NCBI GenBank assembly: GCA_036504215.1
Contig: DASXVO010000049.1
Coordinates: forward strand, 1-64,000
Length of the DNA: 64,000 nucleotides
Direction of reading: 5' to 3'
From: Vicinamibacterales bacterium
Lineage (GTDB): Bacteria > Acidobacteriota > Vicinamibacteria > Vicinamibacterales > Fen-181
How positions within the stretch are numbered: position 1 is the first letter of the stretch; every line of letters starts with the position of its first letter. Below, piece by piece: positions 1 to 64,000 of the stretch. The notes beneath the pieces were generated by a model. It was not told the DNA's origin. It ran no database searches and saw only the letters and a program-made list of their open reading frames with translations. The translations under genes were made by a program, and so were the position numbers.

Positions 1-272
1 CTGGTCCCCTCGTGGTGCGGATCATCGTGGACAACCCGACCCACGCGGCCGCCGTGCTCCGCGAGCACAATTACCACGTCGAGGAACGGGAGGTCATCTA
101 CACGACAGCGCCCAACGACCCCGGCGCGCTGTTGCGTGTCACGCGATTGATTGCCGAGGCGGGGATCAACATGGAGTATCTCTACGCCACGGCCATCGAT
201 GGACAGCCGATGGCGAGCCTGGTGGTGGGAGTGCCGGACGCGGAGCGGGCGGCTGCCGCTGCCGGGCTCTGA
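1..272 (+). CDS. ACT-domain protein, C-terminal part (gene runs off left edge)
   Basis: The frame is open from the left edge (first whole codon at base 3), so the GTG at base 12 is probably internal and the gene begins upstream. About 90 residues are visible. They end one ACT-like beta strand set and then show a nearly complete ACT domain: EREVIYTTAPNDPGALLRVT, a helix, then INMEYLYA and a final hydrophobic strand. ACT domains bind amino acids and regulate enzymes. Small proteins with two tandem ACT domains are common in Acidobacteriota and related phyla and usually have no fused enzyme. No catalytic domain can be seen here. The ligand is unknown. Confidence 0.75.
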   Translation, partial: GPLVVRIIVDNPTHAAAVLREHNYHVEEREVIYTTAPNDPGALLRVTRLIAEAGINMEYLYATAIDGQPMASLVVGVPDAERAAAAAGL

Positions 273-467
273 CGGAGGAGCCAGAGCCCGACGCCGAGAG
301 CCCTCCGTACAAAGCAAAACGGCCCTCGAACCCCCGCTTCCTGCCTCGATCCGCCGACCTCCCCTCTTCCAAGGGGAGGCCGGTGAACCGAATCATCACA
401 GAAAGCCAGTCCGAGGACCGTCAGCGGCCTGAAGCCGTCCGGCGAGGCTCTGCAGCCCCGCGCAAGA

Positions 468-959
468 CTACTTCTTGGCCTCTTCCTTCTTGGGCTCGTC
501 CTTCTTCTCGGTCTTGGCAGGCGCGGCCTTTTCGGCAGCGATCGTGATCTTGGTCGCCGTCATCTTGCCATCGGCCTCGGTGAAGGCAACCTTTACGGTC
601 TTGCCCGTGATGTCGGCGGCCGCCACAACCTTCGTCCCGGCCATGATCTTGGTGTCCGCGGTCACCGCGAAGTTCTCGTCACCCTTCTTCGTCGTCACGG
701 TCACGGTCTTGGTCGCGTCGTCGTACTTGGCAACCTTGCCGCTGGCGCTCAGAGGAGCCTTCTTCGCAACAGCCTTCTCGACCTTCTCGGTCTTCGCGGC
801 AGCCTGCTCGGTCTTGGCCACGGCGGCCTTCTCAGCCTTGACGGTCTTCTCGGCGGCAGCCTTCGGCTTCTCGGTCTGAGGAGTCGTCTGGGCGAGAACG
901 AGCGAGCTGAACGCGACAACAGCGAACGCGGCGGTCAGAACAGTGAAGATACGGCGCAT
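468..959 (-). CDS. secreted Ala/Lys/Glu-rich protein with histone-H1-like linker
   Basis: 163 residues. The ATG at 959 is chosen because GGAGG lies 8-12 bases upstream (967-971, read on the minus strand) and the protein then starts with a clean signal peptide (MRRIFTVLTAAFAVVAFSSL, then LVLAQ). The mature part begins with about 45 residues made almost only of Ala, Lys, Glu, Thr and Val. About 75 residues of beta-rich sequence follow (GKVAKYDDATKTVTVTTKKG and similar), and a second Lys/Glu/Ala tail of about 25 residues ends the protein. The middle part resembles small OB-like or DUF5666-type secreted domains, but I cannot assign a family. It is transcribed divergently from the histidine kinase gene. 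Function unknown. Confidence 0.75.
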   Translation of the reverse strand: MRRIFTVLTAAFAVVAFSSLVLAQTTPQTEKPKAAAEKTVKAEKAAVAKTEQAAAKTEKVEKAVAKKAPLSASGKVAKYDDATKTVTVTTKKGDENFAVTADTKIMAGTKVVAAADITGKTVKVAFTEADGKMTATKITIAAEKAAPAKTEKKDEPKKEEAKK

Positions 960-1066
960 CGGATAGCCTCCAGTGATGGATGTTGACTCAACAGCCGCCG
1001 CCCGGTGGACGGTCGGCATTCCCTGCATACACAAAGGACGTACCAGGCTGGCCTCGCGGGACGGAA

Positions 1067-1075
1067 TGGTATAAA
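1067..1075 (+). promoter_or_regulatory. extended -10 promoter candidate for the histidine kinase gene
   Basis: TGG followed by TATAAA fits an extended -10 element (TGn-TATAAT with one mismatch). It lies 22 bases before the ATG at 1098, which predicts a short leader of about 15 bases. No good -35 box is visible, as is common with extended -10 promoters. Confidence 0.45.
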
Positions 1076-1097
1076 TTACTCTTACGCAGGGACTTAC

Positions 1098-2663
1098 ATG
1101 ACCGACACCACCGCCAAGGTCGTGACCGTCAACCGGCAATCCCGCCCCACCGTGGCAACCTTGTTGGTGCCGCTGCGGGTTCGCCTGCCGCTGCTCGTGG
1201 CGCTGGTCGTCACGGTGGTCGTGGGCGCGTCCGGCTACCTCGAGCTCCGAGTCTTCGAATCGAGCATCAGGAGCGATCTCATCGAAATTGCACGCTCGAC
1301 TGCGCAGGCGGTGGCCGACGACGTCGAGATTGGCGAGGAACCGACCAGACGCGAGGACCTGGCTGAAAGCCTGCGCGAGTTCACGTATGCGTTCCCGTCG
1401 ATCCGCGCTATCTCGGTCATCAGCGTCGAGAACAGCGAACCGACGCTCGTCGCCAGCACCTCATCCGCCGAGGGCAGCGAGGCGCTGAGCCTTGCGCGTC
1501 AGGTGGCAAAGCGCGACGACGTCGTGCACTCCGAGTTGCGGGCACAGATCCACCTCGTCGGCGTTCCCACCAAGCGAAACGATCGTGTATGGGGCGCCGT
1601 CGTCGCCACCTATTCGTTCGCGGCCGTCGAGGAACTCCGCCGGCAAGGGCGCATCGTCGTCGTCTGGTTCGTGCCAGCGGCCATCATCCTCGTGACGTTG
1701 GTTCTGGACCTGCTCACGCGCCGGCTGATTCACAAACCGATCGCCGGCATTCGCAAGACGATGCAGCGGGTGAGCGCCGGTGACCTGGGGGCGCGCGCGC
1801 CCGTCGCGCGTCCCGACGAAATTGGCGTCGTCGCCGACGGGTTGAACGAGATGCTCGCGCAGATGGAAGGATTCAACGAGGCCTTGCAGGAGCGCGTGCG
1901 CGAGGCAACGAGCGAGCTCCGGGCGAAGAACGAGGAACTGGTGGAGAGCTACCAGCGGGTGTTCTCGCTTCGCGAGGCGTTGGCGCGGGCCGACCAACTG
2001 GCCGCCGTCGGACACATGGCCGCCAACGTCGCGCACCAGGTGGGGACGCCGCTCAACCTCATCTCCGGCTACGTGCAGATGATTCGCGAGGAGGAGGGCC
2101 GCGATTCGCGGGTGACGCGCCGGCTGGAGATCGTGCAGGAGCAGATTGCCAAGGTCACCACGATCGTGCGGACGATGCTCGATCACGCGAGGCGGCCGAT
2201 CCCGAAGGAATTGACGGACATCGGACAGCTCGCGCGGCGTGTCAGCGCGGTGGCGCGGCCGAAACTGGACGCGCTCGGCGTGAAGCTCGATCTCAGCGTG
2301 TCGACCGTGCCGCCGGTGATGGCGGACGCGGTGCAGCTCGAATTGGCGCTGTTGAACCTCGTGACGAACAGCCTCGATGCGATGCCGGCGGGCGGGGTGA
2401 CGTCGATGACCGTGGCTGCGACCGAACAGGGTGCTGTGCGCATCCAGGTGGCGGACACCGGCACCGGCATCGCCCCGGAGTTGCTGCCGCGCATCTTCGA
2501 CCCGTGGGTGACAACCAAGGAGGCGGGCCGCGGCACCGGCCTTGGCTTGAGCATCACGCGTGAAGTCGTCGCGGGCCATGGCGGCACGATCAGCGTCAAG
2601 AGCGATGTCGGTGTCGGCTCGGTGTTCACGATCGAACTGCCGGCGGCGACATTGGAAGGATGA
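1098..2663 (+). CDS. membrane sensor histidine kinase (HAMP, HisKA, HATPase)
   Basis: 521 residues from the ATG at 1098; upstream in-frame codons look like leader. Order: a transmembrane helix near residues 27-47, an extracytoplasmic sensor of about 145 residues without a recognisable fold, a second helix near 195-215, a HAMP domain (about 215-270), a coiled coil, and a HisKA domain with phospho-acceptor His313 in AHQVGTPLN. The HATPase has an N box (NLVTNSLDA), G1 (VADTGTGI) and G2 (GRGTGLGL). The A-H-Q-V-G-T-P-L sequence is typical of NtrB/AtoS-like kinases that partner sigma-54 regulators. Such a regulator is the next gene. The last codons and the TGA stop lie inside the first GGATGAA heptamer of the following repeat tract. 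Confidence 0.93.
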   Translation: MTDTTAKVVTVNRQSRPTVATLLVPLRVRLPLLVALVVTVVVGASGYLELRVFESSIRSDLIEIARSTAQAVADDVEIGEEPTRREDLAESLREFTYAFPSIRAISVISVENSEPTLVASTSSAEGSEALSLARQVAKRDDVVHSELRAQIHLVGVPTKRNDRVWGAVVATYSFAAVEELRRQGRIVVVWFVPAAIILVTLVLDLLTRRLIHKPIAGIRKTMQRVSAGDLGARAPVARPDEIGVVADGLNEMLAQMEGFNEALQERVREATSELRAKNEELVESYQRVFSLREALARADQLAAVGHMAANVAHQVGTPLNLISGYVQMIREEEGRDSRVTRRLEIVQEQIAKVTTIVRTMLDHARRPIPKELTDIGQLARRVSAVARPKLDALGVKLDLSVSTVPPVMADAVQLELALLNLVTNSLDAMPAGGVTSMTVAATEQGAVRIQVADTGTGIAPELLPRIFDPWVTTKEAGRGTGLGLSITREVVAGHGGTISVKSDVGVGSVFTIELPAATLEG

Positions 2664-2763
2664 AGGATGAAGGATGAAGGATGAAGGAGGAAGGAGGAAG
2701 GCAGGAAGGAGGAAGGCAGGAGGCAGAAGGCAGAAGGATGAAGGATGAAGGATGAAGGATGAA
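2658..2763 (+). repeat. GGATGAA heptamer tandem repeat tract
   Basis: About 15 contiguous 7-8 bp units. Four perfect GGATGAA copies, then GGAGGAA and GGCAGGA/GGCAGAA variants, then four perfect GGATGAA copies. The first unit supplies the TGA stop of the kinase gene. The tract separates the kinase from its regulator. It resembles the short tandemly repeated heptamers (STRR) described in filamentous cyanobacteria in unit length and intergenic position. A related tract lies at 45629-45671. Confidence 0.9.
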
Positions 2764-2765
2764 CG

Positions 2766-2870
2766 GCAGCCGCAGAGGGCGCGGGGACTGGAGCCTCGGT
2801 GTCCTCCGTGTCTTTGTGGCTTTGTTCTCGGCGGTCTCTGCGACCTCCGTGTTCAGTATGAGGCGGAGAG
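2766..2870 (+). repeat. GTGTCTTTGTGGC-type dispersed intergenic repeat
   Basis: The spacer before the regulator gene carries CGGCAGCCGCAGAGGGCG, then GTGTCTTTGTGGCTTTGTTC and CGGTCTCTGCGACC. The same phrases recur in degenerate form at 9510-9585, 29290-29450, 52758-52870 and, reversed, inside the gene at 32163-32217. No protein-coding potential. It may carry the promoter or leader of the regulator, but I see no clear element. Confidence 0.6.
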
Positions 2871-2885
2871 GCGAATCAGGCGGCT

Positions 2886-4235
2886 ATGCCAAGAATACTG
2901 ATTGTCGATGATGACCGTGAGACGTGCCGATTCATGGCCGAGTTGCTCGAGGGGCCGGACCGCGAGATCGACGCGGCGTACGACCCGCAGAGCGCACTGT
3001 CCCTGGTGCACGAGCACGTCTTCGACCTCGTGATTTCGGACATCAACCTGAACGCCGAGAAGTCTGGGCTCGACATCCTCCGCGCATTCCGCGAGTCGAA
3101 CCCGGGCGGCCAGGTGCTGCTCATCAGCGGGTTTGGCACGCTTGAAACGGCCATCGACGCCGTCAGGGCCGGAGCCTTCGATTACATCAGCAAGCCGTTC
3201 GACATCAGCGAGGTGAAGGCCACCGTCGAGCGCGCGCTGGCACAGACCGGGCCGCGGAGGGGCGGTGCGGCTCCGACGCGCGACGTGCGGCCGCCTGGAC
3301 TGCTCGGGCGAACGGCGCCGATGCTCGCCGTCTACAAGCAGATTGCGCATGCCGCCGACGCGGTGGTGCCGGTGCTCATCATCGGCGAGAGCGGCACCGG
3401 CAAGGAACTGGTGGCGCGCGCCGTCCACTTCCACGGGCATAGGAACAACCGGCCATTCGTCCCGGTGAACTGCGGCGCGATCACCGAGAGCCTGCTCGAG
3501 TCCGAGCTGTTCGGCCACGTCCGCGGGTCGTTCACCGGCGCTGTGAGCGACACCAAGGGTATCTTCGAGCAGGCGAACGGTGGCACGGTGTTCCTCGACG
3601 AGATTGGCGAGACGTCACCCGCCCTCCAGGTGAAACTCCTGCGAGTGCTCGAAGAGGGGGAAATTCGACCAGTCGGCGCGAGCCGGCCCACCAAAGTCGA
3701 CATTCGCATCGTTGCGGCGACCAACGTCGAACTCGAGAAGGAAGTGGCCGACCAGCGCTTCCGGCAGGATCTCTTCTACCGCCTGAGCGTGATCGTCATT
3801 CGCGTGCCGCCACTGCGCGAACGCCGGGCGGACATTCCGCTGCTCGTCGGACAGTTCCTGCTGAACGCGTGCAGCCGCGCCGGCCGCCAGGTGGAGTTCA
3901 CACCGGCCGCGCTCGACGCGCTGGCGGCGTACGGTTGGCCGGGGAATGTGCGGGAACTGGAGAACACCGTGGAGCGGCTGGTGCTCTTCAGCCGCGGCAC
4001 GATAATCGACGCCGGCGACCTTCCCCCCGCCTTCCACGGCACGCCGCCCGAACTGAGCGACAAACTGTTCAGCGGCCTGCCGCCCCTCGAAGAGATCGAA
4101 CGGCGCTACCTGCTGCACGTCCTCGAGATGGTCAGCGGGAACCGCACGAAGGCGGCCGAAATCATGGGGATTGACCGAAGGACGCTGTACCGGATGGCGG
4201 AGCGGTTTGGGCTGGACTTGAAGGATGAAGCCTGA
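2886..4235 (+). CDS. sigma-54-dependent response regulator, NtrC family
   Basis: 449 residues, normal length for the family. Receiver domain residues 1-120 with acidic pocket D8-D10 and phospho-acceptor Asp52 (DLVISDINLN). AAA+ domain about 140-370 with Walker A GESGTGKE. The sigma-54-contacting loop reads ESELFGHVRGSFTGA, that is GSFTGA in place of the common GAFTGA. Walker B is GGTVFLDEIGE. The C-terminal Fis-type helix-turn-helix is GNRTKAAEIMGIDRRTLYRM. It activates RNA polymerase holding RpoN after phosphorylation, presumably by the kinase just upstream. No -24/-12 promoter was recognised in the window, so its targets probably lie elsewhere. Confidence 0.93.
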   Translation: MPRILIVDDDRETCRFMAELLEGPDREIDAAYDPQSALSLVHEHVFDLVISDINLNAEKSGLDILRAFRESNPGGQVLLISGFGTLETAIDAVRAGAFDYISKPFDISEVKATVERALAQTGPRRGGAAPTRDVRPPGLLGRTAPMLAVYKQIAHAADAVVPVLIIGESGTGKELVARAVHFHGHRNNRPFVPVNCGAITESLLESELFGHVRGSFTGAVSDTKGIFEQANGGTVFLDEIGETSPALQVKLLRVLEEGEIRPVGASRPTKVDIRIVAATNVELEKEVADQRFRQDLFYRLSVIVIRVPPLRERRADIPLLVGQFLLNACSRAGRQVEFTPAALDALAAYGWPGNVRELENTVERLVLFSRGTIIDAGDLPPAFHGTPPELSDKLFSGLPPLEEIERRYLLHVLEMVSGNRTKAAEIMGIDRRTLYRMAERFGLDLKDEA

Positions 4236-4238
4236 GAG

Positions 4239-4269
4239 AAGTGCAAAGTGCACGTAGCACCGAGCACTT
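4239..4269. terminator. hairpin between convergent genes built from AGTGC repeats
   Basis: AAGTGC at 4239-4244 pairs with GCACTT at 4264-4269, and an inner GTGC pairs with GCAC, around a small loop. It fills the 32-bp gap between two convergent stop codons, and the TAA of mprF (4268-4270) lies in its right arm. A bidirectional terminator is the simplest reading. No T-run follows on either side. Confidence 0.5.
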
Positions 4270-6907
4270 ATCTCCGTCTCAACACCCGCCCCCACCCTCC
4301 CGCAATCAGCGCGCTGACGTAGGTGATGGCGACCGGCCACTCCCAGGGGTTCTGGTAGGCCATGTAACGGGGGACCCACTCGGGGCCGAACTTCTCCTTG
4401 TAGAGGCGAAGCCCCTGGAAATTGTACCAGTTCTCGCCGTGCTGGAAGAAGAGGTTGGCGAGACGTTCGCGGGTGTGGGCGCCGCGGAACTCGCCCACGC
4501 TCGACAGCGGCGCCATGCCCATGTTGAACCGTTTGTAGCCCCGTTCCTTGCCGTAGAGGAACAGCGACGTAAACATGAAGTCCATCACGCGTGGCGCATC
4601 GGTCCGGTAGCGCATCAGGTCGATCGACAACTCCCCGCGGCGCGGGCCGGCCAGGATATTCGCAAACGCGATGATCCGGCCGGTCTGATCCTCGACGACG
4701 GCGCACGGAAAGCGCTTGATGTAGTCGGGATCGAAAAAGCCGATCGAGAATTGTCGTTCCTTGACGCCCTTGCTCTCCAGCCAATCGGCCGAGATCTCGG
4801 CCAGGACCGGCAACCGGCGCTCGACCTCGAACGGAGGCAGGACCCGAAAGCGCACCTGATCGCGGTCGGCCCGCCGCAGGAACTGTCGGTACTCCTTGCC
4901 GGCCCGTCCCTCGAGCGTCACCGTCTCGAGCGCAACGTGAGCCTCCTCCCCCAGCTTGAAGAACGCGTAGCCCCGGTCGTGCAGCGGCGGGATCCAGTTG
5001 AGCGATACCTGGTAGAACACGGGACGGCGGTCGAGTTCGCCGGCGAACGCGAAGAGCGCGTCGAGGAATGGTCCGCGGTCGGCGGTGCCACGCACGTCCG
5101 GGTCCGAGAAGACGACCAGATACGGGCCGATCGTGCGGTAGAGACAGAAACCGCGCGCGCCGTCCACGAAGACGTCCTTGTCGCCGTTGGCGACCATCAG
5201 CGGCGTGCTCTCGGATCCGATCGCCTCGTGCAGGTCGAGGGCGCGATCGATGTCCTGTTCCTTCAACCGCGTGAACCGCACGGGCACGCGCATCAGGACG
5301 TACGCCGCGCCCGCGCCCACGGCGAGGATGAGCGAGATCGCCGAACGCAGGAACCGGCTCCGTTCCACGTCGAACCATCGCGGGCTGCGGTACAGGACGA
5401 CCTGGTGGATCGTCTGTGTCTCGACGCGGTGCGCGAAGATGCCGAAGACGATGAACACCAGCAGCGCGATGAAGGCCACGCCCACATCGCGCGATTCCAC
5501 CCAGTCACCGCGGCTCGGCCGCGAGAACAACGGGCGCTGCGACGCCACGAGGACGCCAACCAGCCCGAGGATGACCGCCTCCTCCCAGTCCAGCCCCTTG
5601 AGAATCGCGGACACCGCGGCCAGCACGAGGAGAATGACGGTGGCGTGGCACGCGGCCGCGTAGCCCCGCGACAGGCCACGCGCCAGCACCAGCAGGAGCA
5701 CGCCGGTCGCGGCGGCCGCGACGTGCGAAACCTCGACGATGGGCACGGGCACGAGTTCGTCGAGGGCGGTGAACCGCATCCGAATGGCCGGCGACGCGGT
5801 GCTCAGCAGGATCAACAGCCCCGCGGCCCCGACGATGCCTGCCATGAGGCGCCGGGCGAGTTCGACGCGTTTGGTGGCGCGGTGGGTAGCCCAACTGAGC
5901 AGTAGCAGCGAGGCCATGGCCCACGGCACGATGTAGTAGATCAGGCGGTAGGCCAGCAGCGCTGCCGTGGCCACGCTGCTCGAGGCGGGAAGGTGCGCAA
6001 TCCAGAACGCATCGCTGCTGCCGAACCCGCCGGGCACGAAACTGACGAGGCCAATGGCCTGGCCGAGAAAGAACGACCGAATCGACTCGATAACCGGCTG
6101 CTCGGCGCCCGTCGACCGGATGCAGGCCATGTACGCGAGCGAGGCCAGCAACCAGTCCAGCCAGCCGACGAGCGTGAGCTGAAGGGCGCTGATCGCCCCG
6201 CCGCTCGGTGTGGCGAACCGCTCAATCCGATCGACGATGGCGCGGGCGATGTGAACGGCGATCAACACGAAGACGAACGCGACCGCGACCAACACGCCGT
6301 TCCAGAACGGGTTGCCGGCCTGCGGAACTGCGAGCGACGCGAGCGTCCATCCGGCGAGACCCGCGGTGAAGGCAGTGGCAATCGAGACCACCCCGCCTTC
6401 GAGATCGGACGGCTTGTCCACCGCGGGGCGGTAGAGCCAGAACCGAATAGCCGGGCCCGCCAGCGGGCCGAGTGTCAGGAAGTTGCTCCAGGCGAACGAC
6501 ACCGCCCCATATCGCCAACGCTCGGTCCAGCGCGACCGCGTGTGGCTGAACGCAATGACGTCGTACAAACCCATGACGCCGATGTTGAGCAGCGTGGCGA
6601 GCGCGGCAACCGCGAGCCACCACGAGTCGAGCTTGTGGAAGGCATCGCGAACCTGGCGTGGGTGGATCTCGCGCAGCGCGCCCCACGTGAAGGCGACCAC
6701 GAGGATGATGACAATGGCAGGGAGGAGATGTGGGCTGTGTCCGACAAGCCAGAGAACCCCGGTCTTCAGCGCAGTCCCCAGGCCTGTCGGGCTTTCCGAG
6801 TCAGGGGCAATCCCGTCGGCCGGCTCGGTCGGCTCGGAGGCCGGCCCGTCGAGTTCGGGAGGGTGGCGTTGGTCCTTCACGTCGTCTGGCATGGGTTCGA
6901 GTTCCAT
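4268..6907 (-). CDS. mprF: MprF-like bifunctional phosphatidylglycerol aminoacyltransferase/flippase
   Basis: 879 residues, the usual full length for MprF. After about 45 acidic or polar residues the N-terminal half is a polytopic membrane region of 12-14 helices (flippase part), with FFLGQAIGLVSFVPGGFGSS in the conserved central region. The C-terminal 300 residues form the DUF2156 double-GNAT synthase part (KEQDIDRALDLHEA, then MRYRTDAPRVMDFMFTSLFL, ending EKFGPEWVPRYMAYQNPWEW). MprF adds lysine or alanine from aminoacyl-tRNA to phosphatidylglycerol and moves the product to the outer leaflet, giving resistance to cationic peptides. The amino acid used here cannot be told. A TATAGT box (6908-6913, minus strand) touches the ATG at 6907. 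If it is the -10 box, translation starts at the next ATG, 6892. Confidence 0.88.
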   Translation of the reverse strand: MELEPMPDDVKDQRHPPELDGPASEPTEPADGIAPDSESPTGLGTALKTGVLWLVGHSPHLLPAIVIILVVAFTWGALREIHPRQVRDAFHKLDSWWLAVAALATLLNIGVMGLYDVIAFSHTRSRWTERWRYGAVSFAWSNFLTLGPLAGPAIRFWLYRPAVDKPSDLEGGVVSIATAFTAGLAGWTLASLAVPQAGNPFWNGVLVAVAFVFVLIAVHIARAIVDRIERFATPSGGAISALQLTLVGWLDWLLASLAYMACIRSTGAEQPVIESIRSFFLGQAIGLVSFVPGGFGSSDAFWIAHLPASSSVATAALLAYRLIYYIVPWAMASLLLLSWATHRATKRVELARRLMAGIVGAAGLLILLSTASPAIRMRFTALDELVPVPIVEVSHVAAAATGVLLLVLARGLSRGYAAACHATVILLVLAAVSAILKGLDWEEAVILGLVGVLVASQRPLFSRPSRGDWVESRDVGVAFIALLVFIVFGIFAHRVETQTIHQVVLYRSPRWFDVERSRFLRSAISLILAVGAGAAYVLMRVPVRFTRLKEQDIDRALDLHEAIGSESTPLMVANGDKDVFVDGARGFCLYRTIGPYLVVFSDPDVRGTADRGPFLDALFAFAGELDRRPVFYQVSLNWIPPLHDRGYAFFKLGEEAHVALETVTLEGRAGKEYRQFLRRADRDQVRFRVLPPFEVERRLPVLAEISADWLESKGVKERQFSIGFFDPDYIKRFPCAVVEDQTGRIIAFANILAGPRRGELSIDLMRYRTDAPRVMDFMFTSLFLYGKERGYKRFNMGMAPLSSVGEFRGAHTRERLANLFFQHGENWYNFQGLRLYKEKFGPEWVPRYMAYQNPWEWPVAITYVSALIAGGWGRVLRRR

Positions 6908-7025
6908 ACTATACGTCTGTGCCCGGTGGGCGGGAAGACGGAAGGGCGGTAAGCTGGCGGGTCCAGAACATTTGATCCTCCTCTCCCACCGTGATACATC
7001 TGTCCTCGCCCCGAGGCGCCCATCG

Positions 7026-9509
7026 ATGAAGAACTCGATTGTCGGTCTGATGACTGCCGCGCTCTTCCTGTCTGGTTATCTGGCTCTCACTCCCGTCGCC
7101 CAACGGGCCGCCGATACGGTGCGCCGGCCGGGTCCCGTCGAGGACGGCGCGACACTGCTGCCCAACGGTTGGCGGATCGCACCGGCTGGACGCCACCTCC
7201 CGGTGGGCGATTTTCCGATGGCGTTCGTCCCCTCGCCGGACGGCCGGTACCTGATTGTCTCCAACAACGGCTACGCCACGCCTTCGCTTGTGGTGGTGGA
7301 CAGCCGCACGTTCACGATCAGGAGCACGCTGCCGATCGACTTCGCGTGGCTGGGTCTCGTCTGGCATCCCGACGGCAAGCGACTCTACACCACGGGCCAG
7401 GCCATCGTCTCGGAATTCGGGTTCGAGGACGGGACGCTGACGCCGCTCCGGACCTTCGCGCTGCCGCCATCGAAGACGGGCCTTGGCGGCGGCCTCGCGG
7501 TGGACGCGCAGGGGCGCCGGTTGTTCGCGACGCGCCCGCTCGAGCAGGCGCTCCTCACGATCGATCTCGATCGGGGGACGGTCGAGAAGACGGTGGACCT
7601 CGCGGCCGAAGCCTACGCGTGCCTTCTGGCGCCGGACGGAAGGCGGCTGTTCGTGTCGCTATGGGGCGGTGCGAAGGTGCTCGTGTTCGACGCGTCGACC
7701 CTGACGCTTGTGGGCGAGGCAGCGGTCGGCGAACACCCGAACGCGATGGCGCTCTCGCATGACGGCCAGCGGCTGTTCGTCGCCTGCGCCAACACGAATG
7801 CCGTCTGGGTGGTGGACGCAGGCTCGCTCGCGGCCACCGAACAGATCGGGGTGGCGCTATACCCGAAGGCGCCGGCGGGCACGACCCCGAACGCCCTGGC
7901 GCTGTCGCCGGATGGCCGCACGCTCCTGGTCGCCAACGCCGACAACAACGCGCTGGCGGTTGTCGATGTCTCGAAGGCCGGGCAGAGCCGGGTGAAGGGC
8001 TTCATCCCAACCGGCTGGTATCCCACGGCGGTGGGTTTCGACGCGAAGGCATCCCGGTTCTACGTGCTCTCAGGGAAAGGACTGACGTCAAAGGCGAATC
8101 CAGGCGGCCCACATCCGACGACCGGGCGCAACGACCAGTACATCGCGGGGCTGCTGATCGGCTCGATTTCAGAGGTGTCCGTGCCGGACGCGAAGACGCT
8201 GTCGCAGTTGACCAAGCGCGTCCTCTCGCTCACACCCTACACGGACGTCAAGCGGCTGGCGCCGTCGGGGGCTCCGCTTGGCACGGCGATTCCGACGGTC
8301 GTCGGCCGTCCGTCGCCGATCAAGCACGTGTTCTACATCATTCGGGAGAACCGCACGTACGACCAGGTCCTCGGCGACGTGAAAGGCGGAGACGGCGACC
8401 CGTCGCTCTGTCTGTTCGGTGCCGACGTGACGCCGAACGTGCACGCCCTCGTTCAGAATTTCGCGCTCTTCGACAACTTCTTCGTCGATGCCGAGGTGAG
8501 TTACGACGGCCATGCGTTCTCGACCGCCGCGTACGCGACCGACGTCGTCGAGAAGATCTGGCCGACCAACTACGGCGGCCGGGGCGGCCGGTATCTGAGC
8601 GAGGGTGGCGGGCAGATGCGGAACGCCTACGGCAACCTGGCCGCGCCGTCGCAGGGCTATATCTGGGACGCGGCACGCCGGGCGAACCTCACCGTGCGCA
8701 GCTACGGCGAGTTCGTGCAGCACGGCACGGACTTCGAGGACAAGGTCTCCCCGCTCAAAGCCACCGTGCCAGGGCTCGAGGGGTTGGTGCACCCCGAGTT
8801 CCCGCCGTTCGACATGGACATCACCGATCAGGTGCGCGCCGACATCTGGCTGAAGGAATTCCGTCAGTTCGAGCAGAACGGCAAGCTGCCCCGCCTGTCG
8901 ATCATCCGACTGCCGCGCGACCACACCGCCGGCACGCGAGCCGGGTCGCACACCCCACGCGCGATGATTGCGGACAACGACCTCGCGCTCGGCCGTATCA
9001 TCGACGCGATTTCGCACAGCCGTTACTGGAAGAACTCGGCGGTCTTCGTGCTGGAAGACGACGCGCAGAACGGGCCGGATCACGTGGACGCGCACCGGTC
9101 CGTCCTCGTCGTCGTGAGCCCGTTCGTCAAGCGCCGCACGATCGATCACACGCTCTACACGACCTGCGGCGTCCTGCGGACCATCGAGTTGATTCTCGGC
9201 TTGCCCCCGATGAGCCAGTACGACGCGGCGGCAGCGCCGATCTACCGGGCGTTCACCGGCAAGGCCGATTTGAGGCCGTTCCAGGCCGTGGCGGCGCGGG
9301 TGCCTCTCGGGGACAGGAACCAGCGACACGCGCCGGGCGCGGCGGCGTCCGCCCGGATGGACTTCAGCGCCCCCGACCGCGCGCCGGATCTGTTGCTGAA
9401 CGAGGTGATCTGGCAATCGGTGCGCGGCGCGTCGAGCCTGATGCCGCCACCCCGTCGCGCGGCATGGGTGAAACGGATTGCCGACGACGACGAGAACGAC
9501 AACCACTGA
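7026..9509 (+). CDS. secreted YVTN beta-propeller / phosphoesterase fusion
   Basis: 827 residues from the ATG at 7026, which gives a signal peptide (MKNSIVGLMTAALFLSGYLA). Residues about 50-400 hold YVTN/lactonase-like propeller repeats (for example SPDGRTLLVANADNNALAVV, SHDGQRLFVACANTNAVWVV). From about residue 430 comes a PF04185-type phosphoesterase domain of the phospholipase C/acid phosphatase group: HVFYIIRENRTYDQVLGD near its start, NFFVDAEVSYDGHAFSTAAY in the middle, and FVLEDDAQNGPDHVDAHRS carrying the metal-binding Asp and His residues. This propeller plus phosphoesterase layout is known in Acidobacteriota and Planctomycetota. It probably acts outside the cytoplasm on a phosphoester. 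The substrate is unknown. It diverges from mprF across 118 bp. Confidence 0.88.
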   Translation: MKNSIVGLMTAALFLSGYLALTPVAQRAADTVRRPGPVEDGATLLPNGWRIAPAGRHLPVGDFPMAFVPSPDGRYLIVSNNGYATPSLVVVDSRTFTIRSTLPIDFAWLGLVWHPDGKRLYTTGQAIVSEFGFEDGTLTPLRTFALPPSKTGLGGGLAVDAQGRRLFATRPLEQALLTIDLDRGTVEKTVDLAAEAYACLLAPDGRRLFVSLWGGAKVLVFDASTLTLVGEAAVGEHPNAMALSHDGQRLFVACANTNAVWVVDAGSLAATEQIGVALYPKAPAGTTPNALALSPDGRTLLVANADNNALAVVDVSKAGQSRVKGFIPTGWYPTAVGFDAKASRFYVLSGKGLTSKANPGGPHPTTGRNDQYIAGLLIGSISEVSVPDAKTLSQLTKRVLSLTPYTDVKRLAPSGAPLGTAIPTVVGRPSPIKHVFYIIRENRTYDQVLGDVKGGDGDPSLCLFGADVTPNVHALVQNFALFDNFFVDAEVSYDGHAFSTAAYATDVVEKIWPTNYGGRGGRYLSEGGGQMRNAYGNLAAPSQGYIWDAARRANLTVRSYGEFVQHGTDFEDKVSPLKATVPGLEGLVHPEFPPFDMDITDQVRADIWLKEFRQFEQNGKLPRLSIIRLPRDHTAGTRAGSHTPRAMIADNDLALGRIIDAISHSRYWKNSAVFVLEDDAQNGPDHVDAHRSVLVVVSPFVKRRTIDHTLYTTCGVLRTIELILGLPPMSQYDAAAAPIYRAFTGKADLRPFQAVAARVPLGDRNQRHAPGAAASARMDFSAPDRAPDLLLNEVIWQSVRGASSLMPPPRRAAWVKRIADDDENDNH

Positions 9510-9585
9510 GCACGCGAAGGCCACGACGGCTCGAGTCCCCAGCGCGCTTCGTGCGCGTCTCGGTGTCTTTGTGGCGAGGGAGGAA
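9510..9585 (+). repeat. dispersed intergenic repeat (GTGTCTTTGTGGC family)
   Basis: The gap before the M16 gene contains CACGCGAAGGCCACGACGG and GTCTCGGTGTCTTTGTGGCG, matching the element at 2766-2870. GGGAGGAACC, next to its right end, gives the Shine-Dalgarno sequence of the next gene. Confidence 0.5.
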
Positions 9586-9590
9586 CCGTT

Positions 9591-10949
9591 ATGAATCGTT
9601 TGATACGTGGTGGGTTGTCTGCAGCGGTGATAGCGGGGCTCGCCTTGACGGTGACACTCGGCGCCGCAACGGCACCCAGGGTGCAGTTCACCGACGCGAA
9701 GCTCGAGAACGGTCTCCGCGTGATCATCGCGGAGGACCACACGGCGCCGACCTTCTCCATCGCAGTCACCTACAACGTCGGCTCGCGCAACGAACGTCCC
9801 GGTCGCACCGGGTTCGCGCACCTCTTCGAGCACATGATGTTCAAGGGGTCCGAGAACGTCGGCAGCGGTGAGCACTTCGTGCTGGTCTACGGCAACGGCG
9901 GCGACATGAATGGGTCCACGAACAAGGACCGCACGAACTACTTCGAGCGGCTGCCAGCCAACCAGCTCGACCTCGCGCTGTTTCTCGAGGCGGACCGGAT
10001 GAAGTCGCTCGACATCACGAAGGACAACCTGCAGAACCAGATCAGCACCGTCCAGGAGGAGCGCCGGCAGAGCGTGGACAACCAGCCGTACGGCAGGACG
10101 ATGGAGGCGCTCGATGGTCTGATGTACGAGAACGCCAGCTACAGACACTCCGTGATTGGGTCGATGCAGGACCTGACGGCGGCGACGGTCGACGACGTGT
10201 CGGCCTTCTTCAGAACGTATTACGCGCCCAACAACGCCGTGCTCGCCATCGTCGGCGACGTCAAGCCCGTCGAGTGCCTCGCGAAGGTCCGGAAGTACTT
10301 CGAAGGCATCCCGTCGCAGCCGCCGCCGCCCGAACCGGACATGACCGAGCCGGCGCAAACCAGGGAAAAGCGGTTGACGATCGACGATCCGCTCGTGCGC
10401 ATGCCGCGGATCGATATCGCGTATCACATCCCGCCGGCCAACACGGCCGACTCCGAGGCGTTGAACGTTCTCGGCACGGTGTTGTCGAGCGGCCGCAGTT
10501 CCCGGTTCTTCGAGAACGTGGTGCGGCAGAAGCAACTGGCGACCCAGGCGTTCGCGGGTGCCTTGGAGAGCCGCGGGCCCGGCCAGTTCCGGGCGATCGC
10601 GCTGGTGGCGCCGGGCAAGGACGTGGCCGACGTCGAAGCGGCCGTCTATGCCGAGATCGACCGCGTGAAGACCGGGACGATCGAGGATTGGGAGCTCCAG
10701 AAGGCGCGGAACTCCGCGCGCCGATCGCTCCTGGGCGGGCTGACCAGCTCGCTGCAGCGGGCGGTCATGCTGTCCCAGTACGCGGTGTACTACAACGATC
10801 CGAACATCATCAACACAAAGCTCGGCAAGATTAGTGCGGTGACCGCAGCAGACGTCCAGCGGGTGGCCGGCAAGTACCTGACGCCGGAGAATCGGACCGT
10901 GGTCATCACCATGCCGAAGCCGGCGGCTGCGACGAAGGGAGGCGAGTAA
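9591..10949 (+). CDS. M16 zinc metallopeptidase, catalytic subunit
   Basis: 452 residues with a signal peptide (MNRLIRGGLSAAVIAGLALT). The inverted zinc motif HLFEH is at residues 77-81 (GFAHLFEHMMFKGS), and a downstream Glu is expected in the EERR region (STVQEERRQSV). The rest matches the two M16 structural halves (pitrilysin/insulinase, PqqL and processing-peptidase-like). A strong GGAGG precedes the ATG. The next gene overlaps by one base (TAATG) and encodes a second M16 protein without the zinc motif. The two should form a periplasmic heterodimer like other bacterial split M16 peptidases, degrading small peptides. Confidence 0.93.
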   Translation: MNRLIRGGLSAAVIAGLALTVTLGAATAPRVQFTDAKLENGLRVIIAEDHTAPTFSIAVTYNVGSRNERPGRTGFAHLFEHMMFKGSENVGSGEHFVLVYGNGGDMNGSTNKDRTNYFERLPANQLDLALFLEADRMKSLDITKDNLQNQISTVQEERRQSVDNQPYGRTMEALDGLMYENASYRHSVIGSMQDLTAATVDDVSAFFRTYYAPNNAVLAIVGDVKPVECLAKVRKYFEGIPSQPPPPEPDMTEPAQTREKRLTIDDPLVRMPRIDIAYHIPPANTADSEALNVLGTVLSSGRSSRFFENVVRQKQLATQAFAGALESRGPGQFRAIALVAPGKDVADVEAAVYAEIDRVKTGTIEDWELQKARNSARRSLLGGLTSSLQRAVMLSQYAVYYNDPNIINTKLGKISAVTAADVQRVAGKYLTPENRTVVITMPKPAAATKGGE

Positions 10950-12430
10950 TGTTCACGCGTACAGTCACCGCACTCGCGCTCGTCGCGCTGTCAGCGGTCG
11001 GCACCTCCGCGCAGGTGCCGACGCAAAACGCACCGGCCCAGACGCCGTCCACCAAGGGGGTGGTCCTGAAGGGCAGGGCCCCGGTGTCGAACGACATCCT
11101 GAAGGTCACGTTGCCACGCGCACAGCAGGCCGACCTCGTGAACGGGGTGCACCTCATCGTCCTCGAGGATCACCGCGTTCCGCAGATCTCGATACGCCTC
11201 GATATCCGGGGCGCGGGCGGCTATTTCGATCCTGCCGACATGCCGGGCGTGGCAACCGTCGTCGCGGCGATGCTGTCGGAAGGAACGAAGACACGCACGT
11301 CGCAGCAGATTGCCGAGCAACTCGAGACGCTGGCCGCAAGCGTGAACATCAACAGCGACATGGCGTTCGAGTCGACAGGGGTCACCGCGAGCTGCCTGGT
11401 CGACAACCTCGACCAGGTGCTCGATCTCGCTGCCGACATCCTGCTCAACCCGTCCTTCCCCGAGCAGGAGCTGGCGCGGTACAAGCTGCGCACCAAAGCG
11501 ATGTTGATGCAGCAGCGCGCGAACCCGGGGGCGCTCGCCAACGAGATGTTCTCGCGGTTGGTGTACGGTGGACACCCTGCCGGCCGCACGCTGACGGCCG
11601 CGAACGTGGACACGATCACCCGCGACGCGCTCGTTGCCTTTCACGCCGCCCGATATGCACCCGACCACGCAGTCATTGGCGTGGTCGGCGACACGACGTT
11701 GAAGGAGATCAAGGCCAAGCTCGACACGAAGCTGGCGGCCTGGACGAAGAAGGGGCTGGCGAAGCCCGATGTCGCCGACCCCGAGGCGATCTCGGCCGGG
11801 AAGGTGTCGCTCGTCGACCGAGCCAACTCCGTGCAGACGAACCTCATTGTCGGGACACAGGCGATCCCGAGGACGAGCTCCGACTACGACGTGCTGTCGG
11901 TGACCAACGCGATCATCGGCGGGGGACCGACCGGGCGGCTGTTCCTGAACCTGCGCGAGGAGAAGGGCTACACGTACGGGGCATATAGCCGGATGAGCAC
12001 GCCGCGGTACCGCGGCGACTGGGGGGCCAGCACGCAGGTGCGGACCGATGTCACCGAGCCCGCACTGACCGAGATCCTGAAGGAAGTCGCGCGCCTGCGC
12101 GATGAACGGATTCCCGACAAGGAATTCCAGGACAAGAAGCGCTCGCTCGTGGCGAATTTCGCGCTGTCGCTCGAGACGCCATCGGCGATCCTCGGCAACT
12201 ACGTGACGAGCTGGGCGTACGGGATGCCCGCGGACTACTGGGACAAGTACCCCGAGCGAATCATGGCGATCACGCAGGACCAGATCCAGGCCGCGGCCCG
12301 GAAGTATTTCGATTCGACCCGGCTTCAGATCGTCGCCGTCGGCGACGGGAAGAAGATCGGTGAGGGGCTCAAGAAGTTCGGAACCTTGGACATCTACGAT
12401 ACTGACGGGAAACTGGTCGGCGGACGGTAA
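10949..12430 (+). CDS. M16 peptidase-like protein, non-catalytic subunit
   Basis: 493 residues with a signal peptide ending near APAQTP. It is homologous in layout to the gene before it. At the position of HxxEH it reads DMPGVATVVAAMLSEGTKT, so the zinc ligands are missing. The conserved R/Y region of non-catalytic partners is present (REEKGYTYGAYSRM). In known M16 pairs this subunit contributes substrate binding and the Arg/Tyr pair while the partner carries zinc. Start and stop overlap with the upstream gene indicates translational coupling and equal amounts of both subunits. Confidence 0.92.
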   Translation: MFTRTVTALALVALSAVGTSAQVPTQNAPAQTPSTKGVVLKGRAPVSNDILKVTLPRAQQADLVNGVHLIVLEDHRVPQISIRLDIRGAGGYFDPADMPGVATVVAAMLSEGTKTRTSQQIAEQLETLAASVNINSDMAFESTGVTASCLVDNLDQVLDLAADILLNPSFPEQELARYKLRTKAMLMQQRANPGALANEMFSRLVYGGHPAGRTLTAANVDTITRDALVAFHAARYAPDHAVIGVVGDTTLKEIKAKLDTKLAAWTKKGLAKPDVADPEAISAGKVSLVDRANSVQTNLIVGTQAIPRTSSDYDVLSVTNAIIGGGPTGRLFLNLREEKGYTYGAYSRMSTPRYRGDWGASTQVRTDVTEPALTEILKEVARLRDERIPDKEFQDKKRSLVANFALSLETPSAILGNYVTSWAYGMPADYWDKYPERIMAITQDQIQAAARKYFDSTRLQIVAVGDGKKIGEGLKKFGTLDIYDTDGKLVGGR

Positions 12431-12446
12431 AAGGTGCAGAGTGCTG

Positions 12447-12469
12447 GGTGCCACGTGCTACGTGGCACC
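12447..12469. terminator. perfect 10-bp stem, 3-base loop hairpin between convergent genes
   Basis: GGTGCCACGT, loop GCT, ACGTGGCACC. The arms are perfectly complementary. It lies 16 bases after the M16 stop, and its last base is the first base of the opposite gene's stop triplet (12469-12471). The surrounding AGGTGCAGAGTGCTGGGTG is the same AGTGCTG-type repeat seen at 4239 and 54311. Likely a bidirectional terminator. No T-run is seen. Confidence 0.6.
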
Positions 12470-13773
12470 TATTTCAGGCTCCCCCTCTTCACCACCTCTT
12501 CCATCGCCTCCGCGAACGTATCCACCTCCTCCAGCATCGTGTAGACGTTCGGCGTGATCCGCAGGCCCTGGAACTCGGCGTGTACGATCGGCGTCGTGAT
12601 GATCCGGTATTTCCTGAAGAGATGGCCGTAGAGCTCGCCGGGCTCGATGCCGTCGATTCCAACGTTGGCCAGCGCGCAGGAGTGGGCAGGGTCGAGGTTC
12701 GTGTTGATCCGGATCCTCGACAGTTTCTCCAGTCGGCGCGCCCACCGTTCTTTGAGGTAGCGCAACCGCGCGGCCTTCCGTTCGAGGCCGATCCCGTGCT
12801 GGAACGCCAGCGCCTCGGCAATCGCGTTGTGGTTGGCCGCCGGGTGCGTCCCGATCTCCTCGAACTTGCGGATGTTGTTCTCGAGCGACAGGCTTGCCGG
12901 TGCCAGCGGCCAGAGACTGGCAATCAGATCCCGGCGGACATAGAGGAACCCGGTTCCGACCGGCGCCAGCGTCCACTTGTGCAGGCTGCAGCCGTAGTAG
13001 TCGCACTCCAGATCCTGCAGCTTGAAGGGGAAGTGCTGGAAGGCATGGGCACCGTCCACGATCGTCCTGATGCCGCGCGCCCGGGCGATGCGGCAGATGT
13101 CGCGCACCGGGAAGATCTGGCCCGTCAGGTTCACGACGTGGCAGACATGAATGATCTTCGTCCTCGGGGAGATCGCCCGTTCGACGCGCGCGGCGATCTC
13201 CTCGAGATTCGTGGCGGGCACGGGCAGCGAGATCTTCGTCAGCCTGATCTTGTCGCGCCGCACCCGCTGCTCCCAGGTATCGAGCATGCGCGGGTAGTCC
13301 TGATTCGTCGTCAGGACCTCGTCGCCCGGTTGGAGATCGATTCCAAGCTGCGCGATCTCGAGCGCCTCGCTGGCGTTGCGCGTGATCGCCATCTCCTCCG
13401 GGTCGCAGCCGAAGTCGGCCGCGAGCATCCGCCGCACGGTTTCGATGCCCGGCTCGAGGATCTGCCACATGTGGTAGACCGGCGCCTGGTTCGAGATGTC
13501 GAGATACCGCTTGAACGCCTCGTGCACGACGCGCGGGCTGGGGCAGACGCCGCCGTTGTTCAGGTTGATCAGCGTGCGATCGAGCGTGAACGCCTGCTGG
13601 ATCTCGCGCCAGTACGTCTCGTCCTGCGCGACGTCCTGGGGCGACCGGTCCGCCACCGCCGCTGCCGCCGAGTGGAGACGGGCCAGCGCATCCTCCCGGA
13701 ACCCGACGAGGCCGACGGCCGCCGCCGCCCCGCTGCGGGTCATGTGCTGCAGAAACGTGCGACGGCTGGGCAT
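12469..13773 (-). CDS. Tat-exported class V aminotransferase, isopenicillin-N-epimerase-like
   Basis: 434 residues from the ATG at 13773, preceded by GGAAGGAG. The start has a twin-arginine leader (SRRTFLQHMTRSGAAAAVGL), unusual for a PLP enzyme but seen in this family in Acidobacteriota. Class V fold features follow: the PLP lysine in YGCSLHKWTLAPVGTGFLYV, the Asp/His region RGIRTIVDGAHAFQHFPF, and a phosphate-binding ENNIRKFEEIG segment. The family includes isopenicillin-N epimerase, cysteine desulfurase-like and kynureninase-like enzymes. The exact reaction cannot be read from sequence. Cofactor loading before Tat export would be consistent with the leader. Confidence 0.87.
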   Translation of the reverse strand: MPSRRTFLQHMTRSGAAAAVGLVGFREDALARLHSAAAAVADRSPQDVAQDETYWREIQQAFTLDRTLINLNNGGVCPSPRVVHEAFKRYLDISNQAPVYHMWQILEPGIETVRRMLAADFGCDPEEMAITRNASEALEIAQLGIDLQPGDEVLTTNQDYPRMLDTWEQRVRRDKIRLTKISLPVPATNLEEIAARVERAISPRTKIIHVCHVVNLTGQIFPVRDICRIARARGIRTIVDGAHAFQHFPFKLQDLECDYYGCSLHKWTLAPVGTGFLYVRRDLIASLWPLAPASLSLENNIRKFEEIGTHPAANHNAIAEALAFQHGIGLERKAARLRYLKERWARRLEKLSRIRINTNLDPAHSCALANVGIDGIEPGELYGHLFRKYRIITTPIVHAEFQGLRITPNVYTMLEEVDTFAEAMEEVVKRGSLK

Positions 13774-13930
13774 GTGTGCTCCTTCCACCGCTGTCGTTCG
13801 AGACACGAAACGCGAGGTTCGCGGAGTGCCGCACGCCGGTGCCCTGCAACCTCTGCGGGTTCGGTGTCGAACGTGTAGAATCACCAGAACGGGCGGAGTA
13901 TAGCGCAATCAGATGTGGGGGAGCGGTGCC

Positions 13931-14671
13931 ATGGACCTGCGTGATCGCGTTGTCCTCATCACGGGCGCCAGGCGAATCGGTGCGACGGTGGCCTCGGAGT
14001 TGGCGAAGCGGGGCGCAGACATCGCCCTCAGCTACAACAGATCGAAGGACGAAGCCGAGGCGACCGCCGAGGCGGTGCGTGCCGCGGGCCGCCGCGCCGT
14101 CGTCTGGCAGGCGGATCTGTCCGTGCCGCGCGACTGCGAAGCGCTCGTGGCCGCAACGGTCGCAGACCTCGGCCGTCTCGACGTCCTGGTCAGCATGGCC
14201 TCGGTGTACCGGGCCGTGCCGTTCGACCAACTCACCGTCGACACATTGCAGGCAAGCCTCGACGTGGACCTGAAATCGGCCTTCGCCTGCGCGAAGGCGG
14301 TCGTGCCTCACATGCGCGCGGCGGGTGGTGGCCGCATCGTCAATTTCGCCGACTGGCTGGTCGTCAGCCAGCGGCCGCGCTACAAGGGCTATCTCGCCTA
14401 CTACGTCGCCAAGAAAGCGGTCATGGGACTGACCGAGGCGCTCGCGCTGGAACTGGCCGAGGACCAGATCCTCGTCAATGCAATCGCTCCGGGCCCGATT
14501 CTCGCCCCGCCGGAACTCGCCGACGACGAACTCGAGGCGGTGGAGAAGGCGACGCCGCTCGGACGATGGGGCGGCGGCGAGGCCATCGCCAAAGCCGTGC
14601 TCGCGCTCATCGACAACGATTTCATCACTGGAGAGACGATTCGCGTCGACGGCGGCCGGCACGTGCGCTGA
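13931..14671 (+). CDS. short-chain dehydrogenase/reductase, pteridine-reductase-like
   Basis: 246 residues from the ATG at 13931, with GGGGGAG seven bases upstream. An in-frame ATG at 13913 lies too close to a TATAGC box to be favoured. Rossmann start ITGARRIGATVASELAKRG; the ARRIG and SYNRS motifs are those of pteridine-reductase-like SDRs that use NADPH. The catalytic YxxxK is in AYYVAKKAV. The usual catalytic Ser is replaced by the sequence IVNFADWLVV, where Asp may take its place as in PTR1/FolM-type enzymes, with about three residues inserted before the Tyr. The C-terminal substrate loop ends GETIRVDGGRHV, as usual. Substrate unknown; a pterin or a 3-oxoacyl compound is possible. Confidence 0.85.
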   Translation: MDLRDRVVLITGARRIGATVASELAKRGADIALSYNRSKDEAEATAEAVRAAGRRAVVWQADLSVPRDCEALVAATVADLGRLDVLVSMASVYRAVPFDQLTVDTLQASLDVDLKSAFACAKAVVPHMRAAGGGRIVNFADWLVVSQRPRYKGYLAYYVAKKAVMGLTEALALELAEDQILVNAIAPGPILAPPELADDELEAVEKATPLGRWGGGEAIAKAVLALIDNDFITGETIRVDGGRHVR

Positions 14672-14700
14672 CCCGGACGACCCATCACCGTCGGCGCGTG

Positions 14701-15903
14701 CTATGCGAACAGGCGGTGCAGGGACTCGATCGCGCCCTCGAGTTCGGCGCGGTCGCGGGCGAAGCAGAATCGAAGGTGTCTTTCGCCGCCAGGTCCGAAG
14801 TCGGCGCCCGGAATGCAGCCGATGCGGCCCTGCCTGATGAGGTACTCGGTCAACTCCCACGATGCCGAGGCCGACCCGCCACCCTCCTGCGGCGCGGGCG
14901 GAAGCGGTTGCGTGGCGCGCGCACGCCAATTCCCGTCGAACTTCAAGAAGGCATAGAAGGCACCTCTCGGCGAACGTCCGGTGAACACACCGTCGAGTCC
15001 TCCGATGCCCGCGTAGAACAGGTCGCGCCGCGCCTCCAGCTCGGCGCGGTAGACCTCGACGATGTCCTGCGAGCCCTCGAGTGCGCCAATCCCGCCGTAC
15101 TGCACCACCGACGACACATTGCTCGCGGTGAAGAACAGCATCTTTCGAATGCGATCGCGCAGCGCCGGATCGCCAACGGCCATGTAGCCGAGTCGAAGAC
15201 CGGTCATCGCGTACGTCTTGCTGAAGGTGAAGACGGGGATCGTGCGCGGGTACATGCCGGCGATGGAAGCGATGCTGATGTGCTCGCAGCCGAACACGAC
15301 ATCCTCGTACGCCTCGTCGGACACGACCCAGAGGTTGTGCCGCTGCGCCAACTCCGCCACGCCCGCGACATCGGCGCGAGTCAGAACGCCGCCCGTCGGG
15401 TTGTGTGGCGAATTCAGGTAGACGACGCGGGTCTTCGACGTGATGCGGGAGGCGAGATCGTCGAGATCGAATCGCCACTCGCGATCCTCGCGAAGCGGGC
15501 ACCGGACGATGGTGCCACGAGCGCTGAGGATGGTGCCTGCCGTCGGCGGCCACTGCGGATCGGGAATGACGACTTCGTCGCCAGGTTCGAGCAGCGACTG
15601 GAACAGGATGTAGAGGGCGTGGATGCCGCCGTTTGTGACCAGCACGTCGTCCGGCCCGCCCACGGGGATGCCGTTCCTCGTACGCAGTTTCTCGGCGAGC
15701 AGTTCCTGCAGGCGCGGCACGCCAGCGGTTTGCAGGTAGTGGGACCGGTTGTCGGCGATCGCCTGGCGCATGCCCGCCTTCACGGTTTCGGGCGCATCGA
15801 AGCTGACGTCCCCCTGATCCAGGCGGAACGGCCGGTCGACGGCGTACATCATGTCCCTGATGCGGACGATGCCGGAGAACGGAACGGTGTCGAGATAGTG
15901 CAT
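14701..15903 (-). CDS. PLP-dependent class I/II aminotransferase
   Basis: 400 residues, normal length. Fold-type I aminotransferase features are NGGIHALYILFQSLLEPGDE (cofactor pocket), LNSPHNPTGGVLTRADVAGV (Asn/Pro motif), DEAYEDVVF (PLP Asp/Tyr), the lysine in VFTFSKTYAMTGLRLGYMAV and the carboxylate-binding Arg in FLRFCFA-like HLRFCFARDR. It resembles aspartate/aromatic aminotransferases of the AspB/PatA type. It lies 18 bases downstream of the MetF-like gene on the same strand and is probably co-transcribed with it. Substrate not assigned. Confidence 0.9.
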   Translation of the reverse strand: MHYLDTVPFSGIVRIRDMMYAVDRPFRLDQGDVSFDAPETVKAGMRQAIADNRSHYLQTAGVPRLQELLAEKLRTRNGIPVGGPDDVLVTNGGIHALYILFQSLLEPGDEVVIPDPQWPPTAGTILSARGTIVRCPLREDREWRFDLDDLASRITSKTRVVYLNSPHNPTGGVLTRADVAGVAELAQRHNLWVVSDEAYEDVVFGCEHISIASIAGMYPRTIPVFTFSKTYAMTGLRLGYMAVGDPALRDRIRKMLFFTASNVSSVVQYGGIGALEGSQDIVEVYRAELEARRDLFYAGIGGLDGVFTGRSPRGAFYAFLKFDGNWRARATQPLPPAPQEGGGSASASWELTEYLIRQGRIGCIPGADFGPGGERHLRFCFARDRAELEGAIESLHRLFA

Positions 15904-15921
15904 GGGTCCTGACCGCGGCGC

Positions 15922-16776
15922 TCAGCGGGACGCGCCGACACGCTCGGTGATCGCGCTCAGCGTTTCGTGCGTCCGACCGAGCGCGAGGTTGCTGATGTAG
16001 AAACGCCGCACGCCGAGACCCATCATGGTCTCGATGGTGCGGACGCAGACATCCTCCGGCGTGGCGCCGGAGTCGAACTCGCGGGTCAGCGCCTCGACCG
16101 GTACCGGGATGAACTCCTGCAACTGCGCCAGCGTCCGGGGCTTTGCGCTGCGGTAGTAGAAGACGCCGAACACGCCGGGCATCGCGAGACCGCGGCGGTC
16201 GGCCTCTCTCAAGAAGCGATCCACCGGCGCCGGGTCGTGGTGCGACACAACCTGTGTCAGATAGAACTCGCCGGTGAAACGCGGGTCCACGAGGTAATCC
16301 ACCTGCTTCGAGGCGTGCCGGTACGGGTTCGCCCAGCCGCCGAGGGAGAGATCGGATGTGTGCCCGCGGATCTCCTCCCGCAGTTGCCACGCGTGCTCGA
16401 CGGAACGAGGGACCCCCACACGCCGGTCGCCGCCGAGCACGACGAGCGATCGGAAGCCGTGCTGACCGGCGCGGTCGGCATAGGCCAGGCAGTATTCGAT
16501 CGGATGCTTGCTCGTGAGAAACGGCACCACCCGATCGAGCGGGGCATCGTCTCCGAGGTTGACGATGAGGTGGCGGAGGTTGTCCTCCTCGGGCACGCCG
16601 ACCGCGCTGTCGGTCAGGAAGACAAACGTATTGCGGCGCGTCAGCGCGCGGACCGCGTGATACGTGTCGATCCACGCGTTCATGCCGTCGGCCGACGCGA
16701 GTTCGGCCCGCGGGGGCCGCAGTTCGGCAGCGAGAACGAGCGCTCCGGATTGAAGGGTGTCGAGAAACAGGTTCAC
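15922..16776 (-). CDS. methylenetetrahydrofolate-reductase-like (MetF superfamily) protein
   Basis: 284 residues from a GTG at 16776. The frame extends to 16911, but that would overlap the divergent gene at 16854. MetF is a TIM barrel of about 290 residues, and the length, the acidic AELRPPR start, DRAGQHGFRSLVVLGGDRRV, and RFTGEFYLTQVVSHHDPAPV with the following GVFGVFYYR fit the family loosely. Family members reduce methylene-THF to methyl-THF with FAD. Here several FAD-contact positions are not clear, so it could be a divergent homologue with another role. It is followed closely by an aminotransferase gene. Confidence 0.6.
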   Translation of the reverse strand: MNLFLDTLQSGALVLAAELRPPRAELASADGMNAWIDTYHAVRALTRRNTFVFLTDSAVGVPEEDNLRHLIVNLGDDAPLDRVVPFLTSKHPIEYCLAYADRAGQHGFRSLVVLGGDRRVGVPRSVEHAWQLREEIRGHTSDLSLGGWANPYRHASKQVDYLVDPRFTGEFYLTQVVSHHDPAPVDRFLREADRRGLAMPGVFGVFYYRSAKPRTLAQLQEFIPVPVEALTREFDSGATPEDVCVRTIETMMGLGVRRFYISNLALGRTHETLSAITERVGASR

Positions 16777-16841
16777 GGACAGCAGCTTTCTCGTCGAGTG
16801 ACACGGGCGTCTCGCCGTGTCGAGCACGGCGCGACGAAGTA

Positions 16842-16847
16842 TACAAT
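16842..16847 (+). promoter_or_regulatory. -10 box TACAAT, leaderless arrangement
   Basis: TACAAT (within GTATACAATACG) ends seven bases before the ATG at 16854. Transcription would start at or next to the ATG, giving a leaderless mRNA. No Shine-Dalgarno sequence is present before this ATG, which fits. Confidence 0.45.
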
Positions 16848-16853
16848 ACGGCC

Positions 16854-17846
16854 ATGTCCAGACCTGACGAGCGGGCCCTCGAGGCCCTTGGATCCATCCC
16901 CCGTCTTGCACTCGCGCACTACCCGACGCCCATCGAGGAGTTGTCGCGTCTTCGCGACGCGATCGGCGGCGGTCCGAACCTGCTGATCAAGCGGGACGAT
17001 GCCCTGTCGTTCGGATTCGGGGGGAACAAGGTCCGCAAGCTCGAGATGGTCGTCGCGCGGGCGCAGGCGGACGGCGCCGACACGCTGATCACGACCGGTG
17101 GTGTGCAGTCGAACCACGCGCGCGTGACGGCCGCTGCCGCGGCGCGCCTGGGAATGCGGTGCGTGATTGTCGCCAACGGGACGCCGCCCGAACGCTTGAG
17201 CGGCAATGCGCTGCTCGACGCGCTGTTCGGTGCGGAGATCCAGTACGTCGCCTCCCGCGCAGAACGGGCGCCCACGATGGCCGCGACGGCCGAGCGCCTG
17301 CGCCTGGAGGGCCATCGTCCCGTCGTCATTCCGCTCGGCGCGTCGACACCGCTCGGCGCGCTGGGGTTCGTGAAGGCGATTGGGGAACTCGTCTCGCAGA
17401 TGCCGAGCCCGCCTGACTACATCTTTCACTCGACCTCGTCGGGAGGTACGCAAGCAGGCCTCGTCGCCGGCTGCGCGCTCCACGCCGTCGCGACGCGCGT
17501 CATCGGCATCAGCGCCGACGAAACCGTGGCGGGAATCCAGTCCACCGTCCATTCGATCATCGAAGGGATGGGCGAGATGCTGAATATCGATGGGCGCGCC
17601 CTCGCGGCGGCCCGACCGATCGAAGCCGATGACCGGTTCGTCGGCGACGGCTATGGAATCCCGAGCCAGGCCTCGCGCGAGGCGCAGTCGCTGCTCGCAC
17701 GCAGCCAGGCGCTGGTCGTCGACCACACCTACACGGCGAAGGCCCTGGCCGGCATGATCGGCTGGATCCGCGAGGGCCGGATCGCGGCGCACGAGACCGT
17801 GCTGTTCTGGCACACAGGAGGGCAGGTCGGGATCTTTGCGCTATAG
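16854..17846 (+). CDS. D-cysteine desulfhydrase / ACC deaminase-like PLP enzyme
   Basis: 330 residues, typical for the family. Fold-type II PLP enzyme: lysine in GFGGNKVRKLEMVVA, the TTGGVQSNHAR loop, and the glycine-rich phosphate cup HSTSSGGTQAGLVAGCALH. These are shared by D-cysteine desulfhydrase (releases sulfide, pyruvate and ammonia from D-cysteine) and 1-aminocyclopropane-1-carboxylate deaminase. The sequence alone does not separate them safely, but bacterial proteins of this sort are more often desulfhydrases. It starts a four-gene plus-strand run with the beta-CASP nuclease and the M49 peptidase. Confidence 0.87.
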   Translation: MSRPDERALEALGSIPRLALAHYPTPIEELSRLRDAIGGGPNLLIKRDDALSFGFGGNKVRKLEMVVARAQADGADTLITTGGVQSNHARVTAAAAARLGMRCVIVANGTPPERLSGNALLDALFGAEIQYVASRAERAPTMAATAERLRLEGHRPVVIPLGASTPLGALGFVKAIGELVSQMPSPPDYIFHSTSSGGTQAGLVAGCALHAVATRVIGISADETVAGIQSTVHSIIEGMGEMLNIDGRALAAARPIEADDRFVGDGYGIPSQASREAQSLLARSQALVVDHTYTAKALAGMIGWIREGRIAAHETVLFWHTGGQVGIFAL

Positions 17847-17853
17847 TTCCCCA

Positions 17854-19239
17854 ATGCCATCTCTGACCTTCCTGGGTGCCGCGCGCACCGTGACCGGTTC
17901 CAAGTATCTGCTCGAGGTGAACGATCGCCGCGTCCTCGTGGACTGCGGGATGTTCCAGGGACTCAAGGAGCTTCGTCTCCGCAACTGGGAGCCGCTGCCG
18001 GTTCCCGCCGATACGATCCACGCCGTCGTCCTCACGCACGCACACATCGATCACAGCGGGTTCCTGCCGCGGCTGTTCGCGCAGGGATTTCGCGGCCGCG
18101 TCTTCTGCACGCCCGGGACCGCCGACCTGTGCAGGATCGTCCTGCCCGACGCGGGTCGGATTGCCGAGGAGGATGCGCGCGAGGCGAACCGCCACGGCTA
18201 CACCAAGCACGACCCGGCGCTGCCGCTGTTCACGGAAGCCGACGCGTACCGCGCGCTCGGCAACCTGCAGCCCGTCGGGTTCGATCGGCCCGTGCCGGTC
18301 ACCGAGGGTGTGACGGTACGCTTCGTCAATTCGGGCCACCTGCTCGGATCCGCGTTCGTCACGCTCTCGCTCGACGAGGCCGGCGGCCGCCAGGTGGTCT
18401 TCAGTGGCGACATTGGGCGGTACGATCGGCCCATCCTGCCCGATCCCCTGCCGATCCGCGAGGCGGACATCCTGCTCGTCGAATCGACGTACGGCGACCG
18501 CGTCCACGAACCCGACAACGACGGTGCGGCGCTCGCGCAGATTGTCAACGACACGATGAAGCGCGGTGGCAAGGTGGTCATTCCGGCCTTTGCCATTGGC
18601 CGCGTCGAGGAGATCATCTACTGGCTGAAGAAGCTGGAAGATGCCGGCCGCATTCCCGTCGTGCCCGTGTTCCTCGACAGTCCGATGGCGCTCGAGGCAC
18701 TGAAGTACTACACGCAGCGCGCAAGCGAACTGGACCCGGACGTGCAAACGATGCGCGGGCAGGTGTCGGCGTTCATGACGAAACGGTTCCAGGCCATTGC
18801 CACGCCGAAGCAGTCGGCAGAGCTGACCGGGTCGCGGATCCCGTCGATTGTGGTCTCGTCGAGCGGAATGGCGACCGGCGGCCGCGTGCTCAGCCATCTG
18901 AGGGCCACGCTGCCGAACCCGCGCAACACCGTGCTGTTCTCCGGGTTCCAGGCGGAGGGCACGCGCGGGCGCAAGCTGCTCAACGGCGAGCGCGAGGTCA
19001 AGATCCACGGCGAGCTGGTGCCCGTGAACGCCCAGATCGCTCAACTCCATTCGATGTCGGCGCACGCCGATTCCGACGAACTGCTTCGCTGGCTGTCCGG
19101 CTTCGAGCGCGCGCCGAAGCTCACCTTCGTCGTCCACGGCGAGCCGCAGACGGCCGAGACGTTTGCCGGGAAAATCGCCGAGAAGCTGCAGTGGCCGGTG
19201 AGGGTTCCGGATTACCTCGAGTCGGTTGAGCTTCCGTAG
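17854..19239 (+). CDS. beta-CASP metallo-beta-lactamase ribonuclease
   Basis: 461 residues from the ATG at 17854 (MPSLTFLGAARTVTGSKYLL, the standard start of the family). Zinc motif HAHIDHSG at about residue 60. Further metal ligands are in VNSGHLLGSAFV and VFSGDIGRYDRP. Beta-CASP motif A is ESTYGDR. Motifs B/C are in the SSSGMATGGRVLSHL and VNAQIAQLHSMSAHADSDEL regions, ending in an RMMBL tail with VVHGEPQTAETF. Relatives (YsgA/TTHA0252, CPSF-like) are RNA endo/exonucleases. It starts 7 bases after the previous stop codon. Confidence 0.92.
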   Translation: MPSLTFLGAARTVTGSKYLLEVNDRRVLVDCGMFQGLKELRLRNWEPLPVPADTIHAVVLTHAHIDHSGFLPRLFAQGFRGRVFCTPGTADLCRIVLPDAGRIAEEDAREANRHGYTKHDPALPLFTEADAYRALGNLQPVGFDRPVPVTEGVTVRFVNSGHLLGSAFVTLSLDEAGGRQVVFSGDIGRYDRPILPDPLPIREADILLVESTYGDRVHEPDNDGAALAQIVNDTMKRGGKVVIPAFAIGRVEEIIYWLKKLEDAGRIPVVPVFLDSPMALEALKYYTQRASELDPDVQTMRGQVSAFMTKRFQAIATPKQSAELTGSRIPSIVVSSSGMATGGRVLSHLRATLPNPRNTVLFSGFQAEGTRGRKLLNGEREVKIHGELVPVNAQIAQLHSMSAHADSDELLRWLSGFERAPKLTFVVHGEPQTAETFAGKIAEKLQWPVRVPDYLESVELP

Positions 19240-19266
19240 CTGGTCACAACCCCATAGGACCCCGAG

Positions 19267-21192
19267 ATGTCTGAGCGCACGTACCTGCTCGCGCGCGTCG
19301 ATGAAGCGGCCATCGTTCAGCTGTATGCGGACGGGTTCGCGTCGCTGCCGCTTCGTGAAAAGGTCCTGATCTGGCACCTCTACAATGCGGCGCTCGCCGG
19401 TCGCGACATCTTCTACGACCAGCGCTACGCTCACAGCCTCGAGATGCGGACGGTGCTCGAGGAGATCCTGACGCACGCCGACGGAGTCGAGCCGGCCACG
19501 CTCGCCGAACTCCGGCGATACACCACGCTCTTCTGGCTGAACACGGGTCCGTACAACTACCTCACCGCGCGGAAGTTCGTCTTGAACTGCGCGCCGGCGG
19601 ACCTTGCCGCGGCCGCGCGCGCCGCCGCGGAGTCCGGCGCCCGCTTTCCGGCGGCCGAGGGCGAGTCGCTCGACGTGATGCTCCGACGGATGGAACCGCT
19701 GTTCTTCGACGCGTCGTTCGAGCCGCTGTGCACCTGCAAGACGCCCGGTGGGGGGCGAGACATTCTCGAGTCGAGCGCGAACAACCTCTACCGCGGCGTG
19801 ACCATGGCGGAGGCCGACGCGTTCGACGAGCGGTACGCGCCGAACTCGCGGCTGGTGAAGAAGGACGGCGGGCTGGTCGAGGAGGTGTACCGCCTCGGCG
19901 GGCGCTACTCGGCCGCGATTGTGCGCATCGTGTCGTGCCTGGAGGCCGCGCTGCCCTACGCCAGCCAGGCGATGGCGACCGCGCTGCGGGCGCTCATCGC
20001 GTCGTATCGAACGGGAGAGTCCGAGGACCGCGCCGCGTACGACATCGCGTGGGTGGCGGACCGATCGTCGCCCGTCGACACGATCAACGGGTTCGTCGAG
20101 TCGTACCTCGACGCGCGCGGCGTCAAGGCGGCGTGGGAAGCCCTCGTGTTCTACGTCAACAAGGACAAGACCGAAGCGATCCGCGCCCTGGCCCGGGAAG
20201 CGCAGTGGTTCGAGGACCACATGCCGTGGGACCTTGCGTACCGCAAGCAGGGGATCCAGGGCGTCACCGCCAGCGCGATCGACGTGGTCATCGAGACGGG
20301 AAACGCCGGCCCCATCACGCCGGTCGGGATCAACCTGCCGAACGACCAGCAGATCAGGGAACAGCACGGAAGCAAGTCGGTGTCGCTCTCGAACGTGGCC
20401 GAGGCCTACGAGAAGTCGTTGTCGCCGGCCTACCGGCGCGAGTTCTCGTGGACGGCGGGAGAGGCGGCGCGCGGCGAGCGGTGGGGCGCGTTCGCAAGCG
20501 AGCTCACGACCAACATGCACGAGGTCATCGGCCACGGATCCGGACGCGTCGAGGAGCGGCTGAAGGGCAACCCTCAGGGAGCCCTGAAGGAGCAGTACTC
20601 CGCGCTGGAAGAGGCGCGCGCGGACCTCGTCGGCCTGTATTTCATCCCGGATCCGAAGCTCGTCGAACTCGGCCTGATGCCTGCCGAGAGTCGCGACGAG
20701 ATCGTGCTGACCGCGTACGAAGCGTACGCGCGGAACGCGCTCGTTCAACTCCGGCGGATGCGCGAGGGGACACAGATCGAAGAAGACCACATGCGCAACC
20801 GCCAGTTGGTCGTGCACTGGCTGATCGCGAATACCGGTGCCATCCAGGTACGGCGGCGCGAAGGCAAGACGTTCTACGTGATGACCGACGCCGCGGCGTT
20901 CCGTGACGGCGTCGGGCGGCTGCTCGCCGACGTGCAGCGGATCAAATCGACGGGCGACTACGAGGCCGCCAAGGCGCTCGTCGAGACGTACGGCGTCCAT
21001 TTCGACGCCCGGCTGCGTGACGAAATCGTGTCGCGCGTCGAGGAACTGCAACTCCCCTCCTACACCGGCTTCGTCATGCCCAGGCTCGAGGCGGTGAACG
21101 ATGCGTCCGGGACGATCGCGGACGTGGCCATTTCGTACCCTATGGACTTCACCGCGCAGATGCTGGAGTACTCGGGACGGCGGTCGTCATGA
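19267..21192 (+). CDS. M49-type metallopeptidase (dipeptidyl peptidase III-like)
   Basis: 641 residues, no signal peptide, so cytosolic. The zinc motif HExxGH is HEVIGHG at residues 418-423, with the third-ligand motif EEARAD at 448-453 (EECRAE in classical DPP III). Other family sequence includes SNNLYRGVT and GFVESYLDARG. Some databases label such proteins dihydrofolate reductase by error; no DHFR fold is visible. DPP III-like enzymes cleave dipeptides from oligopeptides. It follows the beta-CASP gene by 27 bases and is probably in the same transcript. Confidence 0.87.
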   Translation: MSERTYLLARVDEAAIVQLYADGFASLPLREKVLIWHLYNAALAGRDIFYDQRYAHSLEMRTVLEEILTHADGVEPATLAELRRYTTLFWLNTGPYNYLTARKFVLNCAPADLAAAARAAAESGARFPAAEGESLDVMLRRMEPLFFDASFEPLCTCKTPGGGRDILESSANNLYRGVTMAEADAFDERYAPNSRLVKKDGGLVEEVYRLGGRYSAAIVRIVSCLEAALPYASQAMATALRALIASYRTGESEDRAAYDIAWVADRSSPVDTINGFVESYLDARGVKAAWEALVFYVNKDKTEAIRALAREAQWFEDHMPWDLAYRKQGIQGVTASAIDVVIETGNAGPITPVGINLPNDQQIREQHGSKSVSLSNVAEAYEKSLSPAYRREFSWTAGEAARGERWGAFASELTTNMHEVIGHGSGRVEERLKGNPQGALKEQYSALEEARADLVGLYFIPDPKLVELGLMPAESRDEIVLTAYEAYARNALVQLRRMREGTQIEEDHMRNRQLVVHWLIANTGAIQVRRREGKTFYVMTDAAAFRDGVGRLLADVQRIKSTGDYEAAKALVETYGVHFDARLRDEIVSRVEELQLPSYTGFVMPRLEAVNDASGTIADVAISYPMDFTAQMLEYSGRRSS

Positions 21193-21284
21193 CGCGGGAG
21201 CGACGCTGCCGCGCCAATGACCGGTGATGGTGACTGCTCCCGGAGTGATCTCTCTGGCGGAGTGGTTCTTCCGGAAGGCGGCCG

Positions 21285-23504
21285 ATGCCATACCTGACAC
21301 TGTTCCTTACGGCCCTGACGGTTCTGCTCTGGAACGTCGGCGGGGCGGAGTGTGCACCGCCGCTTCCCGGGATGACGCGCGCCGCCATCCGGCAGGCCGA
21401 GTACGATCGGGCGGCAACCGCCGATCAACTGCAATTGCTGGTGATGGCGGCGACGTCGGCCACCCCGGAGATGCAGGTTCTCGCGGTGCGCGCCCTCGGC
21501 CGTCTCGAGCGACCGGCCCTGAAGGACCGATTGGTTCCGCTCCTGGGCGCCACGAATGCCCGCGTTCGCGCCGAGGCGGCAGACGCGATCGCGCAGACGT
21601 GCGGCAGAGATGCCGGGTGTGCCGCCAGCGTCCAACCGGCGCTCGTCGAACGACTGCAGGGGGAGAAGGACGCCGACGCGCGCGGCGCGATCTGCGAGGC
21701 GCTCGGACGTCTGCCGATTGAACCGCCCGCCGAGATCGCGCACATCGAGCGCGTGTTGTTCGATGTGGCCTCCCGCACGGAGGTGATACGCAACGTGGCG
21801 GTGACCCAGAACGCCGCGGGGACACGGCCGGGGTCAATCCTCGCGCTGAGCGTCGCGCCGAAGACCAGGGTCGCGGTGCCGGCACCGGCGTTGATCGGGG
21901 CGCTCCGGGGGCTGGAGTCGCTCTCCCGCCTTGAGGCCAAGCGACACCGCTTCTCGAACGACACGATTGACCGCCTGCGGCACGTCGCGCTCGACACGCA
22001 CGACGCCACGTCCAGCCTGGCCGCCGCCCGCCGAAGCACCGCGCCCGACGAGTCCGCCAGCATCCGGCGGCTCGCGATGCGCGCCCTCCTGCCGATGGGT
22101 GGCGTGGACCTGCCAACCGTGCAGCACGCACTCGACGACCCGGACGATCAAGTGCGGCGCCTGGCGTTGCTGGCACCGGCAGCCGACAGGGCTGCGGTCG
22201 ATCGCGGGTTGCAGGACTCGGCGTGGCTGGTCCGGGTCGAGGCACTGACCGTGTACGGCCGTCGGTTCCAGGCGACCGCGGGCTGTCAGCCTATCCTGGC
22301 GGCGATCGGCGCAACAGCCGACCACGTGTCGCTCTTGGCGATCGACCTGCTCGGCCGCGGGTGCCGGCCCGAGGACCGCGCCGCCGATCTCCTGCTCGAT
22401 CTCGCGGTCGGCATCAGCTCTGCCTCGCAGGTGATGCAGACGCCGCCGCCCGGCGTTGCTGTCATGCACCGGTGGCACGCCCCCGCACACGCGATCGTGT
22501 CGCTGGCGAAGATCGCGCCAGACCAGGCCAGGCCGGAATTGCAGCACTTCCTGAAGGTTGAGCCGTGGCAGGCCCGGATGTACGCGGCGCACGCGGCAAC
22601 CGAACTGGGTGATGCCGCGGTGCTGCGGAGCCTCGCCCGCGACCCGGACGCCAACGTGCGCGAGGCTGCGGTCGGCGGCCTCGCGAAGACGGTCCAGCAC
22701 GGGGCGGACCCGGTCTATGTCGAGGCCCTGCGCGCGAAGGACTATCAACTGGTAATGACGGCGGCCGGCGCGCTGTCTGGAACCCCCGATCGATCGACGG
22801 CAATCCCGGCCCTCCTCGCGGCGCTCGCGCGGCTCACGGCAGACGACAGTGACACGTCCCGGGATCCGCGTCAGGCCATCCTGGATCGGCTGAAGGAGTT
22901 GGGTGGACGCGACCAGGCGGCCGCGCTCGGCCCCTATCTGAGCGATTCGGACACGCAGATCGCGGACTCCACGGCGGGCCTGATCAGCGCTTGGACCGGC
23001 GCGCCCGTGAAGGCCACGCCCGCACCGCGCAGACGGTTTGCGCTGACGGTGACCGACGGGGACGTGGCCCGTCTGGCGAAGACACGAGTGAGGGTCACGA
23101 TCAAGGACCTCGGGTCGTTCGAACTTCGACTCTTCGCGGATTTCGCCCCGGCTTCATCTGCCCGGTTCGAAATGATGGCGCGGGAAGGCTACTACAACGG
23201 CCTGACGTTCCATCGCGTGCTCCCGAACTTCCTGATCCAGGGCGGAAGTTTCGGTGCCAACGAGTTTGCCGGCTCGTCGCGATACATGCCGGACGAAGTC
23301 GGCCGCATCTCGCAGACCCGAGGCACGCTCGGTACCTCAACACGCGGTCGCGACACCGGCGACGCGCAGTTCTACATCAACCTGGTCGACACGCCGCGCC
23401 TCGACCACGACTACACCATCTTCGCGGAGGTTGTCCGCGGTATGGACGTCGTGGGCCTGATCCTCGAGGGAGACGTGATCGAAGGAGTGAAGCTGAGCCA
23501 ATAG
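21285..23504 (+). CDS. HEAT-repeat protein fused to cyclophilin peptidyl-prolyl isomerase
   Basis: 739 residues with a signal peptide (MPYLTLFLTALTVLLWNVGG). Residues about 40-570 are HEAT-like helical repeats (VLAVRALGRLERPALKDRLV, RRLALLAPAADRAAVDRGL, VREAAVGGLAKTVQ). Residues about 595-738 are a cyclophilin domain: GYYNGLTFHRVLPNFLIQGG, then GTLGTSTRGRDTGDAQFYIN and LDHDYTIFAEVVRGMDVVGL, with the catalytic Arg in FHRV. It should act in the periplasm or on the outer surface, with the HEAT solenoid holding a client or partner for the isomerase. The fusion is known in Acidobacteriota-type genomes but not well studied. Confidence 0.88.
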   Translation: MPYLTLFLTALTVLLWNVGGAECAPPLPGMTRAAIRQAEYDRAATADQLQLLVMAATSATPEMQVLAVRALGRLERPALKDRLVPLLGATNARVRAEAADAIAQTCGRDAGCAASVQPALVERLQGEKDADARGAICEALGRLPIEPPAEIAHIERVLFDVASRTEVIRNVAVTQNAAGTRPGSILALSVAPKTRVAVPAPALIGALRGLESLSRLEAKRHRFSNDTIDRLRHVALDTHDATSSLAAARRSTAPDESASIRRLAMRALLPMGGVDLPTVQHALDDPDDQVRRLALLAPAADRAAVDRGLQDSAWLVRVEALTVYGRRFQATAGCQPILAAIGATADHVSLLAIDLLGRGCRPEDRAADLLLDLAVGISSASQVMQTPPPGVAVMHRWHAPAHAIVSLAKIAPDQARPELQHFLKVEPWQARMYAAHAATELGDAAVLRSLARDPDANVREAAVGGLAKTVQHGADPVYVEALRAKDYQLVMTAAGALSGTPDRSTAIPALLAALARLTADDSDTSRDPRQAILDRLKELGGRDQAAALGPYLSDSDTQIADSTAGLISAWTGAPVKATPAPRRRFALTVTDGDVARLAKTRVRVTIKDLGSFELRLFADFAPASSARFEMMAREGYYNGLTFHRVLPNFLIQGGSFGANEFAGSSRYMPDEVGRISQTRGTLGTSTRGRDTGDAQFYINLVDTPRLDHDYTIFAEVVRGMDVVGLILEGDVIEGVKLSQ

Positions 23505-23526
23505 GAGTCAGGAGCCGGGAGTCAGA
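23505..23526. repeat. GAGTCAG-type repeat filling a convergent gene gap
   Basis: GAGTCAGGAGCCGGGAGTCAG, three degenerate heptamers, occupies the whole gap between the cyclophilin stop and the S66 peptidase stop, and supplies the latter (TGA on the minus strand). Related tracts are at 43586-43788. Confidence 0.6.
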
Positions 23527-24571
23527 TCACCGCGGGTTCCAGCATCCGGATCGTGCCCTTCGTCGCGTCGATTTCGACCTCGATCCCCTCTGCGATCGTG
23601 AACTGACGGTCGATGTGGCCGATCATCGCCCCGTACCACGCTGGCACGCCGAGCGGTTTGACGTGATCGCCGAGGACCTCTTCGAGGGTCAGCGACCCGT
23701 ATCCCTCGCCGGGCCCGCAGTTCGTGCAGTTGCCGAAGACGACGCCACGGAGCCTGTCGAGGATCCCCGCGAGCTTGAGCTGCGTGAGCATCCGGTCCAC
23801 CCGGTAGATGTTCTCCTCGACTTCCTCGACGAACAGGATGCGGCCGGTCCAATCCGGCAGGTAGCCCGATCCGACGATCCCAGACAGCACCGACAGGTTC
23901 CCGCCGAGGATCCGACCGCGCGCAATGCCGGGCGTGATCGTCGTGATCCGGTTCGCGGTCTGCACCAACTGGTCGCCTGTCTCCTTGATGTTCTCGAACG
24001 TCACCGCCTCGCCGGCCACGAGCACCCGCTTCGCATAGTCCACGCTGAACGGTTTCCATTTCGAGATGCCGACGGGACCATGGAACGTCACCAGTCCGGT
24101 CTTTGCGAAGATCGGAACGAGGAGCGCGGTCAGGTCGCTGTAGCCCATCAGGATCTTCGGGTTCTTCGCGATCATGCTGAAGTCGATATACGGCAGCAGG
24201 CGCGCGCAGCCCCATCCCCCGCGAACGGCGAGGATCGCATTGACCGATGGATCCGCGAACATCTGGTTCACGTCGTCCGCACGGTCCTTGTCCTTGCCGG
24301 CCAGGTAGCCGTAGCGGTCGCGCGCGTGCGCGCCGGGCCGGGCTTTCAAGCCGAGCGCCTCGACAACCTCGACCGCGAACTGCAACTCGGTCGACTCGAA
24401 CGTGGCGCTGGCGGGCTCGATGAGGCCAACGGTGTCACCGGCTCTCAGGCGCGGCGGTTTGATGATGGCCTGGCCACCAGATCGGGGCTGCGCGGCAGCC
24501 GTGCGGGAGAGTCCGGCAACCAGCGCGGCAGTGCCGGCGCCGTGCAAGAACTGACGTCTCGTGGCAGTCAT
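23522..24571 (-). CDS. Tat-exported LD-carboxypeptidase, family S66
   Basis: 349 residues from the ATG at 24571. Twin-arginine leader TATRRQFLHGAGTAALVAGL followed by SRTAAAQP. S66 (LdcA) features: RLRAGDTVGLIEPASA at the start, AVRGGWGCARLLPYID, the nucleophile Ser in LMGYSDLTALL, a HGPVG segment, and the Glu/His end region GVPAWYGAMIGHIDRQFTIA. LdcA cleaves the terminal D-alanine of murein tetrapeptides between an L- and a D-centre. Export to the periplasm is unusual for LdcA (cytosolic in E. coli). It may process wall peptides directly or act on other peptides. Confidence 0.87.
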   Translation of the reverse strand: MTATRRQFLHGAGTAALVAGLSRTAAAQPRSGGQAIIKPPRLRAGDTVGLIEPASATFESTELQFAVEVVEALGLKARPGAHARDRYGYLAGKDKDRADDVNQMFADPSVNAILAVRGGWGCARLLPYIDFSMIAKNPKILMGYSDLTALLVPIFAKTGLVTFHGPVGISKWKPFSVDYAKRVLVAGEAVTFENIKETGDQLVQTANRITTITPGIARGRILGGNLSVLSGIVGSGYLPDWTGRILFVEEVEENIYRVDRMLTQLKLAGILDRLRGVVFGNCTNCGPGEGYGSLTLEEVLGDHVKPLGVPAWYGAMIGHIDRQFTIAEGIEVEIDATKGTIRMLEPAVI

Positions 24572-24632
24572 GGCAGTCTCCGAGGGCGGTCGTGTGCGGC
24601 GGGATTCGCGGGGGCGGCCCTGGCGTCGCCGA

Positions 24633-26306
24633 TCAGACCGCGAACGTCCCTTTGACCCGAGCGACGACCTGTTCGCAGAGCCGACCGCTCTCCTGAACGA
24701 GCGCATCGGTTTCGGTGCGGCAGTTCTGCTTGAAGCCTTCGTCCTTCACGGACCCGAGGTTGATCAGCACGTTCAGCACGGCCCCCTCGACGCCGGCGCG
24801 AGCCATCAGGGCGGCCACGCCCGCGTCGGACGCCGAGTTGGTGTTGCCCGCCTGCGCGACCTCCAGCGACAACTTCAGCGCGTCGAGGCAGGACTTCGCC
24901 GTCTGCAGCGGCACTCGTGATGCGTGCCGGTAGCCTTCTTCGAGCGCCGCATTCCGCGCGGCCTGCTGTTCAGGCGTCGCCTTCGGCAGGCGCATGGCGG
25001 CCATGACTCCGTTGAACGCGTCGGTATCCTCGTCGATCGCGGACACGAGTTGATCCTTGACGTGCTGGGCGCGCTCGGCCAGATCCGACAGTCTGGTCCA
25101 GGACGCCTCGTAGCCCTTCTTGCCGACGGTGAGGTTGGCCACCATCGCCGAGAGGCCGGCCGCAAGGCTGCCGGCCAATGCCGCAACCGACCCTCCACCG
25201 GGCGCCGGGGATTCCGACGACACCTCGTCCACGAACCGATCGACGGCCAGCGACACCAGCGGACTCCGCGTGCGGAACTGGTACTCGATGATCTTCTTGT
25301 CGGGATCGAACGCGCCCAACTGGTCGAGGCCGAGTGACCGGATGGCCGCCTCCACGATCTCCCGCTCGGGGCCGCCGGCGGACTTGCCCTGTTTTCGCAG
25401 GTAGAACCTGCCCGCGTCGATCAGCGGCTGAAGCGGCATCAGGCCGACCAGCTCCGAGCCAGTGACGATGAGCCCGATCTTCTCGGCTTCCTCGCGCACG
25501 GTCTCGAAGACGACGTGCAGTGGCGTCGTGTTGAAGTTGATGAGGTTGATCGACACCTGCGCCTGCCGATACTGCTCGATGTACCATCCGATCGCGCGCA
25601 CGGCCTTCAACCTGCCTGGGGTCTTCACCTGGGTGCCGTGCTCGTCAACGACAGGATTGCCCTGCTTGTCGCGCTTCAGGCGGCCGCCCTCGCGGATGTT
25701 CAGCGCGATCTCGTTCGCGAGCTTGCGGTCGCGGGTGTTCAGGTTGACGTTGTAGGCAATCAGGAACTCGCGCGCGCCGACGACCGGCGCGCCGAAGCGC
25801 GGGTCGAATCGCGCCGGACCGGCATCGGGCGCCCACTCCGGATCCTGCAGCTTGCGCTCGAGACCTTCGTATTCGCCGGTCCGGATGTTCGCCAGGCTGC
25901 GGCGCTTCTCCGATGTCGCGGCGTACTCGTAGAAGTAGACGGGCAACTGGAGCTCGTCGCCGATGCGGCGGCCGATGCCCCGCGCAATCTCCACGCACTC
26001 ATCCATCGTCACGCCCGAGATGGGCACGATGGGACAGACGTCCATGGCGGCCATGCGGGGATGCGCCCCGTGGTGCTTGGCCATGTCGATGAGTTCGTAC
26101 GCCTTGTGCGCCGCCTTCAGCGCGGCGTCGGCCACCGGTTCCGGTGCGCCGACAAATGTGAAGACCGTGCGGTTGGTGTCGGCGCCGGGATCGACGTCGA
26201 GCAACTTGACGTCGGCGACGCCCTTGATCGCATCGGCTATCGCGTCGATGACGGCGCGGTTACGACCTTCCGAGAAGTTCGGGACGCATTCAACAAGCCT
26301 GGCCAT
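24633..26306 (-). CDS. ftcD: bifunctional formiminotransferase-cyclodeaminase
   Basis: 557 residues, full length of the two-domain enzyme. Formiminotransferase part: MARLVECVPNFSEGRNRAVI at the start, catalytic His region AKHHGAHPRMAAMDVCPIVP, and AYNVNLNTRDRKLANEIALN. Cyclodeaminase part from about residue 345: SSESPAPGGGSVAALAGSLA and TVGKKGYE, then helices to the end. It transfers the formimino group of formiminoglutamate (from histidine breakdown) to tetrahydrofolate, then releases ammonia to give methenyl-THF. No hut genes are seen nearby. The upstream gap carries the 34-bp array. Confidence 0.93.
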   Translation of the reverse strand: MARLVECVPNFSEGRNRAVIDAIADAIKGVADVKLLDVDPGADTNRTVFTFVGAPEPVADAALKAAHKAYELIDMAKHHGAHPRMAAMDVCPIVPISGVTMDECVEIARGIGRRIGDELQLPVYFYEYAATSEKRRSLANIRTGEYEGLERKLQDPEWAPDAGPARFDPRFGAPVVGAREFLIAYNVNLNTRDRKLANEIALNIREGGRLKRDKQGNPVVDEHGTQVKTPGRLKAVRAIGWYIEQYRQAQVSINLINFNTTPLHVVFETVREEAEKIGLIVTGSELVGLMPLQPLIDAGRFYLRKQGKSAGGPEREIVEAAIRSLGLDQLGAFDPDKKIIEYQFRTRSPLVSLAVDRFVDEVSSESPAPGGGSVAALAGSLAAGLSAMVANLTVGKKGYEASWTRLSDLAERAQHVKDQLVSAIDEDTDAFNGVMAAMRLPKATPEQQAARNAALEEGYRHASRVPLQTAKSCLDALKLSLEVAQAGNTNSASDAGVAALMARAGVEGAVLNVLINLGSVKDEGFKQNCRTETDALVQESGRLCEQVVARVKGTFAV

Positions 26307-26370
26307 CGGTGCCTCCGAGAAGTGAGCCAGACTACTTCGTGCGTTGTGTGAGGGTCAAGCCGCCTTCGCG

Positions 26371-26556
26371 CTCCGGCGGGCCAGGGCCAATTCCGCCTTC
26401 GCGCTTCGGCGGGCCAGGGCCGATCTCGCGCTCTGCGCTTCGGCGGGCCAGGGCCGATCCCGCGCTTTGCACTTCGGCGGGCCAGGGCCGATCCCGCGCT
26501 TTGCGCTCCGGCGGGCCAAGGCCAATTCCGCACTCCGCGCTTCGGCGGGCCAGGGT
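26371..26556. repeat. 34-bp tandem array, six copies
   Basis: The core CTTCGGCGGGCCAGGGCC starts at 26371, 26404, 26438, 26472, 26506 and 26540, so the spacing is 33, 34, 34, 34, 34. Variants are CTCCGG and CACTTCGG, and the half between cores alternates GATCCCGCGCTTTG and AATTCCGC. In most copies CGC-TTCG-GCG can form a short hairpin with a stable UUCG loop. It fills the 264-bp gap between the ThDP enzyme stop and ftcD start, both on the minus strand. There are no spacers, so it is not CRISPR, and the unit is not a multiple of three. Confidence 0.92.
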
Positions 26557-26570
26557 TGGGCGCCGCGGCC

Positions 26571-28175
26571 TCACACCACGAGATCGTACTCCGCGGGATC
26601 GACGACGGCCTCGATGAGTGTCGGCCCGGTGCTGCCGAGCGCCGAGGCGAACGCCGCGCGGAACGCCTCCTCGTTCTCCGCGACAACGACCGGTGCGCCG
26701 AATAGCGTGTCGCTCGCACGATAGTTGTCGCCGTAGATCTGCACACCAGTCCAGGCGAAGTGTCGGCGCGTCTGTTTCACGCGGATCAGGCTCAGATACC
26801 GATCGCGCAGGACGACGAAGACGATGGGGAGGTGCAGGCGTACCGCGGTGTTGATCTCGCCAAGCATCATCAGGTAGCCGCCGTCGCCCGTGCACGCCAC
26901 GACCTGCTGCTCGGGGCGCACCAGCTTGGCGGCAATCGCCGCGGGGATTGAGAAGCCCATCGACGACCAGCCGTTCGACACGAGGAAGTGGCCGGGCCCG
27001 CGAGTGTCCCAGAGTTGGCCGATCAGGTGCGTGTGCGCACCCACGTCGGCAACCAGGACGCCGTCCGACGCCAGTCTCTCGCGCACGGCGAGCAGGACGT
27101 GGTGGGGGGTGAAACCGCGAGACGGCGGTGTGAGCGCGTCGAAGAGCCGCCGACGATGGGCGGCGAGCGCCGACAGATCCCACCCGTGCGAGAACGGCGC
27201 GACGCGAGCGAGATACTCGAGCGACTGTCGGATGTCGCCGACCGCTTCGCAGGCCAGTTGGTGTGTCGGGGCGAGATCGGCGCGCACCGTGTCGATGTGC
27301 ACAACCGGCACATCCCTGCCGACCCAGTCTTCGTAGTTGAACTCGACCGGATCGTAGCCAACGCCGACCACGAGATCCGCCGGCCTGCAAAAATCCGCGA
27401 CGATGTCACGCCGCGCCCGGCCGACCACACCGACAAAGTGCGGGTCGTCATCCGGGATGTGGCCCTTCGCCATGAGGGTCGAGACGACCGGCAGGCGGTG
27501 CCGTGCGACGAACGCGCGCAGCGCGTCGGTGGCGCCGGCGCGGTTCATCGTCAGGCCCACCGCGACCAGCGGGCGCCGGGCGCCGCGAATCGCATCCTCC
27601 GCCTGTTTCAGTGTGGCGTCCAAGGGGCCGTCGATTCCGACGACCGCGCCGGGGAAGCCGCCTCCGAGTCCTGGCGATTCTTCCTCGGCGACATCCTCCG
27701 GGAAGTCGAGGTGCACGGGCCCGGGTTGCTCTGCCTGCGCGACAGCGATGGCCTTGCGCAGCGTGTCCTCGACCGACGTCGCGTCGAGTTCAGCCGTCCA
27801 TTTCGTCACCGGTGCGTAGAGCGCCTGGTGATCGATCTGCATCTGGACCGTGCGTCCGCGCCACGTCCGGCCCATCTTGCCGGTGAAGGCGAGCAACGGG
27901 ACCCGATCGAGCAGCGCGTTGCCGACGCCCGTCGTCATGTTCGTGGCGCCCGGCCCGAGCGTGGACAGGCAGGCGCCCGGCCGACCCGTCAGGCGGGCGG
28001 TGACGTCGGCCATGAAGCCGGCACAGGCCTCGTGGGTCACCAGGACGAACTCCACGCCGCTGCCGTGCATGGCCTGGATGAACCGCGTATTCTGCCCGCC
28101 CGGGTAGCCGAAGACGTACCGGATGCCGGCACGTTCGAGGGCCTGGACGATGACTTCCGAGGTGTTGAGCATCAT
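26571..28175 (-). CDS. thiamine-diphosphate enzyme, acetolactate-synthase-like
   Basis: 534 residues from the ATG at 28175 (a second ATG follows directly). Three-domain ThDP enzyme: Pyr domain with YVFGYPGGQN and the catalytic Glu in THEACAGFMADV, central domain (VAVGLTMNRAGATDALRAF), and PP domain with GDGGYLMMLGEINTA (ThDP/Mg motif). Acetolactate synthase, phosphonopyruvate decarboxylase, benzoylformate decarboxylase and similar enzymes share this layout. No small regulatory subunit gene is beside it, so biosynthetic acetolactate synthase is less likely. Substrate not assigned. Divergent from the phosphatase gene at 28277. Confidence 0.83.
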   Translation of the reverse strand: MMLNTSEVIVQALERAGIRYVFGYPGGQNTRFIQAMHGSGVEFVLVTHEACAGFMADVTARLTGRPGACLSTLGPGATNMTTGVGNALLDRVPLLAFTGKMGRTWRGRTVQMQIDHQALYAPVTKWTAELDATSVEDTLRKAIAVAQAEQPGPVHLDFPEDVAEEESPGLGGGFPGAVVGIDGPLDATLKQAEDAIRGARRPLVAVGLTMNRAGATDALRAFVARHRLPVVSTLMAKGHIPDDDPHFVGVVGRARRDIVADFCRPADLVVGVGYDPVEFNYEDWVGRDVPVVHIDTVRADLAPTHQLACEAVGDIRQSLEYLARVAPFSHGWDLSALAAHRRRLFDALTPPSRGFTPHHVLLAVRERLASDGVLVADVGAHTHLIGQLWDTRGPGHFLVSNGWSSMGFSIPAAIAAKLVRPEQQVVACTGDGGYLMMLGEINTAVRLHLPIVFVVLRDRYLSLIRVKQTRRHFAWTGVQIYGDNYRASDTLFGAPVVVAENEEAFRAAFASALGSTGPTLIEAVVDPAEYDLVV

Positions 28176-28237
28176 GGTGGTCCGGAAGCGTACGACAGAT
28201 GGCGCCCGGAAATCACTCCCGGAGAGATTTCCGCGGG

Positions 28238-28243
28238 TAGAAT
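28238..28243 (+). promoter_or_regulatory. -10 box TAGAAT of the phosphatase gene
   Basis: TAGAAT in GGGTAGAATAGAAAAACGG lies 33 bases before the ATG at 28277, in the gap between two divergent genes. A GGGGGG run (28266-28271) serves as ribosome-binding site. No clear -35 box. Confidence 0.4.
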
Positions 28244-28276
28244 AGAAAAACGGACCCAGTTCACGGGGGGATTCGC

Positions 28277-29266
28277 ATGGCCACGCCAGCACACAACATC
28301 CGCGCCCAGCTCGTCGACAGGCGTGAACGGCTCGAGGGCCTGATTGGGAAGGGGCCACCCGCACCCGAGCTCGATCGGCTGCTGGTCGAGGTCGAACATG
28401 CGCTCGAGCGGTTCGCGGTTGGGACCTATGGCGTCTGCGAAACGTGCGGCGACCCTATCGAGGCCGTGCAACTCGAAGCCGACCCGCTGAGCCGGTTCTG
28501 CCTCGACCACTTGTCCCCTTCTCAGGCGCACGCGCTTCAGCAGGACCTCGACTTGGCCGGTCGAGTGCAGCGAACGCTCCTTCCGCCAGGACAGGTCGTG
28601 GCTGCTGGGTGGGAGATGGCCTACCGCTACGAACCGCTCGGTGCGGTCAGTGGCGACTACTGCGACATCGTGCTGCCGTTGGGACCTGATGGAGGGCTCT
28701 ACTTCCTGCTCGGCGACATTTCGGGGAAGGGCGTGGCCGCGTCGATGCTGATGGCGCACCTCCACGCCAGCGTGCGCACGCTGCTCAGCCTCGAGTTGCC
28801 CCTGTCACAGGTGGTCGCCCGCGCGAACCGCGTCTTCTGCGACAGCACGATGTCGAATCACTACGCGACGCTGGTCTGCGCGCGGCTGTCAACGAACGGG
28901 GAGGTCGAGCTCTGCAACGCCGGCCACTGCCCGCCGCTGCTGGTGCACGGGAGCGACGTGACGCCCATCGAGGCGACCGGCGTGCCGGTCGGCCTGTTCT
29001 GCGTCAACGACTATCCGGCCCGGCGCCTGACGCTGGCGCCGGGCGACGCGCTCGTCCTCTATACCGACGGCGTCACCGAAGCGCGCAACCGCACGGACGA
29101 GGAATACGGAGAAGCCCGTCTCGCCTCGCTCGTGGCGGGCTTGTCCGATCGGTCCTCCGAGGCTGTTGTCGCCGCGTGTGTGCAGGCTGTCTCGATCTTC
29201 CGTGGTGGGCGAACGGCGACCGACGATCTGACGGTGATGGTCGTCAGGCGGGTTGCCGCGAACTGA
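28277..29266 (+). CDS. PP2C/SpoIIE serine phosphatase with N-terminal DksA-like zinc finger
   Basis: 329 residues. Residues 1-45 form a helical hairpin like the DksA/TraR coiled coil. A zinc finger follows with Cys54, Cys57, Cys75 and His78 (CETC, 17 residues, CLDH); classical DksA/TraR uses four cysteines with the same spacing. From about residue 88 a SpoIIE/RsbU-type PPM phosphatase domain carries the metal aspartates: DLAGRVQRTLLPP, SGDYCDIV, LLGDISGKGVAAS, VLYTDGVTEARN and TATDDLTVMVV. Such phosphatases dephosphorylate anti-anti-sigma factors in partner-switching control of sigma factors. No anti-sigma gene is next to it. The zinc finger is probably a regulatory or RNA-polymerase contact module (inference). 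Confidence 0.9.
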   Translation: MATPAHNIRAQLVDRRERLEGLIGKGPPAPELDRLLVEVEHALERFAVGTYGVCETCGDPIEAVQLEADPLSRFCLDHLSPSQAHALQQDLDLAGRVQRTLLPPGQVVAAGWEMAYRYEPLGAVSGDYCDIVLPLGPDGGLYFLLGDISGKGVAASMLMAHLHASVRTLLSLELPLSQVVARANRVFCDSTMSNHYATLVCARLSTNGEVELCNAGHCPPLLVHGSDVTPIEATGVPVGLFCVNDYPARRLTLAPGDALVLYTDGVTEARNRTDEEYGEARLASLVAGLSDRSSEAVVAACVQAVSIFRGGRTATDDLTVMVVRRVAAN

Positions 29267-29289
29267 GAGCTGGGAAGGCGGATCACGAC

Positions 29290-29450
29290 GTTGCAACGAG
29301 CACACAAAGGACGCAGAGCACTCCAGCGGGCCTGCGAGCGCTCCGCCACGCGGCAGCCGCAAAGGGCGGAGAGACCGGAACCTCAGTGTCTCGGTGCCTC
29401 GGTGGCTTCGGTGTTGGCGGTGAGGCGAAGAGGCCGGCAGCCGGCACGCA
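29290..29450 (+). repeat. dispersed intergenic repeat, long copy
   Basis: Contains CACACAAAGGACGCAGAGCA, CGGCAGCCGCAAAGGGCGGA and GTGTCTCGGTGCCTCGGTGG, then GGCGGTGAGGCGAAGAGG. It aligns in order with the element at 2766-2870 (CGGCAGCCGCAGAGGGCG, then CCTCGGTGTCCTCCGTG). No gene is seen in this 199-bp gap. A GAGGG near its right side serves as Shine-Dalgarno sequence for the next gene. Confidence 0.6.
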
Positions 29451-29465
29451 CGAGAGGGTACATTC

Positions 29466-30380
29466 ATGCATGATCGACCGGTATTCGTCGTTGTACTCCT
29501 GGCAGCCGTCCTGTTGATTGGCGCCCTGCCGCTCGCGGCGCAGTCTGGCCCGCGTCCGATCAAGAAGCTGTTCATCTCCGTGGACATGGAGGGCGTCACC
29601 GGCGTCGTGCAGCCGGCGCAGCTCGGGCCGGCCGGCTTCGAGTACGCGGCCGCGCGCGAATGGGTGACCGGCGAGGTGCGCGCCGCGATCGACGCCGCCC
29701 GCGCCGCCGGCGTCACCGAGTTCGTGGTGTGCGACTCGCACGGCAACGCGCAGAACCTGCTCATCGACAAACTGCCCGACGACGTGCGCGTCGTGCGCGG
29801 GTTCCCACGGCCGCTCGAGATGATGCAGGGGATCGACCAGACGTTCGACGGCGTCCTCCTGATCGGCTATCACGCCAGCGAGTGGAACGTGGACGCCGTG
29901 CGCAGCCACACGATCTCGAGCGCGCGCCTGCTGGGCATCAAGCTGAACGGCGCGGGGGTGATGGAAGCCGTATTCAACGCCGCGATTGCCGGCCACTTCG
30001 GCGTGCCGGTGCTCTTCATCTCCGGTGATCGCATCGCCGTGAACGAGATGCAGAAGACGCTGCCGCAGGTGGAAGGTGTCGTGGTGAAGGAGCCGATCGG
30101 CTTCCATTCCGCGATGACGGTGACGCCGGCCCGCGGGCGCCAGCTCATAGCGGAGGGCGTGAGGCGGGCGCTCGAGAAGGCCGGCCGACCGGCCCCCTAC
30201 AAGCTGAAGACGCCCATCGATCTCGAGGTCGGCTTCAAGTTCACGCCCGACGCCGAGCGAGCCGCCTACATCCCGGGCCTGTCGCGTGTGGACGCCCACT
30301 TCGTGCGCGGCACGTTTGCCGACATGCCGACCGTGACGAAGCTGATGCAGGTCCTGACGAGTCTGGAACCGATTCAATAG
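29466..30380 (+). CDS. M55 D-aminopeptidase, DppA-like, exported
   Basis: 304 residues with a signal peptide (MHDRPVFVVVLLAAVLLIGA, then LPLAAQ). M55 features: the metal motif SxDxEG is SVDMEGVTG (Asp40, Glu42), DSHGNAQNLLI carries the Asp/His ligands, then IGYHA and HTISSARLLGIKLNG. DppA of Bacillus is a cytosolic zinc D-aminopeptidase acting on D-Ala-D-Ala; this version is exported. It may act on wall-derived D-amino-acid peptides, in keeping with the S66 carboxypeptidase elsewhere in the window. The following deacetylase gene is on the same strand, 48 bases on. Confidence 0.88.
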   Translation: MHDRPVFVVVLLAAVLLIGALPLAAQSGPRPIKKLFISVDMEGVTGVVQPAQLGPAGFEYAAAREWVTGEVRAAIDAARAAGVTEFVVCDSHGNAQNLLIDKLPDDVRVVRGFPRPLEMMQGIDQTFDGVLLIGYHASEWNVDAVRSHTISSARLLGIKLNGAGVMEAVFNAAIAGHFGVPVLFISGDRIAVNEMQKTLPQVEGVVVKEPIGFHSAMTVTPARGRQLIAEGVRRALEKAGRPAPYKLKTPIDLEVGFKFTPDAERAAYIPGLSRVDAHFVRGTFADMPTVTKLMQVLTSLEPIQ

Positions 30381-30428
30381 GCTGTGGGCTCTGGACTCCG
30401 AGCTCTGGGCGTAGCATAGGGAACCGAT

Positions 30429-33191
30429 ATGAAGCTGACGCGACTTCTGCCGCTCGTTCTCGTCGCCGTGCTCGTGGCCGCGGACCCGTCGATGCGCGCG
30501 CAACCGAAAGGCCTGACCGGTGTCGGGGGAGAGCTGGGCCTTGGCCTCGTGCTTCGCCAGCTCGGCACCACGGCGATCTTCCTCGAGACCGGCGCGCATC
30601 CGGACGACGAGAACAACGGCCTGCTCGCGATGCTGGGCCGCGGGCTCGGCGTCCGCACGGCGATGTTCACCTGCACGCGCGGAACGGGCGGGCAGAACGA
30701 GATCGGTCCCGAGTTGTTCGAGGCTCTGAGCGTGCTCAGGACCGAGGAACTCGCCTCCGTCCACCGCTACGACGGCGCAGAGCAGTACTTCGGCCGCGAA
30801 ATCGACTTCGGCTACTCGTTCAGCATCGAAGAGACCTTTCAGAAGTGGGGTCGCGACGAAACGCTCTCGGACTACGTTCGCATGATCCGCACGATCCGGC
30901 CGGACGTCGTGCTGACGATGCGCCCGGACGGCGAGGGCGGCGGAATGCACCACCAGGCCCAGGCGCGCATCACCGGCGACGCGTACCGCGCGGCCGCCGA
31001 TCCGAACAGGTTTCCCGGGCAACTGAAGGAAGGTCTGCGGCCATGGCAGGCGCGGAAGCTGTACTACACCGAACGCTACGGATTCCGCGGCGAGCCGGCA
31101 CCCTCCGCCGGCATGACACTGCTGTCCGTCAGCAACGACATCTACGATTCGCTGCTCGGCCAGACCTACGTCGAGATTGGCTCCGAGGCTCGCAGCAACC
31201 ACAAGTGCCAGGGAATGGGTCAACTCCTGTCGCTGCCCGGCCCTCAGACGTTCCAGTTCAGGCTGGGTGACACGTCGCTGCCCGGCGGCGTCACGCGGGC
31301 CGACACGGCGCTGTTCGACGGGGTGGACACGACGGTCCCCGGTCTCGCGCAGTTCGTGCGGGGCACGCCACCCGATGCCCTGGCGCAGGGTCTGACAGCC
31401 ATCGCACGCGAGGTCGAGAACGCGCAGAAGGCGTTCGCTGCTCGAGGCGTCGTGGCGGCCCGCGGTCCGATTGTCGCGGGGCTCCGTGCCGTTCGCGCGC
31501 TGCGCGCGCAGTTGTCGTCGCTCGGCATCAACCAGGAGGCGGTACTCGAAATCGACTACCGGCTCGCCACCAAGGAGCAGCAATTCCAGCAGGCGGCGGT
31601 GCTCGCGCAGGAAGTCCGCATCGACGTGCTGGCAGACGACGGCCTGGTGATTGGCGGCCAGCCGATCAAGGTCCAGACGATTGTGGCCAACCGTGCTGCG
31701 GCCGACATGCAGGTGAAAGCGATCGGCCTCAGCGGTTTCGACGGTAACGCCTCCTGCAGGACCGGGGGCCTCGAGGCGGGAGGTGTGTTACGGTGCGACG
31801 CGGACGTGAGGATCCCGGGGGATGCGCGCCTGACGACGCCGTACTGGCGCCCGCTGTCCGATGCCGCCCGGTACGAATTCGACAAGGACGCGCCGTTCGG
31901 CCTGCCGTTCCGCCCGACGCCGTTCCGGGCGCGGATCGATCTCGTCATCGGCGGCGTCGACGTCTCGGTTGACGAGCCGGTCAAGTACCGGTACGAGGGC
32001 AACATCTTCAGCGGCGAGAAGCGGATGGAGTTGCTGGTGGTGCCGCGCTTCTCGGTCGGCGTGACGCCAGACATCGCGATCATCCCGTCCGCGACGGACG
32101 GTTTCAACACAGGGCCCGCGGATCGCGCGAAAACGGCCGAGACGTCGGCCTCGAGATCCACCGTCAAAACCCGGACCGCCGCCTCTGCGTCCTCTGCGAG
32201 CTCGGTGTCGAATGCCGTCCGCGACCGCGAGATTCGCGTCGTCGTCATCAATGGCAACAAGGGTGCGGCCAGTGCGCAGGCGTCGCTCGATCTGCCGGCA
32301 GGGTGGACGGCAACGCCTCCGTCGCAGCCGGTCGAGTTCGCGCGCGAGGACGCGTCGGAGACCGTCCGGTTCAGTGTGTCGCCTCCAGCCGATGCTGCGC
32401 CCGGCCAGTACAAGGTCCGCGCCATCGTCCGCGCCGGCGGCGAGATGTTCGACCAGGGCTACCAGGTCATCGAGTACCCGCACATCAACCGCCGGCACCG
32501 GGTGATTCCCGCGGAAACCAGCTTCAAGGTCATCGACGTGAAGGTGGCGCCGAAGCTGAAGGTCGGGTACGTGATGGGCGTCGGCGACCAGGTGCCGCCC
32601 GCCATTGAACAACTCGGTGCGGACGTCGTGCAGCTCGGGGCCGATGATCTCGCGTGGGGAAATCTCTCGACGTTCGACGCCATCGTGACCGGCGTACGCG
32701 CGTACGAGCGCCGTGCCGATCTTCGCGCCAACAATCGCCGGCTCATCGACTACGCCGACAAGGGCGGCACCCTCATCGTCCAATACAACAAGTTCGAGTT
32801 CAACGAGGCGCAGTACGGGCCGTACCCGGCCAAGGTCAGCTCGAGCCGCGTGACCGACGAGAACGCACCCGTGCAGGTGCTCGTGCCGGCCGACCCGATC
32901 TTCACGTTCCCGAACACGATCGCCGAGGCGACGTGGAAGAACTGGGTCCAGGAGCGCGGCCTGTATTTCCTCGGCAACGACAAAGACCCGCGGTACGTCG
33001 ATCTGGTGCAACTCGAGGACCCGTTCCCGGCCAACCGGGGCACCAGGAAGGGGGCGCTCGTGGAAGCCCGGATTGGCAAGGGCCGATGGATCTATGTCGG
33101 TCTCGGGCTGTGGCGGCAGTTGCCAGCGGGGACCGACGGCGCATACCAGTTGCTGGCAAACCTCCTGAGCGTCGGCAGGACACCGCGGTGA
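30429..33191 (+). CDS. large secreted PIG-L/LmbE-type deacetylase with C-terminal accessory domains
   Basis: 920 residues with a signal peptide (MKLTRLLPLVLVAVLVAADP). Residues about 48-250 are the zinc deacetylase domain with AHPDDE at 56-61, TRGTGGQNEIGPE, and the later metal His in GGGMHHQAQARITGDAYRAA. Next comes an NEW3-like beta domain (QASLDLPAGWTATPPSQPVE). The last 200 residues are a class I amidotransferase/ThuA-like flavodoxin fold (VGYVMGVGDQVPPAIEQLGA to the end). PIG-L enzymes remove acetyl groups from N-acetyl sugars. Substrate unknown. A low-complexity Ser/Ala segment near residues 575-600 coincides with the dispersed repeat at 32163-32217. The next gene overlaps by four bases. 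Confidence 0.88.
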   Translation: MKLTRLLPLVLVAVLVAADPSMRAQPKGLTGVGGELGLGLVLRQLGTTAIFLETGAHPDDENNGLLAMLGRGLGVRTAMFTCTRGTGGQNEIGPELFEALSVLRTEELASVHRYDGAEQYFGREIDFGYSFSIEETFQKWGRDETLSDYVRMIRTIRPDVVLTMRPDGEGGGMHHQAQARITGDAYRAAADPNRFPGQLKEGLRPWQARKLYYTERYGFRGEPAPSAGMTLLSVSNDIYDSLLGQTYVEIGSEARSNHKCQGMGQLLSLPGPQTFQFRLGDTSLPGGVTRADTALFDGVDTTVPGLAQFVRGTPPDALAQGLTAIAREVENAQKAFAARGVVAARGPIVAGLRAVRALRAQLSSLGINQEAVLEIDYRLATKEQQFQQAAVLAQEVRIDVLADDGLVIGGQPIKVQTIVANRAAADMQVKAIGLSGFDGNASCRTGGLEAGGVLRCDADVRIPGDARLTTPYWRPLSDAARYEFDKDAPFGLPFRPTPFRARIDLVIGGVDVSVDEPVKYRYEGNIFSGEKRMELLVVPRFSVGVTPDIAIIPSATDGFNTGPADRAKTAETSASRSTVKTRTAASASSASSVSNAVRDREIRVVVINGNKGAASAQASLDLPAGWTATPPSQPVEFAREDASETVRFSVSPPADAAPGQYKVRAIVRAGGEMFDQGYQVIEYPHINRRHRVIPAETSFKVIDVKVAPKLKVGYVMGVGDQVPPAIEQLGADVVQLGADDLAWGNLSTFDAIVTGVRAYERRADLRANNRRLIDYADKGGTLIVQYNKFEFNEAQYGPYPAKVSSSRVTDENAPVQVLVPADPIFTFPNTIAEATWKNWVQERGLYFLGNDKDPRYVDLVQLEDPFPANRGTRKGALVEARIGKGRWIYVGLGLWRQLPAGTDGAYQLLANLLSVGRTPR
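32163..32217 (-). repeat. dispersed repeat embedded in frame in the deacetylase gene
   Basis: ACCGCCGCCTCTGCGTCCTC, then TGCGAGCTCGGTGTCGAA, matches the CTCTGCG/GGTGTC phrases of the intergenic element at 2766-2870. It is translated as the Ser/Ala-rich run TAASASSASSVSNA between the propeptide-like and NEW3-like parts. It keeps the frame. Confidence 0.45.
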
Positions 33192-34420
33192 CGGTGCCGT
33201 CCGTCCTCGTTGTCGGCGCCGGTCCTGCGGGAGCAACGGCGGCACGCACGCTGGCGCTCGGCGGCGCCCGCGTGCAGTTGCTCGAGCGGTATCGATTACC
33301 CCGCAACAAGCCGTGCGGTGGCGGCATCACGATGCGCGTGATGCGCCGCTTCCCGTACCTGGCGTCCGCGCTCGACCGCATCTCCACGCACTACGTGTCG
33401 AGGCTTCATCTCGAGGGGCCGTCGGGCGCGAGCGCCGTACTCACGTCGCCCACGCCGGCCGTGCTGCTGATCCGCCGCGTCGAGTTCGACCATCTCCTGT
33501 CGCAGTTGGCCGTGGAAGCGGGCGCGGAACTCGTCGAGAACGCGTGGGTATCGCAGGTGTCCGGGGACGACGATGGCGTCCGCGTCGAGACGCGGGACGG
33601 CCGGACGTTCTCGGCAGACGCCCTCATTGCCGCCGACGGCGTCAACGGCGTCGTGACGCGGCGCATCGGACTGCATGGCGGGTGGGACGGCGCGTCGGTG
33701 GCGCTCGACATGATGGAGGAGACGCCGAACGAGCGGCTGCGAACCGTCGAGCCCGGCACGTTGTGGGTGTCGTACGGTCACGGCGGCACCGACGGGTACG
33801 GGTACATCTTCCCGAAGCGCGACCACGTGAACGTCGGGATCGGCTGTCTGCTGTCCTACTTCCGTGCGCACGTCGATCGATCGCCGTACGAGATTCAGCA
33901 GCAGTTCGTCGCCGACCTGCGTCGGCGGGGCATTCTCTGCGGTGTGTCGAGGCGCGAGGACTTCACGCCGTACCACATTCCGGTCTGCGGACCGGTTGCC
34001 GAGACGGGGCGCGGCCGCGTGCTCGTGGCAGGCGATGCGGGCGGCTTCGTCAATGCCTACACGGCCGAAGGCATCTACTACGCGATGGTGTCGGGCGACC
34101 TCGCTGCCCGCGCGGCGCTCGAGGTGGACATGGTCGACGACCCGGGCGGCCCGCGGAACCTGGCACCCTGGTATCGACTGGCATGGCGCCGCGAGATCGG
34201 AGCCGAGCTTCGCGACTCGGTGCTGATCCAGCGATACCTGTTCCGCCAGGCCGCGCGCATCGAAGCCGTCATTCGCGGCGCGGCCGCGTATCGGGATGTC
34301 GCCGACACGATCATCGGCTACGTGGCGGGCACGGTGACGTACGCACAAGCCCGGCGACGACTGCTCGCGCAGTTTCCCCACGTTGCATTCAGGCTGGCGG
34401 GGATTGCCCTGTTCAGCTGA
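33188..34420 (+). CDS. geranylgeranyl-reductase-family FAD-dependent oxidoreductase
   Basis: 410 residues from a GTG at 33188 that overlaps the previous stop (GTGA). FAD-binding GAGPAGATAARTLALGG, the family motif RNKPCGGGITMRVM, ALIAADGVNGVVTRRIGL and the second FAD motif VLVAGDAGGFVNAYTAEGIY. Family members reduce isoprenoid double bonds in chlorophyll, quinone or archaeal lipid chains. In bacteria without these products they may reduce menaquinone side chains. The coupling to a PIG-L deacetylase gene is odd, and no clear joint pathway is known to me. Confidence 0.88.
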   Translation: MTVPSVLVVGAGPAGATAARTLALGGARVQLLERYRLPRNKPCGGGITMRVMRRFPYLASALDRISTHYVSRLHLEGPSGASAVLTSPTPAVLLIRRVEFDHLLSQLAVEAGAELVENAWVSQVSGDDDGVRVETRDGRTFSADALIAADGVNGVVTRRIGLHGGWDGASVALDMMEETPNERLRTVEPGTLWVSYGHGGTDGYGYIFPKRDHVNVGIGCLLSYFRAHVDRSPYEIQQQFVADLRRRGILCGVSRREDFTPYHIPVCGPVAETGRGRVLVAGDAGGFVNAYTAEGIYYAMVSGDLAARAALEVDMVDDPGGPRNLAPWYRLAWRREIGAELRDSVLIQRYLFRQAARIEAVIRGAAAYRDVADTIIGYVAGTVTYAQARRRLLAQFPHVAFRLAGIALFS

Positions 34421-34519
34421 ATGCCGGCCTCGCACGCCACGCTTCAGCCCGGCCCCGGTGATGTCACCCCGGCCCGGCCGCCGGCACACTCGTCCTTCGT
34501 GATACGCGCGGCAATCGCC

Positions 34520-34648
34520 TATAATGCGATGAGGCCCCCTCGGTGCAGGCCGGATTCCTGCCTCTTTCCGCACACGGGAGTTCTACCCGTTTCTTTTCCC
34601 CGACCGTGACGCGCCACGGGCGCCCCGCGCCGTAGGAGTCGTTGGATC
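34520..34648 (+). promoter_or_regulatory. perfect -10 TATAAT and long structured leader of the glutamine synthetase gene
   Basis: TATAAT at 34520-34525 predicts a leader of about 115 bases. The leader can fold: GTGC/GCAC enclosing AGG/CCT, then ACGGG-AGTTCTA-CCCGT as a five-bp stem with a seven-base loop, followed by a TTTCTTTT tract and a GC-rich segment. AGGAG (34634-34638) precedes the ATG. The fold could be a regulatory RNA or attenuator. It matches no riboswitch class that I can name, and the glnA RNA core is not present. Confidence 0.4.
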
Positions 34649-36070
34649 ATGACCGACATCATTCGTCAGTCGATGCCTCTGCTCGGGCCGGAGGTCGAGA
34701 ACCAGCTGTATCCCGCCTGCCGGCTCGCCCGCCTGATCGGAAAGTTCCCGGAAGAATGGACCGTGGACGATTTGATCGGCGTCGTTGGCGCGCTGAACAT
34801 CCGACTCGTCAGCCTCATGCACGTGGGCGGAGACGGCTGGCTCAAGACCCTCGATTTCGTTCCGCGCGATTTGCCGCACCTGCGCGAGGTGCTGTCGTTC
34901 GGCGAGCGGGCGGACGGCTCGAGTCTGTTCGGCGCGATGGGGGTCTCGGTCACGGCGTCCGACGTGGTCCTGCGTCCGCGCTTGTCCACTGCGTTTGTCG
35001 ACCCGTTCGCCACCCATCCGACGCTCGTGGTCTTCTGCGGCCATTTCGGACGCGACGGTGCACCGCTGCCCGAGTCTCCCGACACCATCGTGCGAAGCGC
35101 GTTCGACCGCCTGCACACGGAGCTTGGCGTGGAGTTGCACGCACTGGGAGAAATCGAGTTCTTCCTGGGCAAGCGGCCCGACGAGACGGACATCTACGGC
35201 GCGACCGAGCGCGGGTACCACGCCAGTTCGCCGTTCGTCTTCGGCGAGGCGCTCCGCCGGCGGGCGATGGTGATGCTGGGGGAGATCGGCATCCCCGTGA
35301 AATACGGCCACAGCGAGGTGGGCTACATCCAGCCGGACGAGGTGGACGCGCGAATCTGGGAACAGCACGAGATCGAACTGTCGCTGCAGCCGCTGCCGCA
35401 GGCGGCCGACTCGGTGCTCGTCGGGCAGTGGCTGCTCCGGAACCTCGCGCACAAGGCCGGGTGGCGCTGCAGCTTCGACCCGGTGCTCCGGAAGGGCCAC
35501 GCGGGGAGTGGCCTCCATTTCCACCTGTCGCCCGTCATCGACGGCGTGCACCAGAAGCACAGCACGCCGGACGGGGCTCTTGACGGCGTGGCGCGCTGGT
35601 TGATCGCGGGACTCGTGCGGAACGCGGACGCGCTGATGGCGTTCGGCAACCGGGTGCCGAATTCGTTCGTCAGGCTGATCCAGGCCAAAGAGGCGCCGAG
35701 CACGGTGACCTGGGGCCGTTACAACCGCAAGGCGCTCATCCGGCTGCCGATCGTGGCAACCGACGAGCAGGGTCGGTCGGTGAGTCCGGAGACCGTGGAA
35801 TTCAGGCTGCCGGATGGCTCAGCGCATCCGCACCTGCTGCTGGCCGGGATCGCGCAGGCCTTCGTCGCGGGCAAGTCGTTCGACAATCTCGACGCGCTGC
35901 TCGAAAAGACGTGCGCGCAGACGCTGCAGGCGCCGTACGCCATTCCGGTTCCGCGCGGCTTCGGTGAGGTGGGCGACGGGCTTCGGCAGCACCGTGCAAC
36001 GTTTGAAGCGGGAGGCATCTTCCCGCGCCACGTCATCGACAGGACGGTTGAAGCGCTGGGACAGATGTAG
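34649..36070 (+). CDS. glutamine-synthetase-family protein
   Basis: 473 residues. Glutamine synthetase catalytic motifs: ALGEIEFFLG (metal Glu), KYGHSEVGYIQPDEVDARIW with EQHEIEL, GHAGSGLHFHLSP (ATP/metal His), and the glutamate/Arg region STVTWGRYNRKALIRLPIV, where most enzymes have WGxRNR. The adenylylation-loop tyrosine region of GlnA type I-beta is not seen. It may be true glutamine synthetase or a gamma-glutamyl-amide ligase such as the PuuA or GlnA3 groups. The nearby aldehyde dehydrogenase and nitrilase-like genes would fit amine catabolism, but they are on separate units. Function beyond the family is uncertain. Confidence 0.87.
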   Translation: MTDIIRQSMPLLGPEVENQLYPACRLARLIGKFPEEWTVDDLIGVVGALNIRLVSLMHVGGDGWLKTLDFVPRDLPHLREVLSFGERADGSSLFGAMGVSVTASDVVLRPRLSTAFVDPFATHPTLVVFCGHFGRDGAPLPESPDTIVRSAFDRLHTELGVELHALGEIEFFLGKRPDETDIYGATERGYHASSPFVFGEALRRRAMVMLGEIGIPVKYGHSEVGYIQPDEVDARIWEQHEIELSLQPLPQAADSVLVGQWLLRNLAHKAGWRCSFDPVLRKGHAGSGLHFHLSPVIDGVHQKHSTPDGALDGVARWLIAGLVRNADALMAFGNRVPNSFVRLIQAKEAPSTVTWGRYNRKALIRLPIVATDEQGRSVSPETVEFRLPDGSAHPHLLLAGIAQAFVAGKSFDNLDALLEKTCAQTLQAPYAIPVPRGFGEVGDGLRQHRATFEAGGIFPRHVIDRTVEALGQM

Positions 36071-36129
36071 CAGGACGGGGGGATCACGCCTGCCCCCCGA
36101 CTGTCCTCGGCCGATTGACTACTGATCCG

Positions 36130-36951
36130 TCACCGTCCCAACCAGTCCGCATACAGTTCCGGCCGCCGGTGACGCAGGAACAGGCGGCGCGCGTGCGAGC
36201 GCTCGATCCTGGACAGGTCGACGGTGGCGTAGAGAATCGTGTCTTCGCCGGCCGGGGCCTTGGCGATCACCGTGCCGTTCGGCGCGCACAGGAACGATTC
36301 GCCGCCAAACGTCAGACACTCCTCTTCGCCCACCCGATTGCACAGTGCCGTGAAGTAGCCGTTCTGAAACGCGGCGACGCGCATCTCAGCCTCGTACAAT
36401 CCCTCCGGCCACTCGCCCACCGCACCCGCCTGGGGCACCACGACGACCTCCGCGCCGCCAACCGCCAGCGCCCGCATGTACTCGGGATAGTGCCGGTCGT
36501 AGCAGATCGCGACCCCCACCTTGCCGACGGCCGTGTCGAACACCGGTGCCCCGGTGTCGCCGGGCGTGTAGTAACCCTGCTCGTGAAAGCACGGGTAGTC
36601 GGTGATGTGCACCATGCGCGTGCGGCCAACGAGCGATCCGTCTGCGTCGATCACGGGCGACGTATCGAACGTGCGGTCACCGTCGCGCTCGAACAGGTTG
36701 AGGACGAGGACGACACCGTGCTCCGCAGCCTTCTGCTGGAACGCCTCGGTGATGGGTCCGGGAATCGGTTCGGCCTGGCTGAGCAACTCGGGGGTGGCCA
36801 CCGTCTGCGGATAGAACGGCTCGAACGCCAGCTCGGCAAAACAGATGAGTTTCGCGCCGTTCGCGGCGGCGGCGGTCACGGCCTCGAGGCCGGCGGCGAC
36901 GTTGGCGGCCCTGTTCCCGGTGGCACGCTGTTGGACGAGAGCGATGTTCAT
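36130..36951 (-). CDS. carbon-nitrogen hydrolase family protein lacking the catalytic lysine
   Basis: 273 residues from the ATG at 36951 (MNIALVQQRATGNRAANVAA, typical family start). Nitrilase superfamily triad: Glu40 in LICFAELAFEPF and Cys150 in VGVAICYDRHYPEYMRAL are present. The lysine expected in the YRKMHIPD block is Met113 (GRTRMVHITD); the flanking Arg, His, Ile, Asp and the PGD 17 residues later align without a gap. N-carbamoylputrescine amidase and beta-ureidopropionase are the nearest well-known groups. Without lysine the usual amidase reaction may be lost or changed. It converges with the glutamine synthetase gene. Confidence 0.85.
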   Translation of the reverse strand: MNIALVQQRATGNRAANVAAGLEAVTAAAANGAKLICFAELAFEPFYPQTVATPELLSQAEPIPGPITEAFQQKAAEHGVVLVLNLFERDGDRTFDTSPVIDADGSLVGRTRMVHITDYPCFHEQGYYTPGDTGAPVFDTAVGKVGVAICYDRHYPEYMRALAVGGAEVVVVPQAGAVGEWPEGLYEAEMRVAAFQNGYFTALCNRVGEEECLTFGGESFLCAPNGTVIAKAPAGEDTILYATVDLSRIERSHARRLFLRHRRPELYADWLGR

Positions 36952-36968
36952 GAGGAGAGATTCTATAG

Positions 36969-37008
36969 AAAGAAGTGCCAAGTGCGAGGTGGGAAGTGCG
37001 AGGTGTAA
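36969..37008 (-). repeat. AAGTGCGAGGTG-type direct repeats
   Basis: AAGTGCCAAGTGCGAGGTGG and AAGTGCGAGGTG follow each other between two minus-strand genes. This is the same family as the AGTGCTG tracts at 12431-12470 and 54311-54350. No gene is present. Confidence 0.55.
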
Positions 37009-37039
37009 CCGGCGGCAGCGGCAGGCCGCAGGGGCGCGG

Positions 37040-37654
37040 CTACCGGGGGCGGCGTGTCACGAAGAACTCGTCGCAGAGGTCACCGCGTTCGAACGACAGC
37101 GTCTGCGAGCAGGTGAACGTGCCAAGGCCGAAGCGGCCCGACGGGTCATACGATCCGCCGTAGGCGAGGTCCATGATGGCCGCGCAGATTCCGCGCGTGA
37201 CGATCGAGGTGGCGCGTGCGCTGGCTTTTGGTGCCGCGGCGAGCAGGCGTGACGAGTCGTAGACGCGGAGGAGCAGCTGCTCGAACGGGATGAGATCGAT
37301 GATCTCGCAATCGTCGAGGCCGAGACCGCTCAGTGTCGCGAAGGCCGCATGCAGCACATCGTCGGCACTCGCCAGGTCGGACTCGAGCGGCATAATGTAG
37401 CCGGTCCACGCGACCGAATCGAGGATGTCTGCACCCGTGTGGTACCCGAACTCCGCGGACGCGGTGAGCAACTGCCAGTCGCCCGGGTCGAGCAGGTCCT
37501 CCGAGGCCGGCGCCGAGATCCACTCCTCGAAGCGTTCCATGAAGGAATCGGGCAGGTGATCGGCCGAGCCGCCGTACGGTGGAACAAGACGCGGGAATCC
37601 GCTCGTCTCGATGCGCGCCGTCTCGCTCGAATGAGCCTTTCGACCTTCAGCCAC
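37040..37654 (-). CDS. hypothetical protein, possibly V4R-like
   Basis: 204 residues, no signal peptide or membrane helix. The N-terminal third is polar. The C-terminal half has alternating helices and strands (CEIIDLIPFEQLLLRVYDSS) and ends with a cysteine-bearing strand pair, TFTCSQTLSFERGDLCDEFF then VTRRP. That ending recalls the 4-vinyl-reductase (V4R) and related small-molecule-binding domains, where a C-rich hairpin closes the protein. The similarity is only by eye. It lies between the nitrilase-like gene and an MFS permease on the same strand. Upstream GC-rich codon use fits a real gene. Function unknown. Confidence 0.6.
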   Translation of the reverse strand: MAEGRKAHSSETARIETSGFPRLVPPYGGSADHLPDSFMERFEEWISAPASEDLLDPGDWQLLTASAEFGYHTGADILDSVAWTGYIMPLESDLASADDVLHAAFATLSGLGLDDCEIIDLIPFEQLLLRVYDSSRLLAAAPKASARATSIVTRGICAAIMDLAYGGSYDPSGRFGLGTFTCSQTLSFERGDLCDEFFVTRRPR

Positions 37655-37716
37655 TGATCCTCCCCGGTCATGGCGTTAATCGGCAGGACCGGGGAAGAGA
37701 TGAAAGCGCCCGGGAA

Positions 37717-38877
37717 TCACCTTCGCGGTGTGTCGCGAGCGACCAGAACCGCACAGACCGTCATGCCCAGTGTGCCGACGAGCGGCACGAGCATGCCGAA
37801 GCGCACGCCCGCCGCCTGCGAGAGGTGGCCGAGCAGATACGGATACGACATCGATCCCAGCATCGCGACCGAGAACAGGAAGCCGAACACCGTCCCGGCA
37901 AATCGATGGTAGCGATCACCGGCGATGGCGAGCGCCGTCGGGAAGACGGCCGAGTAGGCGAAGGCGGTGATCCAGGCGCCCGCCGTCAACGCAGGCAGCC
38001 ACGCCGCAGCCGCCAGCAGGATCAGGAGGCCGGCGATGGCCATGAGGCCGCTGGCCACAATCAGCCGGCTCTTCCCAAGCCGGGCCTGTGCGCGCGACGA
38101 CAGCATCCGCCCGAGGATGGCCATGACCCAGTAGCCGAGGAGCACCGCCGTCGCAACCCGCGGAGACCAGCCCAGCGAACCCACGTAGGTCGACGTCCAG
38201 CCGCTCAGCGCCGCCTCGTTCCCGGATTGAAACAAGAGGAGGGCCGCGATCAGGAAGATACCCGGCTCGCGCGCGACGCCGACCATTCCCGCGAACGAGA
38301 AACCCGCTGCTTCGTGTGGCGGTGGAAAGCGAGGCACCACGCAGGCGACGACACCGAGAGCCGCCACGGCGGCGCACAGGAGGAATATGCCCGGCAGCGA
38401 AATGATGCCGAAGAGCAGGGCGACGATCAGCGGGACGAAGAGCGCGCCGACGCCGAAGCAGACGCCCAGCAGGTTCAGCATCCGGCCGCGGTCCTCGGGG
38501 TAGATGTCCGACACGAGCGCGTTGCCGCCGGTGTTGAGCGGTGCGGCCCCGAAGCCGAGCAGGGCTGCCGCCACGGCGGCGGCGGCGAACGACCGGGCAA
38601 ACGAGAACAGCACGAGCGACGCGGTGACCATCATCGAGGCCGACAGCAGCGTGAACCTGCTGCCGAATCGATCGATCACCGGACCGACGAGCACCGTGGA
38701 GATGAGCAACCCGACGTACATCGCGCTGAAGACGTCGCCCTGGCTCGCCAAATCGATGCCGAGTCGCGCGCGCAGCTCAGGCAGGCCGAACAGCGTGCCG
38801 AGCAGCGCGATCACCATGCCGAACACGAACATCGCGATGCACGCGGCGGCGAACAACGGCCGGCGGTTGAGTGTCAT
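37717..38877 (-). CDS. MFS permease, fucose-permease-like
   Basis: 386 residues, about 12 transmembrane helices. The start at 38877 (MTLNRRPLFAAACIAMFVFG) is preferred because the extra 44 upstream residues are polar and unlike a permease. Loop 2-3 reads GPVIDRFGSRFTLLSASMM, the MFS signature, and GVCFGVGALFVPLIVALLFG resembles the FucP/GlcP branch. The substrate, probably a sugar or other small neutral compound, cannot be assigned. Confidence 0.83.
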   Translation of the reverse strand: MTLNRRPLFAAACIAMFVFGMVIALLGTLFGLPELRARLGIDLASQGDVFSAMYVGLLISTVLVGPVIDRFGSRFTLLSASMMVTASLVLFSFARSFAAAAVAAALLGFGAAPLNTGGNALVSDIYPEDRGRMLNLLGVCFGVGALFVPLIVALLFGIISLPGIFLLCAAVAALGVVACVVPRFPPPHEAAGFSFAGMVGVAREPGIFLIAALLLFQSGNEAALSGWTSTYVGSLGWSPRVATAVLLGYWVMAILGRMLSSRAQARLGKSRLIVASGLMAIAGLLILLAAAAWLPALTAGAWITAFAYSAVFPTALAIAGDRYHRFAGTVFGFLFSVAMLGSMSYPYLLGHLSQAAGVRFGMLVPLVGTLGMTVCAVLVARDTPRR

Positions 38878-39173
38878 TGGGGTCGGGACTGTCTTCACTT
38901 CTTCGGTTGTAGAATTGTCACAAGAACGCCCCCCCTCAGCAGATGGCCCTGTCGGGCTAGGTCGAAGCGAGCCGTCCGCCGGCCATGTTATCATCGAGAT
39001 CTCAGCCATGAATCTCGTGTGATTCCGTCTCGCGTGCGGATCTGTGCGCTCCGACTGTCGGACGGCGGCATGTAGCCTGTCGGACCGCAGCCCGTAGCCT
39101 GGCGGGCCGCGGCATGCAGGGCCGGTCCGTGGACCCGCCCGCGCGATCGTTCCAGACCACCAGAAGAGGCGCC
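38878..39173. other. intergenic region with GTAGCCTG repeats, no gene
   Basis: The 296-bp gap between the divergent permease and aldehyde dehydrogenase genes. It contains TGTAGCCTGTCGGACCGCAG followed by CCCGTAGCCTGGCGGGCCGC (39072-39112), two 21-bp direct repeats. CAGAAGAGG before 39174 is the ribosome-binding site of the dehydrogenase. No coding signal or clear promoter is seen. Confidence 0.5.
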
Positions 39174-40763
39174 ATGCAAAGCGACGGCAAGCGGGCTCCC
39201 GCCAAGGTCACCTACGCGACGATGGGCGGCGATCAGATGATCGAGCTCCATCTGGAACTCGATCGGGCGATCGAGCAGGTGAAGAAGGACTTCGGGCAGA
39301 CGCATCCGGTGTTCATCGATGGTCGCGCCGTGGAAGGGGCGGGCGGCATCATCGAGGATCGAAGCCCGATCGACACCCGGATCCTCGTCGGGCGGTTCAC
39401 CGCTGCCACGCGCGAGCAGACACAGGAGGCCATCGCGGCCGCCAGGACGGCGTTTCCCGCGTGGAGCCGTCTCCCGTGGGAGGAGCGTGTGCACATCGTC
39501 CGCCGCATCGGGCGCAAGGTGCGGGAACGGCGTGCCGAGTTGTCCGCCGTCATTGGGTACGAAGCAGGGAAGAGCCGGCTCGAGTGCGTGGGCGAGGTGG
39601 AAGAGGCCGCCGACTTCTTCGACTACTACTGCGATCGGATGGACGCGACCGACGGCTTCACGAACCTGATGGGCATGCCGGGGTCATCCGAGGAAAGCCG
39701 CAGCGTGCTTCGTCCATACGGCGTTTTCGGCATCATCGCGCCATTCAACTTCCCCCTCGCGCTGGCCGCCGGACCAACTGCAGCCGCCCTGCTCGCCGGC
39801 AACACCATCGTCTGCAAGCCGGCCGAGGACACGCCGCTGTCGGGGGCGAAGTTCTACGACATCGTGTCCGAGTTCCTCCCGGCGGGCGTCTTCAACCTCG
39901 TCAATGGGCCGGGGATTCCGGTTGGGCAGGAACTCGCGAACAACGCGGGCGTGGATGGGCTCGTGTTCACGGGGTCGATGGAAGTCGGCATGAGACTGCT
40001 GCGCGACAACGGCGCCCGGTCGATCCCGCGTCCGCTCATCATCGAGATGGGCGGAAAGAACCCCGCGCTCGTCATGGGCTCCGCGGATCTCGACAGGGCG
40101 TCGGACGGCGTCATGCGTTCGGCCTTCGGCGCGACCGGCCAGAAATGCTCCGCCTGCTCGCGCGTCTACGTCGACCGCGAGGTCCGCGGCCGGTTCGTCG
40201 AGTTGCTGGTGGAGAAGGTGCGCGAGCTCAGGGTCGGAAACCCGCTCGAACGGGACGTCTGGACGGGTCCCGTGATAAACGAACGGGCCGTGCAGACGTA
40301 CGAGAACGCGATCGCGCAGGCGAAGCGCGATGGCGGACGCATCCTGACGGGCGGCCGGCGGATGATGGACGAGCCGTTCAACCACGGTTACTTCGTCGAG
40401 CCCACGGTCATCGACGGCCTGCCGAAGGACCATCCGCTGTTCACGAAGGAACTCTTCGTACCGATCACCGTCGTCGGTGACGTCCTGACGCTCGACGAGG
40501 CGATCGACCTCGCCAACAGGACGGAATACGGACTGACGGCGGGCATCTTCACGCAGGATGACCGGGAAATCGAAGAGTTCTTCGACCGCATCCAGGCGGG
40601 CGTCGTGTACGCCAACCGCCGCGCGGGCGCGACGAGTGGTGCGTGGCCGGGGCAGAACTCATTCGGCGGGTGGAAGGCGAGCGGCTCGACCGGCAAGGGC
40701 ACCGGCGGCCCGCACTACGTGCAGCAGTTCTTCCGCGAGCAAAGCCGCACGCGCGCCCGGTAA
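39174..40763 (+). CDS. aldehyde dehydrogenase, 1-pyrroline-5-carboxylate-dehydrogenase-like
   Basis: 529 residues from the ATG at 39174 (AGAAGAGG upstream). ALDH motifs: GVFGIIAPFNFPLALAAGPT, NTIVCKPAEDTPLSGAKFYD, VFTGSMEVG, catalytic Glu in LIIEMGGKNPALVM and catalytic Cys325 in GATGQKCSACSRVYVD, then TEYGLTAGIFTQD. Length and the QKCSACSR sequence match P5C dehydrogenase (RocA/PutA-C type), which oxidises glutamate semialdehyde to glutamate with NAD+. No proline dehydrogenase gene is in the window. A broader aldehyde specificity is possible. Confidence 0.9.
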   Translation: MQSDGKRAPAKVTYATMGGDQMIELHLELDRAIEQVKKDFGQTHPVFIDGRAVEGAGGIIEDRSPIDTRILVGRFTAATREQTQEAIAAARTAFPAWSRLPWEERVHIVRRIGRKVRERRAELSAVIGYEAGKSRLECVGEVEEAADFFDYYCDRMDATDGFTNLMGMPGSSEESRSVLRPYGVFGIIAPFNFPLALAAGPTAAALLAGNTIVCKPAEDTPLSGAKFYDIVSEFLPAGVFNLVNGPGIPVGQELANNAGVDGLVFTGSMEVGMRLLRDNGARSIPRPLIIEMGGKNPALVMGSADLDRASDGVMRSAFGATGQKCSACSRVYVDREVRGRFVELLVEKVRELRVGNPLERDVWTGPVINERAVQTYENAIAQAKRDGGRILTGGRRMMDEPFNHGYFVEPTVIDGLPKDHPLFTKELFVPITVVGDVLTLDEAIDLANRTEYGLTAGIFTQDDREIEEFFDRIQAGVVYANRRAGATSGAWPGQNSFGGWKASGSTGKGTGGPHYVQQFFREQSRTRAR

Positions 40764-40784
40764 GAACGCGCATCCGGCAACCGG

Positions 40785-40826
40785 CGTGTCCGATGACTCG
40801 TGTCCGACAACCCGTGTCCGATAACC
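40785..40826 (+). repeat. 14-bp tandem repeat, three copies
   Basis: CGTGTCCGATGACT, CGTGTCCGACAACC and CGTGTCCGATAACC lie in direct succession, with a decayed copy just upstream. 14 bp is twice the heptamer length of the other tracts. It lies between the aldehyde dehydrogenase stop and the next small gene. Confidence 0.8.
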
Positions 40827-40863
40827 AGTTGACTCGGCCGGCTCATCGGCGGACTCTATACCG

Positions 40864-41235
40864 ATGCCGATGACGACGACCCTTGCGCCCCGCGGGTTTC
40901 ACGGGTTCATCCGGGCGACGCTGATCGGGACGATCCTCCAACTGGCGTTGGTGGTGGGCGGTCACTCTGCTCCGGCGATTGCGCAACTCTTCGCGCCGCT
41001 GGGCATGCTGATCTCGCTCGTCGCCGGGTTCCTCGCCGGCCGATGGCAGGCTGGGACACGGCTCGGCGCGGTCGTTCTCGGCGGGGTCGCTGGCGGCCTG
41101 TGCGCCTTCCTCGGCATCCTGGAATCCTATTACCTGAAGGACGTGCCTGCCTGGGTGCTGGCGTTCGGCCCTGCCAGCTCGGCCCTGACCGGTGCGATTG
41201 GAGGATTCCTGGGCAGCCTCGGCAAGAGGGCCTAG
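40864..41235 (+). CDS. small four-helix membrane protein, unknown
   Basis: 123 residues (a second possible ATG at 40870). Four hydrophobic segments: about residues 15-33, 40-58, 64-84 and 95-117, with GMLISLVAGFLAGRW and GAVVLGGVAGGLCAFLGILE as clear glycine-rich helices. It resembles small integral membrane proteins of unknown function with TIGR04086 or DUF-like patterns. No catalytic residues stand out. It precedes the aldehyde:ferredoxin oxidoreductase gene by 143 bp and could be part of the same region. Confidence 0.7.
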   Translation: MPMTTTLAPRGFHGFIRATLIGTILQLALVVGGHSAPAIAQLFAPLGMLISLVAGFLAGRWQAGTRLGAVVLGGVAGGLCAFLGILESYYLKDVPAWVLAFGPASSALTGAIGGFLGSLGKRA

Positions 41236-41378
41236 TTCCGGCCCCCGGGCATCGCGGCTTGCGGCGGGCGCAGCACCTGCGGGACAATATCATCTCGTCC
41301 ACCCGGTCTCCTTCCCCCCGGGTATCCGTGTGCCTGCCCCGCTGGGACTCATACATCGCCGGACCTCAAGGAGAGGCT

Positions 41379-43580
41379 ATGACGATTGCCTACGACTACA
41401 AGACCCGGACCTCCTACACCGAGGACGCGGCCAAGCAGAAGGCGGCCCACAAGGTCCTCCTTCAACACACATTCGAACCGAGCCTGCCCGATCGCGGCTA
41501 CACGAACCGCACGCTCCACATCGATCTGACGACGCTGAAGGTCACCGAGAAGAAGGTGACGGAGCAGATGAAGGAGATATTCGTGGGCGGGCGCGGCTTC
41601 GGGCTGTGGTACCTGTGGCAGGCGATTACGCCCACGACCAAGTGGAACGACCCGGAGAACGACATCATCATCAGTCCCGGGCCGCTCGCCGGCAACACGC
41701 AGTACGCCGGCTCCGGCAAGTCGCTGGTGGTCACGCTCTCCCCGCTGACAGGCATCCCGGTGGACAGTAATGTGGGCGGCTACTTCGGCCCGCTCCTGAA
41801 GTTCTGCGGCTTCGATGCGCTCGAAATCCAGGGCAAGGCCACAAGCGACGTCGTCGTCGTCATCGACGGTCCGAAGAAGACGATCACGATCGAGGAAGCG
41901 CCCGAGGAGAATCACGACAGCCACGTGGCCGCCGAGATCTTCACGCACCAATACGCCGACAACGAGAAGGACTTCGTGAACGTGTCGGTGGTGTCGGCCG
42001 GCAAGGGCGCCGACCATGCGCGGATCGGCTGCCTGAACTTCTCGTGGTTCGACCCCAAGCGGGGCGCCGTCCGCCTGAAGCAGGCCGGCCGCGGTGGGAT
42101 CGGCTTGGTGTTCCGCGACAAGAAGATCAAGGCGCTCGTCGTGCACGGCCAGAAGTTGAAGGCGAACATGAACAACGCGGTGAACTTCGAGCGGACCTCG
42201 AAGGTCGGCCGCGTGCTCGCCAAGGAAATCCACGACTTCGACGATCAGCAGTGCAAGATGCGGAAGATCGGCACGGCGCACCTGGTCGAGGTCATGGACG
42301 CGTACGACCTGCTGCCGGTGCACAACTTCCAGTACGGCAAGCACGAGGACACGCCGAAGATCGCATCCTACGTCTGGGAGAAGCGCTTCACGCAGGGCGT
42401 GTTCGACGGCTGCTGGTACGGCTGCCACATGGCGTGCGCGAAGGGCGCCGATTGCCACAAGGTGATGACCGGTCCGTACAAGGGCGACCTCGTCACGGTC
42501 GACGGTCCCGAGTACGAGACAGCCGCCGGCCTCGGATCGAACTGCGGCATCTTCGATCCGAACTGGATCCTCGAATCGAACTTCTACTGCGACACCTACG
42601 GCGTGGACACGATCTCGTTCGGCACCTGTTGCGCCTTCACGATGGAGTGCTACCAGCGCGGGATCTTGAACAAGGAGCGAACGGGCGGCCTCGAAATGAC
42701 GTGGGGCAACGGCGAGGCGCACGTCGAACTACTGCACCAGATGGCGGCGGGCCAGGGCTTCGGCGTCATCGTCGGACAGGGTGTGAAGTACATGCAGGAG
42801 TACTTCGCCGAGCAGGGCTGGGGCGACCTTCAGTTCATGCGCGACATCGGCATGCAGGTGAAGGGCATGGAGTACTCGCAGTACATGTCCAAGGAGTCGC
42901 TCGCCCAGCAGGGTGGCTACGCGCTGACAAACAAGGGACCCCAGCACGACGAGGCCTGGCTGATCTTCATGGACATGGTGAACAACCAGATCCCGACCTT
43001 CGAGGACAAGGCCGAGGCGCTGCACTACTTCCCGCTGTTCCGCACCTGGTTCGGCTTGATGGGCCTCTGCAAGCTGCCGTGGAACGACATCGAACCCGAG
43101 GACAACGCGAAGCACGGAAAGAACGCCGCGAAGGTGCCCGACCACGTGCACAACTATCTCGAACTCTACGCCGGCATCACCGGCAAGGAGATGACGACCG
43201 ACGAGATCATCCTGCAGTCCGAAGCCGTCTACAACTTCCAGCGCGTGTTCAACCTTCGAATGGGCATGGGTGGTCGCAAGTCCGACTGGCCGCCGTACCG
43301 CTCCGTCGGTCCAGTGACGAAGGAAGAGTACGAGTCGCGGGCCGAACGCTACGACCAGCAGCTCAAGGATCTGATCGGCGTCGATCCGGCCGGCAAATCC
43401 ACCGAGGAGAAGATGGCGCTGCACCGCACGTGGCGTGAAGACCGCTACAACAAGCTGTGCGACACCGTCTACGCCCGTCGAGGCTGGACCAACAACGCCA
43501 TCCCGACGCTCGAGACGCTGAAGAAGTTCAAGATCGACTTCCCGGAGGTGGTCGCGGTGGTCACGCCGCATCTGGGATAG
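41379..43580 (+). CDS. aldehyde:ferredoxin oxidoreductase family, tungsten/molybdenum enzyme
   Basis: 733 residues from the ATG at 41379, with AAGGAG at good spacing. It is longer than the usual 600-650 residues, with about 45 extra at the N terminus. AOR N domain: RGYTNRTLHIDLTTLKV then IFVGGRGFGLWYLWQ, and PGPLAGNTQYAGSGKSLVVT at the pterin site. The 4Fe-4S ligands should be Cys345, Cys349, Cys353 (GCWYGCHMACAKG) and Cys564 (GLCKLPWND). The first gap has three residues where archaeal AOR has two. AOR enzymes use a bis-pterin tungsten site to oxidise aldehydes or reduce acids with ferredoxin; BamB-type members reduce benzoyl-CoA. A MoaD/ThiS-like carrier and an MFS gene follow. Confidence 0.92.
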   Translation: MTIAYDYKTRTSYTEDAAKQKAAHKVLLQHTFEPSLPDRGYTNRTLHIDLTTLKVTEKKVTEQMKEIFVGGRGFGLWYLWQAITPTTKWNDPENDIIISPGPLAGNTQYAGSGKSLVVTLSPLTGIPVDSNVGGYFGPLLKFCGFDALEIQGKATSDVVVVIDGPKKTITIEEAPEENHDSHVAAEIFTHQYADNEKDFVNVSVVSAGKGADHARIGCLNFSWFDPKRGAVRLKQAGRGGIGLVFRDKKIKALVVHGQKLKANMNNAVNFERTSKVGRVLAKEIHDFDDQQCKMRKIGTAHLVEVMDAYDLLPVHNFQYGKHEDTPKIASYVWEKRFTQGVFDGCWYGCHMACAKGADCHKVMTGPYKGDLVTVDGPEYETAAGLGSNCGIFDPNWILESNFYCDTYGVDTISFGTCCAFTMECYQRGILNKERTGGLEMTWGNGEAHVELLHQMAAGQGFGVIVGQGVKYMQEYFAEQGWGDLQFMRDIGMQVKGMEYSQYMSKESLAQQGGYALTNKGPQHDEAWLIFMDMVNNQIPTFEDKAEALHYFPLFRTWFGLMGLCKLPWNDIEPEDNAKHGKNAAKVPDHVHNYLELYAGITGKEMTTDEIILQSEAVYNFQRVFNLRMGMGGRKSDWPPYRSVGPVTKEEYESRAERYDQQLKDLIGVDPAGKSTEEKMALHRTWREDRYNKLCDTVYARRGWTNNAIPTLETLKKFKIDFPEVVAVVTPHLG

Positions 43581-43585
43581 GCACA

Positions 43586-43788
43586 TGGGATTCAGGAGTC
43601 TGGATTCGGGATTCCTGACTGCCGCGAGAACGCAGGATGTCTGCAGCGGTTTCGGTCCCATCGAACATCGCCCAGGGACACATGCGAAGCCGTGATGATA
43701 CGGTCTGCGGAGGTTGGCTGATGCTCAGTGCGAGGGACGAGCTGGGCACCGTTCCTGATTCCTGAATGCTGAATCCTGACCCCTGCTG
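43586..43788 (+). repeat. GATTCAG/GATTCTG-type repeats flanking an unexplained spacer
   Basis: GGGATTCAGGAGTCTGGATT at 43587-43606 and GATTCCTGAATGCTGAATCC at 43756-43775, the second partly an inverted copy of the first. The 208-bp gap between the oxidoreductase and the MoaD-like gene has no other feature. The two arms could pair and bracket the spacer. Confidence 0.55.
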
Positions 43789-43986
43789 ATGATCACCGTC
43801 AACGGCGACCGCATCGAGTGGCGTGAAGGGATGACGGTTGCGGACATTCTCAAGATCCGCAACTACATCTTCCGTATGCTGGCCGTGTCGGTGAATGGTG
43901 AACTGGTGCGGCGCGGGACGTACGAGACGACAGTCGTTCCCGACGACGCGGATGTCCAGGTCATCCACATGATGAGCGGCGGCTAG
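43789..43986 (+). CDS. MoaD/ThiS-family sulfur carrier protein
   Basis: 65 residues, typical of the family, ending in the required Gly-Gly (IHMMSGG). Beta-grasp layout: MITVNGDRIEWREGMTVADI, NYIFRMLAVSVNGELVRRG and VVPDDADVQVIHMM. The terminal glycine is activated by an E1-like enzyme and carries sulfur to molybdopterin or thiazole. Position directly after the tungsten enzyme gene suggests a dedicated carrier for its pterin, as found beside many AOR genes. No MoeB/MoaE gene is in the window. Confidence 0.9.
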   Translation: MITVNGDRIEWREGMTVADILKIRNYIFRMLAVSVNGELVRRGTYETTVVPDDADVQVIHMMSGG

Positions 43987-43998
43987 TTCCCGATCCCA

Positions 43999-45252
43999 AT
44001 GACAACCACGCGGCAGGCTTCCTGGGGTATGGTGAGCATGCTGGCGGTCACGGCCACCGCCGGGTACATCTGCCGGGTGAACGTCTCCACGGCAGGCGTG
44101 CTCCTGATGAAGGAGTACAGCCTGACGCAGGTGGAGATGGGGCGGGTCTTCAGCGCGTTCCTCGTCGGCTACGCGCTCTGCCAGGCGCCAGCGGGAGCCC
44201 TCGCGGACCGCTGGGGCGCGCGCCGTGTGCTGGCAGCCGCATCGTGGCTGTGGGTGGGCCTCACCGTCGTCCAGGCGTTCATCGGGTTGGCGCCGTTGCC
44301 CACGAGCGCGACGGCCGTGCTGACCGGCCTCGTTGTCATCAGGTTTCTTCTTGGCATCGCGGCAGCGCCGACCTATCCCGCCTCCGGCCGGGGCGTGTCG
44401 CGATGGACACCGCCTCTCCTCCAGGGCCGCGCCAACGGTCTCGTGATCGGATCGGTCGGTCTCGGTTCCGCGCTGGCTCCACCGTTGGTTTCGAGCGTCA
44501 TGGTGGAGTGGGGATGGCGGGCTGCGCTGGCCGTGTCGGCCGTGCCCGCGCTGGCCGTGGCCATCGCGTGGCGCTTCGTGTCCGACCCACCCGACGCCCG
44601 GCGTTCAGACGAGCCTTTGCCTGCGAATTCGGCCATGGATCGGTCGCCACAGCCAGCACCACCCGGGCGAAGAGCCTTCGTGCTGCTGACGATGAGCTAT
44701 GCCCTGCAGGGATACGTCGGCTACATCTTCGTCAGCTGGTTCTACCTCTACCTGGTCCAGGAACGCCACTTCGGCCTGTTGACCGGCGCCTGGGTCAGCA
44801 GCCTGCCGTGGGTGTTGTCCATCGTGTCGATCCCGCTTGGCGGGCTGATTTCGGATCGCCTCGCGTCCGGCGCGCTCGGTCCGGTGTGGGGGCGGCGGAT
44901 CGTTGCCATGGTTGGCATGGCCGGTTCGGGCGTGTTGATCTCGCTCGGCGCGCACACCGAGAGCGCGATCGTCGCGGCGGTGTCGCTCGCGTTTGCGACG
45001 GCTCTCGTGCTCTGCGTGGAGGGGCCGTTCTGGGCGACGATGATGCGCCTCGCGGGGCCGCGAAGCGGCTCTGCGGGCGGAATCATGAACACCGGCTGCA
45101 ACCTGGCCGGCCTCCTGTCGCCGGCCTTGACCCCGCTCATCGCGTCGTACGTCGGCTGGGAGATGGCGCTGCACCTCGCGGCTGCCCTCTCCGTGGTCGC
45201 CGCGTTGCTGTGGTTCGGGATAGGTTTCCCTACCGCGCAACCTCGCTCATGA
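43999..45252 (+). CDS. MFS transporter, anion:cation symporter-like
   Basis: 417 residues and about 12 transmembrane helices. Signature loop GALADRWGARRVLAAASWLW and GIAAAPTYPASGRGVSRWTP in the ACS (hexuronate/phthalate) style. A polar central loop (DPPDARRSDEPLPANSAMDR) separates the two halves. It follows the carrier gene by 12 bases and may bring in the acid or aldehyde precursor used by the oxidoreductase (inference). It ends with a 23-bp tail-to-tail overlap with the VOC gene. Confidence 0.85.
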   Translation: MTTTRQASWGMVSMLAVTATAGYICRVNVSTAGVLLMKEYSLTQVEMGRVFSAFLVGYALCQAPAGALADRWGARRVLAAASWLWVGLTVVQAFIGLAPLPTSATAVLTGLVVIRFLLGIAAAPTYPASGRGVSRWTPPLLQGRANGLVIGSVGLGSALAPPLVSSVMVEWGWRAALAVSAVPALAVAIAWRFVSDPPDARRSDEPLPANSAMDRSPQPAPPGRRAFVLLTMSYALQGYVGYIFVSWFYLYLVQERHFGLLTGAWVSSLPWVLSIVSIPLGGLISDRLASGALGPVWGRRIVAMVGMAGSGVLISLGAHTESAIVAAVSLAFATALVLCVEGPFWATMMRLAGPRSGSAGGIMNTGCNLAGLLSPALTPLIASYVGWEMALHLAAALSVVAALLWFGIGFPTAQPRS

Positions 45253-45610
45253 GCTCGAGGACATTGCCCTCACTGTCCTTGAACGCCGCCAGCCACAACT
45301 CGTGACGCTCGTCCTGGTGGACCCTGGCCGGGTCCTGGGTGAAGGTCACGCCTCGCTCCGTGAGCGCAGCCGCTGCGGCCAGAATATCGGGCACGCGGTA
45401 GTAGATGATCGATGTGTGGTCCAACTCGGGTCTCTCGGCTTTCGCGAGATACAGCCGGACGCCGCCGCAGTCGAAGAACGCCATCCCTGGGAATTCGAAC
45501 AGGAACGTCATGCCAAGTGTGTCGCGATAGAAGGCAATCGCGCGCGCGACGTCCCTCACCACGATTGAGATCTGGCCGATGGCGTGGAGGCCGAAGGATT
45601 GTGGGGGCAT
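45230..45610 (-). CDS. VOC-family protein (glyoxalase/bleomycin-resistance fold)
   Basis: 126 residues from the ATG at 45610. Single vicinal-oxygen-chelate domain: HAIGQISIVVRDVARAIAFY at the start with a metal-type His/Gln, MAFFDCGGVRLYLAKAE in the middle and LWLAAFKDSEGNVLELMSEV at the end. This resembles small glyoxalase-like proteins, with likely metal ligands His and Glu in LELMSE. Reaction unknown. Confidence 0.85.
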   Translation of the reverse strand: MPPQSFGLHAIGQISIVVRDVARAIAFYRDTLGMTFLFEFPGMAFFDCGGVRLYLAKAERPELDHTSIIYYRVPDILAAAAALTERGVTFTQDPARVHQDERHELWLAAFKDSEGNVLELMSEVAR

Positions 45611-45628
45611 GAACCCAGGATACACGAA

Positions 45629-45671
45629 GGAGAAAGGATGAAAGGAGAAAGGATGAAGGATGAAGGATGAA
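45629..45671 (-). repeat. GGATGAA/GGAGAAA heptamer tract, second copy
   Basis: GGAGAAAGGATGAAAGGAGA then AAGGATGAAGGATGAAGGAT between two minus-strand genes. Same unit as the tract at 2658-2763. Confidence 0.75.
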
Positions 45672-45680
45672 AGAGCGCGG

Positions 45681-46652
45681 TCAGAACGCGTCGCCGTGCC
45701 ACCACGCGATGTCTTGCAGAGTCAGCGGCGGGTCGGGGCGGACCTCGCGTCCGATGGGACGCAGCATCATCGCCACTGGAGGGATCTCGTGCGCGACGAC
45801 GCGGAGTTGGGGGGGGAGGAAGCCCGGCGGGAACCAGGCGCGGAGGTGGAACGCGTGGGGTTCCTCTCGGGCGACGAGCGCCTGGAGCATCGCGCCGACC
45901 CGCGCGCCTGACGGATCGCGGTCGCCGCATTCGGTGATCATCCAGTAGTCGGCGACTTCGAGCAGCACGACGTACGCGGCCGCGCGTCCGCCTTCCTCGA
46001 CAACGAAGAACTCGACCTTCCGGTGACCGGGCCGACCGCACGCCGCGAGCAGGCGCTTCTTGGTGATCGCCTGGCGAACGTAGCCGCGGTCGCGCACGAG
46101 CGCCATGCGGAAGCCGCTCGTCTGGGTCGCGTTCATCTCGACGATCGCGGGAAGATCGGTGAACTCGCCCCAACGCATCGGGATGGCCGGCGAACCCCGG
46201 TGCCGACCGGGCAGGACGTCGAGCGCGAGCTGGTTGATGGGAAGTGCGCGGAAGCCAAGCCGCTCGTAGTACCGCGGGTCGATCTCCGAGAACAGCATGG
46301 CGTGGCCGAAGCCTTCGCCGGCTGCGCCTTCGAGGACCCGCCTGATCAACTCCGTCGCGTAGCCGAGGCCACGCATCTCCCCGGGAGTGAAGACGGCGCC
46401 AATGCCGATCAGTCGCGTCTCCTGCCCGTCCATTCGAAGACCAAGGTCGTAGCGCTTCGCGCTGGACAGCACGCGGCCGTTCTCCACGAGGGCCACCCGC
46501 GTCAACCGCGTGGCGCCCCATGGCGTGCGAAGCTGGGCCTCGTTGTACTTGGCGTACGCCCGCCGATCGAGACCCTCACCCCACAGCGGGTAGGTCTCAT
46601 CGAGGATCTCGTCGAGAAGTGCGCCGGACGCCGGAACCAGGGCGAGTGACAT
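45681..46652 (-). CDS. GNAT-family N-acetyltransferase, Eis-like
   Basis: 323 residues from the ATG at 46652 (GGAG upstream). GNAT domain in the first half: TRVALVENGRVLSSAKRYDL, acetyl-CoA loop IGAVFTPGEMRGLGYATELI with the R-G-x-G-Y pattern, and FSEIDPRYYERLGFRALPIN. The second half is a further GNAT-like or accessory domain (VVLLEVADYWMITECGDRDP). This bi-domain layout resembles Eis and related aminoglycoside or protein acetyltransferases, without a clear SCP2 tail. Substrate unknown. Confidence 0.85.
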   Translation of the reverse strand: MSLALVPASGALLDEILDETYPLWGEGLDRRAYAKYNEAQLRTPWGATRLTRVALVENGRVLSSAKRYDLGLRMDGQETRLIGIGAVFTPGEMRGLGYATELIRRVLEGAAGEGFGHAMLFSEIDPRYYERLGFRALPINQLALDVLPGRHRGSPAIPMRWGEFTDLPAIVEMNATQTSGFRMALVRDRGYVRQAITKKRLLAACGRPGHRKVEFFVVEEGGRAAAYVVLLEVADYWMITECGDRDPSGARVGAMLQALVAREEPHAFHLRAWFPPGFLPPQLRVVAHEIPPVAMMLRPIGREVRPDPPLTLQDIAWWHGDAF

Positions 46653-46760
46653 CTCCTGCAGTCTACGCCGCCGACGAGGCGCCGGTCGCGGGGCTTCGCG
46701 GGGACGCCAAGTCCCACGAGGCCCCGCCACCGACGGCAATCGGCAGAGTCCGCTATCCCA

Positions 46761-49655
46761 TCACTTCCCGGCGTCGAGATGATTCCAGTTCAGAATCGCG
46801 TTGAACCCCAGGTTGAAGCTCCCATGCGTCTGCCACCGCCAGTAGGGTCGGTTGGCGAACATCACCACGTGGCCCTTGCCGAGCTGGGCATCCATCACCA
46901 CCGGACGTCCCACCAGAGCCTGCTGACCCAACAGCCCGCCGCTGAGGAGCATGTCGCTCGGATCGCTCGGGAATCGCAGGATGACACGCGGCCGCACGGC
47001 GTCAACGTTGAATCCCATCTGGCGGGCCATTTGCGTCATCTGCGCGGCTTCGTCCGTCTGCGGACGCACCGCCGATGGCGGGGTCTGCCCTTCGAGGGTC
47101 GCCAGCGTCTGGGGAACGGCGTTCGGCGTCAGGTTCTGGCCGACACCAGGAATCTGCGGGCCGCCCCGACCACCGCCGCCCCCCCCCGTCCCGCCAACCG
47201 CGAACACCGGCGCCTGGTTGAAGTACACCGCCAGCGTGTCGCTGTCGTAGCCGTAGGCGATGGGGCTCTTCTTGTCGGCGAAGACGCTCTTGATCACCAC
47301 GCCGCGCGCGAACAGCCCGGCCGGTTCCTCGATCGTGATGCCAGGGAGCAATCCGTACTCGGGGAAGACGGTCGTGGTCGATCCCTCGACGATGAGAAGG
47401 CCGCCCTCCTGAACGAACGTCGCGAGGTGCGCAAGCCCTTCGAGACCCATTCCGCCACGGATGTCGTCAGCCTGGTCCTGCACGCCAAGGTTCGGCGTCA
47501 GCTCGGACTTCTTGTAGGGTATCGGGTCGCCCGTCATCGGCAGTCCGTTGACCAGCGACTGTGGCGTGCCCCCGACGTGCGGGAACACGATGACGTCGTA
47601 CTTCTGCTTGAGATTTCCCTCGCGGAGTTTGACGTCGCCAAAGTAGCTGTAGGGGATCTTCAGCTTGTCGAAGGCCATCCGCACCCAGCCTTCGTCCTGG
47701 GTGCGCGACCAGGAGTGAACGTACCCGATCCTCGGCGCGACGAGTTCGTGGTTCTTGACCGTCGGCACGGCCGCCACCGCAAACGCAGACAGGCCGAACT
47801 CCTTGATGGACGGTTCGAGCTTTACCCGGTCGGCATCGGGGATGATGAACGCGCCTGCGCCGAACTTCTGCCCTCCTGCCTCGAACGCCTCTTCGGCGGC
47901 CAGCATCCGCACGGACTTCTGCGCGAAACGGAACGGCGCCAGGTTGTTGTCACCGTTGTGATCGACGATCAACACGCTCCCCGTTCCCGTGATGGTCCCT
48001 GGCACGCGGACATCGGCGGCCAGCATGGTCATCGGCTGCCCGAGGACCGTCTTGTCGTCGATCTTCTGCGCCTTGACGTTGCGCAGCAGCGGCAGCGTCC
48101 AGCCGGTGTCGTCGTACGGCGACGGGTTGCCCGGAGCGAAGAACTGCGTGTCGAGGAAGTTCGTGACCAGGTTGCTGTACGGCTGGTCCATGCGGACGAT
48201 GAAGTCGCCAGCGGCCACCGGCACCTTGCCGGCCGTGAACGCGGAGTTGGCGGTGTGCACTTCGACGCCCTGCAGACGCAGCAGGTTGACGAGTGCCGCG
48301 GCCTCGCCTCTCCGGCGCTGGGCGGCGGGAATCACCCATGCGTGCGGAGCCTCGTTCCTGCCCTTCTCGATGGCCCGCCTGTTCTTGAGGTAGTAGTTCT
48401 CGAGGAACATGTCCTTGTTCTTCGCGACGAACTGCATCGCGAGGAGCAGGGCGCTCTGCTGGATGTTCACGTTGTTGCGCGGGCCCCACTTGATCGTCGG
48501 CAGTGGCGGGTTCGGCCGGTACCATTCCCGGCTGGTCGACGTCACGGGAAGGTTCAGCGTCTGGTTCTGCGGCCCGTAAGTCTGCGTCTCGTAGAACCGG
48601 CCGATGGCGTTGTGCGTGTTCGCGATGAAGAACAGGTAGTTCGGCACCCAGCCGTCGTAGAAGCCGCCAGTCCACACGCCCGGCACGCCGCGCTTGGTCA
48701 TCTCCGCCACTTCGTACTTCGACAGGAGCCACCACTCGTCGGTCTGGACCGGGTCGAGCGCCACGTTGTACGGGCCGGCGCCGGTGGACGAGTAGAGGTA
48801 CGACACCGACTCGTGCAGGTCGTGGAGCACGGTCGGATGCCAGTCGAGGAAGGTGCGCAGCACGTTCTCGGTCAGCTTGAGGCCGACGCCGAGGCCGTCG
48901 CGGTTGTTGTCGTGCGCGACGTAGTTGCCCCAGTACACCAGCGGTATCGTCTTGTTCGTCTTCTTGCGGTAGTAGAGGTTGTCGACGATCTTCTCCCGGC
49001 CGTCGACCTCGAGCACCGGCGTCAGGAAGACGATGACGTTGTTCCGGATGTTCTGGATGAACGGCGACTCCTCCACGATCAGACGATAGGCCAGCTCCAT
49101 CTCCATCTCGGCGCTGCCCGTCTCGCCGGTGTGCAGGTTGCCGGTCGCCCAGTAAATCGGCTTGCCGGCCGCCATCAACTGACGCGCCTGCGCCTCGGTG
49201 AGCTTCCGCGGATCGGTGAGGTCGGCGAGGATCTTCTTGTACTTGTCGAGCGTCTTGATCGTCGCCTCGTCCGCGATCGCGAGGACGATCATGTCGCGGC
49301 CTTCTTCGCTCTTGCCGATCTCGAACAGCCTGGCGCGCGGCGATGCCTTGGCGAGCGCCTCGATGTAGCGCTTGATGTCCTTGTAGTACGTCAGTTCGTC
49401 GGGCGTGCCGACGACGCGGCCGAGGAACTTCAGCGGTGAAGGCACGGTGTCCGAGGCCGGGAGATGGTCCACCAGTTCGGTGATGACCCTTGGATCCTGG
49501 GTGAACTCCTTGATCTTCGCGGTGTATTCCGCATCGATCTTCTGAGGAGCCTTGGCAGGCGGAGCGCCGCTCCCGATAAGGGCGGTCGAGCCGCCCGCGA
49601 GGACCAGCGCAAGAAGACAGGGCAGAAACAGCATGCGCGCGAAGCGCCGTGACAT
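46761..49655 (-). CDS. M14 zinc carboxypeptidase, large secreted
   Basis: 964 residues with a signal peptide (MSRRFARMLFLPCLLALVLA) and a perfect AGGAGG (49661-49666). M14 metal motif HTGE: His175 and Glu178 in GNLHTGETGSAEMEM, third His in TVLHDLHESVSYLYSSTG. The central part (residues about 400-600) has no clear domain. Near residues 640-830 there is a flavodoxin-like, GATase1/ThuA-type region (KYDVIVFPHVGGTPQSLVNG and GGLLIVEGSTTTVFPEYGLL). Such large M14 proteins of Acidobacteriota act outside the cytoplasm on peptides. The C-terminal region contains a low-complexity GGTGGGGGGRGG run. Confidence 0.9.
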   Translation of the reverse strand: MSRRFARMLFLPCLLALVLAGGSTALIGSGAPPAKAPQKIDAEYTAKIKEFTQDPRVITELVDHLPASDTVPSPLKFLGRVVGTPDELTYYKDIKRYIEALAKASPRARLFEIGKSEEGRDMIVLAIADEATIKTLDKYKKILADLTDPRKLTEAQARQLMAAGKPIYWATGNLHTGETGSAEMEMELAYRLIVEESPFIQNIRNNVIVFLTPVLEVDGREKIVDNLYYRKKTNKTIPLVYWGNYVAHDNNRDGLGVGLKLTENVLRTFLDWHPTVLHDLHESVSYLYSSTGAGPYNVALDPVQTDEWWLLSKYEVAEMTKRGVPGVWTGGFYDGWVPNYLFFIANTHNAIGRFYETQTYGPQNQTLNLPVTSTSREWYRPNPPLPTIKWGPRNNVNIQQSALLLAMQFVAKNKDMFLENYYLKNRRAIEKGRNEAPHAWVIPAAQRRRGEAAALVNLLRLQGVEVHTANSAFTAGKVPVAAGDFIVRMDQPYSNLVTNFLDTQFFAPGNPSPYDDTGWTLPLLRNVKAQKIDDKTVLGQPMTMLAADVRVPGTITGTGSVLIVDHNGDNNLAPFRFAQKSVRMLAAEEAFEAGGQKFGAGAFIIPDADRVKLEPSIKEFGLSAFAVAAVPTVKNHELVAPRIGYVHSWSRTQDEGWVRMAFDKLKIPYSYFGDVKLREGNLKQKYDVIVFPHVGGTPQSLVNGLPMTGDPIPYKKSELTPNLGVQDQADDIRGGMGLEGLAHLATFVQEGGLLIVEGSTTTVFPEYGLLPGITIEEPAGLFARGVVIKSVFADKKSPIAYGYDSDTLAVYFNQAPVFAVGGTGGGGGGRGGPQIPGVGQNLTPNAVPQTLATLEGQTPPSAVRPQTDEAAQMTQMARQMGFNVDAVRPRVILRFPSDPSDMLLSGGLLGQQALVGRPVVMDAQLGKGHVVMFANRPYWRWQTHGSFNLGFNAILNWNHLDAGK

Positions 49656-49804
49656 CGAGACCTCCTGTTGTCGTCGGGGCAGAGTGGTCGGCGTGATGCG
49701 CGGTTTATAGCACAGGAAGGAGAGTAGCCGCGATCAATTCCCGCAGACGCCCGCTCGAGTGAGCATCTGCGGGAGTCTCGCCCATGCTGGCCGGCGAACA
49801 GCCG

Positions 49805-50089
49805 TCACTCGGCGCTGCGAGCGTCGGCCTTTGTCGCTCCCGCGAAATCCTTGTCGGTGATTCCGCCTACGCTGTGCGTCGAGTAGCTCAGCGTCACCCG
49901 CTTGTAGTTGATCGTGATGTCGGGGTGGTGGTCGGCCGCCTCAGCCGCAGGCACGAGCCGGTCCACGAAAGCCACCGCCTCCGGAAAGCCTGCGAACGTA
50001 AACTGCCGGACGATGGCGTCGCCCTCGCGACGCCATCCGGGAAGTTCCTTCAGACGCCGGTCTATCTCGTCAGGAGCGAGTCTGGACAT
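49805..50089 (-). CDS. phhB: pterin-4a-carbinolamine dehydratase
   Basis: 94 residues, normal length. PCD signature EAADHHPDITINYKRVTLSY with the active-site His pair and the following STHSVGGITDKD. It dehydrates 4a-hydroxytetrahydropterin made by aromatic amino acid hydroxylases, or has a role in pterin salvage. No hydroxylase gene is in the window. It sits 13 bases after the methyltransferase-like gene and is probably in the same transcript. Confidence 0.92.
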   Translation of the reverse strand: MSRLAPDEIDRRLKELPGWRREGDAIVRQFTFAGFPEAVAFVDRLVPAAEAADHHPDITINYKRVTLSYSTHSVGGITDKDFAGATKADARSAE

Positions 50090-50102
50090 GTGGCGCCACC
50101 GC

Positions 50103-50840
50103 TCAGTCGTCCACTCGGAGAACCGCCGTATGCTTTTTGAGCAGGCTGCACACCATGAATACGGTCGCTGTCACGCCGAACACCGTCGTCCACAGCGGAT
50201 CGAACACCAGCCGCCCCGTCGCGAACGCAGCCCGTGCGAGATCCAGCACGAACAGTACCGCACCGATGACGAGCAGGCCGTGGAACTCGCGACCGAGGAC
50301 GCGCCGCCAGATGAACGGTGTGTCGGACGGTACGTAGGTTGAGAGGCGCGGAATGGCGGCCCGCACGCGGACTGCCCACGCGCGAAACTGGTCGCCAAAC
50401 CGATCTTCGAGGAACGCTTCTTCGCGCGCGGCAATGCGCTCGTGGTAGAGCAGGCTGGCAAGCCCGACGATGATCGGGACGTACCAGGTGGTGGTGAAGC
50501 ACGCCAAGCCCACGGCCGTGAGCGAGTTGCCGAGATAGAGTGGATGGCGAACCAGCGAATAGACGCCTGTCGTCCGCAAACGCGACGCACGCGGGTTCGT
50601 CGTGCTGCGCTCGGACGTGCCGGCCGGTGCGGTGCCGATCGCTACCACGCGCAGCGCCAGACCGCTGAGCGCGACCAGGAAGGAGACGACCTGCCAGGCC
50701 CTGAGGCCGGGCGGAACGGAGGCCGGCAGGCGGGCGTCGAACAGGCCGAGGACGAGGAGCGGCAGCATGATGAGCGGGAGCTGTCCGCGCCAGCGAAACA
50801 GGGTGTCCCCAGAGCCCGTGAAGTGATCGATCAATCGCAT
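50103..50840 (-). CDS. isoprenylcysteine carboxyl methyltransferase-like membrane protein
   Basis: 245 residues from the ATG at 50840 (MRLIDHFTGSGDTLFRWRGQ). Several hydrophobic helices. The SAM-binding signature is VYSLVRHPLYLGNSLTAVGL followed by HERIAAREEAFLEDRFGDQF, as in bacterial ICMT/PEMT-family proteins. In bacteria without prenylated proteins the substrate is usually a lipid or quinone. It stands upstream of phhB, 13 bases apart, without an evident joint pathway. Confidence 0.85.
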   Translation of the reverse strand: MRLIDHFTGSGDTLFRWRGQLPLIMLPLLVLGLFDARLPASVPPGLRAWQVVSFLVALSGLALRVVAIGTAPAGTSERSTTNPRASRLRTTGVYSLVRHPLYLGNSLTAVGLACFTTTWYVPIIVGLASLLYHERIAAREEAFLEDRFGDQFRAWAVRVRAAIPRLSTYVPSDTPFIWRRVLGREFHGLLVIGAVLFVLDLARAAFATGRLVFDPLWTTVFGVTATVFMVCSLLKKHTAVLRVDD

Positions 50841-51034
50841 GGTGTTCGGCCATTCTGCCCAACGGGTGCCAGAATTGCAACAGAACGAAGGATTTGAATG
50901 GCTGACACCTCGCGGGGACGTTGGATCGGCCGAAAGATCAATGGAGGACCGGAGCCGGCGGCGAATACCTGACGATTCCGGGCGTGCACCGCGGCACATG
51001 TCTTGCTGGTTCTGATGGCAGTCAGGGAGCGCCC

Positions 51035-52093
51035 ATGTTCTCGAAACCCTTAGCATTTGGCCTGGTGGCTGCCGCGTGCATCGTGGCGGCGGGCGGTGGC
51101 GCATACCTCGCGACGCTCGAACACGCCCGGGCAACCTCTCCCGTGGCGGCTGCCGCTCCAGGACCACTGGCTGCAGGACCATCGACCGCCGCTCGAGTCC
51201 CACAATCTGTTGGGGCGTCTGGGACGAGCACCCCAAGCACAGCGGAGAACGTCCAACCGCCGCCGGTGTCTCCCGCTGCGTCACCTGATCGCGCGCCGTC
51301 GGCAGCGGCGTCGGCCCCTGATCCTGCCGCACCGGCAAGTTCCGCGCGAACAACCACCAGGTCGCGGGTGAACGCGCCGTCCACTCCCGCAGAACGGCCG
51401 CTCCCATCCCGTCCGTCCGAGGTGACGCCCCCGATGCCAATCGCGGTTCCGGCGACGGCTGTACCGCGTGAGGCCGTCGCACCGGCGATTGTTCCGCCGA
51501 TCGCGGCGCCAACCGACGTGTCGACTCGCGACCCTGAAGCCCCGGCTGCGGCCGAACCGGTCAAGCAGTGGGACGAACTCATCGTCCCGACAGAGTCCGT
51601 GCTGGGGCTGCAACTCGAGACGCCACTGAGCAGCGAACGGTCGCGTGTCGAGGACCGGGTTGACGCCCGGGTGACGCGTGATGTGCGGGTGGGCGGGCGA
51701 GTGGCGATTCCCGCCGGCGCGCGCGTCATCGGATCCGTGATGCTGGTCGAGCGGGGCAGCAAGATCAAGGACCGTGCTCGCCTGGGCATTCGATTCCATA
51801 CGCTCGTGCTTGCCGACTCCACCAGATTGCCGATCACGACCGACATCGTCTACCGGGAAGGCGACTCACCGGGTGACGGCGCATCCGCGAAGATCGGCGG
51901 GGCAGCCATTGGCGGCGCCATCATCGGTGCGATTCTTGGCGGCGGCAAGGGGGCGGCGATTGGTGGGGGCATCGGTGCGGCGGGCGGCACCGCGGCCGCG
52001 ATGGCCGGCGATCGGCGTCCGGTGGTGTTGCCGCCTGGCACGCCGATGAGCGTGCGCACGCTCGCGCCGCTGACGATCACGGTCGAAAAGTAG
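51035..52093 (+). CDS. Pro/Ala-rich secreted protein with glycine-zipper domain
   Basis: 352 residues from the ATG at 51035. Signal or anchor helix MFSKPLAFGLVAAACIVAAG, then about 155 residues of Pro/Ala/Ser/Thr-rich, probably disordered sequence. From about residue 185 comes a beta-rich domain (ESVLGLQLETPLSSERSRVE) typical of TrbI/VirB10-like or glycine-zipper envelope proteins. A glycine-zipper stretch (GGAAIGGAIIGAILGGGKGA) precedes a short basic tail ending LAPLTITVEK. Probably an envelope protein. Function unknown. Confidence 0.75.
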   Translation: MFSKPLAFGLVAAACIVAAGGGAYLATLEHARATSPVAAAAPGPLAAGPSTAARVPQSVGASGTSTPSTAENVQPPPVSPAASPDRAPSAAASAPDPAAPASSARTTTRSRVNAPSTPAERPLPSRPSEVTPPMPIAVPATAVPREAVAPAIVPPIAAPTDVSTRDPEAPAAAEPVKQWDELIVPTESVLGLQLETPLSSERSRVEDRVDARVTRDVRVGGRVAIPAGARVIGSVMLVERGSKIKDRARLGIRFHTLVLADSTRLPITTDIVYREGDSPGDGASAKIGGAAIGGAIIGAILGGGKGAAIGGGIGAAGGTAAAMAGDRRPVVLPPGTPMSVRTLAPLTITVEK

Positions 52094-52187
52094 GCGGGCC
52101 GGGCGGCGGGGACGGCCCCGACGCCGGCCTGATCCTGGAACTGGCGGCCGGTCGAAGACCACTCCTGGAGTGTTCTACAATGCCGCC

Positions 52188-52757
52188 ATGAACACCACAC
52201 TGCGCAGCAAGCTGGCCCTTCTCATTGTTGTCACGGTCGCCGTCGTCGCGACCACCGCGTCCGCTCTGCCCCCGCAGGACCAGACGGCCACTTCGAAACC
52301 GGCCGTGTCCGCCGCGAAGAACTTCACACAAGTCGATGCCACCCTCGCGTGCAGCGGCGCGCTCGCTCCCGAGGCGTACGCGCAACTGAAGAACGCAGGC
52401 TTCGCGTCGATCGTGAACCTGCGAGAAGCCTCGGAGGAGGGCGCGAACGTCGAAGCCGAGGCCAAAGCCGCCGCCGATGCCGGTCTCACGTACATTCACT
52501 TGCCGTTTGCGAGCAAGACACCCGACGCCACCAAGGTCGACGCCTTTCTGAAGGCAGTTGTCGCCGCGGAGAACCAGCCGATGCTCGTGCACTGCGCGAG
52601 CGGCGGCCGGGCCTCGATGTTCTGGGCGATCAAACGCGTGATGGTTGACGGCTGGCCGGTGGAGAAGGCGATGAACGAGCTGCCGGACCTGACGAAGAAC
52701 GTGGGACAGCCATTGCGGGCGTTCGCGCTGGATTACCTGAAGTCGCACGGGAAGTAG
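52188..52757 (+). CDS. DUF442-like phosphatase/sulfurtransferase, exported
   Basis: 189 residues from the ATG at 52188. Signal peptide MNTTLRSKLALLIVVTVAVV then ATTASALPPQ. Fold of the beta-lactamase-hydrolase-like/DUF442 group: AYAQLKNAGFASIVNLREAS and the active-site loop LVHCASGGRASMFW. The Cys-to-Arg spacing is CX4R (CASGGR), as in DUF442, not the CX5R of tyrosine phosphatases. It may act as a phosphatase or a sulfur-handling enzyme. It follows the glycine-zipper gene by 94 bases. Confidence 0.83.
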   Translation: MNTTLRSKLALLIVVTVAVVATTASALPPQDQTATSKPAVSAAKNFTQVDATLACSGALAPEAYAQLKNAGFASIVNLREASEEGANVEAEAKAAADAGLTYIHLPFASKTPDATKVDAFLKAVVAAENQPMLVHCASGGRASMFWAIKRVMVDGWPVEKAMNELPDLTKNVGQPLRAFALDYLKSHGK

Positions 52758-52870
52758 GATCGCGCCACCACACAGAGCCCACAGTGGACGCTGCGCGGTT
52801 CAGCCTCTGATCGGGTCGGCGCCTCGGCGGCTTCGTTCTTTGCGATTTTCGTGTGGGAGAAGACCGACAC
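52758..52870 (+). repeat. dispersed intergenic repeat before the decarboxylase gene
   Basis: CACCACACAGAGCCCACAGT, then CTCGGCGGCTTCGTTCTTTG and CGATTTTCGTGTGGGAGA: the same style as the elements at 2766 and 29290. GGAGAAG lies about ten bases before the start at 52871. Confidence 0.5.
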
Positions 52871-54325
52871 ATGTCGAGCGAACACAACCCGTTTGGTGAT
52901 ATGGACCCAGAGGTGTTTCGGCGGGAGGGGCACCGGATCGTTGACTGGATCGCGGAGTACTTCGCGCACCCCGAGAGATACCCGGTCCTGTCGCGCGTGA
53001 AGCCAGGTGACGTACGACGCGCACTGCCCACGCACGCGCCCGAGTCGGGAGAACCGTTCGACGCCATCCTCGCCGATTTCGAGCGCGTGATTGTGCCGGG
53101 CATCACGCACTGGAATCACCCGGGGTTCTTCGCGTACTTCGCCATCACCGGGAGCGGCCCCGGCGTGCTCGCCGAGCTCCTGTCGGCGGCGCTCAACGCC
53201 CAGGGGATGCTGTGGCGGACCTCGCCGTCCGTCACGGAACTCGAGGAGGTGTCACTCGGCTGGCTGCGGCAGCTCATGGGGCTGCCGGACGTTTTCGATG
53301 GCGTCATCTACGACACCGCCTCGGTGTCGAGCCTGCACGCACTCGCCACGGCCCGCGAAGCCGCCATCGCACGCGTCCGCAGCGCGGGGATGGCGGGCCG
53401 AGCCGATCTCCCCCGCTACCGTGTCTACTGCTCCGACCAGGCGCACTCATCGATCGACAAGGCCGTCATCCTGCTCGGCCTCGGCCACGACTCGCTCCGA
53501 AAGATCCCATCGGACGCCGAGTTCCGGATGCGTCCCGACGCGCTCGAGCAGGCGATCGCAGACGATCGCGCCGACGGCATCGTCCCGATGGCGGTCGTGG
53601 CCACCGTGGGCACCACGTCCACGACCAGCGTCGACCCCGTGCCGGCGATTGCCGGAATCTGCGAACGCGAGCACGCGTGGCTGCACGTGGACTGCGCCTA
53701 CGCCGGCGTCGCCGCGATCGTTCCGGAGTACCGCCACATCCTCGACGGCGTCGATCGCGCCGACTCGATCGTCGTCAATCCGCACAAGTGGCTGTTCACG
53801 CCGTTCGATCTCAGCGCGTTCTACTGCCGGCGCATGGATCTGCTTCGGCAGGCGTTCTCGCTGACGCCGGAGTACCTCCGCACGGTGGAAGCCGGCGAAG
53901 TCCGGAACCTGATGGACACGGGCGTTCAGCTCGGCCGCCGCTTCCGAGCGCTCAAGCTGTGGATGATCCTTCGCTACTTCGGCGCAGAAGGCATCCGCGC
54001 GCGGCTCTCCGAGCACATGCGCCTCGCACGCCTCTTTGCCGGTTGGGTGGACGCCGACCCGGAATTCGAGCGCCTCGCGCCCGTCCCGTTCAGCGTGGTC
54101 TGCTTCCGTGCCCGTCCGCGCGGCCGCGACTGGACCGAGCCCGACCTGGAGGCGTTCAACCAGAAACTCCTCGACGGGATGAACGCCACCGGAGAGGTGT
54201 TCCTGTCGCACACGAAGCTCAATGGACGCTTCGTGCTTCGGCTCGCGGTGGGAAATCTCAGGACCGAAGAGCGGCACGTCAGGAGGGCGTGGGAGTTGGT
54301 GAAGGAGAAAAGTGCTGAGTGCTAG
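52871..54325 (+). CDS. PLP-dependent aromatic-L-amino-acid decarboxylase-like
   Basis: 484 residues from the ATG at 52871. Group II decarboxylase: start with MDPEVFRREGHRIVDWIAEY, then NHPGFFAYFAITGSGPGVLA, LHVDCAYAGVAAIVPEYRH, and the PLP lysine in SIVVNPHKWLFTPFDLSAFY. The sequence matches DDC/TDC-like proteins widespread in Acidobacteriota; the real substrate (aromatic amino acids or others) is not fixed by these motifs. The last residues SAEC and the TAG stop are encoded by the AGTGCTG repeat that follows. Confidence 0.92.
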   Translation: MSSEHNPFGDMDPEVFRREGHRIVDWIAEYFAHPERYPVLSRVKPGDVRRALPTHAPESGEPFDAILADFERVIVPGITHWNHPGFFAYFAITGSGPGVLAELLSAALNAQGMLWRTSPSVTELEEVSLGWLRQLMGLPDVFDGVIYDTASVSSLHALATAREAAIARVRSAGMAGRADLPRYRVYCSDQAHSSIDKAVILLGLGHDSLRKIPSDAEFRMRPDALEQAIADDRADGIVPMAVVATVGTTSTTSVDPVPAIAGICEREHAWLHVDCAYAGVAAIVPEYRHILDGVDRADSIVVNPHKWLFTPFDLSAFYCRRMDLLRQAFSLTPEYLRTVEAGEVRNLMDTGVQLGRRFRALKLWMILRYFGAEGIRARLSEHMRLARLFAGWVDADPEFERLAPVPFSVVCFRARPRGRDWTEPDLEAFNQKLLDGMNATGEVFLSHTKLNGRFVLRLAVGNLRTEERHVRRAWELVKEKSAEC

Positions 54326-54350
54326 AAGAGTGCTGAGTGCTCGGTGCTAG
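54311..54350. repeat. AGTGCTG heptamer tract between convergent genes
   Basis: AGTGCTGAGTGCTAGAAG then AGTGCTGAGTGCTCGGTGC and TAG. It encodes the last four residues and stop of the decarboxylase and the stop of the short opposite ORF. Confidence 0.75.
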
Positions 54351-54490
54351 CTCCCGAACTCTCCAATCTCCGCTTCGATCGCGCGGATCTCCCCGTTGAC
54401 TCTCTGGATGCGCATCAGCTGGTCAAGGTCCTTCTTGCCCTTATCCACGACGCCGCCCACCGCCTTCGTCCCGTTGTGCAGGAACGACAT
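54347..54490 (-). CDS. small hypothetical protein, 47 residues
   Basis: From the ATG at 54490 with a strong GAAGGAG (about eight bases upstream), MSFLHNGTKAVGGVVDKGKK, then DLDQLMRIQRVNGEIRAIEA and EIGEFGS. The second half is a predicted amphipathic or coiled helix. No known family. The good ribosome-binding site and intact frame support translation. The antisense position next to the AGTGCTG tract and the very short length keep confidence low. Confidence 0.45.
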   Translation of the reverse strand: MSFLHNGTKAVGGVVDKGKKDLDQLMRIQRVNGEIRAIEAEIGEFGS

Positions 54491-54836
54491 CACGACTCCT
54501 TCGGGGCCGTTGCACTGAGTGGGAGCATCGCCCGGGCCGGCCCGCGACGAGACACTGTCCGTCAATCTGGACCTCGTCGCCATCGTCGCCGCCGCCGAGC
54601 GCGCCATGCAACCCGCGCGCCCAGCCCGCTCTCGAGACGCAGATCTCCCTGCAATCGAACATTTCTCGTGCAAGTCCATTCTCCGGCACTTCTCCCTGCC
54701 AGCATGCCGCATCGACATCTCCGTGGTGGCTGCAGCGCGTCGGGCTCGTCGCTGTCGATGATCGGACGGCCGAGTTCCTGCTGGCCCTCACGCCGCACAC
54801 ACGCGGACGGCAACCGTCACGAGGAAGGACGCGTTC
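54491..54836. other. intergenic region, no gene seen
   Basis: 346 bp between the divergent short ORF and the giant surface-protein gene. Weak overlapping frames on both strands lack family features and start signals. GAGGAAGG (54821-54828) is the ribosome-binding site for the ATG at 54837. No clear promoter box stands out. Confidence 0.6.
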
Positions 54837-55067
54837 ATGTTGGCGAGACGGACCCTCCTGGCCTTGGCACTCATCCTGGTCTCTTCGGCGGCCGCGCTGG
54901 CGCAGCCGTCACTCGCCGTCAACGATGTCCTCCCGCCGGCGATTGTGACAGCGACTGCTGGCGGGTCCGTCTCCGTCCTTGTGTCGGGCGGGCCTGGCAG
55001 TCGGACGGACTGGATCGCCCTCTATCCCCTGGGCGCGTCCGACCGCGCTTTCCTCTCGTGGCAGTAA
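54837..55067 (+). pseudogene. 5' part of the giant mosaic protein gene, ends at an in-frame TAA
   Basis: 76 codons before the stop. Signal peptide MLARRTLLALALILVSSAAA then LAQPS, with GAGGAAGG upstream. The mature part starts the first of four 107-residue Ig-like repeats (GGPGSRTDWIALYPLGASDR, then FLSWQ). The TAA at 55065 falls exactly where the other three repeats have TAC (WQYLSG or WRYLSG) at 55386, 55707 and 56028. The frame stays open after the stop for another 8.9 kb. On its own this piece would give a 76-residue peptide without function. It is best read as the broken start of the next entry, unless readthrough or a base-call error applies. Confidence 0.75.
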
Positions 55068-56192
55068 TTGAGCGGCACGACGTCGCCGCCCGACACCGGC
55101 TTGCCGACAGCGGTGCTGACGTTTTCGGTGCCTGTCTCCGCCGGAGACTATGAGTTCCGCCTCTTTGCGAACAACGGATACTCACGCCTCACCACGAGCA
55201 CGGTCGTGAGGGTCGCAGCGTCTCAGGCGCGAGTGGCCGTCAACGGAACGGCGCCCGGAACGCCCGTGACTGCTCCGGCGGGCGCAGAAGCGATCGTTGC
55301 TGTCGCCGGCGGTCCGGCGAACTCCACAGACTGGGTGGCCCTGTACGCCAGTGGAGGTCCGGACGCCGCACCGCTCTGGTGGCAGTACTTGAGCGGCTCT
55401 ACGGCGCCACCCGCAAGCGGAGTGTCGGAGGCCTCTCTGAGCTTCGCTCTGCCGGTCGTTGCGGGAGACTACGAGTTCCGATTCTTCGCCCACAACACGT
55501 ACGCGCGCCTGGCCACGAGCACCACGGTCACGGTTACCGCGTCGCAGGCGCAGCTCGCTGTCAACGGGGCGCCTTCGGGAACGCCGGTGACCGTGGCCGC
55601 CGGTGCGGGCACCAGCGTGGTGATCTCCGGCGGGCCCGGCAACGCTACCGACTGGGTCGGCCTCTACGCCGTCGGAGCGCCAGACACCTCGCTCCTCGCG
55701 TGGCGCTACTTGAGCGGAACGACCGCGCCGCCAGGCACTGGTCTCACCGAAGTCACTCTGCTCTTCGCCATGCCGACGGTCCCCGGCACCTACGAGTTCC
55801 GGTTCTTCGCGAGCAACGGGTACAGCCGGCTGGCGACGAGCGCCGCTATCACCATCCCGCCCTCGCCCGCACGGATCGCCGTCAATGGCGTGATAGCGCC
55901 CGCCACCGTGACCGCGGAGCCGGGCCAGGCAGTTGCCGTTCACCTCACCAACGCGCCCGGGAACGCAACCGACTGGGTTGCCCTGGCCCCCGTCGGCACG
56001 CCTGACACCGCGTACGTGGCGTGGCAGTACCTCTCCGGCTCGAGCACGCCACCCTCGGTGGGCATGAGTGAGGCCACCCTGACCTTCGCGATGTCCTCGA
56101 CGATTGGCGCGTACGAGTTCCGGCTCTTCGCCAGCAACGGGTTCGCCCTGGTGACGAAGAGCGGAACCGTCGCCGTGCAGGCCGGACCGCAA
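54918..56192 (+). repeat. four 321-bp tandem coding repeats
   Basis: Repeats begin at 54918, 55239, 55560 and 55881 (each at GTC-AA of VN), so the period is exactly 321 bp (107 codons) although the sequences have diverged. Each has the order VNG...GGPGNxTDWVxLY, WQYLSG, YEFRxFAxNGY. The fold is likely Ig-like; TDW-x-LY and YEFR resemble SKICH-type domains, by eye only. Confidence 0.93.
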
Positions 56193-59100
56193 GGCTGTGC
56201 CTACGCGCTGTCGCGGTCCACGCTGGCGACGTCATGGGCAGCCCGCTCTGACGGATTCAGCCTGACCACCGATGCCGCGTGCGCGTGGACCGTCAGCCAT
56301 CCCTGGATCGACGTCACGAGGGCGTCCGGCCAGGGCAACGCCGCGATCGGGTTCGTCGTCGAAGCGAACACGACGGGCGTGCCGCGGCTGGGGACGATTG
56401 AGGCCGGCGGGCGCACGTTCACCATCAGCCAGGCAGCAGGGCCCTGCGCGCTCTCTCTGGCTCCGGCTTCTGCCGACTTGGCACAGACCGGAGGCGCGGG
56501 TAGCTTCATCGCGAGCGCGTTGTGGGGATGCCAGCGACCGGCGGTCTCGAACGCATCGTGGATGAGCGCCGGACGCCTGGGATACGCGAGCGTCGTCCTT
56601 TCGGACGCCCCGAAGGCCTATTGGCGGCTCTCCGACGTGGGGACCACGACGGCCGCCGACACCAGCGGGAACGGGATCGACGCGCAGCTCGCGGGCACCT
56701 ATGTACAGGGCGTCGCGGCGTCGTTCGCAGATGGGGACGCCGCCACCTTCTTCTCCACGGACGGGTACGCCTACGTCGGTTACCGCACCGAGCTCGACCC
56801 TTCATCTGGCTCCTTCAGCCTCGAGGCCAGGGTGCGATTCACCGAACCGACCACGGGCACTATCGCGGGTGCGGTGTCCGACGTGTACGGCTACCAGCTG
56901 CAACTCGTCGGCAATCGCGCGCAGTTCCGGGCGGACTACTTCGACCCCGTCTTCAGTCTCGACAGCAGCGCCGAGCTGAACGACGGGACCTGGCACCACC
57001 TCGTCGGCGTTGCCGACGCCACGGCAGGCGAGGCGCGACTGTATGTCGACGGCCAGCTCGATGGAACGTCGCCCGCGACCGGTCCGGTCATCTTCGGCGG
57101 GGACTTCATCATCGGCGCCCGCAGCTACGCCAGCGAGGGGTTCATCACGGCCTCGATCGACGAAGTCGCGTATTACCCCCGGGCACTGACGCTCGAGCAA
57201 GTGTCGCGACACTTCAAGAGCCAGCACATGCCGCTGGCGAGCGACGGTCCGATCGAGGACGTCGTCGACTACGCGGCACAGGCCAACCCGACGGGCCTCA
57301 CGCGCAACGGCGCGCTCTCGCTGGGCGACACGACCTTCACGATCACGCAGGCCGCCTTGCCCTGCAGCCTGACCGTCGCGCAGGCCGCCGCAACGGCGCC
57401 CGAACAAGGTGCGACCGGAACGCTGGAACTGACGGGCGTTCCCGGGTGCGGTTGGTCGGCCTCCACCGACACACCGTGGATCACGATCGGTCGCCAGCTG
57501 GACGGCTATCGAGGTCAGGTCCTTGCCGACGGCCCCTCGGCCTACTGGCGTCTGGACGACGAGGGTACGACAACGGCCGTGGATGCGAGTGGCAACGGTT
57601 TCGACGCCACCTACGAGGGCGGCTACCAGCAGGGCGTACCCGGCGCCACCGCCGACGGCGATCCCGCGACGCGATTCCCCTCCGGCGGATACGGACAAGT
57701 CCGGTTCTACCGTGACGGCACGACGGTCGCGCCGAGCGGGCCGCTGACATTCGAAGCGTGGGTTCAGTATCGCGGGCAGGGCGGCGGCACGGTCGTCAGC
57801 ACCTGGAACTACAGTCTCGCCCTCGGACCGTCAGGGGCGAGCTTCTCGGCTACCTACGGGGAAGGACAGAAGGCGTTCGACCTCCAGGGCAGCCGGCCGA
57901 TCAACGACGGCGCATGGCACCACCTCGTCGGCACCGTGGATACCGCGGCGCAGACGGCAGCGCTCTACATCGACGGCATTCTCGAGGCCTCGGCGCCGAC
58001 CACCGGTTACCTGTACCGTGTTGAAGGCGTTTTCATTGGTCCCGCCGTCGCAGCGATCGACGAGGTGGCGGTCTATCCGGTCGTCCTGACACCGGAGCAG
58101 GTAGGCCACCACTACGACGCGCGCGTCTCGCCCGGCGGCGGCACCGGAATGCTCGAGTACATTGTCGCGCCCAACCAGACCATCGAAGCGCGCTCCGGCG
58201 TTCTGCACGTCGCCGGCGTGGCCGTTCCCGTGACACAGGCCGCCCGCCACTGCATCGACGTGACGCCGGCGGCGATTGACGTCGAGGCGTCGGGCGGCGC
58301 CGGCGCGATTGCCGTGAGCGCGATTTCAGGCGGATGCACGTGGCAGGCTGGCGCAGACGTGCGGTGGTTGAGCGTCGAGCCGACCGCCGGTACCGGGCCT
58401 GGCTCCGTTCAGTACACGGTTGCTGACAACGAGTCGGTCCTCAGGCGCATCGGCCACATCACCGTCAACGGGCAGGTCGTCACCGTGACGCAGGGGCCGG
58501 CCCCGCTGCGCCCACCGGCGCAGGGTTACTCCATTGCCGCCGGCGTCAGCCACACCCTGGCGGTCAAGAGCGACGGTACGGTCTGGAGCTGGGGGGCGAA
58601 CGACTACGGCCAACTTGGCGACGGAACCGGCAGCGAACGGTTCACGCCCGGACAGGTGCCGTCACTCTCGCCGGTCGTCGCCGTGGCCGCCGGCTACCAT
58701 TCGATGGCGCTGATGAGCGACGGCACCGTGTGGACGTGGGGCAGCAATCGCTATGGCCAGCTCGGTGCCGGCGCGATGGCGTACAGTCTCCAGCCCGTCC
58801 TCGTGACCGGATTGAGCGACGTGGTGACGATTGCCGCCGGGCGCTACCACAGCGTGGCGCTCAAGGCCGATGGTACGGTCTGGACGTGGGGCTGGAACCG
58901 CTACGGCCAGCTCGGCGACGGTACGACAACCAATCAGGGGGCGCCGATCATGGTACCGGGGCTCGCGCTGCCCGCCGTCGCGATCGCCGCGACGGGCGAC
59001 CGTACGATGCTGCTCGAGGCCGACGGCTCGGTGTGGGGCTTCGGGTACAACGGCAACGGCGAACTCGGCGACGGGAGTCCCTGGCAGGCCGTCACGTGGC

Positions 59101-62100
59101 TGGCGCAGGCCGCCGGGCTGCCGCCGACCGTCGCGGGTATCGGAGCGGGCGGCGTCCACGCGTATGCCATCACCTCGCACGGACAACTCTGGGCGTGGGG
59201 CGCCAATGGCAGCGGCCAACTCGGAGACGGAACGAAGATCGACCGCCTGCAACCGGTGGAGGTGTCTGCCGTCGGACCGGTGAGGCAGGTCGTGGGTGGC
59301 GCTGCACACACCATCGCACTGCGCACGGACGGATCGGTGTGGACGTGGGGTTCGAACGACTCCGGACAACTCGGCAACGGCACGCCGGCATGCCCCTCGG
59401 GCGACTTCACCACTTGTTCGGCGCGGCAGGCCGTGCCAACGCCAGCGGCGGTTGCCGGCCCTGCCGACATCGTCGCCGTGGCCGCCAACGGCCGGGCGAC
59501 GTTCGCCGTCGCTTCCGACGGCCGCGTCTGGTCGTGGGGCCTCAACGACGCGCGCCGGCTCGGTGACGGCACCACCGAGGCCCGCCCGTCGCCAATTCAG
59601 ATCGCAGAGCCCGGATTCGCGTGGCGGACCGGCACGCCGATCCTCGAGGCCTCCGGCACGTACTTCGATCCGTTCCAGGTCCACGGGGGACCGACGACGT
59701 CCGGCGCGGTCCTGCGCTACACGACGAACGGCAACGATCCCACCGAGACGGATCCGATCTTCCCGGTCGAGGGCATCTTCATCGCCGAGACGACGACAGT
59801 GAAGCTGAGGGCGTGGGCGGACGGGCGGCCGCCGAGCAACGTGGCGTCCGCTACGTTCGTCTTGAAGGTCCGGACACCCGTGTTCGAACCCGCCGCCAGT
59901 CTGTCCACCACGCCTCAGACCGTGACGATCGCGTCACCGACTGCCGGGGCGTCCCTGTTCTACACGACCGACGGCAGCACGCCACAGCCCGGCGAGTCGT
60001 CGACGACGGCCTATGCGGGCGGCATTGGCATTAGCACGAAGACGCAACTGATCGCGATTGGTCGCAAGGCAGGCTGGGCGGACAGCGACGCGGCGATTGC
60101 CGACTACCAGTTCAACTACGGGAGGCTGGCAGCACCGACCATTACGCCGCCGTCGGGCACCTACGTCTACGGCGATTCGGTCGTGATCTCCGCGGATCCG
60201 ATCGCCACCATCCGCTACACGACCGACAGCTCGCAGCCGACGTCCGCTTCGCTGGTGTACGGCGCGCCGATCGTGCTGACCGGACCGGTCACCCTGACTG
60301 CGATCGCGCTCCATCCCGACTGGAGCGACAGCCCGGCGGCCGTCGCGACGTTCGCCGCGAAGGTCGCCGCTCCGGTGTTCTCGCCGGGCGCCGGCAGCTA
60401 CCCCGAAGGCTCGCGCATCAGCGTCGTGAGCACGACACCCGGAGCCATCATCCACTACAGCACCAACGGCCAGGAACCAGGTGTGAACGACCCGGTCGTC
60501 GCCAACGGCGGCTCGCTGGCCGTCGGCAACTACGCGCTGAAGGCGAGGGCGTTCCGCGCGGGGCTCCTGGCGAGCGACGTGACGACGGCCGGCTACTCGC
60601 GGGACGGCGACGCGTGCCGCCTGTCCGTGTCTCCGCCGGTCGTGACCGTCGGCGCCGAGCCGGCGGGCGGCCTGTTCACCGTGACTGCAACCGGCAGTAG
60701 CTGTTCGTGGACCGCCACGACCGACGCGTCGTGGATAGCACTCGACGGGGTGAACGGATCTGGGCCGAGCGGCCAGTTGGCCTACCACGTCGCAGCCAAT
60801 TCAGGCCCGGCGCTGCGCGTCGGGTTCATTGCCGTCGGCGACATCGACGTGGTCGTGGTGCAACGCGGAACCGGTCTCTGCACGTCCAGCGTCTCGCCCG
60901 CGTCGATCGCGACAACGGCCGGCGCGACGACCGGAACGCTCGACGTCACGTTCGGTGACGCGGGCTGCACATGGAGCGCGTCGAGCGACGTTCCGTGGAT
61001 CGCCATCTCGACGCCGAACGCCGCGAGCGCGTACGCACAGGCGGTCGTGGCCGACCAGCCTGTCGGCTACTGGCCGCTTTCTGAGCCCGCCGGGGCCACG
61101 ACCGTCGCCGACGCATCGGGATACGGGCACGACGGGACGGTCACGTCGGGTGTCACGCTTGGCCAGCCGGGTGCACGCGGCGACGGCAGGACCTCGGCGG
61201 CATTCGACGGCGCCAGCGGCGCGGTGGTGATCCCGGCCGGCGCGGTACCGGAATTGGGTGCGTTCACCTGGGAAGCCTGGGTGAAAGTGCCAGGCGTCGC
61301 GGGCGCCCGCCGCGACATCGTCAGCTGGGGCGGCAGTGCCGGTGCCTTCAACCTGTGGATCGACGCCAACGCCAGCCAGGCGACGTTCGACCTGTTCCCG
61401 GCGGTCGGCAGCCGGCAGTCGGTTACGCTCGGGCCGACGGTGGTCGGTTCCGGATGGGTTCACCTCGTTTTCACAGCGGATGGCGCCGCGTGGCACGCCT
61501 ACATCAACGGCACGGCCGTGCCATCGGGCGCGATCGCCGGTGGACTGGCGTCGAGCGCGGATCTCCTCGTGCTCGGCCGTGACGGCGTCGCCGCGCAGGC
61601 ATGGTTCGACGGGTGGCTGGCCGACGTCGCCGTGTATCCGTACTCGCTCAACGCGGACCAGGTGTCCCGTCACTACGCGCTGCGCGAGGTGAGCGCAGCG
61701 GGCGCCGCGCCGCTCGCGTACGCCATCGAGGCCAACGACAGCGGTGCGGTGCGAACCGGCACGTTGACGGTGGCCGGCGTTCGGGTGCCCGTGAGCCAAG
61801 CGGCGGCCGTCGGTGTCTCAATTGTGGGGGGGGTGTCGCCGTCGCCCAATGCGGCCGGGTGGAACCACACGGCCGTCACGGTGTCCTTCACGTGCGCGGG
61901 AGCCGGCGCCGTCACGTGTCAGCCGCCGATGGAGGTGTCGCAGGACGGCGAGCAGGACGTCCAGGGCACCGCGTCGAACGATCTCGGCGCCACGGCGAAC
62001 GCCACCGTGCACGTGAAGATCGACCGGACGGCTCCAGTGGTCGTGATCACCTCACCGTCGCTCGGCGAACTCGTAGTCGCGGGGCCGGTCACGGTCCGAG

Positions 62101-64000
62101 GCTCGGTCATCGACGGGCTGTCTGGGCTGCTCGGCGTGTCGTGCAATGGCACGGCGGCGACGGTGGACGACACGGGGTTCACCTGCCAGGTCGTCGTTCC
62201 GGCCGGCACGACGACCGTCGAGGTCCTGGCGACCGATGTTGCGTCGAACGTGCGACGGGCGACCATCGACGTGGCGACGGTGGAGGAGGCGGTCACCACG
62301 CCGCCGCTGGGCCTGCGGGTGTCGCCGGCGAAGGCGAGCCTGGTGATGGGCGCGAGCCGCGGGTTTACGGTGAAGGACACGTTCGGGCGCGTGCTGCCCG
62401 GCATCACGTGGTCCGTGGACGCCGAGGGCGTCGCGTCACTCGAGCCGACGGGCGGGGAGGTGACGGTGACGGGCGTGACGGCGGGCGTGGTCCACGTGAC
62501 GGCCGCGTGGCAGGGCCTGACGGCCCAGGCCGAACTCACGGTGCTGGCCGTCGTCGGGACGACGTCCGAGGTGAGGACGCTGTGGTCGACGCCGCCGGTC
62601 GCCGGTTCGGTGCAGCGCATCGTGCAGGGCGCGACGCGGGCGGACGGCACGCACCGGATCTACACGTATGAGAGCCCGGGCGAGCCCCACAGCCACGACA
62701 TGATCCGGGCGTTCGAGCAGGACGGCCGCGAAGCATGGACGGCCGCGGCGGGGGGCGCGGTGCTGCAGGTGTCGGGCGACCCGTCGGGCGGCGTGGTGGC
62801 GCTCGTCCACGACTGGGAGGCGTTCACGAACCGCTTGCGGATCTTCGGCCCGCATGGCGGCGAGGTAAGCGGATCCGAGGGCGTCGGCCCGTTTGCCATT
62901 CACCCGAACGGTCCGCTCTACTACGTGAACCAGGCCAACACCCTTGTCGGCCTGGACATCGGCCTGGGCGGTGGGCCGGGCGCGACGCTGTCTGGGACGC
63001 CCGGCTACCCGACGGTGCTCCTGGACGGGTCGGTGGTGGTGCCGAGCGTCGTGGATCCGGAGCAACTCCAGTTGACGTTCGTGCGGAGCACGGGGGCGGT
63101 GGAGACGCAGGTGGTGACGGTTCCGAACGGCGGGCTGTGGTCTCCGTACCGGGCGATCCCGAACGGCCAAGGGGGCCTCCTGGTGCAACTGATCCGGCGG
63201 CTGGTGTGGCCGGGCGGCGACTACTGGCGGTGGGACGCGGTGGTGGTGGGGGTGGACGCGAGCGGAGCCCTCACCGGGAGCACGGGGCTCGGGGCCGACT
63301 GGGGTGAGATCGTCGTGGGCGAGAACGGGACCATCGTGGCGACGTCGCAAGTGGAGTACTCCACGGAGCCGTCGTGGGGCGGCGGGGCCAAGCGGCATGT
63401 GGGGATGCTCATGCCGCTGCAGGCGAACGGCAATCCTGGCGGGCTGGCGAGCTTCTACGGTCCGTCCGGGTCGTGCGGGTGGATCTGGGACAACATCGGC
63501 CAGCAGTGGTTCTACAACGGCGACTGCGGCCAGCCGGTCCTCAGCATCACCTCGGTCGCGGCCCGCGGCAGCGAGCTGATCGTGACGCTGAACGACGGCC
63601 AGGTGCTTGCGCCCGGTCCGCTCGGGCAGATGCGGCTCTCGAATCTGGTGCCCGCGACCGACGGCACGTATCTCGGCGGCGGCGCGGGCGGCGCGAGCGC
63701 CGGGGAACTGGTGAACGTCGCGGTGACGTCGGAGGAACCGGTGTCGCCGCTCGGGGCCGAGTGGCCGGAAGGAGCCGGTAGCCGTCAGAGCGCATACAGC
63801 GCGAGCCCGCTCTCAGCCCTTAGAGTCATTGCAGACGTGGGGGACAATGAGAGTCGAGCCTTGGCGTTCGCCGCCCTGAAAGACGCCTTGGTGCAAGACC
63901 CGGCCGGCAGCATCGCCGCGTCGAAGCTTTCGATGACAAAGGATGGCTACGTCCAGGTCAACACCACCATAGGAGACTTCAAACGCTCTGGCACCATTGC
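55068..64000 (+). CDS. giant secreted mosaic protein: Ig-like repeats, BACON with nested LamG, RCC1, chitobiase-C, Big2 (runs off right edge)
   Basis: Continuation of the frame that starts at 54837; no stop from 55068 to the window end, about 2,977 codons. Order: rest of the four 321-bp repeats; BACON (56196-56444); BACON 56445-57362 split by LamG 1 (56583-57218); BACON 57363-58250 split by LamG 2 (57507-58118); BACON 58251-58510; seven RCC1 repeats 58527-59610 (DGTVWTWGSNRYGQLGAG type); four chitobiase-C-like repeats 59634-60600 (IHYSTNGQEP type); BACON 60615-60876; BACON 60879-61805 split by LamG 3 (61032-61682); Ig-like domains 61806-62300; Big2 62313-62550; then a propeller-like region to the edge. 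BACON and LamG domains bind sugars, so an outer surface or secreted adhesin or polysaccharide-binding role is likely. No catalytic domain is visible. A TTG directly follows the TAA and could be a weak restart. Confidence 0.85.
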   Translation, partial: MSGTTSPPDTGLPTAVLTFSVPVSAGDYEFRLFANNGYSRLTTSTVVRVAASQARVAVNGTAPGTPVTAPAGAEAIVAVAGGPANSTDWVALYASGGPDAAPLWWQYLSGSTAPPASGVSEASLSFALPVVAGDYEFRFFAHNTYARLATSTTVTVTASQAQLAVNGAPSGTPVTVAAGAGTSVVISGGPGNATDWVGLYAVGAPDTSLLAWRYLSGTTAPPGTGLTEVTLLFAMPTVPGTYEFRFFASNGYSRLATSAAITIPPSPARIAVNGVIAPATVTAEPGQAVAVHLTNAPGNATDWVALAPVGTPDTAYVAWQYLSGSSTPPSVGMSEATLTFAMSSTIGAYEFRLFASNGFALVTKSGTVAVQAGPQGCAYALSRSTLATSWAARSDGFSLTTDAACAWTVSHPWIDVTRASGQGNAAIGFVVEANTTGVPRLGTIEAGGRTFTISQAAGPCALSLAPASADLAQTGGAGSFIASALWGCQRPAVSNASWMSAGRLGYASVVLSDAPKAYWRLSDVGTTTAADTSGNGIDAQLAGTYVQGVAASFADGDAATFFSTDGYAYVGYRTELDPSSGSFSLEARVRFTEPTTGTIAGAVSDVYGYQLQLVGNRAQFRADYFDPVFSLDSSAELNDGTWHHLVGVADATAGEARLYVDGQLDGTSPATGPVIFGGDFIIGARSYASEGFITASIDEVAYYPRALTLEQVSRHFKSQHMPLASDGPIEDVVDYAAQANPTGLTRNGALSLGDTTFTITQAALPCSLTVAQAAATAPEQGATGTLELTGVPGCGWSASTDTPWITIGRQLDGYRGQVLADGPSAYWRLDDEGTTTAVDASGNGFDATYEGGYQQGVPGATADGDPATRFPSGGYGQVRFYRDGTTVAPSGPLTFEAWVQYRGQGGGTVVSTWNYSLALGPSGASFSATYGEGQKAFDLQGSRPINDGAWHHLVGTVDTAAQTAALYIDGILEASAPTTGYLYRVEGVFIGPAVAAIDEVAVYPVVLTPEQVGHHYDARVSPGGGTGMLEYIVAPNQTIEARSGVLHVAGVAVPVTQAARHCIDVTPAAIDVEASGGAGAIAVSAISGGCTWQAGADVRWLSVEPTAGTGPGSVQYTVADNESVLRRIGHITVNGQVVTVTQGPAPLRPPAQGYSIAAGVSHTLAVKSDGTVWSWGANDYGQLGDGTGSERFTPGQVPSLSPVVAVAAGYHSMALMSDGTVWTWGSNRYGQLGAGAMAYSLQPVLVTGLSDVVTIAAGRYHSVALKADGTVWTWGWNRYGQLGDGTTTNQGAPIMVPGLALPAVAIAATGDRTMLLEADGSVWGFGYNGNGELGDGSPWQAVTWLAQAAGLPPTVAGIGAGGVHAYAITSHGQLWAWGANGSGQLGDGTKIDRLQPVEVSAVGPVRQVVGGAAHTIALRTDGSVWTWGSNDSGQLGNGTPACPSGDFTTCSARQAVPTPAAVAGPADIVAVAANGRATFAVASDGRVWSWGLNDARRLGDGTTEARPSPIQIAEPGFAWRTGTPILEASGTYFDPFQVHGGPTTSGAVLRYTTNGNDPTETDPIFPVEGIFIAETTTVKLRAWADGRPPSNVASATFVLKVRTPVFEPAASLSTTPQTVTIASPTAGASLFYTTDGSTPQPGESSTTAYAGGIGISTKTQLIAIGRKAGWADSDAAIADYQFNYGRLAAPTITPPSGTYVYGDSVVISADPIATIRYTTDSSQPTSASLVYGAPIVLTGPVTLTAIALHPDWSDSPAAVATFAAKVAAPVFSPGAGSYPEGSRISVVSTTPGAIIHYSTNGQEPGVNDPVVANGGSLAVGNYALKARAFRAGLLASDVTTAGYSRDGDACRLSVSPPVVTVGAEPAGGLFTVTATGSSCSWTATTDASWIALDGVNGSGPSGQLAYHVAANSGPALRVGFIAVGDIDVVVVQRGTGLCTSSVSPASIATTAGATTGTLDVTFGDAGCTWSASSDVPWIAISTPNAASAYAQAVVADQPVGYWPLSEPAGATTVADASGYGHDGTVTSGVTLGQPGARGDGRTSAAFDGASGAVVIPAGAVPELGAFTWEAWVKVPGVAGARRDIVSWGGSAGAFNLWIDANASQATFDLFPAVGSRQSVTLGPTVVGSGWVHLVFTADGAAWHAYINGTAVPSGAIAGGLASSADLLVLGRDGVAAQAWFDGWLADVAVYPYSLNADQVSRHYALREVSAAGAAPLAYAIEANDSGAVRTGTLTVAGVRVPVSQAAAVGVSIVGGVSPSPNAAGWNHTAVTVSFTCAGAGAVTCQPPMEVSQDGEQDVQGTASNDLGATANATVHVKIDRTAPVVVITSPSLGELVVAGPVTVRGSVIDGLSGLLGVSCNGTAATVDDTGFTCQVVVPAGTTTVEVLATDVASNVRRATIDVATVEEAVTTPPLGLRVSPAKASLVMGASRGFTVKDTFGRVLPGITWSVDAEGVASLEPTGGEVTVTGVTAGVVHVTAAWQGLTAQAELTVLAVVGTTSEVRTLWSTPPVAGSVQRIVQGATRADGTHRIYTYESPGEPHSHDMIRAFEQDGREAWTAAAGGAVLQVSGDPSGGVVALVHDWEAFTNRLRIFGPHGGEVSGSEGVGPFAIHPNGPLYYVNQANTLVGLDIGLGGGPGATLSGTPGYPTVLLDGSVVVPSVVDPEQLQLTFVRSTGAVETQVVTVPNGGLWSPYRAIPNGQGGLLVQLIRRLVWPGGDYWRWDAVVVGVDASGALTGSTGLGADWGEIVVGENGTIVATSQVEYSTEPSWGGGAKRHVGMLMPLQANGNPGGLASFYGPSGSCGWIWDNIGQQWFYNGDCGQPVLSITSVAARGSELIVTLNDGQVLAPGPLGQMRLSNLVPATDGTYLGGGAGGASAGELVNVAVTSEEPVSPLGAEWPEGAGSRQSAYSASPLSALRVIADVGDNESRALAFAALKDALVQDPAGSIAASKLSMTKDGYVQVNTTIGDFKRSGTI

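What the first reader, a model, noticed from the sequence alone, without database searches (positions are those of the whole stretch)
55065..55067. Single in-frame TAA in a >3,000-codon gene, at a position that is TAC in all three sister repeats
The frame before and after the TAA is the same and stays open for 8.9 kb. Codons at +321, +642 and +963 bases are TAC in WQYLSG/WRYLSG. One C-to-A change therefore explains the stop; no frameshift is needed. Possibilities are a very recent pseudogene, phase-like switching of a surface protein, stop-codon readthrough, restart at the adjacent TTG, or a base-call error.
Basis: seen in the sequence. Interest (0 to 1): 0.75.

Follow-up and report, generated by a model that had tools for sequence, protein, structure and literature searches.

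The report
One recent stop in giant protein
A very large secreted-protein gene in an uncultured Acidobacteria-like bacterium carries one stop codon at its 77th codon that looks like a single fresh mutation (or a sequencing error), not a special recoding signal; what is more unusual is that the gene sits in an inserted island with spare, swappable ends.

Summary
TAA at 55065-55067 is codon 77 of a gene that starts at ATG 54837 (strong Shine-Dalgarno, signal peptide). The same frame stays open to TAA 64536-64538, beyond the window: 3,233 codons, no other stop or frameshift. The affected residue is a tyrosine in 71 of 73 aligned repeat units from related proteins; none has a stop there. The genome uses TAA as an ordinary terminator, has no tRNA that reads UAA, and shows no RNA structure, simple repeat or tight inverted repeat at the site. 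The adjacent TTG has almost no ribosome site and would lose the signal peptide. Best reading: one very recent nonsense substitution (or a one-base consensus error) leaving a 76-aa fragment. Readthrough and programmed switching are not supported. No reads or same-species genome were available, so mutation versus error stays open. New context: the gene lies in an island absent from two same-genus genomes, where the flanking genes are about 100 bp apart. The island also holds 90-99% identical partial copies of the gene's 3' part, one fused to a different C-terminus. This layout works like a polymorphic-toxin locus with displaced tips; membership is only partly met.

The parts
54837..55064 (+). 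5' part of the gene: signal peptide and first half of repeat 1 (76 codons), ATG start
   Evidence: translation MLARRTLLALALILVSSAAALAQPS...; ribosome site GAGGAAGGA, duplex -8.0 kcal/mol; hydrophobic N-terminus
55065..55067 (+). in-frame TAA, codon 77, at an otherwise conserved tyrosine position of repeat 1
   Evidence: Tyr in 71 of 73 aligned units
55068..64000 (+). rest of the same reading frame (continues to 64538 on contig C49): repeats 2-4, BACON, LamG, RCC1, CHB_HEX_C, Glucodextran_B, stem, C-terminal HEFGH domain
   Evidence: (end at 64538), Pfam hits
54906..56189 (+). four tandem 107-aa repeats, beta-sandwich fold
   Evidence: AlphaFold2 model of repeat 3, pLDDT 96.8
61410..61701 (+). 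segment (third LamG) repeated at 99% identity at the right end of the contig (C49:66199-66490)
62612..63748 (+). stem segment with 95% and 90% identical partial copies on contig C46, one fused to a different C-terminus
54305..64000 (+). left part of the island absent from same-genus relatives; left border just inside the 3' end of the decarboxylase gene
52913..54325 (+). left flank: pyridoxal-dependent decarboxylase gene, conserved in relatives

Best explanation
One point change turned a conserved tyrosine codon into TAA at codon 77 of a giant secreted modular protein. Ribosomes start at ATG 54837 and stop after 76 residues, inside the first beta-sandwich repeat, so the 3,233-codon protein is not made. 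The change is recent, because nothing else in 9.7 kb is broken. It may be fixed or a strain variant (a loss-of-function allele of an accessory island gene). Shown: the stop, the otherwise intact frame, the tyrosine conservation, the ordinary use of TAA, and no TAA-reading tRNA. Inferred: that the base is real and that no protein is made.
For: Same frame intact on both sides to 64538. Tyr in 71 of 73 aligned repeat units, with no stop in that column. About 2.7% of point changes in this gene create a stop. The lack of further lesions limits neutral decay to about 0.3-1.1% divergence, depending on the assumed indel rate. The stem was under purifying selection against its paralogue, dN/dS 0.25. 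TAA is the terminator of 5 of 37 predicted genes on the contig, including this one. None of the 46 tRNAs has a UUA anticodon, and the only tRNA-Tyr has GUA. The gene is accessory: no same-genus genome searched has the repeats or the stem, and the locus is an insertion.
Against: No reads, no second strain and no expression data. The assembly is fragmented (90 contigs), so a one-base consensus error or a minority-strain base would look identical.
Confidence: 0.6

Rival explanations
1. Consensus or assembly error: the true base differs and the gene is intact.
For: Nothing else in the gene is damaged, the gene looks constrained, and the source is a 90-contig draft with 3.45% estimated contamination. 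A single substitution is all that is needed.
Against: The window looks clean: the neighbouring genes that were scanned and hit Pfam mostly carry complete, unbroken domains. The region round the stop is not a near-identical repeat in the genome (best other match 64%), so copy mixing during assembly is unlikely there.
Confidence: 0.3
2. Restart at the adjacent TTG 55068 or another internal start gives a 3,156-residue protein without a signal peptide.
For: TAATTG is a stop-start arrangement that can allow reinitiation (general knowledge).
Against: Predicted ribosome-site duplex is -1.5 kcal/mol at TTG 55068 against -8.0 at ATG 54837. The product would start inside a beta-sandwich and lack the signal peptide, although its domains are of extracellular kinds.
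Confidence: 0.05
3. Programmed readthrough or recoding of UAA makes the full protein at a low, regulated level.
For: The frame downstream is open and constrained.
Against: UAA is the least read-through stop in E. coli (PMC11126739). No UAA-reading tRNA, no structure 3' of the stop (z = 0.67), no Rfam match above its cut-off. Relatives have tyrosine there, not a stop.
Confidence: 0.03
4. Reversible phase-like switching of a surface or secreted protein.
For: Repeat-rich giant secreted protein; near-identical partial copies exist in the locus.
Against: The change is a substitution, not a repeat-length change. There is no simple repeat at the site and no close inverted repeat around it. The partial copies found cover only the 3' part of the gene, not codon 77.
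Confidence: 0.02

Closest known systems
Recent single-nonsense pseudogenes (loss-of-function alleles) in accessory bacterial genes
   Same: one inactivating lesion, intact frame elsewhere, start and ribosome site preserved, accessory gene
   Different: allele frequency in the population is unknown; a base error is not excluded
Polymorphic toxin systems with displaced C-terminal cassettes (PMC3482391)
   Same: secreted giant with a constant body, a sharp junction to a variable C-terminal tip, near-identical body fragments downstream carrying another tip, a small multi-pass membrane ORF after each tip
   Different: no RHS, filamentous, PAAR or WXG carrier domains found; the tips match no known toxin family and one resembles stand-alone lipoprotein-like zincins, so they may be secreted peptidases rather than toxins

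Membership tests
Recent pseudogene | inactivating lesion relative to relatives | tested here: met
   TAA at a position that is Tyr in 71 of 73 units
Recent pseudogene | lesion real and present in the population | not testable with these tools
   no reads and no second genome of the species; metagenome scans not available
Recent pseudogene | few or no further lesions | tested here: met
   no other stop or frameshift in 3,233 codons
Stop-codon readthrough or recoded gene | stop conserved in relatives | tested here: not met
   none of 73 aligned units has a stop in that column; no ortholog of the whole gene was available
Stop-codon readthrough or recoded gene | decoding tRNA or stimulatory RNA element | tested here: not met
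   46 tRNAs, none with UUA anticodon; fold z = 0.67
Alternative genetic code (TAA = sense) | TAA not used as terminator | tested here: not met
   TAA ends 5 of 37 predicted genes on the contig, including this gene
Phase-variable gene | simple-sequence repeat or invertible segment at the switch | tested here: not met
Polymorphic toxin system | secreted constant body with variable C-terminal tip and sharp junction | tested here: met
   copy diverges just after TSEEP; G124 relative has the same middle and another tip
Polymorphic toxin system | displaced tip cassettes next to the full gene | tested here: met
   partial copies on C49 right end and C46 end; flank synteny in G001 and G002 puts the two contig ends together; the join itself is inferred
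Polymorphic toxin system | recognised toxin domain at the tip | tested here: not met
   no Pfam, NCBIfam or PADLOC family above cut-off; only HExxH motifs
Polymorphic toxin system | cognate immunity gene after the tip | tested here: inconclusive
   small multi-pass membrane ORFs follow both tips; no family match

The most novel reading that the evidence does not exclude
The island is a polymorphic-toxin-like locus on an undescribed carrier (beta-sandwich repeats, BACON, LamG, RCC1 and a stem) with swappable metallopeptidase-like tips, and the codon-77 stop is a naturally selected OFF allele that disarms the full-length copy while spare tips remain nearby.
Probability: 0.12. Interest if true: 0.5.

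Novelty: new member of a known kind. Interest (0 to 1): 0.27.

Why it matters
The stop itself is ordinary: a single recent loss-of-function change or a base error. It shows that an in-frame stop in a long open frame should first be tested against conservation, tRNA set and stop usage. The island is the more useful lead: a giant secreted carrier with exchangeable zincin-like C-termini in an Acidobacteria-like lineage, inserted at a site that is empty in same-genus genomes.

Tried and rejected
Alternative code: rejected, since TAA ends genes here. Suppressor tRNA: all 46 tRNAs found were examined, none reads UAA. Recoding structure: none. Recurrent stop in relatives: the 'stops inside' flags were checked on the loci that were fetched; there the repeats lie in single open frames, and the only unit with an internal stop is one distant match, outside the stop column. 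Second giant RCC1 gene on C21: its stop is a true end, followed by non-homologous sequence. Copy mixing in assembly at the stop: unlikely, as the 5' region is single copy. Same stretch in viral contigs: no match. Plasmids: no relative of the stem. C-terminal tip in solved structures: no convincing hit. PDB fold search of the repeat: no match at E <= 0.001, only generic Ig-like sandwiches. Literature on stops in metagenome-assembled genomes: nothing held for the terms used.

Full report
Observation. The TAA at 55065-55067 is real in the given sequence and in frame with ATG 54837, as codon 77. The three sister repeats carry TAC at +321, +642 and +963. The window cuts the gene: on the full contig (C49, 66,490 bp) the frame runs to TAA 64536-64538, giving 3,233 codons with no other stop. 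About 75 stops would be expected by chance in such a length at this base composition.

What the gene is. It has a signal peptide, four 107-residue repeats, then BACON, Laminin_G_3, RCC1, CHB_HEX_C/Fn3_assoc and Glucodextran_B domains, a stem, and a C-terminus with an HEFGH motif (only a sub-threshold Reprolysin-like hit). AlphaFold2 predicts repeat 3 as a confident beta-sandwich (pLDDT 96.8). The tyrosine equivalent to codon 77 closes the fourth strand, so the 76-residue product lacks about half of the first sandwich. Nearest matches outside the genome are other large proteins in related and distant metagenome-assembled genomes.

Is the stop functional? In 73 aligned repeat units from relatives' loci (a few loci duplicate one another) the position is Tyr in 71, a gap in one and Thr in one; none has a stop there. 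TAA is an ordinary terminator for 5 of 37 predicted genes on the contig, including this one. The 46 tRNAs found in the genome contain no UUA anticodon. RNA folding round the stop is no stronger than shuffled sequence. UAA is the least leaky stop in E. coli (PMC11126739). TTG 55068 has a predicted ribosome-site duplex of -1.5 kcal/mol against -8.0 at ATG 54837, and a protein started there would lack the signal peptide. There is no simple repeat and no close inverted repeat at the site.

How old? With 2.7% of point changes making stops, the absence of a second lesion bounds neutral decay to about 1.1% divergence, or about 0.3% if indels occur at a tenth of the substitution rate (the indel rates are assumptions). 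The stem compared with its paralogue shows dN/dS 0.25, so the body was under purifying selection until recently. A one-base error fits equally well, but the scanned neighbouring genes look intact, which argues against a generally poor consensus.

The island. The right end of C49 is a 292-bp, 99% copy of the gene's own LamG segment. The end of contig C46 begins inside a 95% copy of the stem, fused to a different C-terminus with AHELGHQ and followed by a membrane ORF, and then a 90% stem fragment. In G001 and G002 (same genus) the decarboxylase left of the gene and the amidohydrolase-like gene right of the C46 copies are convergent neighbours about 100 bp apart. Homology stops at 54304 on the left and resumes at C46 reverse-strand position 2996 on the right. 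The two contig ends therefore very probably join, and the locus is an insertion of more than 15 kb. The second tip is related to stand-alone, apparently lipoprotein-type zincin-like proteins in another family of the order; the first tip has no relative in the other 192 genomes of the class that were searched. A 2,421-residue relative in G124 shares the middle but has another N-terminus and tip. This works like the constant-body, exchangeable-tip plan of polymorphic toxins (PMC3482391), but the carrier domains differ and no toxin family is recognised, so membership is not claimed.

Verdict. Observation confirmed; most likely a recent nonsense allele (0.6) or a base error (0.3). Programmed explanations are unlikely.

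Noticed in passing
L003:12199-12490 (C49:66199-66490) and L055 (C46 end): Contig ends fall in near-identical copies of the giant gene's own 3' part, one fused to a different zincin-like C-terminus: a displaced-tip array in an island absent from two same-genus genomes.
   Followed up: yes
window 54347-54493, minus strand: 48-residue ORF (MSFLHNGTKAVGGVVDKGKKDLDQLMRIQRVNGEIRAIEAEIGEFGS) that looks like the start of a truncated gene, just inside the left border of the island.
   Followed up: no
window 54306-54341: Two copies of an 18-bp tandem repeat (AGAAAAGTGCTGAGTGCT) exactly at the left border of the island.
   Followed up: partly
L092:6589-18594 (C21:20589-32594): Another giant ORF (4,002 codons) made mostly of RCC1 repeats, intact.
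   Followed up: partly
L056 (G030:C8:76001-92000): Two large ORFs in opposite orientation in a related genome, each with several units of the same repeat.
   Followed up: no

Follow-up and report, generated by a model that had tools for sequence, protein, structure and literature searches.

RTX adhesins such as FrhA, AhLap and MpIBP contain an Ig-like sandwich that is interrupted by a guest domain (PMC12077191, PMC10865825). The chain enters and exits the guest at a single site. The split Ig-like host holds the ligand-binding domain by both of its ends and lets it jut out from the side of an extended surface protein of many domains. In these adhesins the guest, near the C-terminus, is a carbohydrate-binding module (CBM), PA14, RTX roll or vWFA domain, and a type I secretion signal is present. 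BACON domains have been described differently, as linear and mostly N-terminal modules with LamG3 as a rare C-terminal partner; a spacer role has been proposed for BACON, and sugar binding has been described for members of LamG3. The available text of PMC11216935, the source for these points, contains no mention of LamG3 nested in BACON.

The window, by which is meant the whole stretch of 64,000 nucleotides analyzed here, encodes most of a giant protein with six BACON domains, three contiguous and three whose chain is discontinuous because each contains a complete LamG domain. It is likely that the BACON sandwich serves as the host of a loop-borne LamG that is projected sideways for multivalent binding, and that this unit has spread by duplication.

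Layout of the giant protein

The main open frame starts at 55068, passes the window end at 64000 and terminates at contig position 64536. The listed ORF begins only at 55068 because of an in-frame TAA at 55065-55067. This codon separates the rest of the frame from an ATG at 54837, where the in-frame segment 54837-55064 encodes a signal-peptide-like start and the initial part of the first W-x-Y-L-S-G repeat. The TAA may reflect a damaged gene copy or an assembly error. The protein is probably secreted, to judge from the signal-like N-terminus upstream of that codon.

The first part of the protein consists of about five repeats of roughly 100 residues, an intact BACON, two nested units, a second intact BACON and an RCC1 propeller. 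Four CHB_HEX_C-type repeats, the third intact BACON, the third nested unit, a glucodextranase-B-like domain and further sequence follow (Table 1). A Pfam scan matched no family in the last 512 residues and no RTX family anywhere in the protein.

Beyond the window, at the contig end, positions 66204-66490 (L039:705-991) hold 287 bp that are 99.3% identical to 61415-61701, a part of the third nested LamG, here joined to unrelated upstream sequence. Either part of the third nested LamG was copied here recently, or the assembly broke off at a repeat.

Table 1. Features of the giant gene in window coordinates
Feature	Position	Strand	Evidence
Giant gene	54837..64000, ends at contig 64536 outside window	+	Signal-peptide-like start 54837; TAA 55065-55067
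About five tandem ~100-aa repeats, W-x-Y-L-S-G type	54900..56190	+	Sequence repeats; self-match 67%
Uninterrupted BACON	56196..56444	+	Alignment; seed of in-house intact-BACON profile
Unit 1 BACON front half	56445..56582	+	HMM model 1-42
Unit 1 inserted LamG	56583..57218	+	LamG HMM 196 bits, residues 47-258
Unit 1 linker and BACON back half	57219..57362	+	HMM model 53-84
Unit 2 BACON front half	57363..57506	+	HMM model 1-47; AlphaFold2
Unit 2 inserted LamG	57507..58118	+	LamG HMM 199 bits, residues 49-252; AlphaFold2, fold matches
Unit 2 linker and BACON back half	58119..58250	+	HMM model 46-84; AlphaFold2
Uninterrupted BACON	58251..58508	+	Pfam PF13004/PF19190
RCC1-type propeller repeats	58530..59700 (approximate)	+	Pfam RCC1 / WD40_RLD
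Four CHB_HEX_C / Fn3_assoc repeats	59700..60600 (approximate)	+	Pfam PF13290, PF13287
Uninterrupted BACON	60615..60872	+	Alignment with other BACONs
Unit 3 BACON front half	60879..61031	+	HMM model 1-50
Unit 3 inserted LamG	61032..61679	+	LamG HMM 211 bits, residues 52-267; Pfam Laminin_G_3
Unit 3 linker and BACON back half	61680..61805	+	HMM model 46-84
Glucodextranase domain B-like, Ig-type	62034..62276	+	PF09136 26.7 bits, below 27-bit cut-off

Split BACON domains and the model of unit 2

An in-house BACON HMM used intact domains only, 71 in all: loci free of nested units supplied 65, and the remaining six came from proteins that have such units. In every complete nested unit, those of relatives included, this profile gives two complementary half-matches with the LamG between them. 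The front match ends at model positions 40-52 (27 in the unit SJa1, which also has the weakest half-matches, 11.1 and 11.5 bits) and the back match starts at 43-55; a unit truncated by a contig end shows the front half alone. With the LamG excised, all 12 complete units match the profile over 1-84, at 34-88 bits. The three window units do so at 42, 71 and 73 bits, and their spliced BACONs align over the full length with the three intact BACONs of the same protein.

Pfam is less sensitive to the split domains. Single halves reach at most 16.6 bits, and the spliced domains score 27.9, 19.3 and 23.9 bits with PF13004 and 23.2, none and 27.7 with BACON_2. Only unit 2, at 27.9 bits, passes the PF13004 cut-off of 25 when spliced and unit 3 passes BACON_2 at 27.7; spliced unit 1, which the in-house profile matches over 1-84, passes neither Pfam family. 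The LamG is more readily recognized: PF13385 (Laminin_G_3) covers three stretches of the giant protein, the best of them over 1-151 of 151 model positions. Clean limits for the insert come from LamG-only relatives in other bacteria, which cover residues 49-251 of unit 2 in the alignment. The half-matches, the spliced matches and these limits together make each unit one BACON with one whole LamG, always in the same loop.

The original prediction had placed three LamG-split BACONs in one frame at 56445-57362, 57363-58250 and 60879-61805, with the BACON ending resuming after each LamG and three further BACONs uninterrupted, and all of this is borne out, the resumed ending by a back-half HMM match in each window unit. 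It had also bounded the LamG by YWRL and VSRHY. The domain is indeed complete, but these are not its exact ends: it begins some 12 residues ahead of YW[RP]L, the motif is YWPL in unit 3, and unit 2 ends in VGHHY rather than VSRHY. Similarly, the LamG does occupy the loop after the W-I/W-M strand, but it does not follow the strand directly, as short linkers of a few residues lie on either side of each LamG.

Unit 2 (57363-58250) was modeled with AlphaFold2 from an alignment in which six nested units were combined with sixteen LamG-only sequences (22 rows). The alignment contained no intact BACON, so no such row could impose the pairing of the BACON halves. Mean pLDDT is 90.5 and pTM 0.77. Ten-residue blocks average 77-97 in both BACON halves, apart from one block of 70 in the linker after the LamG. 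Modeled strands at 3-5, 10-12, 17-25, 33-35 and 40-45 precede the LamG and those at 261-268, 277-283 and 286-292 follow it, with short helices at 49-55 and 244-255 bracketing the domain. Residues 50-258 form a ConA-like jelly-roll in the model and match ConA-like domains in the PDB and BFVD with Z of 20-21, including domain 4 of the arabinanase AbnA; these matches fall on the LamG part and leave the BACON part uncovered. Clostridial toxin binding domains also ranked high in the fold search, and were set aside since they share only the ConA-like jelly-roll and say nothing about function.

The structure prediction that had been proposed as a check thus shows, for unit 2, both BACON halves and the LamG well folded. 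Model confidence and completeness suggest that the halves pack against each other, and the complementary halves, the splicing and the model support the claim that the LamG is nested within one BACON. A larger model of a nested-nested-intact array (688 aa, two-row alignment) had a pLDDT of 33 and was uninformative.

Relatives and the origin of the insertions

Profile searches started with 100 relatives and were widened to the order (162 genomes), the class (193) and the phylum (396); in each genome, scoring was restricted to a limited set of candidates. Among those candidates, whole units were found in four genomes, all of one order. They carry 13 nested units, 12 of them complete: three in the window genome, seven in two genes of Acidobacteria bacterium SJ808 (G077, locus L099), two in G124 and one in G113. 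The same split had been predicted to be findable in other genomes, and these ten further units, in three genomes of the same order, bear this out. Identity between nested units is about 30-41%. The G124 relative (L095) is co-linear with the window protein, in the order nested, intact, RCC1, CHB_HEX, nested, Glucodextran_B.

Of the order's 162 genomes, 82 have intact BACONs and only four have nested units at the shared loop, again among the candidates scored. In 345 genomes sampled from the phylum to which a Cyclobacteriaceae MAG belongs, the scored candidates matched in the LamG part and never over a whole unit; matches in viral contigs and phages were likewise confined to the LamG part. In a set of 75 genome loci, L099 alone spanned the whole unit; nine others with wider or partial matches carry linear LamG, as do the later loci with readable flanks. 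Within the samples searched, the nested architecture is therefore rare and lineage-restricted. A literature search on BACON domains in Acidobacteria returned nothing.

Two candidates were rejected, a G086 match with an in-frame stop, which is a LamG gene adjoining a phage-like gene and not a nested unit, and a TafC match whose 34 bits fall below the cut-off of 410. A pair of genes in one genome (L036:2288-7948 and L037:1497-4853) shares the order nested-nested-intact-nested, which suggests gene duplication, and the former has one W-x-Y-type repeat after its BACONs, like the repeats of the window protein. HExxH motifs (HEFGH, HEALH) in the C-terminal regions of L005:9001-10536 and the ORF L096:3892-10989 hint at a metallopeptidase-like end domain.

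In G113, next to a unit of the usual type, another Laminin_G_3 appears to interrupt a BACON (L096:5860-6798) behind its first strand. The LamG match there is borderline (27.0 bits against a cut-off of 27.6). The BACON scores 71.7 bits when spliced, and its back part already reaches 66.9 by itself, which leaves the first strand a small contribution. To the original prediction the insertion had looked reusable, and 13 units in four genomes at one loop, with one apparent insertion at another, support that description.

It is possible, if doubtful, that LamG entered the same BACON loop on two or more independent occasions, the loop being an insertion hotspot; this concerns origin only and is compatible with the preferred reading of a loop-borne, projecting LamG. 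In two LamG trees, eleven nested LamGs group together (UFBoot/aLRT 94/94 and 93/91), and unit 3 and its partner in L095 fall outside them both times, as might be expected of separate insertions; the apparent other-loop insertion in L096 points the same way. Against this, the AU test does not reject one clade for the nested LamGs (p 0.21) or for their BACON hosts (p 0.35), the host tree being based on few columns. One insertion followed by duplication and two insertions are both compatible with the trees.

Proposed role and comparison with known systems

In the proposed arrangement, BACON would be the structural host, a split domain within an extracellular protein of the beads-on-a-string kind. 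A complete LamG jelly-roll would emerge from the loop between strand five of the model, which carries W-[ILM]-x, and strand six. Because both LamG ends are fixed at the same BACON loop, the LamG would project sideways, with its outer face free for a putative ligand, likely a polysaccharide or glycoconjugate. Several such LamGs on one protein could allow multivalent binding. Duplication would have spread the unit through proteins of the order, starting from a single insertion or a few at most.

It may instead be that the nesting is real and has drifted neutrally in a repeat-rich protein, with a tolerant loop, copied inserts and no projecting role. The rarity of nested units in an order where BACON itself is widespread (82 of 162 genomes, with nested units at the shared loop in four among the candidates scored) and the in-frame stop in the window copy are consistent with such drift. 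We consider it unlikely, as units are retained in relatives diverged to about 30-41% identity, L095 keeps the co-linear order, one genome holds seven copies and there appears to be a second insertion at another BACON loop. That the LamGs are ordinary beads flanked by degenerate BACON halves left by recombination is very improbable: both domains are common tandem beads in the phylum and some halves are weak (11.1 and 11.5 bits in SJa1), but the halves are complementary and jointly complete in every complete unit, both are confidently folded in the unit 2 model, and the split point is identical across four genomes.

The nested LamGs are best compared with the split domains of RTX adhesins, the closest analogue, from which it may be argued that they are probably side-projected binders on an extracellular repeat protein. 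Carbohydrate binding is their putative role. A sandwich host interrupted by a guest is found here at the sequence level and, with confidently modeled host halves, in the predicted structure of unit 2. The components differ, with BACON as host, LamG as guest and one to four nested units per protein. A broader generalization is more tentative: BACON may have come to host LamG recurrently, in at least two loops and on at least two occasions, as a non-RTX class of split-domain adhesin with side-projecting, multivalent glycan binders in a single order of Acidobacteria-type bacteria.

The other described relatives share components rather than layout. BACON and BACON_2 (PF13004, PF19190; BoGH5A, PDB 3zmr) share their motifs and complete strand set with the window BACONs, whose profile finds PDB 3zmr, 8va4 and 9s8x. 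AbnA domain 4 (PDB 5hon) has the same fold and is of the same Laminin_G_3/ConA-like kind as the insert, but is a linear module outside any BACON. According to PMC11216935, BT3986-type surface proteins of Bacteroidota, with DUF1735 and LamG3, also have an Ig-like spacer that carries a LamG3, which is proposed to retain sugars on the cell surface; unlike the present protein they are linear, with one C-terminal LamG, a different spacer family and a different phylum.

Standard annotation misses the split BACONs, as Pfam marks the LamG and the BACON halves stay below threshold. The rule that ligand-binding domains bud from companion split domains would here reach another host fold and another phylum. 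Extended beyond RTX adhesins in this way, it could make discontinuous BACONs a marker for candidate binding modules in poorly studied bacteria. A protein that holds both nested and intact BACONs, together with the one apparent insertion at a second loop, also forms a natural set for asking which loops of a beta-sandwich accept whole domains. The pairing of BACON host and LamG guest is new; the architectural kind, a split domain of the sort described in RTX adhesins, is already known.
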